The notes under the pieces: model-generated | Databases searched by the model: none | Told to the model about the DNA's origin: nothing | The model's input: only the letters and a program-made list of their open reading frames with translations | In this document: positions 1-64,000 of the stretch, piece by piece | Position numbering within the stretch: position 1 is the first letter of the stretch | How the letters are laid out: each line of letters begins with the position of its first letter | Made by a program: the position numbers and the translations under genes | Source: Alexandriicola marinus | GTDB lineage: Bacteria; Pseudomonadota; Alphaproteobacteria; Rhodobacterales; Rhodobacteraceae | Reading direction: 5' to 3' | DNA: 64,000 nt | Assembly (NCBI RefSeq): GCF_004000435.1 | Contig: NZ_RBVZ01000002.1 | Location: forward strand, 310,001-374,000

Positions 1-2
1 AA

Positions 3-650
3 GGCGACGAGATCCTGATCTTTGGTGCGATCCAGCGTGAAACGCCGATCGATGCGGAAAGACCGCTTTCGGTCGTCATAACGGTCGAGGGCCCGTCGTC
101 GCCTATCGTTGTGCGCCGCAAGGAACGGCGGTTCGGCATCTGGGTGAATACCGATGCGGTCGAGGTCGATGCGGCCCCGAGTTTCTATGCGGTGACGACA
201 TCGGGCCCGCTGGACGAGGTCCTCACCAATACCGAGAACCTCCGCCACAACATCACGATCGATCGTGCCGTCCGGTCGCGTGGCGCACCGATGAACATCA
301 CCGATTCAGAGGCCTTCAGCGAGGCGCTGATCCGGATCCGCGAAAGATCGGGGCTCTACAAGCTGATCGAGAATGGCGTCGACCTTGAGGAGCAGACGCT
401 TTTTCACACCAATGTATCGCTGCCGGCCAACTTGACCGAGGGTCACTACGAGGCCCGCATCTTTCTGACCCGCGAAGGCGAAGTCGTCGATGTCTACAGG
501 ACACCGATCGAAGTGCGCCGTGTCGGGATCGGCCAATGGCTGTTCGCATTGTCGCGCAGCCAGCCGCTCCTCTACGGGCTCATGTCGCTGGCCATCGCGA
601 TCGCCGCAGGCTGGAGCGCGTCGAAGGTGTTTTCAGCGCTCAAGCGCTGA
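3..650 (+). CDS. TIGR02186 family membrane-anchored protein (5' partial)
   Basis: The gene enters from the left edge: the frame is open from base 3, and the GTG at 111 lies inside the conserved domain, so the true start is outside the window. The visible 215 residues include the sequence RRKERRFGIWVNTDAVEVD and the phrase SFYAVTTSGPLDEVL, which I recognise from the TIGR02186 family of alphaproteobacterial conserved proteins. The C-terminus is one hydrophobic segment (LLYGLMSLAIAIAAGW) followed by a short basic tail, so the bulk is probably periplasmic with a C-terminal anchor. In related genomes this family is often found next to TauE/SafE-type exporters, but that neighbour is not visible here. 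Molecular function is unknown. Confidence 0.75.
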   Translation, partial: GDEILIFGAIQRETPIDAERPLSVVITVEGPSSPIVVRRKERRFGIWVNTDAVEVDAAPSFYAVTTSGPLDEVLTNTENLRHNITIDRAVRSRGAPMNITDSEAFSEALIRIRERSGLYKLIENGVDLEEQTLFHTNVSLPANLTEGHYEARIFLTREGEVVDVYRTPIEVRRVGIGQWLFALSRSQPLLYGLMSLAIAIAAGWSASKVFSALKR

Positions 651-763
651 GATGCCCTGCCCCCCCAGATCCGGTGGGAAGAATTGCGCGAAGAGATCCT
701 TTACACCCAAGATGCTACCATAGGTTGTTAATACTTCATTAACTTTCGAAGCAGAGAGTGAAC

Positions 764-979
764 ATGGGACATAGATGGATGATCGACGTACTCGACGACC
801 TGCGAACCTACGCGGTCAAGAACGACCTGCACCGCCTTGCGGAGCATATCGGACAGACCGTGCAGGTCGCACTCGAAGAGGCGGGACCGGTGAAGGAGGG
901 AGCCCCCGTCGGGCTATATGTGAATGGCGCTGGACCTCGAAGGCTACCTGATCGACGTGGAACGCGCCCGGGGGCTTGA
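764..979 (+). CDS. Possible small ORF upstream of and overlapping luxR
   Basis: An ORF of 71 codons starts at ATG 764 (alternative ATG 779, giving MIDVLDDLRTYAVKNDLHRL) and ends at TGA 977-979, inside luxR. The first 40 or so residues look like a real amphipathic helical protein. The last 18 residues are read from luxR DNA in another frame and are Arg/Pro/Gly-rich, so the native product may end earlier, or a base change may have extended the frame. An AAGGAGGG-like stretch near 893-900 lies about 24 nt before luxR, too far for normal initiation, so luxR might be translated by coupling to this ORF. No function is assigned. Confidence 0.4.
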   Translation: MGHRWMIDVLDDLRTYAVKNDLHRLAEHIGQTVQVALEEAGPVKEGAPVGLYVNGAGPRRLPDRRGTRPGA

Positions 980-1691
980 GGATATCCAGACGCTGATCCT
1001 CCACCTTCGGGATCAGTATGGCGTCGATCACATCGTCTATCACTGGGTGTCGTCCGACGGTGAGCAGTATGGCTGCGGCACATACAGCCCCGAATGGGCC
1101 CAACGCTATGTCGACAAGGACTATCTTCGTGTCGATCCGGTCGTGATCGGCTGCTTTCAGCGGTTCCACCCGGTCGATTGGCGCAAGTTGGACTGGTCAT
1201 CCAAGGCAGCCCGCGCCTTTCAGGCAGAGGCCCGGGACTACGGTGTCGGGCGACAGGGCTTTTCGATCCCCGTCCGCGGGCCGAACGGCCAGTTCGCGCT
1301 TCTCACGGTGTCGCATGATTGCGACGACGAGGCATGGGATGCCTTCACGCTCGCCCATCAGCGGGAACTCATCCTGATCGCGCATTACTTCAATCTCAAG
1401 GCGCTGGAACTGGAACACGCCCGCGCGCCGGAACCCATCAAATCCCTGTCTCCCCGAGAGGTGGATACGCTGACATTCCTCGCGATGGGATACAGCCGCG
1501 GTCAGGTGGCCGACATGCTGTCAATCTCGGAACATACGCTGCGCGCCTATATCGAAAGCGCCCGGTTCAAGCTGAACGCCGCCAACACGACACATGCGAT
1601 CACCCGGGCCATAACCGAAGGTCTGATCGTCGTGGGCGGCACGTCGAGGGCCGCCGACGGCGGTTGGCCCGGGCGCCGCACCCCAAGCTGA
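924..1691 (+). CDS. luxR: LuxR-family acyl-homoserine-lactone-responsive regulator
   Basis: A 255-residue quorum-sensing regulator. Residues 1-165 form the autoinducer-binding domain: Y54, W58, Y62, D71-P72, W86 and G112 fall where LuxR/TraR proteins keep ligand-contact and core residues. Residues 174-235 form the GerE-type helix-turn-helix (SLSPREVDTLTFLAMGYSRGQVADML, then ISEHTLRAYIESARFKL). An in-frame TGA at 921-923 directly precedes the ATG at 924, so no earlier start is possible. It is followed after about 100 nt by luxI on the same strand, and it presumably controls luxI and further targets. No credible lux box was identified in the luxR-luxI gap. Assignment is secure; ligand and targets are not known from sequence. 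Confidence 0.9.
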   Translation: MALDLEGYLIDVERARGLEDIQTLILHLRDQYGVDHIVYHWVSSDGEQYGCGTYSPEWAQRYVDKDYLRVDPVVIGCFQRFHPVDWRKLDWSSKAARAFQAEARDYGVGRQGFSIPVRGPNGQFALLTVSHDCDDEAWDAFTLAHQRELILIAHYFNLKALELEHARAPEPIKSLSPREVDTLTFLAMGYSRGQVADMLSISEHTLRAYIESARFKLNAANTTHAITRAITEGLIVVGGTSRAADGGWPGRRTPS

Positions 1692-1793
1692 ATCCCGCCT
1701 TCCCCGACGCGCAACACGCTGTGCATTCGCAGGCTGTTAACCTAGCCGAACCTACCGTTCCCCTGCTTAACGCGTCGAACAGGGAGCGATATC

Positions 1794-2429
1794 TTGCTGC
1801 GCTATGTCTATGGGTCGGACCTGTCTGACCACCCCCGGCTTACCGACACTATGTTCCGCGATCGGGCGACCCAGTTCCGCGACCGGCTGGGCTGGGAGGT
1901 GACGGTTGATCCGAATGGCTGGGAACAGGACGAATATGACGGCCTCGACCCCCTCTATGTGATCTGGGAGACGCCATCCGGCCGACACGGCGGGTCGATG
2001 CGCTTTCTGCCGACGACCGGCCAGACGATGATCAACGATCATTTCCTCGGCCTGACCGACGGCGCCGCGATCCAGAGCCCGTTCATCTGGGAATGCACGC
2101 GGTTCTGTCTTGCCCCCGAGGCGGGCGGCCGGATCGCGGGCGCCCTGATGGCCGGCGGGGGGGAGCTGATGCGCGCCTTCGACGTGACCCATTTCGTTGG
2201 TGTCTTCGATCAGAGGATGAAACGGATCTACCGCATGATCGGCTCTGCGCCCGACATTCTGGGCGAGGCCGGTTCAGGGCGCGACAGGATTGCCGTCGGC
2301 CTGTGGGAATACGATGCCGCCGACCGGCTGCGGGTGCTGGACCGTGCCGGTCTCACACCCGAGCAATCCGAACGCTGGTTCGAGCAGAGCTTTGGCCGAA
2401 AGGTCAGGGAAATGGCCCTGACAGGCTAG
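1794..2429 (+). CDS. luxI: Acyl-homoserine-lactone synthase
   Basis: A 211-residue LuxI-type synthase that would make an N-acyl-homoserine lactone from S-adenosylmethionine and an acyl-ACP. The invariant residues of the family are visible: R24, F28, W34, D46, R70 (GGSMRF), E100 and R103 (WECTRF). The start is TTG at 1794, giving MLRYVYGSDL, the usual N-terminus in this group; AGGGAG at 1781-1786 is a well-placed ribosome-binding site, and the nearby ATG at 1804 is out of frame. The product forms a cognate pair with the upstream LuxR. Acyl-chain length cannot be read from sequence. Confidence 0.92.
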   Translation: MLRYVYGSDLSDHPRLTDTMFRDRATQFRDRLGWEVTVDPNGWEQDEYDGLDPLYVIWETPSGRHGGSMRFLPTTGQTMINDHFLGLTDGAAIQSPFIWECTRFCLAPEAGGRIAGALMAGGGELMRAFDVTHFVGVFDQRMKRIYRMIGSAPDILGEAGSGRDRIAVGLWEYDAADRLRVLDRAGLTPEQSERWFEQSFGRKVREMALTG

Positions 2430-2471
2430 CACCGCTGGCCTTGGACCGTGGGGGCGGCTAGGGTCGCGCCC

Positions 2472-4001
2472 ATGAATATCGCGCTGTCTCCCACCCTGTC
2501 CGACGACCAGGCCGAAGCCTGGGATATGGCGACCTCGGCGCTGCGCGAGGCGGGCATCGATCTGGATGACAGCCTTCTCAGTTCACCCCGGACCGGCAAG
2601 CAAAGCACCATGGCCATCATCGGCAAGGCCGGGTCGGGCAAGACCATGCTTCTGGCGTCTTTGACCAAGGCCCTGAGCGAGGCAGGCGTCGATATCGTCT
2701 CGGGCGACTGGGAGGGACGGCGCAAGAAGGATCGCCGCACGCTGGCTGTTCTGGCGCCCACGAACAAGGCGGCTTCCGTCCTGCGGGGCCACGGCGTTCC
2801 GGCCACGACGATCCACCGCATCCTTTATACGCCGGTCTATGACCCGGAATACGAAAAGATCGCCGAATGGCTGGCAGGTCAGGGCGACCGGCCCGAGATC
2901 GAGGGCCTGACCGACACCGCGCTCGACCGGGCCTGGGCCTCGTACCAGATCAACACCTCGGTGCCGGCAGCTCTGGCCGCGGCGGGACTTCGGGGATCGG
3001 ATTTCATCACCGGATGGAAACGGCGCGAAGAGCCTTTGGACGTGGGCTTCATCGATGAAAGCTCGATGCTGGATGCGCGCCAGTTCGAGGATCTTCAAGA
3101 GATTTTCCCGACCCTGATCCTGTTTGGCGATCCGGCCCAGCTGCCACCCGTTCAATCCGAAGGCGGCATGGTCTTTGAAACGCTGCCCGACAGCCGAAAG
3201 ATCGAGTTGCATCGCGTGCATCGACAGGCGGCTGACAACCCGATCCTCGATCTGGCGCATGCGCTGGCCGATCCCGCGCTCGATTTCGCCGGGTTCGAGG
3301 ATATGGTCCGCGATATCGCGACCCGGGATGAGCGGGTGCAGGTCGCCCAGCGGGTCGAGGCCGACCTGATGGCCCGGTCCCCGGTTCTGGTCTGGCGCAA
3401 CGCCACGCGGATCCGCCTGATCCATGCCTTTCGCGCGGCCTATGACGCGCCGTCGGACGAATTGCTGCCGGGCGAGCCCCTGATCTGCGACGGGATCGAA
3501 TTGCCCCTGAAACACCGCAAGAAGCGGCTCGACCTCGAGGCGCGGGGCCTGATCAAGGGGGCGCAAGCGATCTATCTGGGGCCCGGGCGCAAGCCTGGAT
3601 TCTCGAGGCTTCATGTCTTTGGCGCCGAAGACCCGCAGATATCGGCAGCCTCGATCGTCAAGATCGAACAGGAAGCCGACGAAGAACCCTTCATTCCATT
3701 CGCCGCGCGGATGGGGGCCACGTTCCTGCACGGCGCGGCGGTCACGATCCACAAGGCGCAGGGCTCTCAATGGGGTGTGGTGCAGGTCTTTGCGCCCGAC
3801 ATCTATGCCGCGGCCCGGATGGGACGGGTAGAGGCCGGTCAGCCGTTGTGGAAACGGCTGACCTATGTGGCGATCACCCGCGCGGAACGGGAATTGCGCT
3901 GGGTCGTGCGATCCATGCTGGCCAAACCGAAAGAGCCGCTGACAATCGATGATCTGTCGGCGCCGGCAGCCCCCCTCACCCTTTCGGCCGAGGAGGGCTG
4001 A
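2472..4001 (+). CDS. RecD-like ATP-dependent DNA helicase (SF1B)
   Basis: A 509-residue superfamily 1 helicase/ATPase. Walker A is GKAGSGKT at residues 51-58. Further motifs are APTNKAASVLRGHG (motif Ia region), DVGFIDESSM (motif II), LFGDPAQLPPV (motif III), GAAVTIHKAQGSQW (motif V) and YVAITRAERELRWV (motif VI). This is the arrangement of short RecD2/Dda-like enzymes without the long N-terminal extension of RecBCD RecD. The ATG at 2472 is preferred over an in-frame upstream ATG at 2448 because it gives the normal compact N-terminus; neither has a strong Shine-Dalgarno. It is convergent with ccr, the two stops being only 6 nt apart. A role in DNA repair or replication is inferred from the family. 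Confidence 0.88.
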   Translation: MNIALSPTLSDDQAEAWDMATSALREAGIDLDDSLLSSPRTGKQSTMAIIGKAGSGKTMLLASLTKALSEAGVDIVSGDWEGRRKKDRRTLAVLAPTNKAASVLRGHGVPATTIHRILYTPVYDPEYEKIAEWLAGQGDRPEIEGLTDTALDRAWASYQINTSVPAALAAAGLRGSDFITGWKRREEPLDVGFIDESSMLDARQFEDLQEIFPTLILFGDPAQLPPVQSEGGMVFETLPDSRKIELHRVHRQAADNPILDLAHALADPALDFAGFEDMVRDIATRDERVQVAQRVEADLMARSPVLVWRNATRIRLIHAFRAAYDAPSDELLPGEPLICDGIELPLKHRKKRLDLEARGLIKGAQAIYLGPGRKPGFSRLHVFGAEDPQISAASIVKIEQEADEEPFIPFAARMGATFLHGAAVTIHKAQGSQWGVVQVFAPDIYAAARMGRVEAGQPLWKRLTYVAITRAERELRWVVRSMLAKPKEPLTIDDLSAPAAPLTLSAEEG

Positions 4002-4007
4002 GGGGCG

Positions 4008-5288
4008 TCAATTGCCTTCGGCGATCGCGTCTTCGAAGGTCCGCAGCCCAACCTTGGGCGACTGCACCAGAACGGCCATGTTGCCCGGCTTGTGTTCATT
4101 GCGACGCATCTTGGTATGGGCGGCGGGGATCTGCGCCCATTCGAAGACCTCCGACATGCAGGGATCAAGGCGCCGCTCAAGCATCAGCTTATTGGCGGCG
4201 CTGGCCTGCTTGAGATGCGCGAAATGGCTGCCCTGAAGGCGCTTTTGATGCATCCACATATAGCGGACGTCGAAGGTGCAGTTGAACCCGGTGGTGCCTG
4301 CGCAGATCACGACCATGCCGCCCTTCTTGCACACGAAGGTCGAGACGGGGAACGTGCTTTCGCCGGGATGTTCGAACACCATGTCGACGTTCACGCCCTT
4401 GCCGGTGATGTCCCAGATCGCCTTTCCGAAGCGGCGGGCCTCGTCGAACCATTCCTTGTATTCTGGCGTGTTGACCGTGGGCAGCTGGCCCCAGCAATTG
4501 AAATCACGCCGGTTGATGACGCCTTTCGCGCCCAGACCCATCACGAAGTCGCGTTTGTCCTCGTCCGAGATGACGCCGATCGCATTGGCACCTGCCGTAT
4601 TGATCAACTGGATCGCATAGGATCCCAGTCCGCCGGAGGCGCCCCAGACCAGAACGTTCTGACCCGGCTTGAGGTCATGGGGTTCGTGCCCGAACAGCAT
4701 CCGGTAGGCAGTGGCAAGCGTCAGCGTGTAGCAGGCGCTTTCTTCCCATGTCAGATGCTTGGGCCGCGGCATGAGCTGCTGTGCCTGAACACAGGTGAAC
4801 TGTGCGAAAGAGCCGTCCGGGGTCTCGTAGCCCCAGATCCGCTGCGAGGGCGAATACATCGGGTCGCCGCCATTGCACTCCTCGTCGTCGCCATCGTCCT
4901 GGTTGCAGTGGATCACAACCTCGTCGCCAACCTTCCAGCGCTTGACCTTGTCCCCGACGGCCCAGACGATCCCGGACGCATCCGAACCCACGATCGCATA
5001 GGGCGCCTTGTGGACATCGAAGACCGAGACGGGCTGACCCAGCGCGGCCCAGACGCCATTGTAATTGACGCCCGCGGCCATGACCATCACCAGCACTTCG
5101 TGGCTGTCAGGCTTTGGCACGTCGACCTCTTCGACCATGAAGGCCTGTTCAGGCTCACCGTGGCGTTCGCGACGGATCGTCCAGGCGTGCATCTTGGCCG
5201 GTATATGGCCCAGCGGCGGCATTTCACCGACCGCATAAAGGTCTTTGATCGCGGCGGTGGGCTGCGGGATGTCTTGATCGAGGGCCAT
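4008..5288 (-). CDS. ccr: Crotonyl-CoA carboxylase/reductase
   Basis: A 426-residue medium-chain reductase that reductively carboxylates crotonyl-CoA with NADPH and CO2 to (2S)-ethylmalonyl-CoA, the key step of the EMC pathway. The Rossmann motif VWGASGGLGSYAIQ (214-227) binds NADPH. N77 (AGVNYNGVW) and E155 (IWGYETPDGS) sit in the segments that hold CO2-binding and active-site residues in characterised Ccr enzymes. The start at 5288 (MALDQDIPQP) has GGAGA five bases upstream; longer in-frame starts only add an unconserved leader. Two candidate operators lie upstream (see 5370-5381 and 5401-5413). The acyltransferase lies upstream on the same strand. Very secure. Confidence 0.96.
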   Translation of the reverse strand: MALDQDIPQPTAAIKDLYAVGEMPPLGHIPAKMHAWTIRRERHGEPEQAFMVEEVDVPKPDSHEVLVMVMAAGVNYNGVWAALGQPVSVFDVHKAPYAIVGSDASGIVWAVGDKVKRWKVGDEVVIHCNQDDGDDEECNGGDPMYSPSQRIWGYETPDGSFAQFTCVQAQQLMPRPKHLTWEESACYTLTLATAYRMLFGHEPHDLKPGQNVLVWGASGGLGSYAIQLINTAGANAIGVISDEDKRDFVMGLGAKGVINRRDFNCWGQLPTVNTPEYKEWFDEARRFGKAIWDITGKGVNVDMVFEHPGESTFPVSTFVCKKGGMVVICAGTTGFNCTFDVRYMWMHQKRLQGSHFAHLKQASAANKLMLERRLDPCMSEVFEWAQIPAAHTKMRRNEHKPGNMAVLVQSPKVGLRTFEDAIAEGN

Positions 5289-5369
5289 GTCAGTCTCCAT
5301 TGGGTCCACCCTGTGCGGCGTGCTGCGGTGCAGAATCGGGTTCGTTGCCACGGTGATATAAATCACTTC

Positions 5370-5381
5370 GCAACTTTGCAA
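5370..5381. promoter_or_regulatory. TTTGCAA-type element upstream of ccr
   Basis: GCAACTTTGCAA lies 82-93 nt upstream of the ccr start. It resembles the TTTGCAA(A) sites described for ScfR-family acyl-CoA regulators (RamB of Corynebacterium, PccR of Rhodobacter) that control acetate and propionate assimilation genes. Only one copy is seen here, so this is a weak match. Confidence 0.3.
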
Positions 5382-5400
5382 TAGATGTGAGGCTCAAAAC

Positions 5401-5413
5401 GTAATAAAATTAC
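5401..5413. promoter_or_regulatory. GTAATAAAATTAC palindrome upstream of ccr
   Basis: A 13-bp inverted repeat (GTAAT-AAA-ATTAC) located 113-125 nt before the ccr start and overlapping the last codon region of the acyltransferase. An identical copy lies upstream of ecm at 6960-6972. Exact reuse at two genes of one pathway, in otherwise GC-rich DNA, suggests a binding site for a shared regulator. The regulator is unidentified. Confidence 0.55.
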
Positions 5414-6810
5414 TTTGCTGGCGCAGAAAGTCGCTGAGGATCGGCGGCAGGGCCGGGTTCAGGCATGTGCTGCGCGATCGAAGCCGCATAGAAATCCACG
5501 ATATCGTCGGCCCCGTCGGCAACGAAGATGGCCGCGCCGTCGCGGCGGATCAGGCCCCGATCCGACAGGATCCGAAGCGCATCATCCTTGATTTCACCAA
5601 CCTCTCGCTGAGGGAGATTGGCTTGGGTCTCTTTCAGGCGCTCCAGCAGGGCCGCGAGCTTCTCTTCGATTTCCTGGTCGGTGAGGCCCGGGTGCGCGCG
5701 CAATATGGTGCAGACAAGGGGCACAGGCAGGACAGGGACCACGCGTTTGACCTCCTGCATCAACTCGGTGCCGAGCGTTTCGAGCGAAACCGGGCCATCG
5801 GCCATCAGCGCAGACAGGGAGACAGGCCGCCCGAACCCGACCGACGCCGTGCCGAACCCCCGAAAGCGGCCGGTCAGCCGTTTGGCAAAGTGCCCGCCAA
5901 GCCCACGAAGCACCGTCCCGATCGGTGGGCGAAAACGGCGCCTTCCACTCTTGCCGGCGGCGATAAGGAACTTGTCCTCCAGCACGTGATCGTAATTCAG
6001 CGCGACGGGCACAAAGATCACGTCACGGCCGTCCGGGCTCCAGCCTTCGACGATATAGCTCAGAAGACCAAGCTTGGGCTCTGCGGTCCGGCCATCGAGG
6101 CTTAGCCCGCCTTCCGGGAAGAACGCCTGCGTCACGCCGCCTCGGACCGCCATCTGAACATATCGCGCAAGAACCCGGCGATAGAGCGCCGAACGGTTGC
6201 GGCGCCGGATGAAGTAGGCGCCCATGGCCCGGATGACGCTGGACAGCGGCCAGACACGCGCCCATTCGCCGACGGCGTAGGACAGGGCTGACGACCGACT
6301 GACCAGATAGGTCACCAGAACATAGTCCATGTTCGACCGGTGGTTCATCACGAAGATGACCGCCGCGTCCCGGTCAACCCCGTCCATGCTGGTTCGGTCG
6401 AACTGCCCTAGCCGGATGCGGTAGAGCGATTTCGACAACCACCGTGCGAGCCGTGTGCCGATGGTGAAATAGGCGGTCGCGGAAAAGGACGGCACGATCT
6501 CGCGGGCATAATCGCGCGCCTTTTCAAAGGCGACATTCTCGGGCACACCCTTTTCCCGCGCATATTCAACGATCGCTTCGGCGACAGAAGGATCATAGAT
6601 CAGGCGTTGGATCATGTCGTGCCGGCGGGCCAGCTTGAACGGCTCGAGCGGTCGGTCCAGCCGTTCGTTCAGACGGGCCACCAGCCGCTCTGCCCGCTTG
6701 CGGAAAAACCACCGGACAGAGGGAAACAGAAAGTGCGACGCGAAGGTCACCGCGGCGAAAAGAAGGATCAGGATCAGGAGCCAGAGCGGCAGGGTGACAC
6801 TGCGAAACAT
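5410..6810 (-). CDS. Glycerol-3-phosphate / lysophosphatidate acyltransferase (PlsC/PlsB superfamily)
   Basis: A 466-residue membrane-bound acyltransferase of glycerophospholipid synthesis. An N-terminal hydrophobic segment (about 8-28) is followed by an extended region, then the acyltransferase domain: NHRSNMD at 156-162 gives the catalytic H-x4-D pair (H157, D162), GAYFIRRR at 197-204 is motif II, and FPEGGLSLDGR at 231-241 is motif III. The long N- and C-terminal extensions make it larger than a typical PlsC and closer to PlsB-like proteins. It lies between ccr (same strand, downstream) and ecm (divergent). Its presence between EMC genes probably reflects conserved local order rather than a role in the pathway. 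Confidence 0.85.
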   Translation of the reverse strand: MFRSVTLPLWLLILILLFAAVTFASHFLFPSVRWFFRKRAERLVARLNERLDRPLEPFKLARRHDMIQRLIYDPSVAEAIVEYAREKGVPENVAFEKARDYAREIVPSFSATAYFTIGTRLARWLSKSLYRIRLGQFDRTSMDGVDRDAAVIFVMNHRSNMDYVLVTYLVSRSSALSYAVGEWARVWPLSSVIRAMGAYFIRRRNRSALYRRVLARYVQMAVRGGVTQAFFPEGGLSLDGRTAEPKLGLLSYIVEGWSPDGRDVIFVPVALNYDHVLEDKFLIAAGKSGRRRFRPPIGTVLRGLGGHFAKRLTGRFRGFGTASVGFGRPVSLSALMADGPVSLETLGTELMQEVKRVVPVLPVPLVCTILRAHPGLTDQEIEEKLAALLERLKETQANLPQREVGEIKDDALRILSDRGLIRRDGAAIFVADGADDIVDFYAASIAQHMPEPGPAADPQRLSAPAK

Positions 6811-6920
6811 GTCCCGACGCTTGCAGCATTCCCATCAGTGGTAAAGACCGAAGCGGCGCGGCTTGCACGGCTGTTGTGGCAAGTCGGTGTCTCATTTCCA
6901 CAACGCCGCAGCGCAGCGAA

Positions 6921-6926
6921 TTGACA
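6921..6926 (+). promoter_or_regulatory. Candidate -35 element of ecm
   Basis: TTGACA is a perfect sigma-70-type -35 hexamer, 71 nt before the ecm start in the divergent acyltransferase/ecm gap. The -10 expected 17 nt further on (TAGGGC) is poor, so the promoter may depend on an activator or be weak. The 6960-6972 palindrome would lie near or just after the transcription start. Confidence 0.35.
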
Positions 6927-6959
6927 GCGGCACAAAATTTCCCTAGGGCTTCAATCCGA

Positions 6960-6972
6960 GTAATAAAATTAC
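6960..6972. promoter_or_regulatory. GTAATAAAATTAC palindrome upstream of ecm
   Basis: Second exact copy of the 13-bp inverted repeat found upstream of ccr. Here it lies 24-36 nt before the ecm ATG, a position typical of a repressor operator or of a site in the 5' leader. Confidence 0.55.
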
Positions 6973-6996
6973 CCTCCGCTCTTTCGAGGTAGGACA

Positions 6997-8970
6997 ATGA
7001 CTGAACGCGACCGCCCCTGGCTTATCCGGACTTATGCCGGCCACTCGACCGCAGCCGCCTCAAACGCGCTGTATCGGTCAAACCTCGAAAAGGGGCAGAC
7101 CGGGCTGAGCGTGGCCTTCGACCTGCCGACCCAGACAGGCTATGACAGCGACCACATCCTCGCGCGTGGCGAAGTCGGCAAGGTTGGCGTGCCGGTGGCG
7201 CATCTGGGCGACATGCGGACCCTCTTCGATCAGATCCCGCTCGAGAAGATGAACACCTCGATGACGATCAACGCGACGGCACCGTGGCTTCTCGCGCTTT
7301 ACATCGCGGTGGCCGAAGAACAGGGCGCCGATATCTCGAAGCTTCAGGGAACGGTTCAGAACGATATCATCAAGGAATACCTCTCGCGCGGCACATATAT
7401 TTGCCCGCCAGAGCCTTCCTTGCGGATGATCACCGACGTCGCCGCCTATACACGGGTGCACCTGCCCAAGTGGAACCCGATGAATGTCTGTTCCTATCAC
7501 CTGCAGGAAGCCGGCGCGACGCCGGAGGAAGAACTGGCCTTCGCCCTCGCCACGGCACAGGCGGTGCTTGATGATCTTCGCGGCAAAGTCGATGAAGCCG
7601 ATTTCCCGGCAATGGTGGGCCGAATCTCGTTTTTCGTGAACGCGGGCATCCGTTTTGTCACCGAGATGTGCAAGATGCGCGCCTTTGTCGAGCTTTGGGA
7701 AGAAATCTGCGAAACGCGCTATGGAATCACCGATCCGAAGTTTCGCAGGTTCCGTTACGGCGTTCAGGTCAACTCCCTCGGGTTGACGGAACAACAGCCG
7801 GAAAACAACGTTTATCGCATCCTGATCGAAATGCTGGCCGTTACGCTTTCAAAGAAAGCGCGGGCGCGGGCTGTGCAATTGCCGGCATGGAACGAGGCCC
7901 TTGGCCTGCCCCGGCCATGGGATCAGCAATGGTCTATGCGGATGCAGCAAATTCTGGCCTATGAAACGGACCTTCTGGAATACGACGACCTTTTCGATGA
8001 AAATCCGGCGGTCGATCGCAAAGTCGCGGAGTTGAAAGCCGGGGCCCGGGCGGAACTGGCGCAGATCGATTCCATGGGCGGCGCCGTCGGCGCGATCGAA
8101 TACATGAAGTCGCGCCTTGTCGAAAGCAACGCCGCGCGCATTTCCGCAATCGAAAACGGCGAAACCGTCGTGGTCGGCGTCAACAAATGGCAGGCCGGAG
8201 AAGCCTCTCCTCTGGTCACGGGGGACGGTATCGCAATGGCGGCCGACCCCGAGGCCGAGGCCGATCAGCTTGGCCGCCTGTCGGCGTGGCGCGAGGCCCG
8301 CGACCCGGCCGCTGTGGCCAGCGCCCTTGGGGAATTGCGGGCAGCCGCGCGCGATGGACGCAACATCATGGAGCCGTCGATCCTTTGCGCCAAGGCCGGC
8401 GTGACAACAGGCGAGTGGGCGGGCGTCGTGCGGGCCGAGTTCGGCGAATACCGTGCGCCGACCGGCCTCAGCCCGAATCCATCGAACCGGACAGAGGGGC
8501 TCGAGGAACTGCGTGAACGTGTCGATGCCGTCAGCGCCCGACTTGGCCGACGCCTGACGTTCCTGATGAGCAAACCGGGCCTTGACGGACATTCCAACGG
8601 AGCCGAACAGATCGCAGCCCGCGCGCGCGATTGCGGAATGGACATTTCCTATGACGGAATTCGCCTAACTCCTGAAGAAATCGTGGCTCGCGCCAAAGAG
8701 GTGAGACCTCATGTCATCGGCGTTTCGATACTTTCGGGATCGCACATGCCATTGATCCGCGACCTGATCGCGGCACTTAATTCGGCGGGTTTGTCGGACA
8801 TTCCGGTCGTGGCCGGCGGGATCGTTCCGGAAGCAGATGCCCGAGAATTACGCAAGATGGGCATTTCCGAGGTTTACACACCGAAAGATTTCGAGTTGAA
8901 CACCATAATGGCCGACATTGTATCTCTGGCCGATCCGGATCGCCCGACCGAAACCGTGGCCGCCGAGTAA
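6997..8970 (+). CDS. ecm: Ethylmalonyl-CoA mutase (adenosylcobalamin-dependent)
   Basis: A 657-residue B12-dependent mutase that converts (2R)-ethylmalonyl-CoA to (2S)-methylsuccinyl-CoA. The N-terminal two thirds is the TIM-barrel substrate domain (RTYAGHSTAAASNALY, FDLPTQTGYDSDH). The C-terminal cobalamin-binding domain has the D-x-H-x-x-G motif at D530-H532-G535 (LDGHSNG). The length and the sequence after RTYAG distinguish it from methylmalonyl-CoA mutase, which is usually longer. Divergent from the acyltransferase and ccr, it completes the committed steps of the EMC pathway. A 13-bp palindrome shared with ccr lies just upstream. Confidence 0.94.
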   Translation: MTERDRPWLIRTYAGHSTAAASNALYRSNLEKGQTGLSVAFDLPTQTGYDSDHILARGEVGKVGVPVAHLGDMRTLFDQIPLEKMNTSMTINATAPWLLALYIAVAEEQGADISKLQGTVQNDIIKEYLSRGTYICPPEPSLRMITDVAAYTRVHLPKWNPMNVCSYHLQEAGATPEEELAFALATAQAVLDDLRGKVDEADFPAMVGRISFFVNAGIRFVTEMCKMRAFVELWEEICETRYGITDPKFRRFRYGVQVNSLGLTEQQPENNVYRILIEMLAVTLSKKARARAVQLPAWNEALGLPRPWDQQWSMRMQQILAYETDLLEYDDLFDENPAVDRKVAELKAGARAELAQIDSMGGAVGAIEYMKSRLVESNAARISAIENGETVVVGVNKWQAGEASPLVTGDGIAMAADPEAEADQLGRLSAWREARDPAAVASALGELRAAARDGRNIMEPSILCAKAGVTTGEWAGVVRAEFGEYRAPTGLSPNPSNRTEGLEELRERVDAVSARLGRRLTFLMSKPGLDGHSNGAEQIAARARDCGMDISYDGIRLTPEEIVARAKEVRPHVIGVSILSGSHMPLIRDLIAALNSAGLSDIPVVAGGIVPEADARELRKMGISEVYTPKDFELNTIMADIVSLADPDRPTETVAAE

Positions 8971-9103
8971 GAAGGCGGACGTTTGTTAGAGGAAAGTCAT
9001 TTTTAGGGCTCGCCGGCGCTGGGATTCACGGCCTTCTTTAGAGGCGGAGCATGCGGGCTATGTGAACCTGCAGCCCGTCAGTGAAACCAGTGGAGTAGTG
9101 GGA

Positions 9104-9445
9104 ATGTCTAAAGACCTGAATGCATTGACGCGCGAAGAACTTATGGATCACAAGAAATCCCTCCAGAAGGAAATGAAAGCCGTAGAAAAAGCGCTTTCGA
9201 CCCTGAAGGATCGCGAAAAGAAAGCAGCCCTCGCCGCGGCGGAAAAAGCTGCGGCCGAACATGGCTTTTCTCTTGCGGAACTTGCTGGTGTCGGTGGACG
9301 CGGCGGGAAAACAAAGACGATCTCGGCGCCGAAATATCGCAATCCAGCCAACCCCGACCAAACGTGGACGGGCAGGGGCCGCCGCCCCGATTGGATCCGC
9401 GATGCGATCGACAATGGTGAAGATCTCTCGAAGTTCGAGATCTGA
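9104..9445 (+). CDS. H-NS-family nucleoid-associated protein
   Basis: A 113-residue H-NS/HvrA-like DNA-binding protein. Residues 1-60 are a charged oligomerisation coiled coil ([20 protein letters not shown]). The C-terminal DNA-binding module shows the family signature [21 protein letters not shown]. The ATG at 9104 is chosen over an upstream ATG because GGAG at 9092-9095 fits it and the extra residues are unconserved. The family silences or bends AT-rich DNA; in Rhodobacter, HvrA affects photosynthesis and nitrogen-fixation genes. It ends only 4 nt before deoD. Confidence 0.9.
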
Positions 9446-9449
9446 TCCT

Positions 9450-10154
9450 GTGACGATCCATATCGGCGCGAAGGCCGGCGAAATCGCCGAGACTGTTCTG
9501 ATGCCCGGCGATCCCTACAGGGCGCGCTGGGCAGCACAAACGTTTCTCGACGATGCAAAGCTCGTCAACGAAACCCGAGGAATGCTGGGTTTCACCGGAA
9601 CATGGCGGGGCCACAAGGTCACGATCCAGGGGTCCGGGATGGGTATGCCGTCGCTGTCGATTTATGCAAACGAGCTGATCCGGGATTACGGCGCGCAGAC
9701 GCTGATCCGGATCGGCTCATGCGGCGCAATGCAGCCCTCTGTTGCCCTGCGCGATATCATCCTTGCGATGACGACCTCGACCGTCTCGACCCCGTCTCTC
9801 GGCATCTTTCGGGAATTGAACTATGCGCCGCATGCGGATTTCGACCTTCTGCGCAAAGCCGCCGAGGCTGCCGCGAGGATCGGGGTGAAAACCCATGTCG
9901 GGGGCATCTATTCCTCCGATACATTCTATGACGAGCGGCCGGACCTCAACGACCAACTCACCCGTCACGGTGTATTGGGCGTCGAGATGGAGGCCGCGGA
10001 ACTTTATACCCTTGCTGCACGCTATGGCAGGCGCGCATTGGCGGTTCTGACCGTAAGCGATCACCTGGTCACGAAAGAAGAGCTTCCCGCGGAAGACCGG
10101 GAACAAAGCTTTGGCGACATGGTCGAAGTCGCGCTGAGCGCTGCCTTCGGCTGA
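9450..10154 (+). CDS. deoD: Purine-nucleoside phosphorylase, DeoD type
   Basis: A 234-residue homohexameric purine-nucleoside phosphorylase that releases free base and (deoxy)ribose-1-phosphate. The residues line up with E. coli DeoD numbering: H4, R24, R43, R87 and S90 for phosphate and ribose, E179-M180-E181 for the sugar, and catalytic D204 (TVSDHL). The start is a GTG at 9450, four bases after the H-NS stop; the longer upstream frame only reads H-NS DNA. No strong Shine-Dalgarno is visible, so translational coupling to the H-NS gene is likely. Confidence 0.92.
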
Positions 10155-10381
10155 CCTCGCGGTACGTTTGCCAACGCCTGTTTCAAGCAGGTGCGAGGCA
10201 CCTGTGCTCAAGACGCCACGCTGTCCCGCGCATCTGTCGTCAACCCCGCTGCGGGTCAAAGGTTTCTCAAACCATCGTGACTGATCGGGGGGTTTTCTGT
10301 TCCACGATGGACCACAGATCTGGGTCATCGACGGCGGGCATGTCCCGCCAGACGAAACCAAGACAACGAAGGAGGTCCTTC

Positions 10382-10717
10382 ATGTCCATCAAGATTCTTA
10401 CCGCCGCCGCAGCACTTGCCGCGTCGACCGCAACGATCGCATCCGCTGACGTCAACTATTTCAGCGTGGTGACCGATCTTGATTCCGCCAATACGCTTGA
10501 ACTCGGCACCGTCCGCGCCGAAGCCGATGGTACGGTCGAAGTCTATGACTTCCGGGCGGGCGAACAGCGTGATCTGCTTGGCAGCACCGAGGTCTTTGCC
10601 GGTGCCAACAGAGACGTGCGTGTCGAGGTTCCGGTGGCACCGATGTTCGACGTTCTCGCCGTGCTCAAGGTAAACGGCGAAGTCGTTGACATGCAGGTGA
10701 TTGACATCAACAGCTGA
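10382..10717 (+). CDS. Small exported protein of unknown function
   Basis: A 111-residue protein with a clear Sec signal peptide (SIKILTAAAALAASTATIASA) cleaved near residue 22. The mature domain is beta-rich and acidic (NTLELGTVRAEADGTVEVYDF). An ideal AAGGAGGT ribosome-binding site precedes the ATG at 10382, so strong translation is expected. It is monocistronic, with about 230 nt free upstream and a strong terminator downstream at 10739-10767. No family is recognised. Confidence 0.8.
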   Translation: MSIKILTAAAALAASTATIASADVNYFSVVTDLDSANTLELGTVRAEADGTVEVYDFRAGEQRDLLGSTEVFAGANRDVRVEVPVAPMFDVLAVLKVNGEVVDMQVIDINS

Positions 10718-10738
10718 CCCAAGGTTCAGCTGACCGAA

Positions 10739-10767
10739 GGGCCCGCCTTATCGGCGGGCCCTTTTTC
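10739..10767. terminator. Rho-independent terminator
   Basis: Perfect 9-bp stem GGGCCCGCC / GGCGGGCCC with loop TTATC, followed by TTTTTC. It lies between the small exported protein (+) and sdhB (-, stop at 10790). The T-run serves the plus-strand gene. Confidence 0.9.
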
Positions 10768-10789
10768 GTTTCGCCCTTCGATCTGTCCG

Positions 10790-11569
10790 TCAGACGACGC
10801 GTTCTATCATCATCTTCTTGATGTCGGAGATCGCCGCCGCGGGGTTCAGGCCCTTGGGACAGGTCTTGGCGCAGTTCATGATCGTATGGCACCGGTAGAG
10901 CTTGAACGGATCTTCGAGATCGTCCAGTCGTTCACCCGTCGCCTCGTCGCGGCTGTCCACAAGCCAGCGATGTGCCGCCAGCAGGGCCGCCGGACCAAGA
11001 TATCGGTCGCCGTTCCACCAGTAGCTGGGACAGGAGGTCGAACAGCAGGCGCAGAGGATGCATTCGTAGTGGCCATCCAGCTTTTCGCGATCAGCGACGG
11101 ACTGGCGCCATTCCTTGGCCGGCGGGTTTGTCTTGGTCTCGAGCCATGGCTTGATCGAGGCGTGCTGCGCATAGAAATGCGTCAGGTCGGGGACAAGATC
11201 CTTGACGACAGGCATGTGCGGCAAGGGATAGATTTTGATATCGCCCTTGATCTCGTCCATGCCGTAGATGCAGGCCAGCGTGTTGATCCCGTCGATGTTC
11301 ATCGCGCAGGATCCGCAGATGCCCTCGCGGCAGGACCGGCGGAAGGTCAGCGTCGGATCGATCTCGTTCTTGATCTTGATCAGCGCATCGAGAACCATCG
11401 GACCGCAGGTTTCCATGTCGACGAAATAGGTGTCGAGCCGGGGGTTCTTTCCGTCATCCGGGTTCCAGCGATAGATCTGCACCTTGCGCAGCTTTGTGGC
11501 CCCTTCGGGTTTGGGCCATGTCTTGCCGGTCGTCATCCGGCTGTTCTTGGGCAGCGTCAGTTGGACCAT
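10790..11569 (-). CDS. sdhB: Succinate dehydrogenase iron-sulfur subunit
   Basis: A 259-residue complex II subunit that carries electrons from FAD in SdhA to ubiquinone. The three cluster motifs are intact: [2Fe-2S] C80, C85, C88, C100; [4Fe-4S] C170, C173, C176, with C180 following; [3Fe-4S] C227, C233, C237. It is the last gene of the sdh operon, separated from the preceding methyltransferase by about 136 nt and from sdhA by three extra genes. Start [10 protein letters not shown] at 11569 fits the family. Confidence 0.97.
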
Positions 11570-11705
11570 TTCAGGCTCCTTCCATCGTCTCTGGAGTGAT
11601 TTGCGAGGGTCGGACCGATCGCCATCGGCGCCGGGGCGACCCTGCCTGCAATTTCATCGATGCGTTCGGCCGGGCGGTGTGCCAGACCATGGGCTATGCG
11701 AAACG

Positions 11706-12476
11706 TCATTTCTTGTGGCCCTCCGGCTTGGTGGCGACAAAGATCGTCTCGCCCCGCATGAGGCCGTATCTCAGCACATCGGGTTCGACGGCCGTATATT
11801 CGGCAAGCTCGAATCCTGCGGCGCGGATCCTGTCTCTCAGGTCGCGGCCATACATCCGGACGTGGTCACCCTGGCCGAAATGCAGAATCCGGTCCGCGGA
11901 TGTCGTGACATCGGGGTTCTCATAGGTGCGTTTCCATCCCTCGACGATCGGCGTCATGAGGATGACGATCCCACCCGGACGGGCAAGGCGAAACATCTCG
12001 GCCAGAGCCTTGGCATCATCGACATGCTCGATCACGTGGCTGCAGATGATTCTGTCATATCGCGCGCCATCAAGGCCGGTGTCTTCGATGTTGACGTGAT
12101 GCATGACCTTGCGACGCGGGCTCAGGTCAGCGGTTTCATAGCTGCCGACCATGTCGCGCAGATATCCCGACAGCTGCACCTCGGGCGCGAAGTGCAAGAC
12201 GTTGTGCGACGGTCGGAACAGATCGAACCGTTCGGCAAAAAGGTAGAGCAGCCGGTGCCGTTCAAGCGAATTGCATTTCGGGCACCGTGCGTCGATGCGC
12301 GGCGGGTTTCCGAACGCGGTGAACATCCCGAAATACCCGCACAGAGGGCAGTCGCGCGGGGTCACGCCGCGGGCGGCCTTCCGGAACCGGTTGATCTGTT
12401 TCATCGCGGCGGTGTTGATCGCCTCCTGAAACTCGTCCGTCTGATCGACCTTTTCGGTCTGCACCTTGTCCTGCAT
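11706..12476 (-). CDS. Class I SAM-dependent methyltransferase with N-terminal zinc ribbon
   Basis: A 256-residue putative methyltransferase. C43/C46 (CPLCG) and C65/C68 (CPKC) form a likely zinc ribbon. The Rossmann methyltransferase part contains VLHFAPE (SAM-loop position) and CSHVIEHVDDAKALAEMFRLARPGG, typical of the Methyltransf_11 type. ATG at 12476 shares one base with the stop of the preceding lipoprotein gene (TGATG), so the two are translationally coupled; a longer in-frame start would read back through that gene. The substrate is unknown. It lies between sdhA and sdhB. Confidence 0.8.
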   Translation of the reverse strand: MQDKVQTEKVDQTDEFQEAINTAAMKQINRFRKAARGVTPRDCPLCGYFGMFTAFGNPPRIDARCPKCNSLERHRLLYLFAERFDLFRPSHNVLHFAPEVQLSGYLRDMVGSYETADLSPRRKVMHHVNIEDTGLDGARYDRIICSHVIEHVDDAKALAEMFRLARPGGIVILMTPIVEGWKRTYENPDVTTSADRILHFGQGDHVRMYGRDLRDRIRAAGFELAEYTAVEPDVLRYGLMRGETIFVATKPEGHKK

Positions 12477-12769
12477 CACAGCTCCGGCGGCCTGAATGGC
12501 GCCTGCCCCGTCAGGTTCCAGACACAGTCGGAATACACCGCAAGCGGATCCTTCCCGAGGAGGAAATCGCTCGTGATGCCGATCTCGAGGCCGGCAAAAC
12601 CGCCGGTGTTCGAGTTCACGCCAGCCGTCACCGTGCCCGTGGGCCCCTGTGCGGCGCGGGCGCGTTCCTCGCATTCGCGGGCGGCCTCCTCGGGATCGAC
12701 GGGGACGGGCGTGCAGGCGGCTGCAAGAGCCAGCAGGATCATCATCGCGCTCAGACGAGAAAAGCTCAT
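12476..12769 (-). CDS. Small putative lipoprotein in the sdh operon
   Basis: A 97-residue protein beginning MSFSRLSAMMILLALAAACT: a short hydrophobic signal ending in AAAC, an acceptable though not ideal lipobox. The start ATG at 12769 overlaps the stop of the preceding methyltransferase by four bases (ATGA), and its stop overlaps the next start (TGATG). The mature part is Glu/Ala-rich and then contains GVNSNTGGFAGLEIGITSDFLLG, typical of small beta-rich envelope proteins. No function is assigned. Confidence 0.7.
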   Translation of the reverse strand: MSFSRLSAMMILLALAAACTPVPVDPEEAARECEERARAAQGPTGTVTAGVNSNTGGFAGLEIGITSDFLLGKDPLAVYSDCVWNLTGQAPFRPPEL

Positions 12770-13512
12770 GCCACACCACCCCAAAGATCAAGGAATCGTT
12801 CTGCCGGCTGCATGTCGAGCGTCTCCTTCAGATCCTCTCGCCGGGCCGGATCAAGCTCGGTCGTGAGGTAGGCATCGACGATGGCGTCGTAATCCGAGGC
12901 CAGACGATCGGACGTCGGATCAAGCCCGCGCACGATGGCAAGGCCGGTAGGCCGGGCATCAAGGATATCGACCGTTAGGTCGGGGCGACGGTCACGCAGG
13001 ATTTCGGTCATCTTCCAGACATCACCCGTCCAGGCCCGGGTCTTCGACTTGTCCCATTCGCGGGCGGACGACGCCACACCGATGGGCACCACGTCATGCA
13101 GGATGATGACCCCGTCGCGGGACATGATCCGTTCGACATTGATGAAGTCGCGCAGCACGAATTCGAACAGGTGCATCCCGTCGATGAAGGCCAGATTTAT
13201 CTTGGCGCCCAGCGACGCAATCTCGCCAGAGGCAAAGACGTCATCGCTTGTCTGCCGAAACAGGTGCAGCGCAGGTTTGTTGTCCCAAACAGGTCCGGCG
13301 ATCTTGAAATCGGGGTCGATGGCAATCGACCGGCAGGTGGCCAGCGCAAGGCTTGCGCCCCGATCCGTCCCGATCTCCAGATACCAGTCGGGAGCCACGA
13401 GCGTCTGAAGACGCTCGAGGCAATCGAGGTAATGCGCCCCGGCAGGCGCAGGCCACCCCTCTTCGGGGACGGGGCCCCTGGGGGTCTTGTCCATGCCGGG
13501 TGCCGCCTGCAT
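12766..13512 (-). CDS. Class I SAM-dependent methyltransferase (Methyltransf_24-like)
   Basis: A 248-residue protein with the class I methyltransferase pattern: YLEIGTDRGASLALA (motif I, about 44-58), SIAIDPDF, LAFIDGMHLFEFVLRDF and VIILHDVVP. These match the Methyltransf_24/cephalosporin-hydroxylase-like group. The ATG at 13512 overlaps the sdhA stop by one base (TGATG), and the gene is coupled to the lipoprotein downstream. Its placement directly behind sdhA means it is co-expressed with complex II. Substrate unknown; sugar or small-molecule methylation is possible. Confidence 0.8.
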   Translation of the reverse strand: MQAAPGMDKTPRGPVPEEGWPAPAGAHYLDCLERLQTLVAPDWYLEIGTDRGASLALATCRSIAIDPDFKIAGPVWDNKPALHLFRQTSDDVFASGEIASLGAKINLAFIDGMHLFEFVLRDFINVERIMSRDGVIILHDVVPIGVASSAREWDKSKTRAWTGDVWKMTEILRDRRPDLTVDILDARPTGLAIVRGLDPTSDRLASDYDAIVDAYLTTELDPARREDLKETLDMQPAERFLDLWGGVA

Positions 13513-15320
13513 CAGTAGACCCGCGCCTTCGGGGCGATTTTCTTCAGGTCGATCCCCCCCTCTTCGGTCTTGGTCAGCGGATCAAGATGGACCGGCCGGT
13601 AGGTCAGCGTTGTCTTGGTGTCATCGACAACGGCCAGCGAATGCTTGCGCCAGTTCTTGTCGTCGCGATCGGCATGATCCTCGTGCGCATGGGCCCCGCG
13701 GCTTTCCTTGCGGGCCTCGGCGCTCACGATGGTGGCAAGCGCGTTGGGCATGAGGTTCGTCAGCTCAAGCGTTTCCATCAGATCGGTGTTCCAGACAAGG
13801 CTCCGGTCGGTGACCTTGATGTCGGCCATCTTGCCGGCGATCGCCTCCATCTTCTCCTTGCCTTCGGCAAGCGTCTTGTCGGTGCGGAACACGGCGGCGT
13901 CCTGCTGCATGGTCTTCTGCATCTCGAGCCGCAATTCCGCCGTCGGCGTGGCGCCATCGGCATGGCGCAGCGCATCAAAGCGGGCAAGCGCCTTGTCGAC
14001 GCTGGCCTGGTTCGGGGTGGGCACGGCGCTGTCGGGATCGACGACCTCGCGCGCACGGATCGCGGCGGCGCGGCCAAAGACGACAAGGTCGATGAGGCTG
14101 TTGGACCCAAGGCGATTGGCGCCGTGCACGCTTGCACAGCCCGCCTCGCCAACGGCCATCAGACCGGGTGCGATGGCGTCGGGGTCCTTGTCGGTCGGGT
14201 TGAGAACCTCACCCCAGTAATTGGTCGGAATGCCGCCCATGTTGTAATGCACGGTGGGAAGCACCGGGATCGGTTCCTTCGTCACGTCGACGCCGGCAAA
14301 GATGCGCGCGGATTCCGAGATGCCCGGCAACCGCTCGGCCAAGGTGGCGGGCGGCAGATGGTTGAGGTGCAGGTGGATGTGATCGCCATCCTTGCCCACG
14401 CCCCGACCTTCGCGGATTTCCATCGTCATGCAGCGCGAGACGACGTCGCGCGAGGCGAGGTCCTTGTAGGTGGGCGCATAGCGTTCCATGAACCGCTCGC
14501 CCTCGGAATTGGTGAGATAGCCTCCCTCGCCCCGTGCGCCTTCGGTGATCAGGCAGCCCGCGCCGTAGATACCGGTCGGGTGGAACTGCACGAACTCCAT
14601 ATCCTGCAGCGGCAGGCCCTGACGTGCGACCATGCCGCCGCCATCGCCGGTGCAGGTATGGGCGGAGGTGGCCGAGAAATAGGCGCGGCCATAGCCGCCT
14701 GTCGCCAGAACCGTCATCTTTGCGGCAAAGAGGTGAAGCGAACCGTCATCCAGCTTCCAGCACAGGACACCCTGGCAGACACCATCTTCGCCCATGATCA
14801 GATCGATGGCGAAATACTCGATATAGAATTCGGCCTTCTGCTTGACCGACTGACCATAGAGCGTGTGCAGGATCGCATGGCCGGTGCGGTCGGCCGCAGC
14901 ACAGGTGCGCTGAACCGGCGGGCCTTCGCCGAATTCGGTCGTGTGCCCGCCGAAGGGACGCTGGTAGATCTTGCCCTCTTCGGTCCGGGAAAACGGCACG
15001 CCGTAATGCTCCAGCTCATAGACCGCCTTGGGCGCCTCGCGGGCGAGGTATTCCATCGCGTCGGTGTCGCCCAGCCAGTCTGACCCTTTGACGGTGTCAT
15101 ACATGTGCCATTGCCAGTGGTCGGGCCCCATGTTCGACAGGCTGGCCGCGATGCCGCCTTGCGCCGCAACCGTATGTGACCGGGTCGGAAACACCTTGGA
15201 GATACAGGCCGTCTTGAGCCCCTGCTCGGCCATCCCGAGCGTCGCCCGAAGGCCGGCGCCCCCGGCCCCCACGACAACGACGTCGAAGGAATGGTGTTCG
15301 ATCGGATAAGCTTCCGTCAT
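13512..15320 (-). CDS. sdhA: Succinate dehydrogenase flavoprotein subunit
   Basis: A 602-residue catalytic subunit of complex II oxidising succinate to fumarate. The FAD dinucleotide motif is [12 protein letters not shown] (about 15-26). H49 in [10 protein letters not shown] is the expected covalent flavin attachment site. [23 protein letters not shown] is the conserved active-site segment. The ATG at 15320 overlaps the preceding gene's stop (TGATG) and is preceded by GGGAAG; an upstream in-frame start would only add an unconserved extension. Operon position: after sdhC, sdhD and a small exported protein. Confidence 0.97.
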
Positions 15321-15754
15321 CAGTTCTTCCCTATTTGCGAGGCCATGGTGCTCATCGCGCTGCATATTTCCAGATCGGTCTCGAGCGCGGTCGATCCCGC
15401 GATGATCTCTCCGGAGGCTGCGAAATTGCTTTCGAACCGGGCGATGTAATCACCCGAAGCAATGGCCGAGAATTGGTAGGCCGCTGTCAGGCCCATCTCC
15501 ATGTCGGCGTCATCCGCGGCGTGGGCCACGGCGGACGCGAGGATCAGGTCTTCGTAGGCGGTGTTGATCTGCGCCCAGGCCTGCGCCCCGAACTCGGCCT
15601 CGGATCCGCGCCCCATAAGCGCCTCGTAGAAGCCGGCACAGGTGCCGAACGCCTGGCTCCATGCGTCTTGCTCGATCAGCTGGGGCAGAGGGTCAGGCTG
15701 CTGGGCCACAACGGGGCTCGCCACGAGGCAGAGAACCGCACAGATGTGCTTCAC
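15320..15754 (-). CDS. Exported protein of unknown function within the sdh operon
   Basis: A 144-residue protein with a signal peptide ([18 protein letters not shown]). The mature part is alpha-helical and acidic, with three cysteines (C12 in the signal; later C39 and one near C132). The start is GTG, overlapping the sdhD stop by four bases (GTGA), and the stop overlaps sdhA, so it is tightly coupled between the membrane anchor and the flavoprotein. No family is recognised. Its position suggests a periplasmic partner or a conserved operon passenger. Confidence 0.75.
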
Positions 15755-16122
15755 AATGCGATCCTCGCCAGAGCAAACACACCGGTCGCGGCCGCCGCAT
15801 AGCTGAGGCAGGTCATGCCGATGATCAGCGCCTTGCGGGCAAAGCCGTGAACGTAATCCTCGATCAGGACCTGCACACCGCCCTTGAAGTGGTAGAAACC
15901 GACGAGGATGGTCAGGATCGCCACGACTGCCGGAAACGGGCGGGCATAATAGACGAGCGCCTCGTCGTAGCCCATGCCCAGCGCCCGGCCGAAGGTGAAG
16001 ATGAAAAGCGGGACAAGCCCGACCAGAGCCACCGAAGACACGATCATGTGCCAGTGATGCATGGTGCCGGATTTCGCGGACCCGAGCCCCGAGGCGCGTT
16101 TGCGGTCGGTCATATACCTCAT
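15751..16122 (-). CDS. sdhD: Succinate dehydrogenase membrane anchor subunit
   Basis: A 123-residue complex II anchor with three membrane segments (about 25-45, 60-82, 95-118). HHWHMIVSSVALV near the start of helix 1 and YHFKGGVQVLIEDYVHG in the middle resemble alphaproteobacterial SdhD quinone/heme regions. The first ATG (16122) has AAAGGGAAC upstream; a second start at 16113 is possible. It follows sdhC by 13 nt. Confidence 0.92.
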   Translation of the reverse strand: MRYMTDRKRASGLGSAKSGTMHHWHMIVSSVALVGLVPLFIFTFGRALGMGYDEALVYYARPFPAVVAILTILVGFYHFKGGVQVLIEDYVHGFARKALIIGMTCLSYAAAATGVFALARIAL

Positions 16123-16135
16123 GCTGCGTTCCCTT

Positions 16136-16519
16136 TCACAAGACGATGACGACGAAGATCGTCAGCAGGACAGAGGCGATCACGCCGCCCATCGCAAACC
16201 GCTCGGACGCTTCGACATCCAGCATCCGGCCTGAATCCCAAATCAGGTGCCGGACGCCGAAGATCAGGTGATACCAGACGGCCCAGACGCTCAGGAACAT
16301 GACCAGATCGCCGAACCAGCTGCGCACGAAGCCATCGGCCCGGGCGAAAGCCTCGGGCCCCGTGGCCAGCGCGATGAACCACCAGACCACCATCAGCGCC
16401 GCCACGATCAGTGCGTTGCCCGTCAGTCGCGTGACGATGGAGGACATAGACGTCCATTGCGGGCGATAAATCTGCAAGTGCGGAGATAGAGGGCGATTGC
16501 CCCTGTTTACATCGGCCAT
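16136..16519 (-). CDS. sdhC: Succinate dehydrogenase cytochrome b556 subunit
   Basis: A 127-residue complex II anchor. The family hallmark RPLSPHLQIYRPQ lies at residues 9-21, and three membrane helices follow. H84 (VWYHLIFGVRHLIWD) is the likely heme b ligand, at the same number as in E. coli SdhC. It is the first gene of the sdh operon. The 220-nt region upstream contains a double GTGATCAC element (16661-16693) that also occurs before sucC. Confidence 0.95.
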   Translation of the reverse strand: MADVNRGNRPLSPHLQIYRPQWTSMSSIVTRLTGNALIVAALMVVWWFIALATGPEAFARADGFVRSWFGDLVMFLSVWAVWYHLIFGVRHLIWDSGRMLDVEASERFAMGGVIASVLLTIFVVIVL

Positions 16520-16660
16520 CTGAATTCCCTTTGTCGCGGTCGGCTAACCGCCCTGTCAGGTTCCCTGTGCCGTTTTGTTATCATCTTTTGAAGCCATGTC
16601 ACACGATCCGGCGCCTGAAATCTGCGCCGAATTGTCCTGATTTTGCAGAAAATTGCCGAT

Positions 16661-16693
16661 TGTGATCACACAAAACTTTTCCGTGATCACAAA
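16661..16693. promoter_or_regulatory. Double GTGATCAC element upstream of sdhC
   Basis: TGTGATCACACA (16661-16672) and CGTGATCACAAA (16682-16693) are separated by nine variable bases, so the two palindromic cores are 21 nt apart, two helical turns. The same two 12-mers with the same spacing occur upstream of sucC (22475-22507). This is a strong candidate for a TCA-cycle operator bound by a pair of dimers on one DNA face. The spacing does not fit a standard Crp/Fnr site. The element lies 142-174 nt before sdhC. Confidence 0.7.
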
Positions 16694-16740
16694 ATTTGGA
16701 CACCCGTGATCGACTCGCTTTTGCATGCACCGGCGCGGCA

Positions 16741-17775
16741 TCACAAAGGCATCAGCGCCCAGTAATCGAGGTCGAGCAGAACTTCGGGCAGGTATTTCCC
16801 GTCGTCACCGCGAAGAGCAAAGGGCGTGGCCCCATCCTTCACGGCGACAAGGCGCAGGCGCAGCGCACCGACGCCCGGAGCCGGCGTTTCGGCCTTGTCG
16901 AGGACTTCGGACCACGCGCGCACGGTGTCGCCCGCGAAACAGGGATTGGCATGGGCCCCGGCATTGAGCCCGACGATCATCTGCGCATTGGCCAACCCGT
17001 TGAACGACAACGCGCGGGCCAGGCTGATCACATGGCCACCATAGATCAACCGCTTGCCGTCGGGCCGGGCGGTGGCGTCGAAATGGACCTTGGCCGTGTT
17101 CTGCCACAGACGCGTGGCCATCATGTGTTCGGCCTCTTCGATGGTGACGCCATCGACATGGTCGATCTTTTCGCCGATCTCGTAGTCGGCCCAGCGGTGC
17201 GGCTCTCCGGCGAGGGTGAAATCATAGGCGCTGAAGTCCAGCTTGGGCGGAATGGCCAGCGCGTCGGGCGCAACAACGGGGGCAAGGTCGGGAACCACGG
17301 GCGCGGGCGCGGGGGCATCCGGATTGGCTTTGCGGACCATGACCCAGCGCACATAGGACAAAAGCTCCTCGCCGCGTTGATTGCGGCCCGTGGTGCGAAC
17401 CCAGACAACGCCGGTCTTGCCGTTCGAGTTCTGCTTCAGGCCGATCACCTCGCTTTCCGAGGTGATGGTATCGCCCGGCCAAAGGGGTGTGAGCCAGCGA
17501 CCCTCGGCATAACCGAGATTGGCGACGGCGTTCAGCGACACATCCGGCACTGTCTTGCCGAAGACCGTGTGAAAGGTCACGAGATCATCGAGCGGGCTGA
17601 ACGGCAGGCCGCAGACCTGTGCGAAGGCATCCGAGGAATGAAGCGCGTGCCGCGCGGGATAAAGCGCATGGTAAAGCGCGCGCTCCCCCATCTTGATTGT
17701 GCGCGGCACGGCATGGCGGATCACCTCGCCCAGCCGGTAATCCTCGAAAAAGCGGCCCGGATTCGTCTTGCTCAT
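16741..17775 (-). CDS. mch: Mesaconyl-C1-CoA hydratase (beta-methylmalyl-CoA dehydratase)
   Basis: A 344-residue double hot-dog MaoC-family enzyme that hydrates mesaconyl-C1-CoA to beta-methylmalyl-CoA in the EMC pathway. The opening FFEDYRLGEVIRHAVPRTI and the internal second MaoC domain (WADYEIGEKIDHVDGVTIEEAEHMMATRLWQNTAKVHFD) match Mch. Its ATG at 17775 overlaps the stop of the DUF1737 gene by four bases, and it is the last gene of the mcl2-nnrU-DUF1737-mch operon. Gene order next to sdhC and mdh resembles that in Rhodobacter sphaeroides. Confidence 0.92.
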   Translation of the reverse strand: MSKTNPGRFFEDYRLGEVIRHAVPRTIKMGERALYHALYPARHALHSSDAFAQVCGLPFSPLDDLVTFHTVFGKTVPDVSLNAVANLGYAEGRWLTPLWPGDTITSESEVIGLKQNSNGKTGVVWVRTTGRNQRGEELLSYVRWVMVRKANPDAPAPAPVVPDLAPVVAPDALAIPPKLDFSAYDFTLAGEPHRWADYEIGEKIDHVDGVTIEEAEHMMATRLWQNTAKVHFDATARPDGKRLIYGGHVISLARALSFNGLANAQMIVGLNAGAHANPCFAGDTVRAWSEVLDKAETPAPGVGALRLRLVAVKDGATPFALRGDDGKYLPEVLLDLDYWALMPL

Positions 17776-17975
17776 TGCTGCCCCAGCTTCATGTCGGGGC
17801 TGTATGCGCCCTCGATCTCCTTGGTAACGGCCTGACCGCAGCGCATGACCCCGTTGGCGTGATCATAGGCGTATTGCGGATCGCCATGAAGAACCCAGCC
17901 TTTCGACAGGGCCTCGCTGACCTTGTGGCAAAAGGCCGAGGTGTCATCCTCGGTCAGGAAACGATAGATTTGCAT
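17772..17975 (-). CDS. DUF1737 small protein
   Basis: A 67-residue protein MQIYRFLTEDDTSAFCHKVSEALSKGW followed by VLHGDPQYAYD. This is the DUF1737 pattern, a small domain found alone or fused in many proteobacteria. It has no signal peptide. It is coupled to mch by an ATGA overlap and follows nnrU by 3 nt. Function is unknown. Confidence 0.8.
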   Translation of the reverse strand: MQIYRFLTEDDTSAFCHKVSEALSKGWVLHGDPQYAYDHANGVMRCGQAVTKEIEGAYSPDMKLGQQ

Positions 17976-17978
17976 CCC

Positions 17979-18524
17979 CTACCCCCAGGGCCGGTAGCCA
18001 AGCCAGTTGTGGATCAGCATCACGATCACCACGACAACGACCGTGGCGACGATCGCCTTGATCTCGGACGAGGCGGGAATGTCGTGGGCCGGCGTCCAGT
18101 CCGGTTCGGCCCGGTTGATGAGGATCACCTCGACGACCGCCCATGCCAGAAGCCCGCCGAACAGGATGAACGAGGCCAGATCGCCATTCACCAGCAGATG
18201 CGCCACGGCAAAGGTCTTGACCGCGGTCAGCTGGGGGTGGCGGATCTTCGTCGTGATCCATGTCTTCGATCCACTGGCTGCGAACAGGTAGAACGCAAAC
18301 AGCATCAGCAGATTGTTGATCCCGACCAGTGCCGGGCTGCGGCCCCACCAGAACGGCCCGTCGGCCATCCGGTAGCCGATCACCATCAGGACGACACTGG
18401 CCAGAAGAATAAGGGCGATGGGGCCCCTGCCCTTGTCGCCCATGCGGGCACGGGCATCCGGTGCGACCCGCTTGAACAGATGCGCAGCCGACCAGAGAAG
18501 AACACCGAGAATAAGGAGGATCAT
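17979..18524 (-). CDS. NnrU-family membrane protein
   Basis: A 181-residue integral membrane protein with about five hydrophobic segments: MILLILGVLLWSAAHLFKR, GPIALILLASVVLMVIGYR, NNLLMLFAFYLFAA, SFILFGGLLAWAVVEVILI and IVATVVVVVIVMLIH. HLFKR, TKIRHPQ and the overall layout match the NnrU/NnrU-like (methyltransferase-like isoprenylcysteine superfamily) family. The ATG at 18524 overlaps the mcl2 stop (ATGA). A denitrification role is known for the founding member but is not implied here. Confidence 0.85.
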   Translation of the reverse strand: MILLILGVLLWSAAHLFKRVAPDARARMGDKGRGPIALILLASVVLMVIGYRMADGPFWWGRSPALVGINNLLMLFAFYLFAASGSKTWITTKIRHPQLTAVKTFAVAHLLVNGDLASFILFGGLLAWAVVEVILINRAEPDWTPAHDIPASSEIKAIVATVVVVVIVMLIHNWLGYRPWG

Positions 18525-19363
18525 GACGCGTCCAGTTCTGCAATTGCTTGAGCTTTGGCAAGCGTCGCCCGCGCGGTGACGATATGCAAGTTCTCTACGA
18601 TCTTTCCGTCGAGGACGGCCACGCCCTGCCCTTCGGCCTCGAACGCTGCGATCTGCCTGCGGGCAAGGTCGATTTCTTCGGCGTCCGGGGCGAATGCAGC
18701 ATTCGCGATGGCAAGCTGCGCCGGGTGGATCAGCGTCTTTCCGTCGAAGCCGAAGTCCCTGCCCTGCGCGCATTCAGCGCGCAGACCCTCGTCATCCTTG
18801 AAGGCGTTGTAGACCCCATCAAGCGCGACCACGCCGCCCGCCCGCGCTGCAAGCACACAGGTCTGCAAAGCGGTGATCAGCGGCCCGCGATCGGCGGCAC
18901 CGCGCACACCCAGATCCTTGGCAAGGTCATTGGTCCCGACCACGATCCCGTCGAGACGCGGATGCGAGGTGATATCGAGCGCGTTCAGGATGCCGCGCGG
19001 CGTTTCCATCATTGCCCAGATGCCGATATCGGGAAGCAGGGCCGCGACGGCTTCGATCTCGTCCGGGCCATTCACCTTGGGCAGTAGAACCGCGTCGCAA
19101 TCCATCTCGGCCACCGCCGTGATATCATCGTCGCCCCATTCGGTCTCCGATCCGTTGACCCGCACGATCCGCGCCCGCGCTCCATAGCCGCCCTTGTAAA
19201 GCTCGGCCGCAAGCGTGGCGCGGGCCGCTGCCTTTTCCCCAGGGCTGACCGCATCCTCGAGATCAAAGATGATCGCGTCAGTCGACAGGCTGCGCGCCTT
19301 GTCAAGCGCGCGAGGCTTTGAGCCGGGAATATAGAGAGCGGAGCGATAGGGACGATTGGTCAT
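18521..19363 (-). CDS. mcl2: (3S)-malyl-CoA thioesterase (Mcl2), CitE-like CoA-ester lyase family
   Basis: A 280-residue HpcH/CitE-type TIM-barrel protein. FDLEDAV (33-39) supplies metal-binding acids, R68-V-N (IVRVNG) and E120 (AMMETPRG) complete the active site. It is shorter than malyl-CoA/beta-methylmalyl-CoA lyase Mcl1, and it sits beside mch and mdh as the R. sphaeroides thioesterase Mcl2 does. It would hydrolyse (3S)-malyl-CoA to malate at the end of the EMC pathway. Start at 19363 (MTNRPYRSALYIPGSKPRAL); the longer frame upstream is unconserved. The beta-methylmalyl-CoA lyase itself is then expected elsewhere in the genome. Lyase activity cannot be excluded from sequence. Confidence 0.75.
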   Translation of the reverse strand: MTNRPYRSALYIPGSKPRALDKARSLSTDAIIFDLEDAVSPGEKAAARATLAAELYKGGYGARARIVRVNGSETEWGDDDITAVAEMDCDAVLLPKVNGPDEIEAVAALLPDIGIWAMMETPRGILNALDITSHPRLDGIVVGTNDLAKDLGVRGAADRGPLITALQTCVLAARAGGVVALDGVYNAFKDDEGLRAECAQGRDFGFDGKTLIHPAQLAIANAAFAPDAEEIDLARRQIAAFEAEGQGVAVLDGKIVENLHIVTARATLAKAQAIAELDAS

Positions 19364-19496
19364 TCTGGGCCTCGAAATAAACTTGCGCGGAAAAGGCCAG
19401 AAATTCCCGGATGTTTCAAGCTCAATCTCGCCGCATCGCAGCATCAAGACGGCAGGCCGGTGTTGCGCAGGACCTGACGCACGGAGCGTTAACCAT

Positions 19497-19530
19497 TGTT
19501 TGGCAGGCTGCGCGGACAGTTTGCCAAACA
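19497..19530. promoter_or_regulatory. TGTTTGGCA inverted repeat between mcl2 and a divergent gene
   Basis: TGTTTGGCA (19497-19505) and its exact reverse complement TGCCAAACA (19522-19530), 16 nt apart, lie in the 283-nt divergent gap, about 135-167 nt upstream of mcl2. Candidate operator; a hairpin in a leader is the alternative. Confidence 0.4.
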
Positions 19531-19646
19531 GAAAAGCCGCGTCGACAGGCCTCCGACTGAGGATGGTGAAAGCGGTTTCGCCGAAGTCCTCCGACAACTC
19601 CTGTGGCCGCATCCGCGTGATTCGGCCCCGACAACCGAGGTTTCTC

Positions 19647-19970
19647 ATGATTGTCTCGCGAATTGCCCGCCCCCTGTCTGCGCTGGTCCTCCTTGGCCTC
19701 GCGGCGTCCCCCGCGCTTGCCCAGCAGACCAACCGAAATTGCGCGCCCCATGCCATGGTGGTCGAGCGACTGGCCTCTGGTTACGGCGAATCCCGTCAAT
19801 CCATCGCGCTGGGGGCCAACAATGCCGTGGTCGAGGTCTTTGCCTCGCTCGAGACCGGCACCTGGACGATCACGGTTACCGCCCCGGGTGGGCTCACCTG
19901 CCTCGTGGCCTCCGGCCTTGCCTATGAGCAGGTCGCCGAAGGTCTGCCAAATACCGATCAGGGTGCCTGA
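19647..19970 (+). CDS. Small exported protein of unknown function
   Basis: A 107-residue protein with an obvious signal peptide (VSRIARPLSALVLLGLAASPALAQQ). The mature part has two cysteines (NCAPH and LTCLV) that could form a disulfide, and a compact beta-rich sequence (NNAVVEVFASLETGTWTITVT). ATG 19647 is chosen because it begins the signal; the upstream in-frame region is unconserved and Arg/Ser-rich. It is divergent from mcl2 and upstream of mdh. No family name assigned. Confidence 0.75.
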   Translation: MIVSRIARPLSALVLLGLAASPALAQQTNRNCAPHAMVVERLASGYGESRQSIALGANNAVVEVFASLETGTWTITVTAPGGLTCLVASGLAYEQVAEGLPNTDQGA

Positions 19971-20122
19971 AAAGACGATGCTTTTCGCCCCTCCGCCCAG
20001 CCCTGCCGGGCCGGGAGGCCACCGTCTGGCCGGACAATGCGCCGTGATGCTGCAGCGCAGCAGGCTTGCGCGACCGCGTCGCAGGGTTTAGGAGCAGGCC
20101 CGATCCAGTATGCAAAGGATAG

Positions 20123-21097
<975 letters not shown>

Positions 21098-21120
21098 TCC
21101 TGACCAGACGCTTACGAGAC

Positions 21121-21154
21121 AAGGCCCGGCACCTCGATGTGTCGGGCCTTTTTC
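21121..21154 (+). terminator. Rho-independent terminator of mdh
   Basis: Stem AAGGCCCGGCAC / GTGTCGGGCCTT (one G-T pair) with a six-base loop and five T residues, 24 nt after the mdh stop. Confidence 0.9.
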
Positions 21155-21240
21155 GTGGCCCGACCCCGGCCCGGCAAAGCGAGACTTGCCAAATCCTCGC
21201 GCGGGGGCGAGGCTTGGGGCACGAACGAAAGGACGCACAC

Positions 21241-22443
21241 ATGGTTCGCACCGCTGCCCTTGCCCTCGTCGTCTCAGGCCTTCTGTCCACCCAGGCCGCC
21301 GCCCAGTCCGACATCAGCGACATGATCGCCACCGATGGGCTGGCCCGGACCGAAGACGTTCTTGCCGCCTTGCCATCGCCGACCCCGACCGAGCTCTTCG
21401 CGCTTGGGGGCGTCCGGTTCCTGGGCGGGATCGAGGCCGCTCTGCAGGCGCGCTGGCAGGTGGGGCTCGACAGTGACCTGTTGCGATCCCTTGGCATTCC
21501 GCTTCTGCGCCTGCCGATTGCGCCGAATCCGTCGCCGGATGTCTTCCGGCCCGAGATGATCGACGCCATCTTTGCCGCGGCCTCCGCCGACATGACCGAG
21601 GCCGCCCGGACGCTGGACGGGCTTGAGGGCGAGGTTGCCCTGCCGATCGACATCGCCGACCTGTGGTTCGATGTGAACGCCAACGGGACAAGAGACATGG
21701 GCGAAGGCGTGATCGAGATCGCGGGCTTCGCTTTGGGCGGCGGCTTCGGCGCGGCACCGGAAGCCGTGACCATTCGCTTTGATACCGCCGACGTCTCCTG
21801 GCTGCGCGCCTATGCGCATCTGCTGGCCGGTATCAGCGACACGATCGGCGCAATCGGCCCCACCGATCCGATCGCCCGGGTGATGGAAACGGCGGAGGGG
21901 TTCTTCGCGGTTGCCGGCCCGCCGCAGCCGTTGGTGCCCTACAGCATCGCCGCCTACCAGACCGAGGTGGATCTTGTCGCGATGATCATCTTCGCGCTCG
22001 AGCAGACGCCTGATCGAACGCTGTCGCAAAGTGCCCATGGCCATTTCCTAGCGATGATCGAGGACAACCGGCAGTTCTGGAGCGAGGTTGCCCGCGAGAC
22101 CGATGATGACGCCGAATGGATCCCGAACAAGAGCCAGGCATCGGCCCTCGGCCTGCCCTTCCCGCCCGAAACCGGGACCCGCTGGCTTGCCGTTCTGGCC
22201 GATGCCGAACGGGTCCTGAAGGGGGAATTGCTGATCCCATATTGGCGGCTCGGCCCCGGGGCCGGGCTGGATCTGGGCGCCATGTTCATGGACCCGCCGG
22301 CCCTCGACCCCGTGGGCCTGATCCAGGGCGAAACCCTTCTGCCCTATGCGCGGCAGGGCCCTCTGGCCAACATGGCGTCGCTGCGCCAGTTCGAGGCGAT
22401 GATCGGCGGAAACGCCGGTCTCTACATGGTGATGCTGAACTGA
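21241..22443 (+). CDS. Large exported protein of unknown function
   Basis: A 400-residue protein with a signal peptide (VRTAALALVVSGLLSTQAAA). The mature protein is Asp/Glu/Ala/Leu-rich and mostly helical, contains DLWFDVNANGTRDMGEGV and IPYWRLGPGAGLDLGAMFMDPP, and has no transmembrane segment after the signal, so it is probably periplasmic. ATG 21241 begins the signal peptide; the upstream in-frame extension covers the mdh terminator and is rejected. No domain is recognised. It lies between mdh and the suc operon, and its stop is 32 nt before the double GTGATCAC element. Confidence 0.8.
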   Translation: MVRTAALALVVSGLLSTQAAAQSDISDMIATDGLARTEDVLAALPSPTPTELFALGGVRFLGGIEAALQARWQVGLDSDLLRSLGIPLLRLPIAPNPSPDVFRPEMIDAIFAAASADMTEAARTLDGLEGEVALPIDIADLWFDVNANGTRDMGEGVIEIAGFALGGGFGAAPEAVTIRFDTADVSWLRAYAHLLAGISDTIGAIGPTDPIARVMETAEGFFAVAGPPQPLVPYSIAAYQTEVDLVAMIIFALEQTPDRTLSQSAHGHFLAMIEDNRQFWSEVARETDDDAEWIPNKSQASALGLPFPPETGTRWLAVLADAERVLKGELLIPYWRLGPGAGLDLGAMFMDPPALDPVGLIQGETLLPYARQGPLANMASLRQFEAMIGGNAGLYMVMLN

Positions 22444-22474
22444 AGGGTTCGAAACGAATCGCTCCCAAGGAGAA

Positions 22475-22507
22475 TGTGATCACACATTTTCGGGGCGTGA
22501 TCACAAA
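22475..22507. promoter_or_regulatory. Double GTGATCAC element upstream of sucC
   Basis: TGTGATCACACA (22475-22486) and CGTGATCACAAA (22496-22507), nine bases apart, 97-129 nt before sucC. All 24 bases of the two half-elements and the spacing are identical to the element upstream of sdhC; only the nine-base spacer differs. This indicates coordinated control of the suc/odh and sdh operons by one unidentified regulator. Confidence 0.7.
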
Positions 22508-22603
22508 TGTCGGTTTTTCGGGCGAAACGGGAAAAGACCGTTTTGCTGTTGCTTTGCGTTGTGATTGAACGGGCGAAACCCAAGTCACAACCGAGGCTCC
22601 GAT

Positions 22604-23797
22604 ATGAACATCCACGAATACCAGGCCAAGGCCCTGCTCCGCTCCTATGGTGCCCCGGTCAGTGACGGTCGTCCCGTCATGCGCGCCGAGGAAGCCAAGA
22701 CGGCTGCGGGCGAACTCGACGGGCCGCTCTGGGTCGTGAAGGCGCAGATCCATGCCGGTGGTCGCGGCAAGGGATCGTTCAAGGAGGAACGCGCCGGAGA
22801 GGCGGGTGGCGTTCGCCTTGCCAGATCGGTCGAAGAGGCCGCTGACGAAGCCAAGAAGATGCTGGGTTCGACCCTTGTGACCAAACAGACCGGTCCGGCC
22901 GGCAAACAAGTGAACCGCATCTATATCGAGGACGGATCGGGCATCGAGACCGAGATGTATCTGGCCCTTCTCGTCGATCGTCAGACCAGCCGCGTCTCGT
23001 TCGTCGCCTCGACCGAAGGCGGCATGGATATCGAGGAGGTCGCGGAATCGACACCCGAGAAGATCCTGTCGTTCAGCGTGGACCCCGCGACGGGCTACCA
23101 GCCCTATCACGGCCGCCGCATCGCATTCTCGCTCGGGCTCGAAGGTCCGCAGGTCAAGCAATGCGTCGCGCTGATGGGCACGCTTTACAAGCTCTTCACC
23201 GACAAGGACATGGAGATGCTGGAGATCAACCCGCTGATCGTCACGGACAAGGGTGACCTGAAATGCCTCGATGCCAAGATGGGCTTTGACGGGAACGCGA
23301 TCTACCGCCACGCCGACATCGCCGCGTTGCGGGACGAGACGGAAGAGGATTCCAAGGAGCTTCAGGCCTCGAAATACGACCTGAACTACATCGCGCTCGA
23401 TGGCGAGATCGGCTGCATGGTGAATGGCGCCGGCCTTGCGATGGCCACGATGGACATCATCAAGCTCTATGGCGCCGAACCTGCCAACTTCCTCGACGTA
23501 GGCGGCGGCGCGACCAAGGAAAAGGTCACCGAGGCCTTCAAGATCATCACCTCGGATCCGAACGTGAAGGGCATCCTCGTGAACATCTTCGGCGGCATCA
23601 TGCGTTGCGACGTCATCGCCGAAGGCGTGGTCGCCGCCGTCAAGGAAGTGGGCCTGAAGGTGCCGCTCGTCGTCCGGCTTGAGGGGACCAACGTCGAAGA
23701 GGGCAAGGCCATCATCAACAATTCCGGCCTCGACGTGATCGCGGCCGACAACCTCAAGGACGGCGCCGAGAAGATCGTGAAAGCGGTCAAGGGCTGA
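22604..23797 (+). CDS. sucC: Succinyl-CoA synthetase (ADP-forming) beta subunit
   Basis: A 397-residue ATP-grasp subunit. [12 protein letters not shown] opens the protein, [11 protein letters not shown] is the nucleotide-binding loop, and [10 protein letters not shown] plus [17 protein letters not shown] are the conserved C-terminal segments. With SucD it interconverts succinyl-CoA and succinate with phosphorylation of a nucleotide. It heads the suc/odh operon; two unrelated genes separate it from sucD. Confidence 0.97.
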
Positions 23798-23868
23798 ACA
23801 TGACTTTCGGGACACTCCTGATCGGCCGCCTTAACCCGCGATTCAGGCGGGATGGACAAGGATCGGGG

Positions 23869-23894
23869 CGGAGGCAATCAGCCTCCGTCCTGTT
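23869..23894 (+). terminator. Weak terminator-like hairpin after sucC
   Basis: CGGAGGC / GCCTCCG stem with loop AATCA, followed by TCCTGTTT. The T-run is poor, so it would probably attenuate rather than stop transcription into sucD. It lies just before the small lipoprotein gene. Confidence 0.4.
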
Positions 23895-23914
23895 TCGCGC
23901 TGAAGGAGTTTCCG

Positions 23915-24103
23915 ATGCCATCAAGAGTGTTGCGGCTGTCAATCACAACCTGTCTTCTGGGGCTGGCGGCAGCCTGCGGTCCTGCCCCAAATTACGAGGC
24001 GGATGCCAATCGGGCCGCCTGTTCACCGGATTACGGGAGCTTTTACGACGCAGCCGGCAATCTGCCGGTACGTTGCTCGGCGCAGACGATCTTGCCCTAC
24101 TAA
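23915..24103 (+). CDS. Very small lipoprotein between sucC and sucD
   Basis: A 62-residue protein: a short signal MPSRVLRLSITTCLLGLAAAC with a lipobox-like AAAC, then about 40 residues with three further cysteines (ANRAACSPDYGSFYD, PVRCSAQ). GAAGGAG precedes the ATG at 23915. Too short for family assignment, but the signal and ribosome-binding site support it as real. Confidence 0.6.
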   Translation: MPSRVLRLSITTCLLGLAAACGPAPNYEADANRAACSPDYGSFYDAAGNLPVRCSAQTILPY

Positions 24104-24125
24104 GCCGGACGGAAGGGGGTGCGCC

Positions 24126-25337
24126 ATGACCGCCCCCGCCCGTCAGCCCGGCCCCCGCAAGGCAATCGTTCACATCGGGATGCCCAAGACAGGGACGACC
24201 TCGATCCAGTCCTGGCTTTACGGAAACCAACGAGAACTATCCCGTCAGGGATTCTTCTTCCAGCGGCTACCTCTTACCCGGGCGCGACCAAACGAGCATG
24301 CTGAAGTCGTCGTCTGTCAATTCGACAGGGCGGGCATTCTCATGCCGAACCGGATCCTGCGATACATCTACCAGATCGATACGATCGAGGATCAGCGCGC
24401 CGTCGCGACAGAATACACCCGAATATTCGGCAAGGCCGTTTCGAGCGCTGATGAGCAGACTGTCATTCTTTCTGTGGAAGATGTGGGCGGGATGACCCGG
24501 ACCGAGGCTGAGGTCAAAGGGCTCGAAGACTGGCTGGGTCAGTTTTTTGACGAGATCAGCTACGTCATCTATTTTCGCCGGCAGGAAGATTGGCTTGTCA
24601 GCGCCTACTCGCAGCATGTGAAAACGGGCGGCACACAAACGCTCCGGAAGTTTTTCGAGAAGCATAAGAGGCGGAACTACTTTCGGCTTCTTCGGCCCTG
24701 GATTGCGGTCGTCGGCCGCGATCGGATAAAGGTTCGGCTCCTTGAGAAGGACATGCTCTATCAATGCGACCTTCTGGCCGATTTCGCGCAGGTCGTGGGG
24801 ATCGATCCCACGAGCATGAAACCCGTGCCAAGGAGCAACGAAGCGCTTGCCCGAGCGCCGGCAGAATACCTCCGTGTGCTTAATTCCGATCTCAAGAAGA
24901 GCGGCTCGAAATACCCGCTTAACGAGCCAGTCTACCACGGCCTGATCAGGTTCCTGAACGACAGCTTCAGCGACGGTGACAAGATCTGCCTGTCTCAGGA
25001 ACAGATCGAGGAGATACGCACCCTCAACGCGAGGTCGAACGAAAGTCTGCGGGCGACATTCTTCCCCGACAGGGCCGATCTATTTCCACCACGCGCGGCA
25101 GCACCGAACAGGATACCCCCCGTCGCGGCGGAGGATGTGGCGCGCATTGGTGTCGCTATCCTGAGGGCCAAACATGATGGCAAGCTGAAGCGAAGAGGCG
25201 ATCTTCGCCGCCAGTCGGATCGCGACGTGCGCGGCAAGCCCCGGCTCTATCAGCGGGCCTGGCGGCGTCTGAAGGAACGTCATCCGGCGATTGCCGCACG
25301 CATCGCACCGATCATTGGGCGCGAGGTCAATCAATGA
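24126..25337 (+). CDS. Sulfotransferase-like P-loop protein
   Basis: A 403-residue protein with the 5'-phosphosulfate-binding loop IGMPKTGTTSIQ (17-28), the hallmark of PAPS-dependent sulfotransferases. The middle segment FDEISYVIYFRRQEDWLVSAYSQ matches the 3'-phosphate-binding strand/helix region, including the conserved arginines and S of the family. The C-terminal 80 residues are basic. Start ATG 24126 follows GGAAGGGGG. It could sulfate a polysaccharide or lipid; the substrate is unknown. It sits inside the suc operon between sucC and sucD and is codon-wise somewhat AT-richer than its neighbours, consistent with insertion. Confidence 0.82.
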   Translation: MTAPARQPGPRKAIVHIGMPKTGTTSIQSWLYGNQRELSRQGFFFQRLPLTRARPNEHAEVVVCQFDRAGILMPNRILRYIYQIDTIEDQRAVATEYTRIFGKAVSSADEQTVILSVEDVGGMTRTEAEVKGLEDWLGQFFDEISYVIYFRRQEDWLVSAYSQHVKTGGTQTLRKFFEKHKRRNYFRLLRPWIAVVGRDRIKVRLLEKDMLYQCDLLADFAQVVGIDPTSMKPVPRSNEALARAPAEYLRVLNSDLKKSGSKYPLNEPVYHGLIRFLNDSFSDGDKICLSQEQIEEIRTLNARSNESLRATFFPDRADLFPPRAAAPNRIPPVAAEDVARIGVAILRAKHDGKLKRRGDLRRQSDRDVRGKPRLYQRAWRRLKERHPAIAARIAPIIGREVNQ

Positions 25338-25414
25338 CCGGGTTCGCAACGCCTAACGAACAAGTCCAGTCCACCGCCCCGAGCGGCACAGAATAACGAA
25401 GGAAACGCATCCGC

Positions 25415-26299
25415 ATGGCCATTCTCATCGACGAAAACACCAAAGTCATCTGCCAGGGGTTCACTGGCAGCCAAGGCACCTTCCATTCCGAGCAAGCGAT
25501 CGACTACGGCACCAAGATGGTGGGCGGCGTGACACCCGGAAAAGGCGGGCAGGAGCATCTGGGCCTTCCGGTCTTCAACTCCGTCCATGAGGCGGTGGCG
25601 GTCACCGGCGCGAATGCCTCGGTCATCTACGTTCCGCCGCCCTTTGCCGCCGATTCCATCCTCGAAGCGGTAGACGCTGAAATCCCGCTGGTCGTGTGCA
25701 TCACCGAAGGCATTCCCGTGCTCGACATGATGCGGGTGAAGCGCGCGCTTGAAGGATCTGCCACGCGGCTGATCGGGCCCAACTGCCCCGGTGTCATCAC
25801 GCCCGGCGCCTGCAAGATCGGCATCATGCCCGGCCACATCCACAAGCGCGGCTCGGTTGGCGTCGTGTCCCGCTCGGGCACGCTGACCTACGAGGCCGTC
25901 AAGCAGACGACCGACAGCGGGCTTGGTCAGTCGACCGCCGTGGGCATCGGCGGCGATCCGATCAAGGGGACGGAGCATATCGACGTGCTCGACATGTTCC
26001 TCGATGACGACGAGACCCAGTCGATCATCATGATCGGCGAGATCGGCGGCACCGCCGAGGAAGAGGCCGCCGAATTCCTCGCTGAGCAGCGCAAGAAGGG
26101 CCGCTGGAAGCCCGTTGCGGGCTTTATCGCGGGCCGCACGGCACCCCCGGGCCGTCGCATGGGCCATGCCGGTGCCATCGTCGCAGGCGGCAAGGGCGAT
26201 GCGGAATCGAAGATCGAGGCCATGAAATCGGCCGGCATCATCGTCGCAGACAGCCCCGCCACGCTGGGCGAAGCGGTCCTGGAAGCGATCGGAAAGTAA
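25415..26299 (+). CDS. sucD: Succinyl-CoA synthetase (ADP-forming) alpha subunit
   Basis: A 294-residue CoA-binding subunit. [19 protein letters not shown] binds Co[13 protein letters not shown] is conserved, and H251 in [11 protein letters not shown] is the residue phosphorylated during catalysis. GAAGGAAACG precedes the ATG. It follows the sulfotransferase by 77 nt and precedes sucA by 75 nt. Confidence 0.97.
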
Positions 26300-26374
26300 A
26301 CGATGGGCGCCGCCCTGCGGGGCGACACCTTGCACCAACGCGGGAATGACCACGCATTCACTGGAGGTCCACTC

Positions 26375-29329
26375 ATGACAGATCAAAGCCCCAACGACGT
26401 CTTCCACGCCTCCTCGTTCCTGCAGGGGCACAATGCCGATTACATCGAGGCGCTCTACGCGAAATACGCCGACAATCCCGGTGCGGTGGATGAAAGCTGG
26501 CGTCAATTCTTTGCCTCTCTGGGAGACAGCGCGGCCGACGCCAAGGCAGAGGCCGCGGGCCCGTCCTGGGCGCGGGCCGACTGGCCGCCGGTTCCTTCGG
26601 ATGAGCTGACCGCGGCGCTTGATGGTCAGTGGCCGACCGAGGCCAAGGCCGCCGGCGACAAGATCAGGTCCAAGGCCGAAGAGAAGGGTGTCACCCTTTC
26701 GGAGGAACAGGTCCGGGCGGCGGTGCTCGATTCGATCAGGGCGCTGATGATCATCCGCGCCTATCGGATCCGGGGTCACCTTGTGGCCGATCTCGATCCG
26801 CTGGGGATGCGCAACAACGCCCTGCATCCCGAACTCGATCCCGCGTCCTATGGCTTTACCAAGGCGGACATGGATCGGCCGATCTTCATCGACAACGTCC
26901 TCGGGCTCGAGGTTGCGACGATGAACGAGATCGTGGCGCTTGTCCGGCGCACCTATTGCGGCACTTTCGCGCTCCAGTATATGCATATCTCCGACCCGGA
27001 GCAGGCCGCCTGGCTCAAGGAACGGATCGAGGGCTATGGCAAGGAGATCCAGTTCACCAAGGAAGGCCGGAAAGCCATTCTGAACAAGCTGGTGGAGGCC
27101 GAGGGCTTCGAGAAATTCCTGCATGTCAAATACATGGGCACCAAGCGGTTCGGCCTTGATGGCGGTGAGGCGCTGATCCCCGCGATGGAACAGATCATCA
27201 AGCGCGGCGGCGCGCTGGGTCTGAAAGAGGTCGTGATCGGTATGCCCCACAGGGGCCGCCTGTCGGTTCTGGCCAATGTCATGGGCAAGCCCTACCGCGC
27301 GATCTTCAACGAATTCCAGGGCGGCAGCTTCAAGCCCGAAGATGTCGATGGATCGGGCGATGTGAAGTATCACCTAGGCGCATCGTCGGACCGTGAATTC
27401 GACGGCAACAGCGTCCACCTGTCGCTGACCGCGAACCCGTCTCACCTCGAGGCCGTGAACCCGGTTGTCCTTGGCAAGGTCCGGGCCAAGCAGGAGCAGC
27501 TGGCCGATCACGATCGCAAACAGGTCGTGGGAGTTCTGCTGCACGGTGACGCGGCCTTCGCGGGGCAAGGTGTGGTGGCCGAGGGCTTTGGCCTGTCCGG
27601 CCTCACGGGGCACCGCACCGGCGGGACGATCCATATCGTGGTCAACAACCAGATCGGCTTTACCACCGCCCCCGCGTTCTCGCGGTCGTCGCCCTATCCG
27701 ACCGATATCGCCCTGATGGTCGAGGCTCCGATCTTCCACGTCAACGGCGACGATCCGGAAGCCGTGGTGCACGCGGCCAAGGTCGCCACCGAATACCGCC
27801 AGAAGTTCGGCAAGGACGTGGTCATCGACATCATCTGCTATCGCCGCTTTGGCCATAACGAGGGGGATGAACCGATGTTCACGAACCCCGGCATGTACAA
27901 GCGGATCAAGTCGCACAAGACGACGCTGACCTTGTATACCGAGCGTCTGGTGAAGGACGGACTTATCCCCGAGGGCGAGATCGAGGATATGAAAGCCTCG
28001 TTCCAGGCCACGCTCAACGATGAGTTCGAGGCCGGCAAGACCTACAAGCCCAACAAGGCCGACTGGCTCGATGGCCGGTGGTCGCATCTGGACCGGGAAA
28101 AAGACAAGTATCAGCGCGGCCAGACATCGATCTCGCCCGAGACGATGGCCGACATCGGCCGCGCCCTGACCCATGTGCCGGACGGGTTCAACCTGCACCG
28201 CACGGTGAAACGGCTGGTGGATTCGAAAGCCGAGATGTTCGAAAGCGGCAAGGGGTTCGACTGGGCAACCGGTGAAGCCCTCGCCTTCGGCTCTCTTCTG
28301 ACAGAAGGATACCGTGTCCGCCTGTCGGGTCAGGATTCGACGCGCGGCACATTCTCGCAGCGGCACTCGGCCTTCATCGACCAGGAAAACGAGGCGCGGC
28401 ACTATCCGCTCAATCACATCCGCGAAGGTCAGGCGCATTACGAGGTCATCGATTCGATGCTTTCGGAATACGCGGTGCTGGGTTTCGAATACGGCTATTC
28501 GCTGGCCGAACCCTCGGCGCTTGTCCTGTGGGAGGCGCAGTTCGGCGACTTCGCCAACGGTGCACAGATCATGTTCGACCAGTTCATCTCGTCGGGCGAG
28601 TCGAAATGGCTCCGGATGTCGGGCCTCGTGTGCCTGCTCCCGCATGGCTATGAAGGTCAGGGTCCCGAGCACAGCTCCGCCCGGCTGGAACGGTTCCTGA
28701 CGATGTGTGGCGGCGACAACTGGATTGTGGCCAATTGCACGACGCCTGCGAACTATTTCCACATCCTGCGCCGGCAGCTTCACCGCACCTTCCGCAAGCC
28801 GCTGATCCTGATGACGCCGAAATCGCTTCTGCGGCACAAGCTCGCGATTTCGGATGCCGACGATTTCACCACCGGGTCGAGCTTTCACCGGGTTCTGTGG
28901 GATGATGCGCAGAAGGGCCATTCCGATACCCAACTGAAACCCGACGATCAGATCCGCCGCGTGGTGATGTGTTCTGGCAAGGTCTACTACGACCTGCTTG
29001 AGGCGCGCGACGAGGCGGGGATCGACGACATCTACCTGATGCGGATCGAGCAATATTATCCCTTCCCGGCGATCAGCCTCGTGAAAGAGCTGGAACGGTT
29101 CAAGAGCGCCGAAATGGTCTGGTGTCAGGAAGAGCCCAAGAACCAGGGCGCGTGGTCGTTCATCGAACCCAATGTCGAATGGGTGCTCAGCCGGATCGGC
29201 GCGACGCATCAACGGCCCACCTATGCCGGGCGGCCTGCTGCCGCCTCCCCCGCCACAGGCCTTGCCTCGCAGCACAAGGCCCAGCAAACCGCGCTCGTCA
29301 ACGATGCGCTCGATCTTGAAGGAAACTGA
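26375..29329 (+). CDS. sucA: 2-oxoglutarate dehydrogenase E1 component
   Basis: A 984-residue thiamine-diphosphate enzyme that decarboxylates 2-oxoglutarate and succinylates lipoyl-E2. Recognisable segments: [25 protein letters not shown] (E2-binding N-terminus), [33 protein letters not shown] and [12 protein letters not shown] (ThDP-binding region), and [36 protein letters not shown]. Start ATG 26375 has a GGAGGT six bases upstream; a longer in-frame start adds 24 unconserved residues. Confidence 0.97.
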
Positions 29330-29330
29330 A

Positions 29331-30545
29331 ATGAGCACCGAAGTCCGCGTCCCGACGCTCGGGGAAAGCGTCACCGAGGCCACCGTTGCAACCTGGTTCA
29401 AGAAGCCCGGCGATAGCGTGGCGGCCGACGAAATGCTGTGCGAGCTGGAAACCGACAAGGTGACGGTCGAGGTCCCCTCGCCCGTCGCCGGCACCCTGAG
29501 CGAGATCGTCGCAGGCGAAGGCGAAACGGTGGGGGTCGACGCCCTGCTGGCGCAGATCGCCGAAGGCGAGGCCGCACCCGCGCCGGCCGAGGAAGCCCAC
29601 GCAAAGGAAGAGGCGCCAGCGAAGGAAACCGCACCGGCCGCCGATGCATCGGCCCGCGACGATGTGGAAGACGCGCCATCGGCCAAGAAACTGATGGCCG
29701 AGAACGACCTCAAGGATGGGGACGTTCAGGGCACCGGCAAAGATGGTCGGATCATGAAGGAAGATGTGCTCAAGGCGCTGTCGCAGCCCAAGGCCGCCGA
29801 AGCCCCGGCGCCCGCTCCGCGCGCGCCCGTCGCAGCCTCCGATGCCGACCGCGAAGAGCGGGTCAAGATGACCCGTCTGCGCCAGACCATCGCCCGACGC
29901 CTGAAAGAGGCGCAGAATACCGCCGCGATGCTGACCACCTATAACGAGGTGGACATGACCGGCATCATGGAATTGCGGAACGAATACAAGGACCTGTTCC
30001 TCAAGAAGCATGGCGTGAAGCTGGGCTTCATGTCGTTCTTCACCAAGGCCTGCTGCCACGCCCTCAAGGAAGTCCAGGACGTCAATGCCGAGATCGACGG
30101 CGATCACGTCGTTTACAAGAACTATGTCCACATGGGCATTGCCGTGGGCACGCCGACCGGGCTTGTCGTCCCGGTGCTGCGCGACGCCGACCAGAAAAGC
30201 TTTGCCGAGATCGAGAAGGAAATCTCCGATCTCGGGATCAAGGCGCGGGACGGCAAATTGTCGATGGCCGATATGCAGGGTGGGTCGTTCACGATCTCGA
30301 ACGGCGGGGTCTATGGCTCGCTCATGTCCTCGCCGATCCTGAACCCGCCGCAATCGGGCATCCTCGGCATGCACAAGATCCAGGAACGGCCGATGGTCGT
30401 GAACGGTGAGATCGTGATCCGTCCGATGATGTATCTTGCGCTGAGCTATGATCACCGGATCGTCGACGGCAAGGGCGCCGTGACCTTCCTCGTCCGCGTC
30501 AAGGAGGCGCTGGAAGATCCGCGCAGGCTGCTGATGGATCTGTGA
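29331..30545 (+). CDS. sucB: Dihydrolipoamide succinyltransferase (E2 of 2-oxoglutarate dehydrogenase)
   Basis: A 404-residue E2. The lipoyl domain (1-75) carries K43 in ETDKVTVEV. An Ala/Pro/Glu-rich linker leads to the E3/E1-binding domain ([25 protein letters not shown]). The catalytic domain ends with H375 and D379 in [13 protein letters not shown]. The ATG follows the sucA stop by one base and has GAAGGAAAC as ribosome-binding site. Confidence 0.97.
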
Positions 30546-30628
30546 ACGGGGCGCGGCGGGGTATTCCACCCCGCCCTACCCCCAAACTCTTGGTGCGGGT
30601 GTAACCCCGCCCTCCGGCAGGAATTCGT

Positions 30629-31018
30629 ATGACTCCCGAGCTTACCGCCCTTGTTTTCGCAACCCTGCTGCAGGTTGTGCAGTTCACGATCTATTCCGTT
30701 CTGGCCAACCGTCAGGTCGGGAAAGAGACGGCGCTTGGCCCGCGCGACGAACCCATTCATCTGAAGGGCTATGCCGGCCGCGCGCAGCGGGCGATGAACA
30801 ACCACTTCGAAGGGCTGACGCTTTTTACCATTGCCGCGATCGTGGTGTCCTACGCCGACAAGGGAACGGGGCTCACCGCGGCCTGTGGCTGGATCTACGT
30901 GGCAGCCCGGGCGCTGTATGTGCCGGCCTACATCTTTGCGCTGGCGCCCTGGCGCTCCTTGATCTGGTTCGTGGGCTTTGGCGCGACCCTGCTCATGCTC
31001 CTCTCCACGCTCATCTGA
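30629..31018 (+). CDS. MAPEG-family membrane protein
   Basis: A 129-residue four-helix membrane protein. [22 protein letters not shown] is the conserved MAPEG (membrane-associated proteins in eicosanoid and glutathione metabolism) segment, and [12 protein letters not shown] is the second family signature. It lies between sucB and lpdA on the same strand, a position often seen in Rhodobacterales. Role unknown; glutathione-transferase-like activity is possible. Confidence 0.87.
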
Positions 31019-31112
31019 AACCGACAACCACTTGCCACTCGACGCATGCTGCGTTCGAATGACCGCCGACAATGGGCAGACCCAGCGGCAGAACACGAAG
31101 GGAAAGACACTC

Positions 31113-32501
31113 ATGGCCAATTACGACCTTATCGTCATCGGCTCGGGCCCGGGCGGATATGTTTGCGCGATCCGCGCCGCGCAGCTCGGGCTCAAGGTTG
31201 CCTGCGTCGAGGGACGCGAGACGCTGGGCGGCACCTGCCTGAACGTGGGCTGCATTCCGTCAAAGGCATTGCTGCACGCCTCTCACCAGTTGCATGAGGC
31301 CGAGCATAATTTCGCGGCGATGGGGCTCAAGGGAAAGGCGCCCACCGTCGACTGGAAACAGATGCTGACCTACAAGGACGACGTGATCGGCCAGAATACC
31401 AAGGGCATCGAGTTTCTGTTCAAGAAGAACAAGGTCGACTGGATCAAGGGCTGGGCCACGATCCCCGCCGCGGGCAAGGTCAAGGTCGGCGACGACACGC
31501 ATGAGGCCAAGAACATCGTGATCGCCTCCGGGTCCGAGGCCGCCTCGCTTCCGGGGGTCGAGGTCGATGAAAAGACGATCGTCACCTCGACAGGTGCGCT
31601 CACGCTGGGCAAAGTTCCGAAAACGATGGTCGTCATCGGCGCAGGTGTGATCGGGCTCGAGCTTGGCTCCGTCTATGCGCGGCTGGGTGCCGAGGTCACG
31701 GTCATCGAATATCTCGACGTGATTACCCCCGGCATGGACAACGAGGTTCAGCGCAGCTTCAAGCGTATCCTCGAAAAGCAGGGCCTGACCTTCGTGATGG
31801 GCGCCGCCGTGCAATCGGCGACGACCAAGGGCGGCAAGGCCACCGTGACCTACAAGCTGAAGAAAGACGACAGCGAGGCCACGATCGAGGCCGATGCCGT
31901 CCTGCTGGCGACGGGTCGCAAACCCTATACGCAGGGGCTCGGCCTCGACGATCTGGGTGTGAAGATGACGGATCGCGGACAGATCGCGACCGATGGGCAC
32001 TACGCCACCTCCGTGGCCGGGGTCTATGCGATCGGTGACGCGATCGAGGGACCGATGCTGGCCCACAAGGCCGAAGACGAGGGCATGGCCGTGGCCGAGA
32101 TCCTCGCCGGTCAGGCAGGCCATGTGAATTACGGCGTGATCCCCGGCGTGATCTACACCCATCCCGAGGTGGCCAATGTCGGCAAGACAGAGGAACAGCT
32201 CAAGGAAGACGGCCGCGCCTACAAGGCGGGCAAGTTCGCCTTCATGGGGAACGGGCGCGCCAAGGCCAACTTCGCGGCCGACGGCTTCGTCAAGATCCTC
32301 GCCGACAAGGAAACCGACCGCATCCTTGGCGCCCATATCATCGGCCCCGCGGCCGGCGACCTGATCCACGAGATTTGCGTTGCCATGGAATTCGGCGCCG
32401 CGGCCGAGGATCTGGCCCGCACCTGCCATGCGCATCCGACCTATTCCGAAGCCGTGCGCGAAGCCGCGCTCGCCTGCGGCGACGGACCGATCCATTCGTG
32501 A
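31113..32501 (+). CDS. lpdA: Dihydrolipoyl dehydrogenase (E3)
   Basis: A 462-residue flavoprotein disulfide reductase that reoxidises dihydrolipoyl-E2 with NAD+. FAD fold [13 protein letters not shown] (8-20), redox disulfide C42/C47 in [16 protein letters not shown] fold [15 protein letters not shown], and the C-terminal H441-x4-E446 pair (HAHPTYSE) are all intact. The start [10 protein letters not shown] at 31113 is preceded by GAAGGGAAAG. Last gene of the suc/odh operon and of the conserved backbone before the island. Confidence 0.97.
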
Positions 32502-32553
32502 TCGACAAGCGGGGCGGTCCTGCACCGCCCTGCCTGATTTCCGGCGGGAATGA

Positions 32554-32591
32554 CTGGCGATCCGGGAGGGTCTCGAACCCTCAGCCCGCTG
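32554..32591 (-). repeat. tRNA-Arg 3'-end duplication (putative att site)
   Basis: These 38 bases match 53871-53908 at 35 positions, the differences being at 32568, 32571 and 32587. The matching segment in the tRNA runs from the end of the anticodon arm through the T-arm and acceptor 3' strand to CCA plus one base, in the same orientation. The T-arm here is still perfectly paired (GAGGG/CCCTC), but no 5' half of a tRNA is present. This is what integration of an element at the 3' end of a tRNA gene leaves at the far end. Confidence 0.75.
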
Positions 32592-32650
32592 GCTGGAACG
32601 GGCCAGTCGTCGGCTGTCCTTCCGTCCCCGCAAGTTTCCTATACGGGGAC
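32582..32650. repeat. Nested inverted repeats beside the putative att site
   Basis: CAGCC (32582-32586) pairs with GGCTG (32612-32616) and encloses CTGGC (32589-32593) paired with GCCAG (32602-32606). Next comes GTCCCCG (32624-32630) paired with CGGGGAC (32644-32650). Possible tRNA-like or recombination-site structure; function unknown. Confidence 0.4.
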
Positions 32651-33415
32651 CGATGTTTCCTGACTATCGAAGCCTTCAGCGGTGCCACCCGCGTCGTGAA
32701 ACATCAGTGGGCGCAAGAAACTTCTTCGAACCCAACGAGCGAAAGAAGCCAGACTGACGAGTTTCGATCGATACTCTTGATCCCCCGGGGCAGGGCCTAA
32801 GCGGTCCGGACTGAGGTTCCCAGAGTTCCTCTTCCCATTCATCCAACGCGTCGCACTGCATCGTCGAGGTCCCTGTCCCTTTCGGGGAAGATGGACAGGA
32901 TGAAAACCTCAGACGCGAAAGATACACTGCTCCTCCAAAGGATGCAGCCCCTCCATCTTACTCAACAATACAGTAATCAAGCGCGAAATTCTCATTTCGT
33001 GATCCACCGGAGACTTCTTTGGCGCTCAATACCCAAATGCTCCAAAGAAATGCCGAGGCCAGTCGTCAAAACACCCTGCCGCCGAGAAAGCTTTCGGACC
33101 GCTGTTTCCCGAAAACACTCCGGGACCCGCGGCAAACTCAACACAAACTCGACGACCGCTTTCCCTAGACAGCGAACGGCCGCCGGCTCCGCCACACCCT
33201 CAAACTGCGCAAAGAACAAGCCTGTTGCCTTGCGGCTCAAAAAGGCTATTTCGTCGCCTCTTAGAAAAATACTACTCCAAAGAGCAGGAAAAGTCGTTGC
33301 AGGTCCCTCTGATAGTCAGCCGCACTTCCCGGGAACCACTCCCGGAGTCTGAGCGCAGAGCTTCAAAAACACTCGAACGAAGCAAATCTCTTGGCTTTGC
33401 CCCGATCGATCCGAT

Positions 33416-34495
33416 ATGAAAATGAACGACGCAATTTCTAAAATCGACGGTCGATCAATATTCTTGATCGATGCGTCCGGCAAAATCCTTGGTACAAGCA
33501 AACCGGCACATGACTCTCTTGCTAATTTTCGGCACTCAGTAAGCACTATACATACGGTTTTTCCGGGAGTTGTGGACGAACTTTTCAAGGCATTGGCAGA
33601 TAGCACTGGATCAGACGCCACCGTAACAAGAACCGATGAAGAGTTCTGGATCGTCGATCTGCACAACAAGACCTACTGGCTTGAACGCAAAGATATAAGC
33701 GCACATCGTTCGAGAGAGATCGAGCTCTTGCAACTGAAGAAATTGATTCGTAAGGTCGAAGAGTTAGCATCGCTGGGCGATATGGTGGCACAGATTTCCC
33801 ATGAAATTAATACGCCGCTGGGGATCTGCATAACGAGCACCTCACACCTCGCGGATAAGGTGCAATTCTTGGAAGAAGAATTCTCCAAAGGCTCCCTAAC
33901 ACAAAGCGGAATGCGCGACGCATTGGCGACAGCCCAAAAAGCGATCAGGTTGACCAATTCGAACCTCGCACGCACTTCCAAGATTATCAACGGCCTCAGG
34001 AGCCTTTCGCAAGACACACGTCGTCACGACAAAGAAAAGCTGGTTCTGCATCAATATGTGGACAATGTAACATCACAGATCAATCCTCTGCTCGAAAAAG
34101 GGCGAGTTGACCTGGAACTCTCCATACCAACAGATATCTGGATTTATGAAAGCCCGAGCACCTTATCTCAGGTCTTTTCAAATTTGATTGTCAATTCACT
34201 ACGACATGGCTTCGCGCAACGCCCCGCAGATTTGCAACCCAAAATCTCCATTTCTGCCAAAGCGCAGAACGAATGGGTCGAGGTGACATATTGCGACAAC
34301 GGGTCTGGAGTCCCCGATCATGTTCGCCCCCATATATTCGAACCTTTCGTAAGCGGTGGGCTGGATAGTGCATCGACGGGCCTGGGTATGTCGATCATTC
34401 GTGAAATCGTCCACGATAGATTTGGCGGTGAGGTTGACTTGCCCGAGAGTTCGGACGGCTTCAAGTTTCGGTTTACAATGAGGCGATATCTATGA
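33416..34495 (+). CDS. Soluble sensor histidine kinase
   Basis: A 359-residue kinase without transmembrane segments. Residues 1-100 form a small sensor region of unknown ligand (SIFLIDASGKILGTSKP is PAS-like). The dimerisation/phosphoacceptor helix has H129 in SLGDMVAQISHEINTPLG. The ATPase domain has N256/N260 (QVFSNLIVNSLRHGF), D294-x-G (CDNGSGVP) and the G2 box GLGMSI (322-327). Its stop overlaps the start of the response regulator by four bases (ATGA), so the two form a cognate pair. The coding sequence is clearly AT-richer than the backbone, supporting horizontal origin. Confidence 0.88.
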   Translation: MKMNDAISKIDGRSIFLIDASGKILGTSKPAHDSLANFRHSVSTIHTVFPGVVDELFKALADSTGSDATVTRTDEEFWIVDLHNKTYWLERKDISAHRSREIELLQLKKLIRKVEELASLGDMVAQISHEINTPLGICITSTSHLADKVQFLEEEFSKGSLTQSGMRDALATAQKAIRLTNSNLARTSKIINGLRSLSQDTRRHDKEKLVLHQYVDNVTSQINPLLEKGRVDLELSIPTDIWIYESPSTLSQVFSNLIVNSLRHGFAQRPADLQPKISISAKAQNEWVEVTYCDNGSGVPDHVRPHIFEPFVSGGLDSASTGLGMSIIREIVHDRFGGEVDLPESSDGFKFRFTMRRYL

Positions 34496-36099
34496 GCGAC
34501 GAACTTGTCTCATTTGCTCCGGATCGGGGCTCTGAGGAAACTCACATATACAAGCCTTGGAAAGTCTTGATCGCCGATGATGATGACGAAGTTCATACGA
34601 TTACAAAATTAGCATTGAGCGATTACCGATACCTCGGTCAGCCAATCGCCTTCCTGGATAGTTACAACAAGCAACAGACGGTGCAAATTCTTCGAAGCAA
34701 TACTGATATTGCGTTGGTTCTCCTGGATGTTGTGATGGATGGGCCAAGTTCGGGTCTGGAAATTGTAAAATACATCAGGGAAACTTTAGGAGATTTCACG
34801 ACACGTATTGTTCTCAGGACCGGGGAGCCGGGTTCTGCGCCAGAGAAGGAGGTCGTGACAAAATATGATATCAATGATTATAAAGAAAAGACGGAACTGA
34901 CGGCAACAAAACTCTTTACGACCGTTCACACTTCAGTACGAAATTACTGCAATATCCGCACGATTTCCGCCAGCAGGGCCGGTTTTACGAAGATTATCAG
35001 CGACGCCGCAGACCTTTACCGCCTCAATGAACACCGCGCCTTTATACAAACGGCGATTGCGCAATTTGTTAATCTCATGCAGGCCAATCCAGACGTTGTC
35101 TTGTTGAAATCAGATGGCGCTCCTGACGCTGCGGCGTTTTGCCTGGACTTTCCCAGAACAGATATCAAGTCCATTGCCGGCACCGGCCGCTTCAGCGGAC
35201 TTCCCGAGGATCACGCGGAAACGCTGTTGACTGACGCTCAGTTGAACACTGTGCTGACAGCATCGGTTCAGAACCGGACCATAATCGAGGACGGTTCGCT
35301 TGCATGCGCATTCACGTCTGAGCGATTGGGCACGTTCGTCCTCTTCTTCGAAGGTTTGGGAATTCTGGAGAACTTCGACCATTCCGTTGTGAACGTTTTT
35401 CTGAGTCACATCTGCCGCGCCATGGAGCATTCGAATCTGCAGAATGAGCTCAATGAGACGCAGGCAGAGATCATTAACAAGTTGGGTGAGGTCGTGGAGT
35501 TTCGCTCTGCCGAGACGTCCGTTCATGTTTCTCGGGTGTCTCGTATCACCAGAATTCTTGCCACTTCGCTCGGGTGGTCGCATGACGATGTTCATGACAT
35601 GAGCATTGCGGCAGTTCTTCATGATGTGGGCAAGATTGCGATCAGAGACCACATCCTGACAAAGCCGGGAAAGTTAACTCCCGAGGAATTCAAGGAAGTC
35701 ATCCAACACACGACGAATGGACATGCTCTTTTGCATGAATCTTCTCGTGCTGTCATGCAGCTGGCCGCAAGAATCGCACTTGATCATCACGAAAAATGGG
35801 ATGGCACCGGCTATCCGAATGGCAAGATGGGCTCAGATATCTTCCAACCTGCGCGGATAGTTGCGGTTGCAGATGTTTATGACGCGCTGCGCTCTGAACG
35901 CGTTTACAAGGCAAGCTGGAGCCGGAAAGAGGCGTTTGAACACATTGTCTCCAATAAGGGTAAGCATTTTGATCCCCTCGTTGTTGAGCACTTCATTCTT
36001 AATGAGGAAGTCATCAACTCTCTGTTCTCTTCCGATGACGACTCCTGGAAAGCTTTGCAGTGGAGTCGAAATGGTGTGAGCCTAAGACCCGAAGGCTAG
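34492..36099 (+). CDS. Response regulator with HD-GYP c-di-GMP phosphodiesterase output
   Basis: A 535-residue protein: REC domain (24-145; acidic triad D30/D31 and phosphoacceptor D79 in LVLLDVVMDG), a middle DUF3369 domain (about 170-315), and a C-terminal HD-GYP domain (330-510). The HD pair is H377-D378 in VLHDVGK, and HHEKWDGTGYP (432-442) keeps the full GYP signature, so an active cyclic-di-GMP phosphodiesterase is expected. Coupled to the upstream kinase by ATGA. The AT-rich codon use matches the kinase. The pair would lower c-di-GMP in response to an unknown cytoplasmic signal. Confidence 0.9.
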   Translation: MSDELVSFAPDRGSEETHIYKPWKVLIADDDDEVHTITKLALSDYRYLGQPIAFLDSYNKQQTVQILRSNTDIALVLLDVVMDGPSSGLEIVKYIRETLGDFTTRIVLRTGEPGSAPEKEVVTKYDINDYKEKTELTATKLFTTVHTSVRNYCNIRTISASRAGFTKIISDAADLYRLNEHRAFIQTAIAQFVNLMQANPDVVLLKSDGAPDAAAFCLDFPRTDIKSIAGTGRFSGLPEDHAETLLTDAQLNTVLTASVQNRTIIEDGSLACAFTSERLGTFVLFFEGLGILENFDHSVVNVFLSHICRAMEHSNLQNELNETQAEIINKLGEVVEFRSAETSVHVSRVSRITRILATSLGWSHDDVHDMSIAAVLHDVGKIAIRDHILTKPGKLTPEEFKEVIQHTTNGHALLHESSRAVMQLAARIALDHHEKWDGTGYPNGKMGSDIFQPARIVAVADVYDALRSERVYKASWSRKEAFEHIVSNKGKHFDPLVVEHFILNEEVINSLFSSDDDSWKALQWSRNGVSLRPEG

Positions 36100-36185
36100 T
36101 GTCCATCCGGGTTGGAGCGCCAGTTATTAATTGACGACTGCCGGGCGAGCGTTGGCTCGGGTGCGTAGCTGTCATCATGATCGCG

Positions 36186-37199
36186 CTAGGCTTGTTCGAC
36201 CATTGCGCGGCCAGTGGCGTCGAAGCGGTGAACCCGCCCCGCGACAGGGACGACTGAGACATTGGTCTGAGCGGGCAAGTCCTTCTCCCCGTCAAGACGA
36301 ACGGTCAAAGGCTCTTCCTCGCCGATATCGACGTAGAGAAAGCTGTCCGCGCCGAGTTGCTCGGAATGAATGGCTGTCCCTGTCCAATCACCTTCCGAAG
36401 AACTGAGCCTCAGATGTTCAGGCCGGACGCCGATTGTCTTGGCTCCATATCGGGCGGCGTGTTCACCATGTAGGACGTTCATCGTCGGTGACCCGATGAA
36501 CTGGGCCACGAAGAGGGTCGCGGGCGAATGATAGAGGTCCATCGGTGCGCCGACCTGCTGCACTTCACCGTCCTTCAGCACCACGATCCGGTCGGCCATT
36601 GTCATCGCCTCGACCTGATCGTGTGTGACGTAGATCATCGTCGTTCCGGGCAGTTCGTCCTTCAGCCGCGAGATCTCCAGCCTCATGCGAAGCCGCAGTG
36701 CGGCGTCGAGATTGGAGAGCGGCTCGTCGAACAGGAACACCTTCGGGTCCCGCACGATCGCCCGCCCGATCGCCACGCGCTGGCGCTGTCCGCCGGACAG
36801 CTCCCTCGGCTTGCGGTCGAGGTAGGGTTCGAGATGCAGCATCTTGGCTGCCGCCTCGACAAGTCTCTCGCGCTCGGCCTTCGGGCGTCGGGCAATCTTG
36901 AGGGAATACCCCATGTTCTGCGCGACCGTCATATGCGGGTAGAGCGCGTAGGTCTGAAAGACCATGGCGATGCCCCGCTTTGACGACGGCACATCGTTCA
37001 TGCGCTGACCGTCGATTTCGAGGCTGCCCGCGGTGATGCTTTCAAGCCCCGAGATCACCCGGAGCAACGTCGACTTGCCACAGCCTGACGGGCCGACGAA
37101 GGCAACGAACTCGCCGGAACCTATCTCGAGGTCGACGTTCTTCAGCACGTCGGTTGCGCCGAAGCTCTTGCAAAGACCCTTGATGCGAATGTCGGACAT
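36186..37199 (-). CDS. Sugar ABC transporter ATP-binding protein (MalK/UgpC type)
   Basis: A 337-residue ATPase of a carbohydrate importer. Walker A GPSGCGKST, Q-loop VFQTYALYPH, signature LSGGQRQRVAIGRA, Walker B VFLFDEPLSNLD and the switch histidine YVTHDQ are present, followed by a C-terminal TOBE-like regulatory domain. Start at 37199 (MSDIRIKGLCKSFGATDVL); the in-frame extension reads back into the dehydrogenase gene and is rejected. Last gene of a six-gene operon whose SBP and permeases lie upstream. Confidence 0.92.
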   Translation of the reverse strand: MSDIRIKGLCKSFGATDVLKNVDLEIGSGEFVAFVGPSGCGKSTLLRVISGLESITAGSLEIDGQRMNDVPSSKRGIAMVFQTYALYPHMTVAQNMGYSLKIARRPKAERERLVEAAAKMLHLEPYLDRKPRELSGGQRQRVAIGRAIVRDPKVFLFDEPLSNLDAALRLRMRLEISRLKDELPGTTMIYVTHDQVEAMTMADRIVVLKDGEVQQVGAPMDLYHSPATLFVAQFIGSPTMNVLHGEHAARYGAKTIGVRPEHLRLSSSEGDWTGTAIHSEQLGADSFLYVDIGEEEPLTVRLDGEKDLPAQTNVSVVPVAGRVHRFDATGRAMVEQA

Positions 37200-37209
37200 C
37201 GGCTCGGCC

Positions 37210-38241
37210 TCAGCGCAGGAAGACGGCTTTTTCCGTCTCCCGGTTGTCGAACATGCGGAATGCGGTCTCGGCCTCGGCAAGATCGAAGGTATGGGTGGCC
37301 AGCCGTTCAAGATCGACATCATGGGTCCGGATGAGCGAGAGGATATCGTCGTATTCGTCGATCGAAAAATACCACGAGCCGAACACGGTCAGCTGTTTTC
37401 GGATCATGTGGTCCGACGTGCGGATGCGGGTTTCGGCGTTCTCACCGACCAGAGCTATCCGGGCCATCGGCGCGGCACAGTCGAGCGCCATGTCATGCGC
37501 GGCGGGCTGGCCGGAACAGTCGATCGCACCCGTCAATCCCTCGCCGCCCGAGAATTCACGGATCGCTTCGGCTGCGTTCCTGTCGCGCGGATCAAGGACA
37601 AGGTCCGCCCCGAGGTTACGTGCAAATGTGCGCCGCTCCTCGATCGGGTCGAGGGCCACGACGCGGCCACCCATCGCCTTGGCCGCCAGCGTGCCAGCCG
37701 CGCCCATCGGCCCGAGGCCCCAGATGCCAACGGTGGACAGGCCAGTGACACCGACCTTGCGGCAGGCCGAGAACAAGGTGCCGAAGGCGTCGGTGGATAT
37801 TGCGGCGGCGAGGTGAGACATGCCCTTGGGCGTCTTGAGCAGGTTCCTCGCGGGGACCTTGAGGAATTCGGCATTGCCGCCGTCCATCGTGAAGCCGAGG
37901 CACTTCCACTTGCGGCAAAGGTAGAAGTGGCCGGTGCGACAATGCTGGCAGGCGCCGCACCCGACCCCAAGATAGACGGCCACGTTATCGCCCTCGCCAA
38001 ATTCGGTCACCGCCTCGCCGACTTTCACCACGGTTCCCGCCGGTTCGTGGCCGCAGATGAACTGGTTACTGTCACCGCCCGAGATGACTGCGTCGCCGTA
38101 ATAGAGCGACAGGTCAGAGCGGCAGATACACGAGGCGTGGATTTCGACCAGCACCTCATCGGGGCCGGGCTCGGGCACCACGACGGTGCGAACTTCGACT
38201 TGCTTGTTTCCAGGAAGGAAGACGGCGGTCATCTTGGCCAT
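37210..38241 (-). CDS. Zinc-dependent medium-chain alcohol/polyol dehydrogenase
   Basis: A 343-residue MDR enzyme. Catalytic zinc ligands are C40 (CICRSD) and H65-E66 (CGHE); the structural zinc loop has C95, C98, C101 and C109. GIWGLGPMGAAG is the NAD(P)-binding turn. It resembles threonine/sorbitol-type dehydrogenases. Encoded within a sugar ABC operon together with a TIM-barrel isomerase, it probably oxidises the imported sugar or polyol. Substrate not identified. Confidence 0.88.
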   Translation of the reverse strand: MAKMTAVFLPGNKQVEVRTVVVPEPGPDEVLVEIHASCICRSDLSLYYGDAVISGGDSNQFICGHEPAGTVVKVGEAVTEFGEGDNVAVYLGVGCGACQHCRTGHFYLCRKWKCLGFTMDGGNAEFLKVPARNLLKTPKGMSHLAAAISTDAFGTLFSACRKVGVTGLSTVGIWGLGPMGAAGTLAAKAMGGRVVALDPIEERRTFARNLGADLVLDPRDRNAAEAIREFSGGEGLTGAIDCSGQPAAHDMALDCAAPMARIALVGENAETRIRTSDHMIRKQLTVFGSWYFSIDEYDDILSLIRTHDVDLERLATHTFDLAEAETAFRMFDNRETEKAVFLR

Positions 38242-38262
38242 GTAGGGAACTCCGGGTTCGGG

Positions 38263-39081
38263 TTATTTGACTGCGCCGGCCGACAGGCCGCGCACGAAAG
38301 AGCGCTGGAGGAGAAGGAACAGAAGCACTAGCGGCGCGAATGCGATGAGGCCCGCCGCAGCGATCCCGCCATAGTCGACGCCATAGCGCCCCTGCAGGCT
38401 TGCCGCGCCGACGGTGATGGGCTTCAGCGTCTCGGTCTGAAGCACGACGAGGGGCAGCAGGTATTCCTGCCATGAAAACAGGAACACGATCAGCATCAGC
38501 GACATCAGGCCGGGGCGAACGACCGGCAATACCACGCCCACGAACGTTCGGATCAGGCTGGCCCCGTCCATGGTGGAGGCTTCGATCAGTTCGTCGGGGA
38601 CGTCCTGCATCACGGTGCGCATCATGAAGACGGAGAACGGCGTCAGCAGCGCAGCCTGCGGCAGGATCACGCCCAGCCGGCTGTCGATCATCCCGAGCGC
38701 CTGAAGATTTCCATAAAGCGCGACGATGACGGAAGGGGCCGGGACTACCAACCCCGCCAGGAACAGGGCGAACAGCACCTCGCGCCCGCGGAACCTTATC
38801 TTCGCGAAGGCGAAGCCCGCCAAAGGTGCGGTCAGCAGAACGATGATGGTGACGCTGACCGAGATCACCACAGAGTTCCAGAAATAGGTGGAAAAGCCGC
38901 TTTCGGACCACACTCGACGGAAGTTTTCGAGATTGAGCGGCCAGGGCAGCGTCAGCGGTCCGGCGAACAGGTCCGCCTCGCTGCGCATCGAGGCGAGCAC
39001 GACGAGGTAGACCGGGGCAAGCGAATAGATCGCAAAGATCGCGAGGACGAGGGTCTGGATTGGGCGGGTGGTGGGTTTCAT
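38263..39081 (-). CDS. Sugar ABC transporter permease (MalG type)
   Basis: A 272-residue permease with six predicted membrane segments. The cytoplasmic EAA loop is DELIEASTMDGASLIRTFVGVVLPVVRPG, which contacts the ATPase. The C-terminus RSFVRGLSAGAVK is typical of MalG-like subunits. Its start overlaps the stop of the MalF-type gene by four bases (ATGA). Confidence 0.92.
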   Translation of the reverse strand: MKPTTRPIQTLVLAIFAIYSLAPVYLVVLASMRSEADLFAGPLTLPWPLNLENFRRVWSESGFSTYFWNSVVISVSVTIIVLLTAPLAGFAFAKIRFRGREVLFALFLAGLVVPAPSVIVALYGNLQALGMIDSRLGVILPQAALLTPFSVFMMRTVMQDVPDELIEASTMDGASLIRTFVGVVLPVVRPGLMSLMLIVFLFSWQEYLLPLVVLQTETLKPITVGAASLQGRYGVDYGGIAAAGLIAFAPLVLLFLLLQRSFVRGLSAGAVK

Positions 39082-39938
39082 CTCGACCTCAACAGCCAGA
39101 AGCTCAGCGAGGCAAGGCTGAGCACGATGACGAGAAGGACGACCGACAGGACGGCGGCATAGCCGAAGTCGCCAACGAGGAAGAAGGTCTTGTAGACATG
39201 CGTGGTCAGGACCTCGGTCGCGTAGCCGGGACCGCCCTGCGTGGTCACCCAGATCAAATCAAAGAAGCGCATCGCCTCGATCGCGGCATAAAGCCCGAGA
39301 AAGAGCGTCGAATTTCGCAGCAGCGGCACGGTGATATCCCGGAACTTCGCGCCCCAGCCCGCGCCGTCGATATCGGCCGCCTCATAGAGGGAGGGGTCGA
39401 TGGACTGGATCGCCGCAAGGTAGATCACGACGCAGAAGCCGAAGAACGTCCAGGCGCCGACCACGTTGAGCGAGAACAGAGCCGTCGACTCCTCGGCGAG
39501 CCACGCATGGGCGAACTGGCCGAGGCCCAGGATGTCCAGACCGTAATTCAACAGGCCGAAGATCGGATTGTAGATCCAGCCCCAGATGATCCCCGCAACG
39601 ACGAGCGGGATGGTCCGCGGTATGAAATAGATCGCAGCAAGCGCGCGCACAGTGTTCGGCCGCCGCTCGGCGAGGATCGCGGAAAGCAGCAGACCGGCAA
39701 GAAGAGGAAAGGCAAGCGTCAGGACAACCCAGACGGCGTTGTGCCACAGGGCAGCCCAGAACACGGAGTCGGTTCCAAGGCGCGCGAAATTTGCAAACCC
39801 GACGAATTGGTCGAGCTGACCGCTGTCCCACGAAAAGAAACTGTAGCCCACGACCTGGGCGATCGGCACGGCCACGAAGGCGAGATAGAGGATTAGCGCG
39901 GGCGCGAGGAACCAGTAGGCGGTGCGGGGCGAGTGCAT
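39078..39938 (-). CDS. Sugar ABC transporter permease (MalF/UgpA type)
   Basis: A 286-residue permease with six membrane segments and no large periplasmic loop, so it is of the short UgpA/LacF kind. EAA loop: SLYEAADIDGAGWGAKFRDITVPLLRN. Start at 39938 (MHSPRTAYWFLAPALILY); the upstream in-frame extension is Arg-rich and unconserved. Coupled to the MalG-type gene. Confidence 0.92.
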   Translation of the reverse strand: MHSPRTAYWFLAPALILYLAFVAVPIAQVVGYSFFSWDSGQLDQFVGFANFARLGTDSVFWAALWHNAVWVVLTLAFPLLAGLLLSAILAERRPNTVRALAAIYFIPRTIPLVVAGIIWGWIYNPIFGLLNYGLDILGLGQFAHAWLAEESTALFSLNVVGAWTFFGFCVVIYLAAIQSIDPSLYEAADIDGAGWGAKFRDITVPLLRNSTLFLGLYAAIEAMRFFDLIWVTTQGGPGYATEVLTTHVYKTFFLVGDFGYAAVLSVVLLVIVLSLASLSFWLLRSR

Positions 39939-40014
39939 GGGTCTTCCTCGTACGGACGAATTGGGCGGGCGGACAAATCCTGGCGGGCCGGACGCGCCGG
40001 CCCGCCAGGATTGC

Positions 40015-41295
40015 TCAGGGTATCCAGCGATCCCCGTTGGCGACCGCGGCCTCCCATGCGCTCTGCATCGCCTGCAGGAACTCTTCGGGCGTCGTGTCGC
40101 CACCGGCGAGGCGCTGCAGCTCGGGATAGAGAACCTGCGTCACGCTTTCAGGCAGCGTCGTGTGAAGGTCGTAGAAGTTGCTCTCAGGCGTCGCGAGGCC
40201 CTGCTCGAAGAAGGAGTGGACCACCGGGTGGGCACCCCATTCGGCAAGTTCCTCGGGCGTGGTGCCGATCGGCACGGTATAGCCCTTTTGCACCCAGACC
40301 CGCTGGCTTTCGTCGCTGACCAGACAATCGAGATAGGCCGCCGCCGCTTCCCTTGTGGCCTCGTCGGCGCTGGCCGAGAGCTGCCATTGCGACCCTTCAC
40401 CCCACATCGTTCCGGGCGCGACGCCATCCGCGATCGGCGGCAGCATGAACACCCCGAGCGCGATGTTGTCCGACCCGCGGATCATGTCCTGGATCACCCA
40501 GGTCCCCGTTATCGTCATCGCGGCGCGGCCCGACAGGAACAAGGCGTTCGCCTCGTCATAGCCGACGCCGTTGAAACCGCGGGGGAACCAGCCGTCTTCG
40601 GCCCAGTCCTGAAAGACCGTCGCCGCCTGAAGGAACGCCTCGTTCGTCCAGGGCGTATCGCGGAAGAAGACGTCCTCTTCGACCTGCTTGCCGGCGGTGA
40701 GGCCGAGGATCAGCGAAAAGGTGTTGGTGGCCGGCCAGCGATCCCGATTGCCGAACGCGATGGGGACGACGCCGGCCTCCTTGAACGCGTTCGCCGCTGC
40801 GACGAATTCATCGTAGGTCGTCGGGACCGCGATGCCATGCTCTTCGAACAGAGCCTCGTTGTAATAGACCCCCATCAGGTCCTGCTCCATGGGCACGCCA
40901 TAGAGGCTCCCGTCATAGGAGTTGCGCCCGCGATAGAAGTCGTTGACATGCTCCCAGCCATATTCGGCATAATATTCGTCGAGCGGCGCCAGTGCGCCGG
41001 TGCGTGCATAGCCCGACAACACCGATGCGGCGGGCCACGTATAGGCAAGGTCGGGCGTCTTTCCTGCCGCCACGGCGAGCCGGTAGCTGTCCCGGATGCC
41101 GATCGACGGTGCGACGGTGCGCAGGATCTCGGCGCCGCCCAGCGCTGGCGCGCATGTCTGGATCAGTTCGTCCATGGCGGGTCCGGCGGCGGTGATGCCC
41201 GCCTGCGAGAACTGGTCCCACTGCGTGACGACCGTCTCGGCCGCAACCTGGGTGGCCGAAAGGCCGATCGTTGCCACGACTGCAATTCGTTTCAT
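40015..41295 (-). CDS. Sugar ABC transporter extracellular solute-binding protein
   Basis: A 426-residue cluster B/D-type SBP with signal peptide KRIAVVATIGLSATQVAA. Family segments: VTQWDQFSQAG near the N-terminus, YGVPMEQDLMGVYYNEALFEEHGI and SGRAAMTITGTWVIQDM. Start at 41295, with GGGAGAG upstream. It delivers the substrate to the MalF/MalG-type permeases encoded downstream. Ligand unknown; a saccharide or polyol is inferred. Confidence 0.92.
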   Translation of the reverse strand: MKRIAVVATIGLSATQVAAETVVTQWDQFSQAGITAAGPAMDELIQTCAPALGGAEILRTVAPSIGIRDSYRLAVAAGKTPDLAYTWPAASVLSGYARTGALAPLDEYYAEYGWEHVNDFYRGRNSYDGSLYGVPMEQDLMGVYYNEALFEEHGIAVPTTYDEFVAAANAFKEAGVVPIAFGNRDRWPATNTFSLILGLTAGKQVEEDVFFRDTPWTNEAFLQAATVFQDWAEDGWFPRGFNGVGYDEANALFLSGRAAMTITGTWVIQDMIRGSDNIALGVFMLPPIADGVAPGTMWGEGSQWQLSASADEATREAAAAYLDCLVSDESQRVWVQKGYTVPIGTTPEELAEWGAHPVVHSFFEQGLATPESNFYDLHTTLPESVTQVLYPELQRLAGGDTTPEEFLQAMQSAWEAAVANGDRWIP

Positions 41296-41361
41296 GTCTC
41301 TCTCCCTTTTGGGTTGGTTTCCTGCAGCCCCGCCCGGCACGCACCGGGAGGGGCCGTGATC

Positions 41362-42183
41362 TCAAAGGATGGTTTTGAGGTAACTGAGCGCGCGTCGGGC
41401 CAGATCGTCAGGCTCGACGTTGCGGCGGTTGAAGCCGATCTCCATCGTGAGATAGCCCTCGTAATCGTTGGCCTTGAGCGCTTCGATCAGGGACGGGTAG
41501 TCCACAACGCCGCTCCCGGGCGGTTCGCGGTTCACGTCTGCAAGGTGGATGTGTTTCAGCCGCGACCCGAGACGATGGACGTAATCGGTGGGCACTTCGT
41601 TGCGGTAAAGCGTGTGATAGGTGTCGAACATCGCGGCGACGTTCGGGCGGTCGACCTGCTCGATGATCTCGATGAGGTCGTCACAACTGTCGATCAGGTT
41701 GCTGTCGGACGAGGTCGGCTCGACGGCAATCGTCAGGTCCTGTCCGGCGTGGTCGGCGATCTGTTCCAAAGCGGCGGCGCTCCAGGCCCAGGCCTGCCGC
41801 CGGTCGGTGCCGAAGATCTGCCAGCCCGCGACATACATCAACGTCGGTGCGCCCCATGCGTGGCAAAGGTCGGCAACCTTCTTGTACTGATCGATCGCGG
41901 CTGCACGCTCGGCCAGGTCGGGCGAGGCGACGTTGAATCCGGGGCCACCACCCGGCGCCGGCAACATCGACGAGCAGGCGATCCCGTTGTCGTCCAGCAG
42001 CAACCGGATTTCATCGATCCGGTCACGGGTGAGGTAGTCCGGAAACGCATGCGGCGCGGCAGCCCCGATCTCGATCCCGTCATAGCCGATACGCGCGAGA
42101 CGCCGAATGACCTCGTCAAGCGGGTAGGCAGGAACCCAGACCGGAAAGCTCGAATAGACCCAAGTGTTGAACGACAGTTTCAT
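41362..42183 (-). CDS. Sugar phosphate isomerase/epimerase (xylose-isomerase-like TIM barrel)
   Basis: A 273-residue AP-endonuclease-2 fold protein. Likely metal ligands are the E in IAVEPTSS, D in AMFDTYH, H in HIHLADVNREPPGSG, and E in LTMEIGFN. That pattern is shared by tagatose 3-epimerase and hydroxypyruvate isomerase relatives. First gene of the operon that continues with the SBP, permeases, dehydrogenase and ATPase, so it probably isomerises the imported sugar. Confidence 0.87.
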   Translation of the reverse strand: MKLSFNTWVYSSFPVWVPAYPLDEVIRRLARIGYDGIEIGAAAPHAFPDYLTRDRIDEIRLLLDDNGIACSSMLPAPGGGPGFNVASPDLAERAAAIDQYKKVADLCHAWGAPTLMYVAGWQIFGTDRRQAWAWSAAALEQIADHAGQDLTIAVEPTSSDSNLIDSCDDLIEIIEQVDRPNVAAMFDTYHTLYRNEVPTDYVHRLGSRLKHIHLADVNREPPGSGVVDYPSLIEALKANDYEGYLTMEIGFNRRNVEPDDLARRALSYLKTIL

Positions 42184-42405
42184 TCCTGCTCCTTTCAGTC
42201 GGCAAACGTCTGGCCGCGCTCCCGGGACGGAAGCAGCGTCGAACGTGCCCCTGGAAGGCCGCTCGGAACGTCAGCGTCGATGCGATGCAGCAAGAAATAT
42301 GGATCCAGCGGGACGCGCATATCCCGCAATTCGTCCAGATTGGACAGTTGTCATGCCTCGGGGCCATTGCCTGCGTCCAAAGTAGACCTGTAGCTTGGAA
42401 GGGCA

Positions 42406-42431
42406 GACAAGCTGGGCCCGGTCAGCTTGTC
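42406..42431. promoter_or_regulatory. Perfect 9-bp inverted repeat before the HTH-SBP regulator
   Basis: GACAAGCTG (42406-42414) and CAGCTTGTC (42423-42431) are exact reverse complements separated by 8 bp. The element lies 20 nt before the regulator's GTG and between it and the divergent sugar operon (start 42183). Candidate auto-operator; a leader hairpin is the alternative. Confidence 0.5.
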
Positions 42432-42451
42432 CGATCTGGACGGAGGCCACA

Positions 42452-44227
42452 GTGAAGAAGGTCAGCAACCCACCCACTGCCGCGTCTCTTCCGCCCGAAG
42501 GGCCCTACGAGATCGACGGCACGACGGAACCGCAGCGCGTCCGGGACGAACAGGTGCGCTTCGCCGAATTCGTCGACCGCTTCCATTCCGAAGCCGAGAG
42601 CATTCTCAGGCTCGGCGCCGGACAGAAAGAGATGCGGATCGTTCTGCATCTGGTCACCTCGCACTTCGATGGCAAACTCGTCACCACCTCGTCCCTCGCG
42701 GCGGCGTCCGGCATGTCATACGGCACCGCCCTGCGCACCATCGACGCGATGACAGGGCGTGGCATGATCGTGCGACGGGAGCGGACGGCCTCGGGTCGAT
42801 CCCATTCGCTGCATCCTTCGAGTGATCTGCTCCGGTGCTGGCGCGAGTTTGCCTTTCGCGGCGAGAAGCTGATCAAGACGGCCCTTCTGGACGACCCGCC
42901 TCCCCGGGCCAACCGCAGCCGCTCGGAAGATGCGCTGCTGCTGCCGCCTCCGGCTGTGCTGACTTCGAAGCTCCAGCTTGGCAAGGGCTTGCGCGTCCTC
43001 GTGCATTCCGACCCGACCTTCATGGCAATGCTCAATCTCAAGCGGCAGTTCGAAATGATCCTCGGGACGAGCATCGAAAGTCGCGCCCTTTCAATCGACC
43101 GGCTGCGCGAGGAACTCATTCGCAACAGCGAGCGCGCGGTGTCCATGTATGACATCGTCGCCGTCGATCTGCCTTGGATTGGCGAGATGGCGGAAGAAGG
43201 GCGGCTCCTGCCGCTCGACCGGTTGCTGGAGGATTCGGACTTTGACCAATCCGACATCTATTCCGACGCCTTGGCCAGCTCTTGCTGGAAGGGGCGACAG
43301 TACGGCGTCCCCATCATGGTCTCGGGGGAACTGCTGGTCTACCGGACCGATCTGCTTGCCGAAGCCGGTCTCGCTCCCCCGCAAACGACCGACGAATTGC
43401 TGGAGGTGGCCCGGGCGCTCCACCAGCCGGCGGCGGGACGCGCCGGGATCGCATGGAACGGCGGCCGCGGCACAGCGCTTGGCCACACCTTCCTGATGCT
43501 CATGGCCGCCTTCGGTCAGCCCGTTCTGGACCTTCCGCGAACGGACGAAGGCTTCGACTATGCTGCGGCCGAAGGTGCATTCCTTCGCCCGATGTTCGAC
43601 AGCGAAGCCGCGGCGCGGACGGCGGAATTCCTGCTCAGCCTGCGCGATGTCGCGCCGGACGACGTCCTTCGGATGACCTGGTATGACCGCGCGAAGGCCT
43701 ATGCCGAGGGCCGGACGGCCATGGCCTATTCTCACTCTCTGCTGGCTCCGGTCTACGAACTGGATCGCTCATCGCCCGCATACCGGACGACCGGCTACGC
43801 AGCGCACCCGACTTTTGCAGAGAGCCGACCGATTGTGCCGATGGGGGGCTACTCACTGGCCATCCCGTCGAACATCTCTGCAAGAAGGGTTGATGCGGTC
43901 TGGCAAGCATTGCAGGCGATAACCACCGCCTCGGCGGCCAAGATCTACATGACCAACGGGAGCCTGGCGAGCCCACGACGCTCGGTCAGCCTTGACCCGG
44001 AGGTTGCCGCCCTCTCGCCAATGATTGCGACCGTCGACCAGATGGAAGCTCAGGGTTACCTGAAGATGTGGCCTCGCGCTCCACTGCCGGGCATTGCGGA
44101 GATCATAGCAATCGCGGGTGAGGAATTCCACGACATGCTGCTCCAGAAACAATCGAGGGCCGAAGCAACCCGCGCGGCCCAACGGCGCGCCGTGGATGCC
44201 TTGGCAAGGGTGCGCCCGCAAGTCTAG
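42452..44227 (+). CDS. Cytoplasmic regulator: winged HTH fused to an ABC solute-binding domain
   Basis: A 591-residue protein with no signal peptide (MKKVSNPPTAASLPPEGPYE). Residues 58-125 form a winged-helix DNA-binding domain (QKEMRIVLHLVTSHF, LVTTSSLAAASGMSYGTALRTIDAM, RGMIVRRE). After a Pro/Arg/Ser linker, residues 178 to about 570 are a type 1 extracellular solute-binding protein domain: YDIVAVDLPWIGEMAEEGRL, YGVPIMVSGELLVYRTDLLAEAGL, AGIAWNGGRGTALGHTFLML and MGGYSLAIPSN. The GTG at 42452 has GGAGG five bases upstream. It is divergent from the sugar ABC operon and beside the mal operon, so it is likely a one-component sensor that binds an imported saccharide in the cytoplasm. Confidence 0.85.
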   Translation: MKKVSNPPTAASLPPEGPYEIDGTTEPQRVRDEQVRFAEFVDRFHSEAESILRLGAGQKEMRIVLHLVTSHFDGKLVTTSSLAAASGMSYGTALRTIDAMTGRGMIVRRERTASGRSHSLHPSSDLLRCWREFAFRGEKLIKTALLDDPPPRANRSRSEDALLLPPPAVLTSKLQLGKGLRVLVHSDPTFMAMLNLKRQFEMILGTSIESRALSIDRLREELIRNSERAVSMYDIVAVDLPWIGEMAEEGRLLPLDRLLEDSDFDQSDIYSDALASSCWKGRQYGVPIMVSGELLVYRTDLLAEAGLAPPQTTDELLEVARALHQPAAGRAGIAWNGGRGTALGHTFLMLMAAFGQPVLDLPRTDEGFDYAAAEGAFLRPMFDSEAAARTAEFLLSLRDVAPDDVLRMTWYDRAKAYAEGRTAMAYSHSLLAPVYELDRSSPAYRTTGYAAHPTFAESRPIVPMGGYSLAIPSNISARRVDAVWQALQAITTASAAKIYMTNGSLASPRRSVSLDPEVAALSPMIATVDQMEAQGYLKMWPRAPLPGIAEIIAIAGEEFHDMLLQKQSRAEATRAAQRRAVDALARVRPQV

Positions 44228-44324
44228 CGCCTGATCATGTCAGAACGCTGGTCGGCCCTCTGCCCTGCCTCAAGCCGGGTTTGTCTGTCAGGACCGGATG
44301 ACCCAGGTTACCGGGGCCTGAGCT

Positions 44325-45215
44325 TCACCCCTTGACCGCTCCTTCGCTGAGTCCTCTGACCAGGTAGCGCTGAGCTATCAGGAACACGACCGTGATTGGC
44401 AGTCCCGACAGGATGGCGGCGGCGGCAAAGTCGCCCCAGAGATACCGGAACTCGTTCAGGTAAAGCCGCGCTCCGACGGCGAGCGTCATCTGACTTTCCG
44501 AGCGGATCAGGACCGAGGCCACGGGATAGTCGTTGATGAAGCCAATGAAGGACAGAACGAACACCACAGCCATGATCGGCACGGCGAGCGGCAGGAATAC
44601 ATAGCGGAAGGTCTGCCACGGCGTCGCCCCGTCGATTGCCGCAGCATTGTCGAGCGCGCGGTCGATGGAATCGAAATATCCCTTGATCGTCCAGATATGG
44701 AGGGTCACGCCCGACAGGTAGATCAGGATCAGCGCCACGTGGCTGTCGAGCCCGAGGATCGGCGCGACCTCGCCCAACGCATCGAAGATCGCGAAGATCG
44801 CGACCAGCGCGAGCGTCGTGGGAAACATCTGGATCAGGAACAGACCGTCGAGCATCGCGGCCTTCCCCCGCATACGGATCCGGCTGAACGAATAGGCCGA
44901 GATCGTGGCTATGGCCAGAACGCCAAGCCCCGCTATCACACCCACCTTGATAGAGTTCCACATCCACAGAAGAACAGGGTACGGCGGCGAGATCACCTGC
45001 CCGTCGGCCCGTCTGTAGTCGAAGCCGAAAGCCAGCACCCAATGTTCAAGCGTCGGGTTCTCGGGGATGAGGGAACCGACCGAGAAATTGCCTTCCCGAA
45101 AGCTGATCGACAGGACCATCAGGAACGGGAACATGATCAGCGTCAGGAAGATCAGCAGGAATCCATGTGCGAGGATCTTCTTGATCCGGAGGTCGCGGGG
45201 GCGTTCGACGATCAT
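44325..45215 (-). CDS. malG: Maltose/maltodextrin ABC transporter permease MalG
   Basis: A 296-residue permease, the same length as E. coli MalG. Six membrane segments; EAA loop SIDRALDNAAAIDGATPWQTFRYVFLPLAVP; C-terminus QRYLVRGLSEGAVKG. The start at 45215 (MIVERPRDLRIKK) is chosen because the upstream in-frame sequence reads through malF in a wrong register. It follows malF by 11 nt. Confidence 0.92.
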   Translation of the reverse strand: MIVERPRDLRIKKILAHGFLLIFLTLIMFPFLMVLSISFREGNFSVGSLIPENPTLEHWVLAFGFDYRRADGQVISPPYPVLLWMWNSIKVGVIAGLGVLAIATISAYSFSRIRMRGKAAMLDGLFLIQMFPTTLALVAIFAIFDALGEVAPILGLDSHVALILIYLSGVTLHIWTIKGYFDSIDRALDNAAAIDGATPWQTFRYVFLPLAVPIMAVVFVLSFIGFINDYPVASVLIRSESQMTLAVGARLYLNEFRYLWGDFAAAAILSGLPITVVFLIAQRYLVRGLSEGAVKG

Positions 45216-45226
45216 GATCAGGGTCC

Positions 45227-46756
45227 TCAGGCGGGCTGGCCCGACCGGCGCGAGGCCGCCCGGCGCATGGCCACGAAATTGGCATAGCTGATGACCGCGA
45301 CCACGATGAAGATGATCAGCGTGATGGCACCTGCGAGCCCGAATTGCTGCCCCGCATTGTCGAAGGCGAGCCGGTAGGTGAAAGAGGCCAGGATATCGGT
45401 CTGTCCAGCGGGGATCACCGTTCCGGGGATATCCGGCAGCCCCCGTGTCAGCAGGAAGATCAGCACGAGATTGTTGAAGTTGAACGCGAAGGCCGCGATC
45501 AGCAGTGGCAGGAAGGGCGGAAGGATCTGCGGCAAGGTGATGGTGAAGAACACCCGCACCGAGGAGGCCCCTTCGAGGGCCGCTGCTTTCTTGTGATCCT
45601 CCGGCACGGCCTGAAGAAAGCCCATCGCCAGCAGCATCATGTAGGGATAGCCAAGCCAGACATTGACGATGACCACCATTGTCCGGGCCAGGTTTGCATC
45701 GGTGAACCAGTTGGGACGGATGCCGAACAGCGCCTCGAGGATCAGGTTGATCTCTCCGAAATTCTGGTTGAACAGCCCCTTGAAGACGAGGATCGAGATG
45801 AAAGACGGCACCGCGTAGGGCAGGATCAGCAGGACCCGATAGACAGGTTTGAAGCGCAGATGCTCCCACTGGAGGATCACCGCGAGGAGCAGACCGACCG
45901 AAAAGCAGAAGAAGACCGAGAGCGCGGCGAAGGTAAAGGTCCAGACGAAGATCGACAGCGTCGGACCCCGGATGCCTTCGGAAGTGAAAATCCGTTCGAA
46001 ATTGGCGGTGCCGATATTCACCCGCCAGCCGGGCGGAACCTGATCACCCTCGGGGGTCTCGAAGAAACCGGTGTCGTGGTTGGCGGTCAGGACAGTGCCG
46101 TCACTGCGGGTCAGTTCGCCTTCTCCGGTCTGGACAAACTCAGGAACCACAGAGGCGAAGGTGCGCACACCGGCATTGCGGATTTGCTGGCCTTCGGGCG
46201 TCTCGAGTATCAGTTGGCCAAGGCCCTCGCGCAGCTGGATCGCCTCGCGCCGTTCGAGGAGAGCATCGGGCTCCGGCGCAGGCGACAAGCTCACCGTCGC
46301 TTCCTCGGTCAGAGAGACAGGCTCCGACAGTAGCCCGCTTTCCGGCAGCCAGATCCGGTATGCGTCACCATCCGCCGCGACGGCAAAGGGCTGCTCGGTC
46401 GATTGATCGACCGTGCTACGGGATGTCAGCACCTCGACGGTGCGCTCATACGTGAGCAGGTTGAACGAGCTGTAATTCGTGAAGCCGATCCAGATCGTGT
46501 AGACGACGGGAAAGGCGATGAAGATCAGAACCGCCGCGATGCCCGGCAGAATGAACCGGGTTCCGTAGAACCTCTCGGAACCGAAGACCAGCGCGAAGGC
46601 CCCGGCCAACGCAAGCAGGATGGCCCCGAACAGGGGCTGCCCGAGCGTGTAGAGCGAGAATGCCGCCCACAGGAGGCCCGCCGTGATCACAGCGACAATA
46701 CCGAACCGAAGCCATGGGCGCGGCGCGGGCGGGGCAGAGAATTCGGCGGTGGTCAT
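45227..46756 (-). CDS. malF: Maltose/maltodextrin ABC transporter permease MalF
   Basis: A 509-residue permease with the long periplasmic P2-type loop (about residues 95-280) between early membrane segments, as in enterobacterial MalF (514 residues). Two N-terminal segments, then FIAFPVVYTIWIGFTNYSSFNLLTYERTVEVL opening the loop. EAA loop: EDHKKAAALEGASSVRVFFTITLPQILPP. Start at 46756 (MTTAEFSAPP). The loop normally contacts MalE, which is encoded just upstream. Confidence 0.93.
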   Translation of the reverse strand: MTTAEFSAPPAPRPWLRFGIVAVITAGLLWAAFSLYTLGQPLFGAILLALAGAFALVFGSERFYGTRFILPGIAAVLIFIAFPVVYTIWIGFTNYSSFNLLTYERTVEVLTSRSTVDQSTEQPFAVAADGDAYRIWLPESGLLSEPVSLTEEATVSLSPAPEPDALLERREAIQLREGLGQLILETPEGQQIRNAGVRTFASVVPEFVQTGEGELTRSDGTVLTANHDTGFFETPEGDQVPPGWRVNIGTANFERIFTSEGIRGPTLSIFVWTFTFAALSVFFCFSVGLLLAVILQWEHLRFKPVYRVLLILPYAVPSFISILVFKGLFNQNFGEINLILEALFGIRPNWFTDANLARTMVVIVNVWLGYPYMMLLAMGFLQAVPEDHKKAAALEGASSVRVFFTITLPQILPPFLPLLIAAFAFNFNNLVLIFLLTRGLPDIPGTVIPAGQTDILASFTYRLAFDNAGQQFGLAGAITLIIFIVVAVISYANFVAMRRAASRRSGQPA

Positions 46757-46843
46757 CTTCAGGCTCCGTCTGCGGGCCGGTCCCGGCACGCTTGGTCACC
46801 GGGGCCGGTTGGGCGGCGGCCGAAGCCGCCGCGCAGCGATGGA

Positions 46844-48004
46844 TCAGTTCTCGCCCAGAATTCGGGCAGCAGCGTCGTTCAGCGCCGTCTCGGGGTCTTG
46901 CGCGCCCGAGGTGATGTTGGTCAGCGCGGGGCCCATCGCGGCCCAGAATGCGCCCATCTCGGGGTTGGACGGCATTGGAATGCCCGAGGCGGCGACCTCA
47001 AGCATGCCGCTGATATTGGCATCGTCCTGTGCCGACGCAGCCGAGGCATCGGCCAGTGCACCCAACGCACCATTCGCGTTCCAGGTGGCAAGCCCATCGT
47101 CCACGAGAAGGTAGTTCTCGAGAAGTTCGGCCGCGAGATCGGCATTGGGCGAGGCCGCATTGATCGCCATCGCCTGAACACCGAGGAAAGGCGGGGAGCC
47201 TGCACCATCAACCGACGGGATCGGCGCAACCGCGAAGTTGATGCCCGAGTCCTTCAGGCCACCCCAGGCCCAGGGCCCGTTCAGCACCATCGCGACTTCG
47301 CCCTTGTTCATCGCGCCGTCCATGACGCCATAGTCGACGCCAGCAGGCATCACGCCCTCTTCGATCAGGCGCTCGAGCATGGCGGCGCCAGCGATGGCGC
47401 CCTCGTTGTTCACTCCGGTGGCGGAGCCATCATAGCTGCCATCCACCTTTTCGAAGGCAAAGCCGCCATTCGCCATCAGAAGGGGCATGGTGAAATAGGT
47501 GTTGTTGTAATCCCAGAGGATCTTCTGCCCGTCGAAATCCATTGCCAGCAGCTCTTCGAACGAGGCGGGGGGCGTCTCGATCAGGTCTGTGTTGTAGATC
47601 AGGTGCACGGCCTCGACGCTGACCGGATAGCCCCATGTCGCGCCATCGAACGTCACCGCATCCATGGTGGTGCCGAGAACGCCGTCAGCCCAGGCGGCCG
47701 AAGGCTGAACCTGCGCGATCAGGCCGCCCGAAGCCCATTCGCCGAACCGGTCATGCGCCCACATCACGATATCGGGGCCATCGCCGGTCGAGGCCGCCTG
47801 CTGGAATTTCTGCGGCAGGTCGGGATCGACGACCTCGACTGTGACCTCGATGCCGTAATCGTCGACAAAGGGTTGCACCGCCGCTTCCAGAGCGGCCTTG
47901 TCGCGGTTTGCACCGGTCCAGATCAGGAGCGTGCCGTCTTCGACGGCATAGGCGGGCATTGCAGTGCCCAGAAGCAGGGCCGCAATGGTGATGGTCTTTT
48001 TCAT
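46844..48004 (-). CDS. malE: Maltose/maltodextrin-binding protein MalE
   Basis: A 386-residue periplasmic binding protein with signal peptide KKTITIAALLLGTAMPAYA. The sequence DGTLLIWTGANRDKAALE followed by the TVEVVDPDLPQKFQQAASTGDGPDIVMWAHDRFGEWA region is characteristic of MalE (D and W sugar contacts). TWGYPVSVEAVHLIYNTDLI and EVAMVLNGPWAWGGL are further matches. It precedes malF by 87 nt and follows the alpha-glucosidase by 27 nt. Confidence 0.94.
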   Translation of the reverse strand: MKKTITIAALLLGTAMPAYAVEDGTLLIWTGANRDKAALEAAVQPFVDDYGIEVTVEVVDPDLPQKFQQAASTGDGPDIVMWAHDRFGEWASGGLIAQVQPSAAWADGVLGTTMDAVTFDGATWGYPVSVEAVHLIYNTDLIETPPASFEELLAMDFDGQKILWDYNNTYFTMPLLMANGGFAFEKVDGSYDGSATGVNNEGAIAGAAMLERLIEEGVMPAGVDYGVMDGAMNKGEVAMVLNGPWAWGGLKDSGINFAVAPIPSVDGAGSPPFLGVQAMAINAASPNADLAAELLENYLLVDDGLATWNANGALGALADASAASAQDDANISGMLEVAASGIPMPSNPEMGAFWAAMGPALTNITSGAQDPETALNDAAARILGEN

Positions 48005-48031
48005 GTGGGTCTCCTCCCGGTGGTAGTGTCG

Positions 48032-49672
48032 TCAGTTCGCGGCGACGGCCGCTGTTGGCCGCAGGGACAGATCCCCTTGGTGTTGAAGATAGGCGTAGCC
48101 GTTTCCCGGTAGGCTCAGCCCTTCTCCATCGAGCGTGGCTTGAGATGGTCCGACGATCTCCGCCGCCCCCTCGAGGTCGAAGCGGGCGCCGTCCTTCGAG
48201 AGGTTGAAGATGCAGGTCAGGCTCTGGTCGGGCGCGTCCCTGCGGAACGCAAGGAAGGGTTCCGGCAGGTCGATGAAGGTCGTCTTTCCTTCGGTCAGGG
48301 CGGGGTTCGCCTTTCGAAACGCGATGATCTCGCGGTAGTAATGCAGGATGCTGTCGTTCTGCGCCTGTTGCAGGTCGACCGCATGGGCGAGCTGCGGTTC
48401 CTTGACAGGCAGCCAGGGCGTGCCGGTGGTGAATCCACCGTTGGGCGCTTCGGCCTCCCATGTCATGGGGGTGCGACAACCGTCCCGGCCCTTGACCGCG
48501 GGCCAGAAGCGGATCGCGGGCGGGTCGGTCAGCTCGTGATATTCCATTACGGTCTCTTCCTGGCCCAGCTCTTCGCCCTGATAGATGCCGATTGTGCCCT
48601 CGAACGCCATCAGCATCGACGCCGACATCCGGGCCATGCTGTCGTGATCGACGGCGTGGTCAGCCCAGCGGGACGGATGGCGTGGCACGTCATGGTTCGA
48701 GAATGACCAGTAAGGATGCCCGTCGGGCGCCCCTCTCTGAAAACCGTCAATGCAGCCGCGGAAATGCCCGGCGCTGAAATCGGGGCCGAGCATGGCGAAA
48801 GAATAGCACATATGCAGCCGCTTCGTGCCGGCGGTGTACTCAGCCATGATCTCGATCGAGCGATCGCCCATCTCGCCCACTTCGCCGACCATCATGATGT
48901 CGTCATACTGATCGGTCAGCGCGCGCAGGCGCTCGAGGAAGCCGAGGTTCTCGGGTCGGGTCTTGTTATAGATGTTCCTCTGCATCCCGTAGAGATCGGT
49001 CGCCATGACCTGCGGCCGGGTGTTGGCCGGCGGGTTCGAGCGCAGTTCCTGATCGTGGTAGTAGTAGTTCACCGTATCGAGCCGGAACCCGTCGAGCCCC
49101 CGGTCGAGCCAGAACTTGCAGGTATCGAGGATCGCATCCACCACGTCGGGATTGTGGTAGTTGAGGTCGGGCTGCGAGGCGAGGAAGTGGTGCAGGTAAT
49201 ACTGCCCGCGGCCTGCGTCGAATTCCCAGGCCGGACCGCCGAAATGGCTGTGCCAGTTCGTGGGCGGGCTGCCATCGGGCAGCGGATCGGCCCAGACATA
49301 CCAGTCGGATTTCGGGTTGTCGCGGGAGGCGCGGCTTTCCGTGAACCACGGATGCTGGTCGGACGTGTGGCTCAGCACCTGATCGGTGATCACCTTGAGG
49401 CCTAGATCATGAGCACGGGCGATCATCTCGTCGAAATCGTCCAGCGTGCCGAAGATCGGATCAACGTCGCAGTAATCCGACACGTCATAGCCCATGTCAC
49501 GTTGCGGCGACTTGAAGATTGGCGACAACCAGATGCAGTCGACATCAAGGGAGGCAACGTGCGGCAGGCGGCTGGTGATCCCCTTCAGGTCGCCCACGCC
49601 ATTGCCGGAGGAATCCATGAAGGAGCGTGGATAGATCTGATAGATGATCGCGTCGCGCCACCATTCCCGCAT
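48032..49672 (-). CDS. aglA: Alpha-glucosidase (GH13)
   Basis: A 546-residue GH13 enzyme. Catalytic nucleophile D199 (GFRLDTVN), acid/base E264 (MMVGEVGE), and transition-state D328 (SFSNHDVPR) are present. Region I reads ITDQVLSHTSDQHPWF. There is no signal peptide (MREWWRDAIIYQIYPRSFMD), so it acts in the cytoplasm on maltose or alpha-glucosides imported by MalEFGK. It is the first gene of the mal operon and divergent from the LacI regulator. It fits the AglA/oligo-1,6-glucosidase-like branch; exact bond specificity is not readable. Confidence 0.93.
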   Translation of the reverse strand: MREWWRDAIIYQIYPRSFMDSSGNGVGDLKGITSRLPHVASLDVDCIWLSPIFKSPQRDMGYDVSDYCDVDPIFGTLDDFDEMIARAHDLGLKVITDQVLSHTSDQHPWFTESRASRDNPKSDWYVWADPLPDGSPPTNWHSHFGGPAWEFDAGRGQYYLHHFLASQPDLNYHNPDVVDAILDTCKFWLDRGLDGFRLDTVNYYYHDQELRSNPPANTRPQVMATDLYGMQRNIYNKTRPENLGFLERLRALTDQYDDIMMVGEVGEMGDRSIEIMAEYTAGTKRLHMCYSFAMLGPDFSAGHFRGCIDGFQRGAPDGHPYWSFSNHDVPRHPSRWADHAVDHDSMARMSASMLMAFEGTIGIYQGEELGQEETVMEYHELTDPPAIRFWPAVKGRDGCRTPMTWEAEAPNGGFTTGTPWLPVKEPQLAHAVDLQQAQNDSILHYYREIIAFRKANPALTEGKTTFIDLPEPFLAFRRDAPDQSLTCIFNLSKDGARFDLEGAAEIVGPSQATLDGEGLSLPGNGYAYLQHQGDLSLRPTAAVAAN

Positions 49673-49824
49673 GTCGACTACTCCCTCTCGGTACGATTCG
49701 GCGAGACATATAGCAGCGGTTCAAATATTTTCAAAACGATTTAATTTGACATTTCCACTGTATTTCGCAGATTAACCGGCCTATAGAAAATCGAGTCTCG
49801 GCAATTGCTGCAAGCGATTTTGGA
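49673..49824. promoter_or_regulatory. Divergent aglA / LacI-regulator promoter region
   Basis: A 152-nt AT-rich gap between divergent starts. It contains two related AT-rich motifs with a central CG, CAAAACGATTTAA (about 49733) and CAAGCGATTTTG (about 49811). These are imperfect but of the kind LacI-family proteins bind. It probably holds both promoters and the maltose operator. Confidence 0.4.
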
Positions 49825-50874
49825 ATGATCACGCTCAAGGACATCGGGGATGAGCTGGGGTTGTCGCCCGCCACCGTCAGCCGTGCGCTGAACGGCTTTC
49901 CGGAAGTGTCGCTCAAGACCCGCGAGCGGGTGCAGGAAGTGGCCGAACGGATGGGCTACCGGGCCAACCGCTCGGCCCAGCGGCTCGTGACGGGGCGTTC
50001 GGGCATGGTCGGCATGATCGTGAAGACGAGCCCCGATCTCCGCGCCGACCAGACCTTCATGGAAGTGCTGGTTGGCATGTCGGCGGCCCTTGCCGCCCGG
50101 GATACGGACCTCGTTCTTGCCGTCGATCAGGGACACGATCCGATCGAGGCCTATCGCCGGATGCTGAGCCGCGACATGCTGGACGGTTTCATCCTTAACG
50201 CGCCAGTGATGGACGACCCCAGGGTCAACTTTCTCAAGGCCGAAGGTATCCCTTTCGTCGTTCACGGGCGGGATCGGCTGGATGCGGATTACCCATTCTA
50301 CACCATCGACAATTACGCGGTCGCCGCCGAATCCGTGCAGCTTCTCGCAGCGCTTGGCCACAAACGCATCGCCTATCTGAACGGGGCGGAGCCCTACAGC
50401 CACGTTGCGCGTCGACGTGCCGGATATCTGGGTGCGATGGCTGCCGCCGGACTGCCCGTCATCGACGGGGCACACACCAACGACGCGCCATCGGAGGCGG
50501 CGGGCTACAGGCAGGCACTCTCGCTCCTGGCGGGACAGCGCGGCACGCCGCCTACCGCGATCATCTGCAGCTCGACCTTGCTTGCCGAAGGCGTGATGCG
50601 CGCCGTGCGCGATCGCGGCCTTTTGGTGCCGGGCGACCTCTCGGTCATGGCCCATGACGATGATCTGCCCTTGTCGCGGGCGATCAGTTTCTCGCCGGCG
50701 CTTACCGTCACACGGGCACCTTTGCGCGATGCCTGCGTTCCTTTGGCCAATGCGCTGGTCGACCTCATCGGCGGGGGAAACCCCCTGTCCCTGCAATCCC
50801 TCAACAGGGCCGAATTGATCGTCCGTGATTCCACAGGCCCGGCACCAGCAAACGGAACAGACCCTTGGCCCTAG
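49825..50874 (+). CDS. LacI-family regulator of the mal/agl genes
   Basis: A 349-residue repressor. Residues 1-55 are the LacI helix-turn-helix and hinge (ITLKDIGDELGLSPATVSRALNGFPEVSLKTRERVQEVAERMGYRANRSAQRL). The rest is the periplasmic-binding-like effector domain ending with DLSVMAHDDDLPLSRAISFSPALTVTRAPL. It is divergent from aglA-malEFG and overlaps malK by 10 nt, so it most likely controls maltose/alpha-glucoside uptake (AglR/MalR role). Effector unknown. Confidence 0.9.
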   Translation: MITLKDIGDELGLSPATVSRALNGFPEVSLKTRERVQEVAERMGYRANRSAQRLVTGRSGMVGMIVKTSPDLRADQTFMEVLVGMSAALAARDTDLVLAVDQGHDPIEAYRRMLSRDMLDGFILNAPVMDDPRVNFLKAEGIPFVVHGRDRLDADYPFYTIDNYAVAAESVQLLAALGHKRIAYLNGAEPYSHVARRRAGYLGAMAAAGLPVIDGAHTNDAPSEAAGYRQALSLLAGQRGTPPTAIICSSTLLAEGVMRAVRDRGLLVPGDLSVMAHDDDLPLSRAISFSPALTVTRAPLRDACVPLANALVDLIGGGNPLSLQSLNRAELIVRDSTGPAPANGTDPWP

Positions 50875-51944
50875 ATTCCCCTGCCCCCGCCACTGCGCTG
50901 TCGACCCTCGACCTCGTGAAATCCTACGGTGCCGTCGATGTCCTGCACGACATCAACATCACGATGCGACAGGGCGAATTCCTTGTTCTCGTCGGCCCGT
51001 CCGGTTGCGGCAAATCTACGCTCCTCAATTGCATCGCAGGGCTGGAGGAGATCACGTCCGGCACGCTCTCGATCGCGGGCCGCGATGTGACGAACGAGCC
51101 CCCGAGGGATCGGGATATCGCGATGGTTTTTCAATCCTACGCGCTCTACCCGACAATGAGCGTCAGAGAGAATATCGGCTTCGGCATGAAGATCCGCGGC
51201 GTTCCGAAGGCGCAGGCACAGGCCAAGATCCAAGAGGTCGCCCAGCTTCTCCAGATCGACCACCTTCTCGACCGAAAGCCCAGCCAGCTCTCCGGCGGGC
51301 AGCGCCAGCGGGTCGCGATGGGCCGCGCGCTGGTCCGTGACCCGAAGCTCTTTCTCTTCGATGAGCCGCTGTCGAACCTCGATGCGAAACTGCGGGTCGA
51401 GATGCGGGCCGAGATCAAGCGACTGCACCGCACGACGGGCGCCTCGATTGTCTACGTGACCCATGACCAGATCGAGGCCATGACGCTCGCCAGCCGGATC
51501 GTGGTGTTGAAGGGCGGATACGTCCAGCAGATCGGTACACCCGCCGAAATCTACGACACGCCCGCCAATACATTCGTCGCCGACTTCATGGGCAGCCCAC
51601 CGATGAACCTGTGCCCGGGCACCGTTGCAGGCGGGGCTCTGCACCTGGGGGACGACAGGATCGATCTGGGCGATCTGGCTGCGCGGTTGCCGGCCAATGT
51701 CATAGCAGGTATCCGCCCCGAGCATCTGTCGCGGAGCGAGACGCCCGATCTGAGCGTCACGCCGATCATGATCGAGAACACCGGTTCCGAATGCTATGTC
51801 CAATTCGAGTTGGCGGGGAAAACGCTGACGGCCAAACTGCCGGGGCGTCTCGACGAAGAGAGCATGGCCCCGATCGGCCTCGCATTCGACCGCAGCAGAA
51901 TGACCTTCTTCGACACCGAGACCGACGCTCGGATCGAGGTCTGA
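50865..51944 (+). CDS. malK: Maltose ABC transporter ATP-binding protein MalK
   Basis: A 359-residue ATPase: Walker A GPSGCGKST, signature LSGGQRQRVAMGRA, Walker B LFLFDEPLSNLD, switch YVTHDQIEAM, then a MalK-like C-terminal domain (GIRPEHLSRSE). The start appears to be TTG at 50865, overlapping the LacI gene stop by 10 nt with GGAACAG upstream, so translation is coupled. It is the only ATPase near malEFG and probably energises it, although on the opposite strand. Confidence 0.9.
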   Translation: MALDSPAPATALSTLDLVKSYGAVDVLHDINITMRQGEFLVLVGPSGCGKSTLLNCIAGLEEITSGTLSIAGRDVTNEPPRDRDIAMVFQSYALYPTMSVRENIGFGMKIRGVPKAQAQAKIQEVAQLLQIDHLLDRKPSQLSGGQRQRVAMGRALVRDPKLFLFDEPLSNLDAKLRVEMRAEIKRLHRTTGASIVYVTHDQIEAMTLASRIVVLKGGYVQQIGTPAEIYDTPANTFVADFMGSPPMNLCPGTVAGGALHLGDDRIDLGDLAARLPANVIAGIRPEHLSRSETPDLSVTPIMIENTGSECYVQFELAGKTLTAKLPGRLDEESMAPIGLAFDRSRMTFFDTETDARIEV

Positions 51945-52346
51945 GAATGTGCGCAGTCAATGACCAACCCGGAACAGGACTGTGCCGAAGTGGTCTGCGC
52001 ACCACGCAAAACGGCCCTCGGCCTCGACATCAAGGCCCTCGGATCGCGGAACTTGGGCTTAGGGCTGGGCCCTATCGTCACCCAGAAAACGGATTATCTT
52101 TGCGGGGCAGTCACAGTGCTAGAGTTAGTGAGCCAAATACCGGTGGTCGCGCTACGCATGAGGCACTCCGGGGATAGCCATAACTACCGGCTATCGTTGG
52201 GGTTTCGAATCCAGAAGTGAGCAGCAAGAAGGCGCATAATTCTGACAATCCTCTCTTGGATCAACTTTAGAAAGGAGATCGAAGCGGAAGAATTTTTGAA
52301 CCGGACCCCCGTCGGCTCATTTCGCCAACCAGATAGGGAGTTTCTA
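51945..52346. other. Intergenic stretch without a recognisable gene
   Basis: 402 bases between malK and the lipoprotein gene. A plus-strand frame of 86 codons (51960-52220) has no ribosome-binding site, signal or family character. No clear terminator is seen after malK. The last 100 bases are AT-richer and probably contain the promoter of the lipoprotein. Confidence 0.5.
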
Positions 52347-53147
52347 ATGACTGCAAAAACAATCCTCACTGCCGTTTCCACTCTGGTTCTGTTGTCTGCA
52401 TGCGTTAGCTCCGGAGGCGGAGAAACGGATACCTCAGTCGAGGCGGGCGATGTGATCGACGCAACTGGCACTGGGCTGATAATTACAATTGATCATGCCT
52501 ATGATACGGGAGCAGTCCTCGGCTCTTTTGAAAATGAAAATGGCTATGGTCAAACCTACCGGAGCGACCCTCAAGATATCGCAGCAGATCCGGGCTCGAC
52601 GCGCGGTGCGGGCATTACAACCGGCAATCGGACAGACTATGCCGTGACGGCGAGCTCTGCTGATTTCGACAGGGTTGGCACGAGGTATCAGATTTCGATC
52701 AACGATGGGACAGAGGCCGCATCTTCCCAAATAAAATATGACGTTGATGGTCCCAACTTGGATATCGCGGTTTTCGGGAGCCCGCTGACAGATATCCCAT
52801 CCGGAACCATCGTATACGGCGAGTCGGCGGATAATGCGGCGTTCCTCCATCTCGGCGACGAGACTGTAGATATGGCGTTTACATTCACAGCTGACCTGGA
52901 TGGGGGAACAGCAACCCTATCCGCCGATAACGGGAGCCATGTAATCGACGGCGGGGTGATCGAAATCGACGCGGCTTCAGGCATTTTCTATGGAACCGAT
53001 GCTGAGCTAGGTCCGACAGGTGAAACCGTATCTGGTGTCGTGAGTGGAGCCCTATTCGGGACGGAGGCAGCCGGTGTGGCTGGCATGGTGTTTAGCACCG
53101 ATGAGGCCGCACCCTCCGTCACTGCCAATTTCGTTGGGAATTACTAA
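52347..53147 (+). CDS. TbpB-like surface lipoprotein
   Basis: A 266-residue lipoprotein: MTAKTILTAVSTLVLLSAC ends in an excellent lipobox (LSAC), followed by a Ser/Gly tether. The C-terminal half (DMAFTFTADLDGGTATLSAD, then VVSGALFGTEAAGVAGMVFST) has the strand-turn pattern of the transferrin-binding-protein B C-terminal barrel, where FG-x-x-A-x-x-x-x-G near the end is characteristic. Such proteins are often taken to the outer leaflet by Slam proteins; none is encoded in the window. RBS GGGAG before ATG 52347. Composition is AT-richer than the backbone. Ligand unknown. Confidence 0.7.
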   Translation: MTAKTILTAVSTLVLLSACVSSGGGETDTSVEAGDVIDATGTGLIITIDHAYDTGAVLGSFENENGYGQTYRSDPQDIAADPGSTRGAGITTGNRTDYAVTASSADFDRVGTRYQISINDGTEAASSQIKYDVDGPNLDIAVFGSPLTDIPSGTIVYGESADNAAFLHLGDETVDMAFTFTADLDGGTATLSADNGSHVIDGGVIEIDAASGIFYGTDAELGPTGETVSGVVSGALFGTEAAGVAGMVFSTDEAAPSVTANFVGNY

Positions 53148-53871
53148 TCACAACGAAGCTAGTAACCGCTGGCGCCATAAGACCAACACCCAAGGGCCAA
53201 TCAGCAGCGACGCCCCCCCCTTGTTGGGGGGCATCAGGCCAATGATCCGCGGCACAGCACTGAAAAGCCTAGGAGGTCCTTGCCAGTGCGCGATGAGAGC
53301 AATTCTTACTTCGGCGACGTGGCGCGCGATACCCCCAAAGCTAATGGTGTCATTGGACCGCGGTTCGCGCTTGTTGCGTCTTGATCCTTGAACCGGTGGC
53401 CCTAACCCGCGAGCGCTGTCCCGAAGACGAGGCCTGAACCTCCTTCAGCATCTTCGATGAGGAAGAACGTGGACCTATGGCATCAAGTCTTGGACCTTTG
53501 GACACGCACCTCCGAGCGATTGGCACTGACCTTGGACAGCCCTGCCATCAGGCAAGCAAACCGAAACGAAATCACCAAGCGCTGCCTGCAAGCTTCAAAA
53601 CAGTAGAGGTCGAACGTCATGCCGCAGGGGGTGGTTTCAGGGGGATGGAGGCTGGTTCTTTGACCGCGGACCGAAGACGAAAGGCTCAAGGAACCCCCTT
53701 GAAACATATGGCATCTCTTCGATTCTACTTAGTCTGGGAGATTTGATCTTGCCATCAAAACCAAACGTTATTCCCGCTTCGGTGGAAGCTAAGTGAAAGC
53801 CAGACATCACACTAGGCTAGCGAAATTAATCGCGCTACCTCTTCTAGATAATGGTCTTGATACGGTTTCTC
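53148..53871. other. Non-coding right part of the island
   Basis: No gene can be supported in these 724 bases. Short frames on both strands (for example 53477-53746) lack family character, start signals and consistent codon use. The region ends at the tRNA-Arg, where an integrase gene would be expected for a tRNA-inserted element; none is left. A strong GC hairpin lies at 53212-53232. Confidence 0.55.
53212..53232. repeat. GC-only hairpin
   Basis: GCCCCCC (53212-53218) pairs with GGGGGGC (53226-53232) across a seven-base loop. There is no T-run, so it is not a normal rho-independent terminator. It lies about 65 nt after the TbpB-like gene and may protect the transcript end. Confidence 0.5.
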
Positions 53872-53948
53872 TGGCGATCCGGGAAGGACTCGAACCCTCA
53901 GCCTGCTGATTAGAAGTCAGCTGCTCTATCCAGTTGAGCTACCGGACC
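53872..53948 (-). tRNA. tRNA-Arg (anticodon TCT)
   Basis: A complete 77-nt tRNA on the minus strand. The acceptor stem GGTCCGG pairs with CCGGATC (one G-T), followed by discriminator G and an encoded CCA. The anticodon arm is GCTGA-CTTCTAA-TCAGC with anticodon TCT; the T-loop is TTCGAGT. It reads AGA codons, which are rare in this GC-rich genome. Its 3' end points into the island, and bases 53871-53908 are duplicated at 32554-32591. Confidence 0.97.
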
Positions 53949-54013
53949 GCTGGCAGGGTTTTTGCGCGACCGGGTGGCGAGGCGCAAGTCAAATGTATCG
54001 TTTCCGCGGACTC

Positions 54014-54673
54014 TCAGGCTCGCAGGGCCACCCGCTCCAGCCGCGCAGAGACGATCCGGGCGGCCTCGCTCTGCCCGTCGGGCAAGTCGGGATCGGTGGC
54101 CGAAATCTCGAGCATGTTTCGCAGGGACGTACCTTTCAGCCAGTTGAGCAACGCCGTGCGCTGGGTCTCGGGCGCTGCCCGGAACGGTGGCAGATCGAGC
54201 AGATCGACACCGCCAAAGCTACGCAGCAGGGCCTCGGAGAAGGCCCCGACTGTCGCCGGTTCGTCGAACAGGTCCTCAACACCGGTCAGGATCGCCTCGG
54301 CCCGTATGCCACCCGCCAGCAGGAGCACGAGCGGATACAGCAGGTCCGCCTCTGACGCGTCTGGGTTGGCGGCAACCGGCCAGGCCCGCAGCAGGGCCAT
54401 TGCCCAAAGCTCGTATGCTGCCTGTTGCTCGGGCGACAGGAAATCAGGATGCCCGGCGATCGCCGCGCCGAAACGGCGCAACTCGCTCACGGCGCGGAAA
54501 TCGTCGACCGGTTCGCCGGAAGCGAGGAGTTCCATGTACCGGGGTAGCAGGGCCCGAAGGTCAGCAAGGTCGCCCGGAATGTCGTGGGTGGGATGGGTGT
54601 ATTCGCGGATCAACCACGCCGGCATTGCATCGCAAGGTGTGGCGATCATCCGGGCGCGCGCCTTGGGCGACAT
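54014..54673 (-). CDS. Conserved-looking hypothetical protein
   Basis: A 219-residue soluble, helix-rich protein (for example LADLRALLPRYMELLASGEPVDDFRAVSELRRF and LLYPLVLLLAGGIRAEAILTGVEDLFDEP). Amino-acid composition is that of a normal protein, whereas the opposite strand gives Ser/Arg-rich text, so the minus strand is the coding one. No signal peptide, no strong ribosome-binding site; starts at 54673 or one of two ATGs within the first 17 codons. It lies between tRNA-Arg and the NDUFS4-like gene. No function assigned. Confidence 0.65.
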   Translation of the reverse strand: MSPKARARMIATPCDAMPAWLIREYTHPTHDIPGDLADLRALLPRYMELLASGEPVDDFRAVSELRRFGAAIAGHPDFLSPEQQAAYELWAMALLRAWPVAANPDASEADLLYPLVLLLAGGIRAEAILTGVEDLFDEPATVGAFSEALLRSFGGVDLLDLPPFRAAPETQRTALLNWLKGTSLRNMLEISATDPDLPDGQSEAARIVSARLERVALRA

Positions 54674-54771
54674 GCAGACAGGGCAGATGCAGACCTCGAA
54701 ACGCGGTGAGAGCCGCGATCGTCCGAACGCCTTTCAGGCGTCGGCGACGGCGTCTTAAAGCGCGCCGGAAA

Positions 54772-55086
54772 TCAGTGCGTCCAGGCACCACGACGGTTGG
54801 TGGCGAAGTTCTCGCCATAGCCACCGGGGCGGATATTGGGCTTGCGGGTCTTGGGCTCGGACACGATCGCGTCGATCCCGTGATGCTCTGCATATTCCAG
54901 CGCGGCCTCCTTGGTGGAGAAGGTCATCTTCACCTGAGCCTGCGTGTCGGCAGAAGAGGTCCAGCCCATCAGCGGATCGACTTCGCGGGCCGTCTGCGAC
55001 GGGAATTCCAGAACCCAGTCATCCGTCTTCGCGGTGCCGGATTGCATCGCTGTCCGGGCCGGTTTGTAGATTCGCGCGCGCATCAT
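54772..55086 (-). CDS. Complex I accessory subunit, NDUFS4 family
   Basis: A 104-residue protein homologous to the mitochondrial NDUFS4 (18 kDa) subunit. [52 protein letters not shown] and the basic C-terminus [21 protein letters not shown] are the family pattern. Alphaproteobacterial homologues are supernumerary subunits of NADH:quinone oxidoreductase. Start at the first or second of two adjacent ATGs (55086 or 55083). Divergent from uvrB. Location away from the nuo operon is usual. Confidence 0.9.
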
Positions 55087-55237
55087 CCATCCTCGTCATC
55101 TGACCACCTGCCTTATCGGGGATTTCGCCCGCCCCGGCAAGGGGCGGGGCACCCGGATCAGGCCATCGGGTCGGCCCTGCCCTGCAGATATGGGGACACG
55201 ATCGCGGACTGCAACGGCCCCCAGACAGGGCTGTCGG

Positions 55238-55263
55238 CCTGCTGACAGGACGATGTCAGCAGG
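55238..55263. promoter_or_regulatory. Perfect 10-bp inverted repeat upstream of uvrB
   Basis: CCTGCTGACA (55238-55247) and TGTCAGCAGG (55254-55263) are exact reverse complements around GGACGA. The element ends 58 nt before the uvrB ATG. It does not look like the direct-repeat GAAC/GTTC LexA box of alphaproteobacteria. Operator or leader hairpin. Confidence 0.45.
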
Positions 55264-55321
55264 CGGGGTTGCACCGGGGCAGTATTGCGCCATCTATGAA
55301 GGCGCAGGAAGGAATCGTCCC

Positions 55322-57505
<2,184 letters not shown>

Positions 57506-57546
57506 CGTTTACTCCGCTTTAACCAGCACGGTGCAGAATTTCGGTC

Positions 57547-57795
57547 ATGTTGGATCGAAACTCGCCCCTGTCACCCGAGAATTGGCTTTCTGATCTGTTT
57601 GAGTCCAAGGCCGTGCAGCAAGGGGCGGTGATCCGGCGCAAGGCGCGAGACGTAGAACGGTTTGCCGGTATGGACCGGTTTCTTGCCGAGATCGATCGGC
57701 GCGGTTTCCAGGTTCTGGAAAATGCCGGTCAACTGGTGATTTTCTGCAACCGTGCGCCGATCCGCCGGATCGCTCCGAGGGAGACGCTTTCTTGA
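57547..57795 (+). CDS. Small conserved-looking protein downstream of uvrB
   Basis: An 82-residue soluble protein (LSPENWLSDLFESKAVQQGAVIRRKARDVERFAGMDRFLAEIDRRGFQVLENAGQLVIFCN). I recognise this as a small Rhodobacterales protein sometimes labelled phosphoribosylanthranilate-isomerase-like, although it is far too short to be TrpF and that name is not adopted. It begins 42 nt after uvrB. Its stop codon lies inside the first of two hairpins at 57785-57829. Confidence 0.7.
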   Translation: MLDRNSPLSPENWLSDLFESKAVQQGAVIRRKARDVERFAGMDRFLAEIDRRGFQVLENAGQLVIFCNRAPIRRIAPRETLS

Positions 57796-57829
57796 AAAGA
57801 AAGCGCGTCGAAATCTTTTCAAGATTTCG
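57785..57829. terminator. Tandem mutually complementary hairpins (probable bidirectional terminator)
   Basis: Hairpin 1: CGCTTTCTT-GAA-AAGAAAGCG (57785-57805). Hairpin 2: CGAAATCTT-TTC-AAGATTTCG (57809-57829). Both stems are perfect 9 bp. The inner 11 nt of hairpin 1 (TCTTGAAAAGA) are also the reverse complement of the inner 11 nt of hairpin 2 (TCTTTTCAAGA), so an alternative long-range pairing exists. It lies between convergent genes. Confidence 0.65.
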
Positions 57830-57844
57830 GTCCCCTATCTGGCG

Positions 57845-58435
57845 TCACTCACCTCCGGTGATCGTCAGGCCAAGCATCTGCCAACTTTGCATTCCGCCCC
57901 GATAGTAGCTGATGTTTTCTGCGGGAAAGCCCGCCTCGATCATATTCCGCGCCGCGGTCGGCGATTGCCCGCACCATGGGCCGTTGCAGAACAGAACGAC
58001 CTGGGGCAACGCGCCTTCGCAAATCCAGCCGTCGAAATCGATCTCGCAGCCGAGCTCTCCCAGACGATCGGCCGCCTCGTTATAGGGCACCGAAATCGCA
58101 CCGGGAATTGTCCCGGCTTCGAATTCCGGACGGACCCGACCATCGATCACGAGGGTTTCGGGGTCCTGAAGCGCGGCGATCACTTCCAGTTCACCAACCG
58201 GCGTCACGCCTTCGGCCGGGACCATCGGCTGGATGCAGAAATTCGGACAGGGCCGCGCGATACGGGCGAATTCGCCCTCGATCACCGCGTCCTGATCCTG
58301 AATGCGCGAGATCTCGACTTCGCCGCTGGGCGTCTGCACGACGGCAGAGGCCATGTCGCGCGTGATGTTCACATCTTCGGCTTGAGCCGCACCGGTGAGC
58401 CCGAGAACCAAAATGCTTGTTGCGAATGTCTTCAT
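57845..58435 (-). CDS. Exported rhodanese-like protein
   Basis: A 196-residue periplasmic rhodanese-domain protein with signal peptide KTFATSILVLGLTGAAQA. The rhodanese domain (about 75-190) has VIDGRVRPEFEAGTIPGAISVPY and the active loop around C150: CNGPWCGQSPTAARNM, with a second cysteine at C155. C63 and C67 (CPNFC) before the domain could add a redox pair. Start at 58435. It would transfer or bind sulfane sulfur; the surrounding cytochrome, metallo-hydrolase and sulfide dehydrogenase genes suit that role. Confidence 0.85.
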   Translation of the reverse strand: MKTFATSILVLGLTGAAQAEDVNITRDMASAVVQTPSGEVEISRIQDQDAVIEGEFARIARPCPNFCIQPMVPAEGVTPVGELEVIAALQDPETLVIDGRVRPEFEAGTIPGAISVPYNEAADRLGELGCEIDFDGWICEGALPQVVLFCNGPWCGQSPTAARNMIEAGFPAENISYYRGGMQSWQMLGLTITGGE

Positions 58436-58497
58436 GATGAGTGTCCTCCTCGCACGGCCCATCGAACCAGACGGACATCGCGCTAAATTACATGAAC

Positions 58498-58511
58498 ACA
58501 TTCGCATATGT
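58498..58511. promoter_or_regulatory. Imperfect AT-rich palindrome upstream of the rhodanese gene
   Basis: ACATTCGCATATGT lies 63-76 nt before the rhodanese start. Five of seven positions are symmetric. It resembles ArsR-type thiol-sensor sites but is a weak call. Confidence 0.25.
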
Positions 58512-58530
58512 TTGTTGTTCTCGCAACAGG

Positions 58531-58761
58531 TCAGAAGTCGAACAACTCATCCAGAAACCCGCCGCGCTTCTTCTTGCGGGGACGCTCGTCGTATCCACCG
58601 CGATCCTGCGGGGGCGGAGGCGGCGCCTGAACACTCCTCTCGATGATCTTGTCGAGTTCACCACGATCGAGCCAGACGCCACGGCATTGCGGGCAATAGT
58701 CGATCTCCACCCCGTTTCGATCCGCCATGACAAGGGTTGTTCCATCGACCGGGCATTGCAT
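58531..58761 (-). CDS. TFIIB-type zinc-ribbon protein
   Basis: A 76-residue protein: CPVDG (C3) and CPQCRGVWLDRGELDKII (C23, C26) form the zf-TFIIB zinc-ribbon signature. A Pro-rich linker and a basic KKKRGG stretch lead to a C-terminal FLDELFDF motif. Such proteins are common in proteobacteria; function unknown. Confidence 0.88.
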   Translation of the reverse strand: MQCPVDGTTLVMADRNGVEIDYCPQCRGVWLDRGELDKIIERSVQAPPPPPQDRGGYDERPRKKKRGGFLDELFDF

Positions 58762-58878
58762 CGTGACATCTCCTTTGTGTGATTCACTTCGGAGATGGGA
58801 ATGTTTTCTGCGCGATCAAGACGGCGCCCGGCAGGGCGGCATCTGGTCACAGGTCGACAGGGCACTAGGTTCACGGTG

Positions 58879-59313
58879 ATGAAGATGATGGCCGCCTTTC
58901 TTGTCTTGACGCTTTCGACCCCGGCATCGGCCTGGGAATTCCGGGCGATCCCGATCTGCACCCTCGACCATGCTACGGATCAGGCACAGGTCAGGGTCAC
59001 GTTCGACCCGTCGATCCCCGAGTACGCGATTGAACTGACCCTGACCGACAGGCCCTGGCCCGATACATCGCCTTTCGGAATCCGGTTCGAAGGGTCGCGC
59101 CCCAACCTTATCATGACCGACCGACATGCCCTGACGGATACCGGGCGCACCCTGACTGTGCGCGACAGCGGGTTCGGGAACGTCCTCGACGGGCTGGCAT
59201 TCAACGACGTTGCTATTGCCCTGATCGGAGACGAAGCCGTTGCCATCCCCCTTGACGGAGCGGCAGAGCCTGTCGCCGCCTTTCGCGCCTGCATCGCCGC
59301 GCCAAGCGTCTGA
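58879..59313 (+). CDS. Exported protein of unknown function
   Basis: A 144-residue protein with signal peptide MKMMAAFLVLTLSTPASA. The mature part is a beta-rich domain with two cysteines (IPICTLDH and FRACIAA). ATG 58879 begins the signal; the longer frame upstream is Arg-rich and overlaps the divergent zinc-ribbon promoter region. No family assigned. Confidence 0.7.
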   Translation: MKMMAAFLVLTLSTPASAWEFRAIPICTLDHATDQAQVRVTFDPSIPEYAIELTLTDRPWPDTSPFGIRFEGSRPNLIMTDRHALTDTGRTLTVRDSGFGNVLDGLAFNDVAIALIGDEAVAIPLDGAAEPVAAFRACIAAPSV

Positions 59314-59371
59314 ACCCCGGCCTCTCGACAGTTAACGAGATGTTAACCATGCTCGGCAAGCGTGGGACAAC

Positions 59372-60049
59372 ATGCGACGGTTCGCCTTTCTCATTGCCAT
59401 ATTCTGCCTTTGGGTTGCCGGCGGAAAGACGTCGCTCGCCGGTGCCTGGCCACGTGAGGAGGGCACATTCTTTGCGGCGGCGGGTGGCAATGTGGTTCTT
59501 TTCGGGGATGCGGCGCGGCCGGTCTATTACGATCCGACGCTCTATCTGGAATACGGGCTTACACCGCGTATCACGCTCGGCATTGATGGCTACACCGCAG
59601 ACAAGGGCACGGCGGGAAGCCTGCTTGGATTTGCACAACTCAGCTTTGGCTCGCTCGACCGTCCGTCCAGAACCGCGGTATCCGTGGCCGCGGGTTTGAC
59701 AAGGATACCCACCGGCGCCACTGACCAGACCTTCCGGTTGGGGCTGCACTGGGGGCGGGGTGCGGATTGGGGCTGGGTGTCGACAGATTACGCCATGACC
59801 TTCGGCTCCACCATCGGCAAGTTCCAGGAGAAATTGACCCTGACCTCCGGCTATCGTTTCAACGACACGTGGACAGGTCTCCTGAGCGCCGAAGCCGGCC
59901 TTGGGCTCGAGCTTGATTTCTATGCCAAGATCAGCCCCTCTGTCGTCTATCACCTGAATGATCGCGTCAGCCTACGGGCCAGCTATACGCAGGCCCTGAC
60001 TGGCGATGGTGGCGGTGCGGCCGGCCTGCAGGCATGGTTCAACTTCTGA
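59372..60049 (+). CDS. Predicted outer-membrane beta-barrel protein
   Basis: A 225-residue protein with signal peptide (RRFAFLIAIFCLWVAGGKTSLA). The mature sequence alternates hydrophobic and polar residues in many short strands (PTLYLEYGLTPRITLGIDGY, GLELDFYAKISPSVVYHLNDRVSLRASYTQAL) and ends AGLQAWFNF, a C-terminal phenylalanine typical of barrels recognised by BamA. Lies 58 nt after the preceding exported protein. Specific role unknown. Confidence 0.78.
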   Translation: MRRFAFLIAIFCLWVAGGKTSLAGAWPREEGTFFAAAGGNVVLFGDAARPVYYDPTLYLEYGLTPRITLGIDGYTADKGTAGSLLGFAQLSFGSLDRPSRTAVSVAAGLTRIPTGATDQTFRLGLHWGRGADWGWVSTDYAMTFGSTIGKFQEKLTLTSGYRFNDTWTGLLSAEAGLGLELDFYAKISPSVVYHLNDRVSLRASYTQALTGDGGGAAGLQAWFNF

Positions 60050-60055
60050 CCCGGG

Positions 60056-60778
60056 CTATTGAGCCTGCGCAAAGTATTCGGCCAAAGACACGATCTCCTC
60101 GTCAGACATGCGGGCGACGGCAAGCTGCATCTGGGCATTGGTCCGCGCCCGCGCACGGTATTCGAACAGAATCGTGATCATCCCATCCCGGGGCCAGCCG
60201 TTCACACCCGTCCCGCCGGCGTCCCACGCGCCCTGGTGACAGCCCGCGCATTCGAAGGACAGAAACTCCCCATAGGCCAAGTCCCCCTCCATCGCGAGAA
60301 CCGCCTCGGGCACTTCGACTTCGCCGATGGCGGGTGGCGGAGGCAGGGTATGTGTCCGCAGGAAGGTCAGCAGATCATTGCGATCCTGTTGGGCGGCAAC
60401 AACCGGGTGTTCGACTGCATATCCGGGAAACAGGGACACCGGGTCGGAAAGATAGGCGTGCAATGTCTCTCTTTCCCAGATCGTGCCCTGGGCGCCCGCC
60501 TGCAACAGCAGGTCGGAATAGTCGAACCCCTCGACCGAGGCGATTGTCCGACCGAACATCTCTTGCAGATGGGGTCCGGTCGTATGTTCGGCATCTACGC
60601 CGATCTGGTGACAGGCGGTACAATTGTCGAACAATTCCCGGCCCGCCACTGCATCGCCGCCGCATTGTGCCGCGATCTCGTCGGGGTCGGTGATTGTGAG
60701 ATCAAGCTCCTGCGCCTGCGCCGGGACAGACAGGACCGAGATCGCACAAGCTGCGACCAGACCGGTAACAAAACGCAT
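60056..60778 (-). CDS. Diheme c-type cytochrome
   Basis: A 240-residue periplasmic cytochrome with signal peptide RFVTGLVAACAISVLSVPAQA. Two heme c motifs: C53-x-x-C56-H57 (CTACH) in an N-terminal class I domain with GPHLQEMFGR after it, and C177-x-x-C180-H181 (CAGCH) in a second domain. It is divergent from the metallo-beta-lactamase gene and near flavocytochrome c sulfide dehydrogenase, so it may accept electrons from sulfide or thiol oxidation. The partner is not established. Confidence 0.9.
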   Translation of the reverse strand: MRFVTGLVAACAISVLSVPAQAQELDLTITDPDEIAAQCGGDAVAGRELFDNCTACHQIGVDAEHTTGPHLQEMFGRTIASVEGFDYSDLLLQAGAQGTIWERETLHAYLSDPVSLFPGYAVEHPVVAAQQDRNDLLTFLRTHTLPPPPAIGEVEVPEAVLAMEGDLAYGEFLSFECAGCHQGAWDAGGTGVNGWPRDGMITILFEYRARARTNAQMQLAVARMSDEEIVSLAEYFAQAQ

Positions 60779-60918
60779 ATCAAACTCCAGAATACCAAAC
60801 GTGCAATGAACTTCAGGAGCCGTTCTAGCGCATCTGCCGCGATTTCAAACTACCGGATTTCCGGCGGGTCGTCCCGGGCAGGGCGAGGTTCGGATTGCGT
60901 TCGGGAACGCAACAACAT

Positions 60919-60940
60919 ATTCTCATTACATAATGTGAAT
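60919..60940. promoter_or_regulatory. 22-bp near-perfect palindrome before the MBL gene
   Basis: Arms ATTCTCATTA and TAATGTGAAT around CA, one mismatch in ten. It lies in the divergent gap between the cytochrome and the MBL protein, 12 nt before the MBL GTG and almost touching its ribosome-binding site, an ideal repressor position. AT-rich palindromes of this kind are bound by ArsR-family thiol sensors (BigR/SqrR type); that identity is inference. Confidence 0.55.
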
Positions 60941-60951
60941 GGGAGGAAGAC

Positions 60952-61863
60952 GTGAACAGACGCCGCTTCATGCAAACGGCCCTCGCTGGTGCACCTGCCC
61001 TGGCACTGCCCTGGCTCCCCACGAAGACCGTGGCCCAGATGATGGTTGGCGGGGGAACGCTGACGACAGTTTCGGATGGCTATCTCGCCTTGCCACGCAG
61101 TTTCGTCATCGGCGACCTGTCCGAAGACGATGCCGTGCCGATCATCGAAGAGGCCGGGTATTCGATGGAGGATTTCCGCAGCCCCTGCAACCTCGCGGTC
61201 TGGCAGAAGGATGACATGACCGTGCTGTTCGACGCAGGATCGGGCCCCGATTTCATGCCGTCGGCCGGCACGCTGTGGGACTCGCTCGATGCCGCGGGGC
61301 TGACGCCCGATGACATCACCCACGTCCTGATGACCCATGGGCACCCTGACCACATCTGGGGCATCATCGACGATTTCGACGAGCCGACGTTCTATTCCGC
61401 CCAACATTTCATGGGCGGCAGGGAACATGACTATTGGATGGATCCGAACACCATCAACACGATTGGTGAGGCCCGTCAAAGCTTTGCCGCCGGCGCGCTG
61501 CGCCGGTTGGATATCATCGGCTCTGACATGGCGCTTTTCGGCGACGGAGACGAGGTCGTGCCCGGCATAACGGCCGTTGCGACGCCGGGGCACACGCCCG
61601 GTCACATGGCGTTCCGGATCGCGGATGGCGGTCAGACCGCCCTCGTCGTGGGCGATGCGATCGGCAATGGTCATCTGGCCCTTGCCCGCCCGGAATGGGT
61701 CTCGCCCGCAGATCAGGATGGCGCAACGGGGATTACCACCCGCATGACCCTGCTCGAGGAGCTTTCGGCAAGCGGAGAGACGATGGTCGGCTTCCATCTG
61801 CCCGAGGGTGGGATCGGCAAGATCGCATCCGTGGCGGAGGGCTACACCTTTACGCCCGCCTGA
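60952..61863 (+). CDS. Tat-exported metallo-beta-lactamase-fold hydrolase
   Basis: A 303-residue MBL protein. The N-terminus NRRRFMQTALAGAPALALPWLP is a twin-arginine signal. Metal ligands are H129, H131, D133 and H134 in MTHGHPDHIWG, with a later GHTPGHMAF histidine and D in VVGDAIGNGH. The start is GTG 60952 with GGGAGGA seven bases upstream. Resembles periplasmic MBL proteins near Sox/sulfide genes (SoxH-like) but the substrate is not defined. Ends in a very strong terminator. Confidence 0.88.
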   Translation: MNRRRFMQTALAGAPALALPWLPTKTVAQMMVGGGTLTTVSDGYLALPRSFVIGDLSEDDAVPIIEEAGYSMEDFRSPCNLAVWQKDDMTVLFDAGSGPDFMPSAGTLWDSLDAAGLTPDDITHVLMTHGHPDHIWGIIDDFDEPTFYSAQHFMGGREHDYWMDPNTINTIGEARQSFAAGALRRLDIIGSDMALFGDGDEVVPGITAVATPGHTPGHMAFRIADGGQTALVVGDAIGNGHLALARPEWVSPADQDGATGITTRMTLLEELSASGETMVGFHLPEGGIGKIASVAEGYTFTPA

Positions 61864-61881
61864 CAAGTTCTGGCCAGAACG

Positions 61882-61913
61882 AACAAGGGCCCGCCATCGG
61901 CGGGCCCTTGTTT
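61882..61913. terminator. Bidirectional rho-independent terminator
   Basis: Perfect 14-bp stem AACAAGGGCCCGCC / GGCGGGCCCTTGTT with loop ATC. It is between convergent MBL (+) and hemA (-) and reads as a terminator from both sides. Confidence 0.92.
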
Positions 61914-61933
61914 CATCGGGGCAAACCCTAAAC

Positions 61934-63163
61934 CTATTGCGCCGCCATCGGCACACGGGCCAGCTGACATTGCTCCCAAAGCGCGCCCAGCACGGACAAC
62001 AGATGGGCGATGTCCGCCTCGGAATGCACGGGCGACGGCGTGATCCGCAGCCGTTCGGTGCCCTTGGGCACGGTGGGATAGTTGATCGGCTGGATGTAGA
62101 CCCCGTGATCGCGCAACAGCACGTCCGAAATCCACCGGCATTTGACCGGATCTCCGACCATGACAGGGATGATATGGGAGGGGTTCTCGATATGCGGGAT
62201 GCCCATGCGATCCAGCCCGGCACGGACCTCGGCGACCTTGGCCTGCTGTGCCGCGCGCTCGGAGGCCGACGCCTTGAGGTGCCGCACGCTGGCCAGCGCG
62301 CCTGCAGCCACCGCCGGGGGCAGCGCCGTGGTAAAGATGAATCCGCTTGCGAAGGACCGGACGAAGTCGACCAGCGCGGCGGACGCCGCGATATAGCCGC
62401 CGACCACGCCGTAGGCCTTGCCCAGCGTGCCCTCGATGACGGTCAGCCGATGCATCAGCCCTTCGCGCTCGGCCACGCCGCCGCCTCGCGGACCATACAG
62501 GCCCACCGCGTGAACCTCGTCGAGATAGGTCATCGCGCCGTATTTGTCGGCCAGATCACAAATCTCGGCAATCGGGGCGATATCGCCGTCCATGGAATAG
62601 ACCGATTCAAAGGCGATCAGCTTGGGCGCCTCGGCAGGAAGCGCGGCAAGGTGCCGCTCCAGATCGGCAAGGTCGTTATGCTTCCAGATGATCCGGTCCG
62701 CCTTGGAATGGCGGATGCCTTCGATCATCGAGGCATGGTTGAGACTGTCAGACAGGATCACGAGACCGGGGATCTTCGCCCCCAACGTGCCCAGCGTCGC
62801 CCAGTTCGACACATAGCCGGAGGTGAACAGCAAGGCCGCCTCCTTGCCATGCAGATCGGCCAGCTCGGCCTCCAGTTCCACATGGGCGTGGGTCGTGCCG
62901 GAAATATTGCGCGTCCCGCCAGCGCCGGCGCCGGTCCGGTCAAGCGCCTCGTGCATCGCGGCCAGAACATCGGGGTGCTGGCCCATGCCGAGATAATCGT
63001 TCGAACACCAGACCGTGACATCGCGTTCATTATCGCCATCGCGGTTGAGCGCGCGCGGAAAGGCACCCCGCTTGCGTTCCATATCCGCGAAATGGCGATA
63101 ATTCCCTTCGTCTTTCAGACGATCCAGCTCGGCACGGAAATATGCGTCAGGCGTAAAGCTCAT
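61934..63163 (-). CDS. hemA: 5-aminolevulinate synthase
   Basis: A 409-residue PLP enzyme condensing glycine and succinyl-CoA to 5-aminolevulinate (Shemin pathway). [54 protein letters not shown] (D215 for the pyridine nitrogen) and K249 ([10 protein letters not shown]) for the PLP Schiff base are all present. Its ATG overlaps the stop of the DUF302 gene by four bases, so it is translated with a sulfide-oxidation-like cluster. It uses succinyl-CoA made by the suc operon. Confidence 0.97.
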
Positions 63164-63588
63164 TCTCCGATGGCCTCCATTACGATTTCTTCCAGCAGGT
63201 CTTCGACGACCTGCATGGCACCATCGGGATAGTCCCGGTGCCCGATCAGCACCTCATCGCCCATCTCTGTGACGAAGATTCCATAGGGGCAATGCTGAAT
63301 GTTCATGGGATCGGCTTCCATCACTTCGCGGCTCACGACAGCCGAACAGAAGAGAAAGACATCCGCCTGGGAAAAAATCATCTCATCCGAACCGACATCC
63401 TCACCGGTCCGGTTGAGCATCTCGCCCACATGGCTGGTATAGTCGATGACGAGCCCTCTGCCGATAATGGCATTCTCCACGGCAAAGGTTGCATCGTCGA
63501 ACGCCCCGTCAAAGGCATGGATGATCGGGTCATCCGCGAAAGCCGGACCGGACAACAGGCAGAGCGCTGCGGCGAGATGGATTTTCAT
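63160..63588 (-). CDS. Exported DUF302-family protein
   Basis: A 142-residue protein with signal peptide [17 protein letters not shown]. The mature domain ([30 protein letters not shown], then [39 protein letters not shown]) matches the DUF302 fold, with two cysteines. Start at 63588. It follows the flavocytochrome c gene by 62 nt and is coupled to hemA. DUF302 proteins often accompany sulfur-oxidation genes; the function is unknown. Confidence 0.85.
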
Positions 63589-63650
63589 GTCATGCTCCCT
63601 TTCACTTCGGGCATTACGGGCCGGGTTTCCCCGGCCCGCCATGATCTAGA

Positions 63651-64000
63651 TCAACCGAACATGTCGCTGACGATCGCGTCGTACCAACCAAGGCTTTCCT
63701 GATAGGTCTGGGCGCGCACTTCCGCGGTCTCGTCGGTCTGGCTGACAAAGCCGCCGGTGCTGGCGATCTTTTCTTCGGTCGGCTCGTAGGCCGCGCCGAC
63801 CTTCACACCGTCTTCGGTGTCGATCAGCGACCAGCAGGTGTTCGAGAACCGCGCCGGGAAGACCCGGCTGCCGGTCAGTTCACCCACCACGGCATTGGCA
63901 CAGACCTTGGCCTGGCTGTTGGCCGAGAAGCCGGATTTCGGCATGTCGCCCTGCGCCGCCGAATCGCCCAGCACGTGAATCGCCGGATCCATCTTCGAGG
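63651..64000 (-). CDS. soxF: Flavocytochrome c sulfide dehydrogenase flavoprotein subunit (3' part only)
   Basis: Only the C-terminal end (about 116 codons) is inside the window; the frame stays open to base 64000. HVLGDSAAQGDMPKSGFSANSQAK is the FAD-binding C-terminal signature, and FPARFSNTCWSLIDTEDGVKVGAAYEP is the FCSD-flavin-binding domain of FccB/SoxF, with the cysteine in NTCW. It would oxidise sulfide and pass electrons to a c-type cytochrome in the periplasm. Downstream are the DUF302 gene and hemA on the same strand. Confidence 0.88.
   Translation of the reverse strand, partial: SKMDPAIHVLGDSAAQGDMPKSGFSANSQAKVCANAVVGELTGSRVFPARFSNTCWSLIDTEDGVKVGAAYEPTEEKIASTGGFVSQTDETAEVRAQTYQESLGWYDAIVSDMFG

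Follow-up and report, generated by a model that had tools for sequence, protein, structure and literature searches.

Results

Operator pairs in front of sdhC and sucC

Two near-identical double elements, one before sdhC and one before sucC, lie in the 64,000-nucleotide stretch of Alexandriicola marinus DNA analysed here (the window; Table 1). Both are very probably tandem operators of the GntR/FCD regulator AkgR, where one dimer would bind per core, cooperatively and on the same DNA face, and would jointly activate sdhCDAB and sucCD-odhAB from an upstream position. Judged from sequence comparison, AkgR is most likely the binder of both pairs. This is a regulatory switch of a well-supported but mostly ordinary kind; AkgR and its regulon are already known, whilst the phased-array architecture may be a new detail.

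Table 1. Positions in the window of the operator pairs, the genes that follow them and the predicted sdhC promoter.
Feature	Position	Strand	Details
Operator pair before sdhC	16661..16693	.	cores GTGATCAC at 16662-16669 and 16683-16690, 21 bp core-to-core
Operator pair before sucC	22475..22507	.	cores at 22476-22483 and 22497-22504, 21 bp core-to-core
sdhC, succinate dehydrogenase cytochrome b556 subunit	16136..16519	-	PF01127, TIGR02970; heads the sdh cluster
sdhD	about 15751-16122	-	open frame; named from its translation
sdhA	within 13512-15365	-	open frame; named from its translation
sdhB, final sdh gene of the cluster	10790..11569	-	open frame; named from its translation
sucC, succinyl-CoA synthetase beta subunit	22604..23797	+	domain/family search, NF001913
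sucD, succinyl-CoA synthetase alpha subunit	25415..26299	+	open frame; named from its translation
sucA (odhA), 2-oxoglutarate dehydrogenase E1	26375..29329	+	PF00676, PF16870
sucB (odhB), E2 of the 2-oxoglutarate dehydrogenase complex	29322..30545	+	PF00198
Predicted sdhC -35, GTGACA	16597..16602	-	two-block promoter model
Predicted sdhC -10, TAACAA	16575..16580	-	two-block promoter model; 16-bp spacer

Both pairs are assigned by sequence match and by their equivalent location in other genera. The pattern TGTGATCACACA-N9-CGTGATCACAAA matched both positions with 0 mismatches, and no further copy with up to three mismatches was found in the window. None of 100 dinucleotide shuffles reached two matches (largest count 0), so the chance expectation is nil. 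Across the 4.6 Mb genome, exact cores 21 bp apart occur only in these two pairs, and a scan for TGTGATCACA-N11-TGTGATCACA with up to three mismatches also returned only these; the reversed control pattern gave 0 in either scan. The preliminary description, which reported the same double element at both operons, is thereby borne out, as exact and unique. The additional copies that it suggested seeking before gltA, icd, acn and fumC did not turn up in the A. marinus genome, either exactly or with up to three mismatches.

As sdhC is on the minus strand and sucC on the plus strand, the two elements face opposite ways with respect to transcription, and the matching flanks are therefore not an oriented signal. 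Among 97 distinct pairs, the symmetrised profile of those spaced at 21 bp reads TTTGTGATCACA-spacer-TGTGATCACAAA, with the outer three T/A letters at 65-86% and the middle seven spacer bases 64-79% A/T per position. The nine-base spacer had been called non-conserved; this holds for its letters, which turn over across genera, but not for its composition, which is constrained to an A/T-rich middle. The Crp/Fnr consensus is TGTGA-N6-TCACA. In the pairs TGTGA and TCACA abut without the N6, and this spacing rules out a Crp/Fnr site, in agreement with the preliminary description.

Conservation across the family and class

We searched 199 genomes of the family, each from a different genus, and found the exact GTGATCAC pair in 179. 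The pair is a family-wide feature; the preliminary description had made its case depend on the element being kept in close relatives, and kept it is. Among 153 loci scanned, 81 pairs with 20- or 21-bp spacing were found, of which 79 precede sucC or sdhC, one precedes sucA and one fumC. The fumC pair belongs to one other genus (G037) and is also spaced at 21 bp. Of the 75 pairs listed, 62 have their cores 21 bp apart and another 6 have them 20 bp apart. The earlier proposals of a conserved 21-nt phasing and of a link between the sdh and suc/odh operons thus both extend to the family, where the same operator type precedes both operons with 20-21-bp spacing.

Third cores, matching at seven or all of eight letters, lie at 21 bp in five loci, versus at most two at any other offset in the range 9-49, a preference that favours cooperative binding. 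Selection on two cooperatively bound sites had been claimed from the start; the spacing is indeed kept, and it strengthens the case for cooperativity without proving it. That the two cores are instead independent sites, with a constant spacing that was merely inherited, has a low but real chance of being correct. Of 112 loci, 41 have a single core before akgR, and a lone core may therefore serve as a site. Yet spacer letters turn over whilst the 20-21 bp spacing persists at two unrelated operons, and both the third cores and the fumC pair of G037 sit at 21 bp.

In a class-wide sample of 192 genomes, including 3 of the family, the pair occurred in five: the three family members, G324 and G367. 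The G367 pair falls where open frames overlap and resembles coding sequence. In G324, from another family, the pair (locus L263) is in front of a GntR gene.

AkgR as the probable regulator

The AkgR regulon of Rhodobacter (Cereibacter) sphaeroides was reportedly described by Imam, Noguera and Donohue (mBio, 2015), and we take RSP_0981 of Cereibacter sphaeroides to be AkgR. AkgR is a transcriptional activator of R. sphaeroides whose binding sites contain GTGATCAC (PMC6365646), and RSP_0981 is a GntR regulator with predicted control of the suc, sdh and odh operons (PMC4344238). The regulator, which the preliminary description left unnamed, was hence already in print with the same motif and target operons; of the GntR- or MarR-type candidates suggested there, the GntR part stands, AkgR being GntR/FCD. 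The window matches this regulon in its four exact cores, arranged in two pairs, and in its target operons, as the pairs precede sdhC and sucC and the latter is followed by sucA and sucB. An orthologous GntR/FCD regulator is encoded in the same genome (C24:390128-390775, PF00392 and PF07729); its gene lies 16 kb outside the window and is preceded by one core, 11-18 bases upstream of the ATG.

With AkgR orthologues called at E <= 5.4e-80, pair and regulator agree in 195 of the 199 family genomes (both in 177, neither in 18, pair only in 2, AkgR only in 2; Fisher 2e-21, a statistic that ignores kinship). G105 and G018 have the pair but no strong AkgR match, whilst another discordant genome, G035, has one exact core and one with a single mismatch, 21 bp apart, at both operons. 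In genomes without an AkgR orthologue, no exact core was found in the 300-350 bp before sucC (14 genomes) or sdhC (15 genomes). On a SucC tree the presence of the pair switches 7 times or more, with only 2 contrasts on well-supported branches; this is too few, and the kinship-controlled test of the association is weak. In the class survey, AkgR matches at E <= 1e-40 were found in 5 of 192 genomes: the three family members, all with E of 1e-102 or lower, plus G232 and G286, which match at about 1e-42 with 37-41% identity.

A different regulator, for example a second FCD-GntR protein of A. marinus, would also account for the pairs. The genome has 14 FCD-domain genes, the core is common to AkgR and related GntR proteins such as PS417_07240 of Pseudomonas (see below), and a pair precedes the GntR gene of G324. 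Against this, only one of the 15 candidates scored in A. marinus (of 22 found initially) is a hit to the AkgR query with E <= 1e-25, this sole strong match has a core in front, and pair and AkgR agree in nearly all family genomes; we consider a second regulator very unlikely.

Single cores

A core was absent from the region before akgR in 65 of the best 80 named AkgR loci of 467 relatives, some of which have short flanks, and within 400 bp of akgR in C. sphaeroides (G046). AkgR autoregulation is therefore not general. A 20/21-bp pair lay within the available flanks in 11 of the same best 80 loci, a low number explained by short flanks and by akgR often lying away from sdh/suc. In the A. marinus genome, 65 sites match TGTGATCACA with no more than one mismatch (50 of the 65 listed), and CGTGATCACA adds three. 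Of 18 intact-core places inspected, one is the akgR site and the other 17 lie inside open frames, which were chosen on length and codon-position G+C and of which a few are doubtful genes. Over these 18 places a wider AkgR regulon in A. marinus was rejected. Single cores outside pairs are common inside open frames, and a core alone proves nothing.

Promoter geometry and proposed mechanism

A two-block promoter model was fitted on 35 sdhC upstream regions. In A. marinus (L001) the predicted -10 begins 81 bases past the nearer core, and this offset is 79-82 in 28 of the 35 regions. Four more have offsets of 69, 91, 100 and 101, about whole helical turns away; the remaining three (39, 61 and 116) are weak fits. 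The predicted distances at sdhC would thus step by helical turns, which favours face-dependent binding, an argument that rests on the four outliers. The model did not converge on the sucC upstream regions, for which distances were taken from reading the upstream sequences and from TTTTG/TTTGG positions. A gene on the same strand lies upstream of the sdhC pair.

We infer that each palindrome of 8 bp (10-14 bp if the A/T flanks are counted) takes one AkgR dimer, and that two dimers would bind to the same DNA face with a separation of two helical turns (21 bp), across the A/T-rich middle, probably aiding each other's binding. The sdhC pair would lie upstream of the -35, with centres near -97 and -118, and the sucC pair, less surely, one to two turns nearer its promoter, each held at a fixed helical angle. 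So placed, the AkgR pair most likely increases sdhCDAB and sucCD-odhAB transcription in concert when 2-oxoglutarate needs oxidising; both activation at the A. marinus promoters and this signal are putative.

Many FCD-GntR proteins are repressors, and the akgR core adjoins the start codon, a repressor-like position. Repression of the sdh and suc operons from the pairs is nonetheless improbable, for the sdhC pair is well upstream of the predicted promoter and AkgR is named a transcriptional activator in PMC6365646. Activation by AkgR is most likely, and the modelled upstream position at sdhC fits it. A role as RNA, in which the self-complementary cores pair into a terminator or attenuator hairpin, is scarcely credible: direct copies of a palindrome do also form an inverted repeat, and the sdhC pair is downstream of a same-strand gene, but each copy retains an internal dyad symmetry that is superfluous for a hairpin, the spacing is nearly fixed, single copies occur before akgR, and the sdhC pair is upstream of the predicted -35.

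A broader reading of AkgR control, which we offer tentatively and rate a little short of an even chance, is that of a phased array. AkgR dimers would have to stack at 21-bp intervals along a single face of the DNA, keeping a constant helical angle relative to the promoter, so that sdh and suc/odh are switched as one unit. The array could grow to three cores, would extend to fumC in one genus or more and would be lost with its regulator as a module. A GntR paralogue of another alphaproteobacterial family would have the same array before its own gene, and the mode would therefore predate AkgR.

Taken together, a striking repeat shared by the majority of genera sampled from a large bacterial family gains a named regulator. 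The assignment predicts that the TCA-cycle steps from 2-oxoglutarate to fumarate are jointly controlled in those genera, and the fixed spacing offers a simple handle on whether a GntR/FCD protein such as AkgR acts cooperatively from upstream.

Comparison with known systems

In the accessible literature on the core or on AkgR, the primary AkgR paper aside, we found no description of the paired 21-bp architecture. The nearest case outside AkgR is PS417_07240, the GntR protein of the deoxyribonate cluster of Pseudomonas simiae, which is 32% identical to AkgR and has the proposed site GTGATCAC; it differs in its pathway and in that the available text describes no pair but a single palindrome, at -47 to -40 relative to the start codon predicted for its own cluster (PMC6365646). 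CceR of R. sphaeroides has a regulon that likewise includes succinate dehydrogenase and 2-oxoglutarate dehydrogenase, but it is of the LacI type, a different protein family from AkgR, and in Paracoccus denitrificans it is not in charge of these enzymes (PMC11323563, PMC5507952). The closest likeness is to the AkgR regulon of C. sphaeroides, which shares the core GTGATCAC, the sdh, suc and odh operons and an orthologous GntR/FCD regulator. We identified G046 as C. sphaeroides from a plasmid stretch that matches C. sphaeroides 2.4.1, and its AkgR is 75% identical to the A. marinus orthologue. The core before akgR in A. marinus is lacking there; G046 nevertheless has exact 21-bp pairs before both sucC and sdhC, the latter about 5 kb from the GntR gene.

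A paired element upstream of sdhC and sucC

The double element TGTGATCACACA-N9-CGTGATCACAAA was found exactly as claimed in the preliminary description, once before each gene (see table), with no third site in the window at up to three mismatches; across 100 shuffles of the window its highest count was 0. In the whole genome (4.6 Mb), exact cores 21 bp apart were confined to these two sites, and allowing up to three mismatches over two 10-mers returned the same two and no others. As sdhC and sucC point in opposite directions, the two elements have opposite orientations with respect to transcription, and the outer letters that they share therefore belong to a symmetric consensus rather than to a directional signal. 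After symmetrising, the profile of the 21-bp pairs among 97 distinct pairs reads TTTGTGATCACA, an A/T-rich middle and TGTGATCACAAA. Neither Pfam nor NCBIfam gave a match at E ≤ 0.001 for an open frame of 434 aa between mdh and sucC.

Coordinates of paired elements, genes and predicted promoter blocks (window positions unless a contig or locus is named; C24 is a contig of the same genome)
Feature	Position	Strand	Remark
sdhC	16136-16519	-	downstream of its pair
Predicted hexamer TAACAA	16580-16575	-	sdhC promoter model
Predicted hexamer GTGACA	16602-16597	-	sdhC promoter model
Pair before sdhC	16661-16693
Open frame, 434 aa	21139-22443
Pair before sucC	22475-22507
sucC	22604-23797	+	downstream of its pair
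akgR orthologue	C24:390128-390775		16 kb past window end; GntR and FCD domains
Two cores before akgR	G165:C1:3357949-3357969		locus L260
Pair before putative fumC	L239:694-722		genome G037
Pair before GntR gene	L263:992-1020		genome G324

Distribution and placement of the pairs

An exact pair, usually two per genome, was present in 179 of 199 Rhodobacteraceae genomes (one per genus), a count that possibly includes chance pairs in a few genomes because spacers of 2-32 bases were allowed; a reversed control pattern gave 0 in each of the 199. Spacing in the 75 listed pairs, which came from 36 genomes, was 21 bp in 62, 20 bp in 6 and other in 7, and listed pairs sharing a contig lay 4.6-9.6 kb apart in 27 of 28 cases. 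Scanning 153 loci gave 81 pairs of 20 or 21 bp, 44 before sucC, 35 before sdhC, one before sucA (L070) and one before fumC; as many of these loci were fetched for holding a pair, the counts reflect pair placement and not operon frequency. Exact triples before sucC in L141 and L151 were each counted twice, leaving 79 upstream regions. Six pairs had other spacings (10-31 bp): three were distant from the queried genes, two formed part of sucC arrays that carry an additional core, and one preceded akgR. The fumC frame, so read by eye, follows a 21-bp pair in G037 and would add a further TCA target in that one genus.

Third cores (at least 7/8 matches) occurred at 21 bp in five loci, including the close relatives L141 and L169, and in at most two loci at any other offset from 9 to 49. 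Two further exact triples were listed, in G122 and G169. The two-turn spacing, kept while the spacer letters vary, suggests two dimers on one DNA face.

Co-occurrence with AkgR

A strong orthologue of AkgR, a GntR/FCD regulator of Cereibacter sphaeroides, was detected (E ≤ 5.4e-80) in 179 of the 199 family genomes; 8 others had weak matches alone and 12 had none at E ≤ 1e-25. Pair and AkgR occurred together in 177 genomes and neither in 18 (Fisher p = 2e-21, kinship ignored). The discordant genomes were G018 and G105, with a pair and no strong AkgR match, and G035 and G139, with AkgR and no exact pair. Upstream of both sucC and sdhC, G035 carries an exact core and, 21 bp from it, a second one with a single mismatch; from G139, a fragmented genome, neither gene was recovered. 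Where both features were missing, the readable upstream regions (14 sucC, 15 sdhC) held 0 exact cores and a lone one-mismatch core in 1 sucC and 2 sdhC. A SucC tree of 67 rows required at least 7 changes in the pair, of which well-supported branches forced 2. In these 2 independent contrasts, too few for significance, AkgR went in the same direction in 1.8 on average, in the opposite direction never, and showed no difference in 0.2.

In a class survey of 192 genomes, 3 of them from the family, the pair was found in 5: the 3 family members, G324 and G367. Orthologue-level AkgR was present in the 3 family genomes alone, with weaker relatives in G232 and G286. The pair of G324, from another family, precedes a gene for a GntR regulator not orthologous to AkgR and has a third core, with one mismatch, 20 bp further out; core and spacing would therefore be common to a related regulator elsewhere. 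An opposite-strand frame at this locus resembles a TonB-type receptor by eye.

Promoter geometry

A model seeded with TTGACA/TATAAT, its two blocks free anywhere between pair and start codon, converged over 35 sdhC regions on predicted GTGACW-N16-TATNNA-like blocks. The predicted -10 began 79-82 bases past the nearer core in 28 regions and at 69, 91, 100 and 101 in four (whole turns off, within about 1.5 bases); three weakly scoring regions placed it at 39, 61 and 116. Assuming that transcription begins 12 bases downstream of the first -10 base, the sdhC core centres would lie near -97 and -118. The same model gave no solution for sucC upstream regions; there six loci (L076, L143, L130, L111, L151, L064) have a TTTTG or TTTGG motif beginning 50.5 or 51.5 bases from the centre of the nearer core, the window and L175 have it at 40.5, and in the rest it is elsewhere or absent. 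The core spacing and this geometry favour an activator that would work from upstream on one helical face. LacI-type TAGCGCTA-like palindromes, seen by eye between pair and start codon in several genera, at L112 and L055 (G174), L054, L134 and L171, are possibly CceR sites.

Identity of the binder

TCA genes are reportedly activated directly by AkgR, which we take to be RSP_0981. PMC6365646 gives the core as a motif in AkgR binding sites of R. sphaeroides. In G046, a genome with a 6000-base stretch 99.9% identical to C. sphaeroides plasmids, sucC and sdhC are each preceded by an exact 21-bp pair; a GntR gene is located about 5 kb away from the one at sdhC, consistent with the RSP gene numbering. 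The A. marinus AkgR is 75% identical to this copy, and its gene has a core 11-18 bases upstream of the ATG. The A. marinus genome contains 14 FCD genes, and of the 15 candidates scored there this orthologue alone matched the AkgR query at E ≤ 1e-25. Judged from sequence, both window elements are very probably tandem AkgR operators, with dimers two turns apart, that would activate sdhCDAB and sucCD-odhAB; we set our confidence slightly lower because only 15 of the 22 first-look candidates were scored. Repression of these operons by AkgR is improbable, and was rated lower because a passage of PMC6365646 terms AkgR an activator.

Directly upstream of akgR in G165, two cores lie 13 bp apart, a spacing unlike that of the TCA pairs. 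In 112 AkgR orthologues the FCD helix has the sequence N-L-E-F-H, in which the Asn is nearly invariant; metal-binding FCD proteins carry Asp there. No clear third His is seen, and the AkgR effector site may lack metal.

The paired architecture was not found described in the literature searched, which did not cover the primary AkgR paper (Imam 2015). The regulator, left unnamed in the preliminary description, is already published together with its regulon: PMC4344238 lists RSP_0967-6 (succinyl-CoA synthetase), RSP_0974-6 (succinate dehydrogenase) and RSP_0965-62 (2-oxoglutarate dehydrogenase) as predicted targets of the GntR protein RSP_0981. The window elements are an orthologous instance of this published regulator and regulon.
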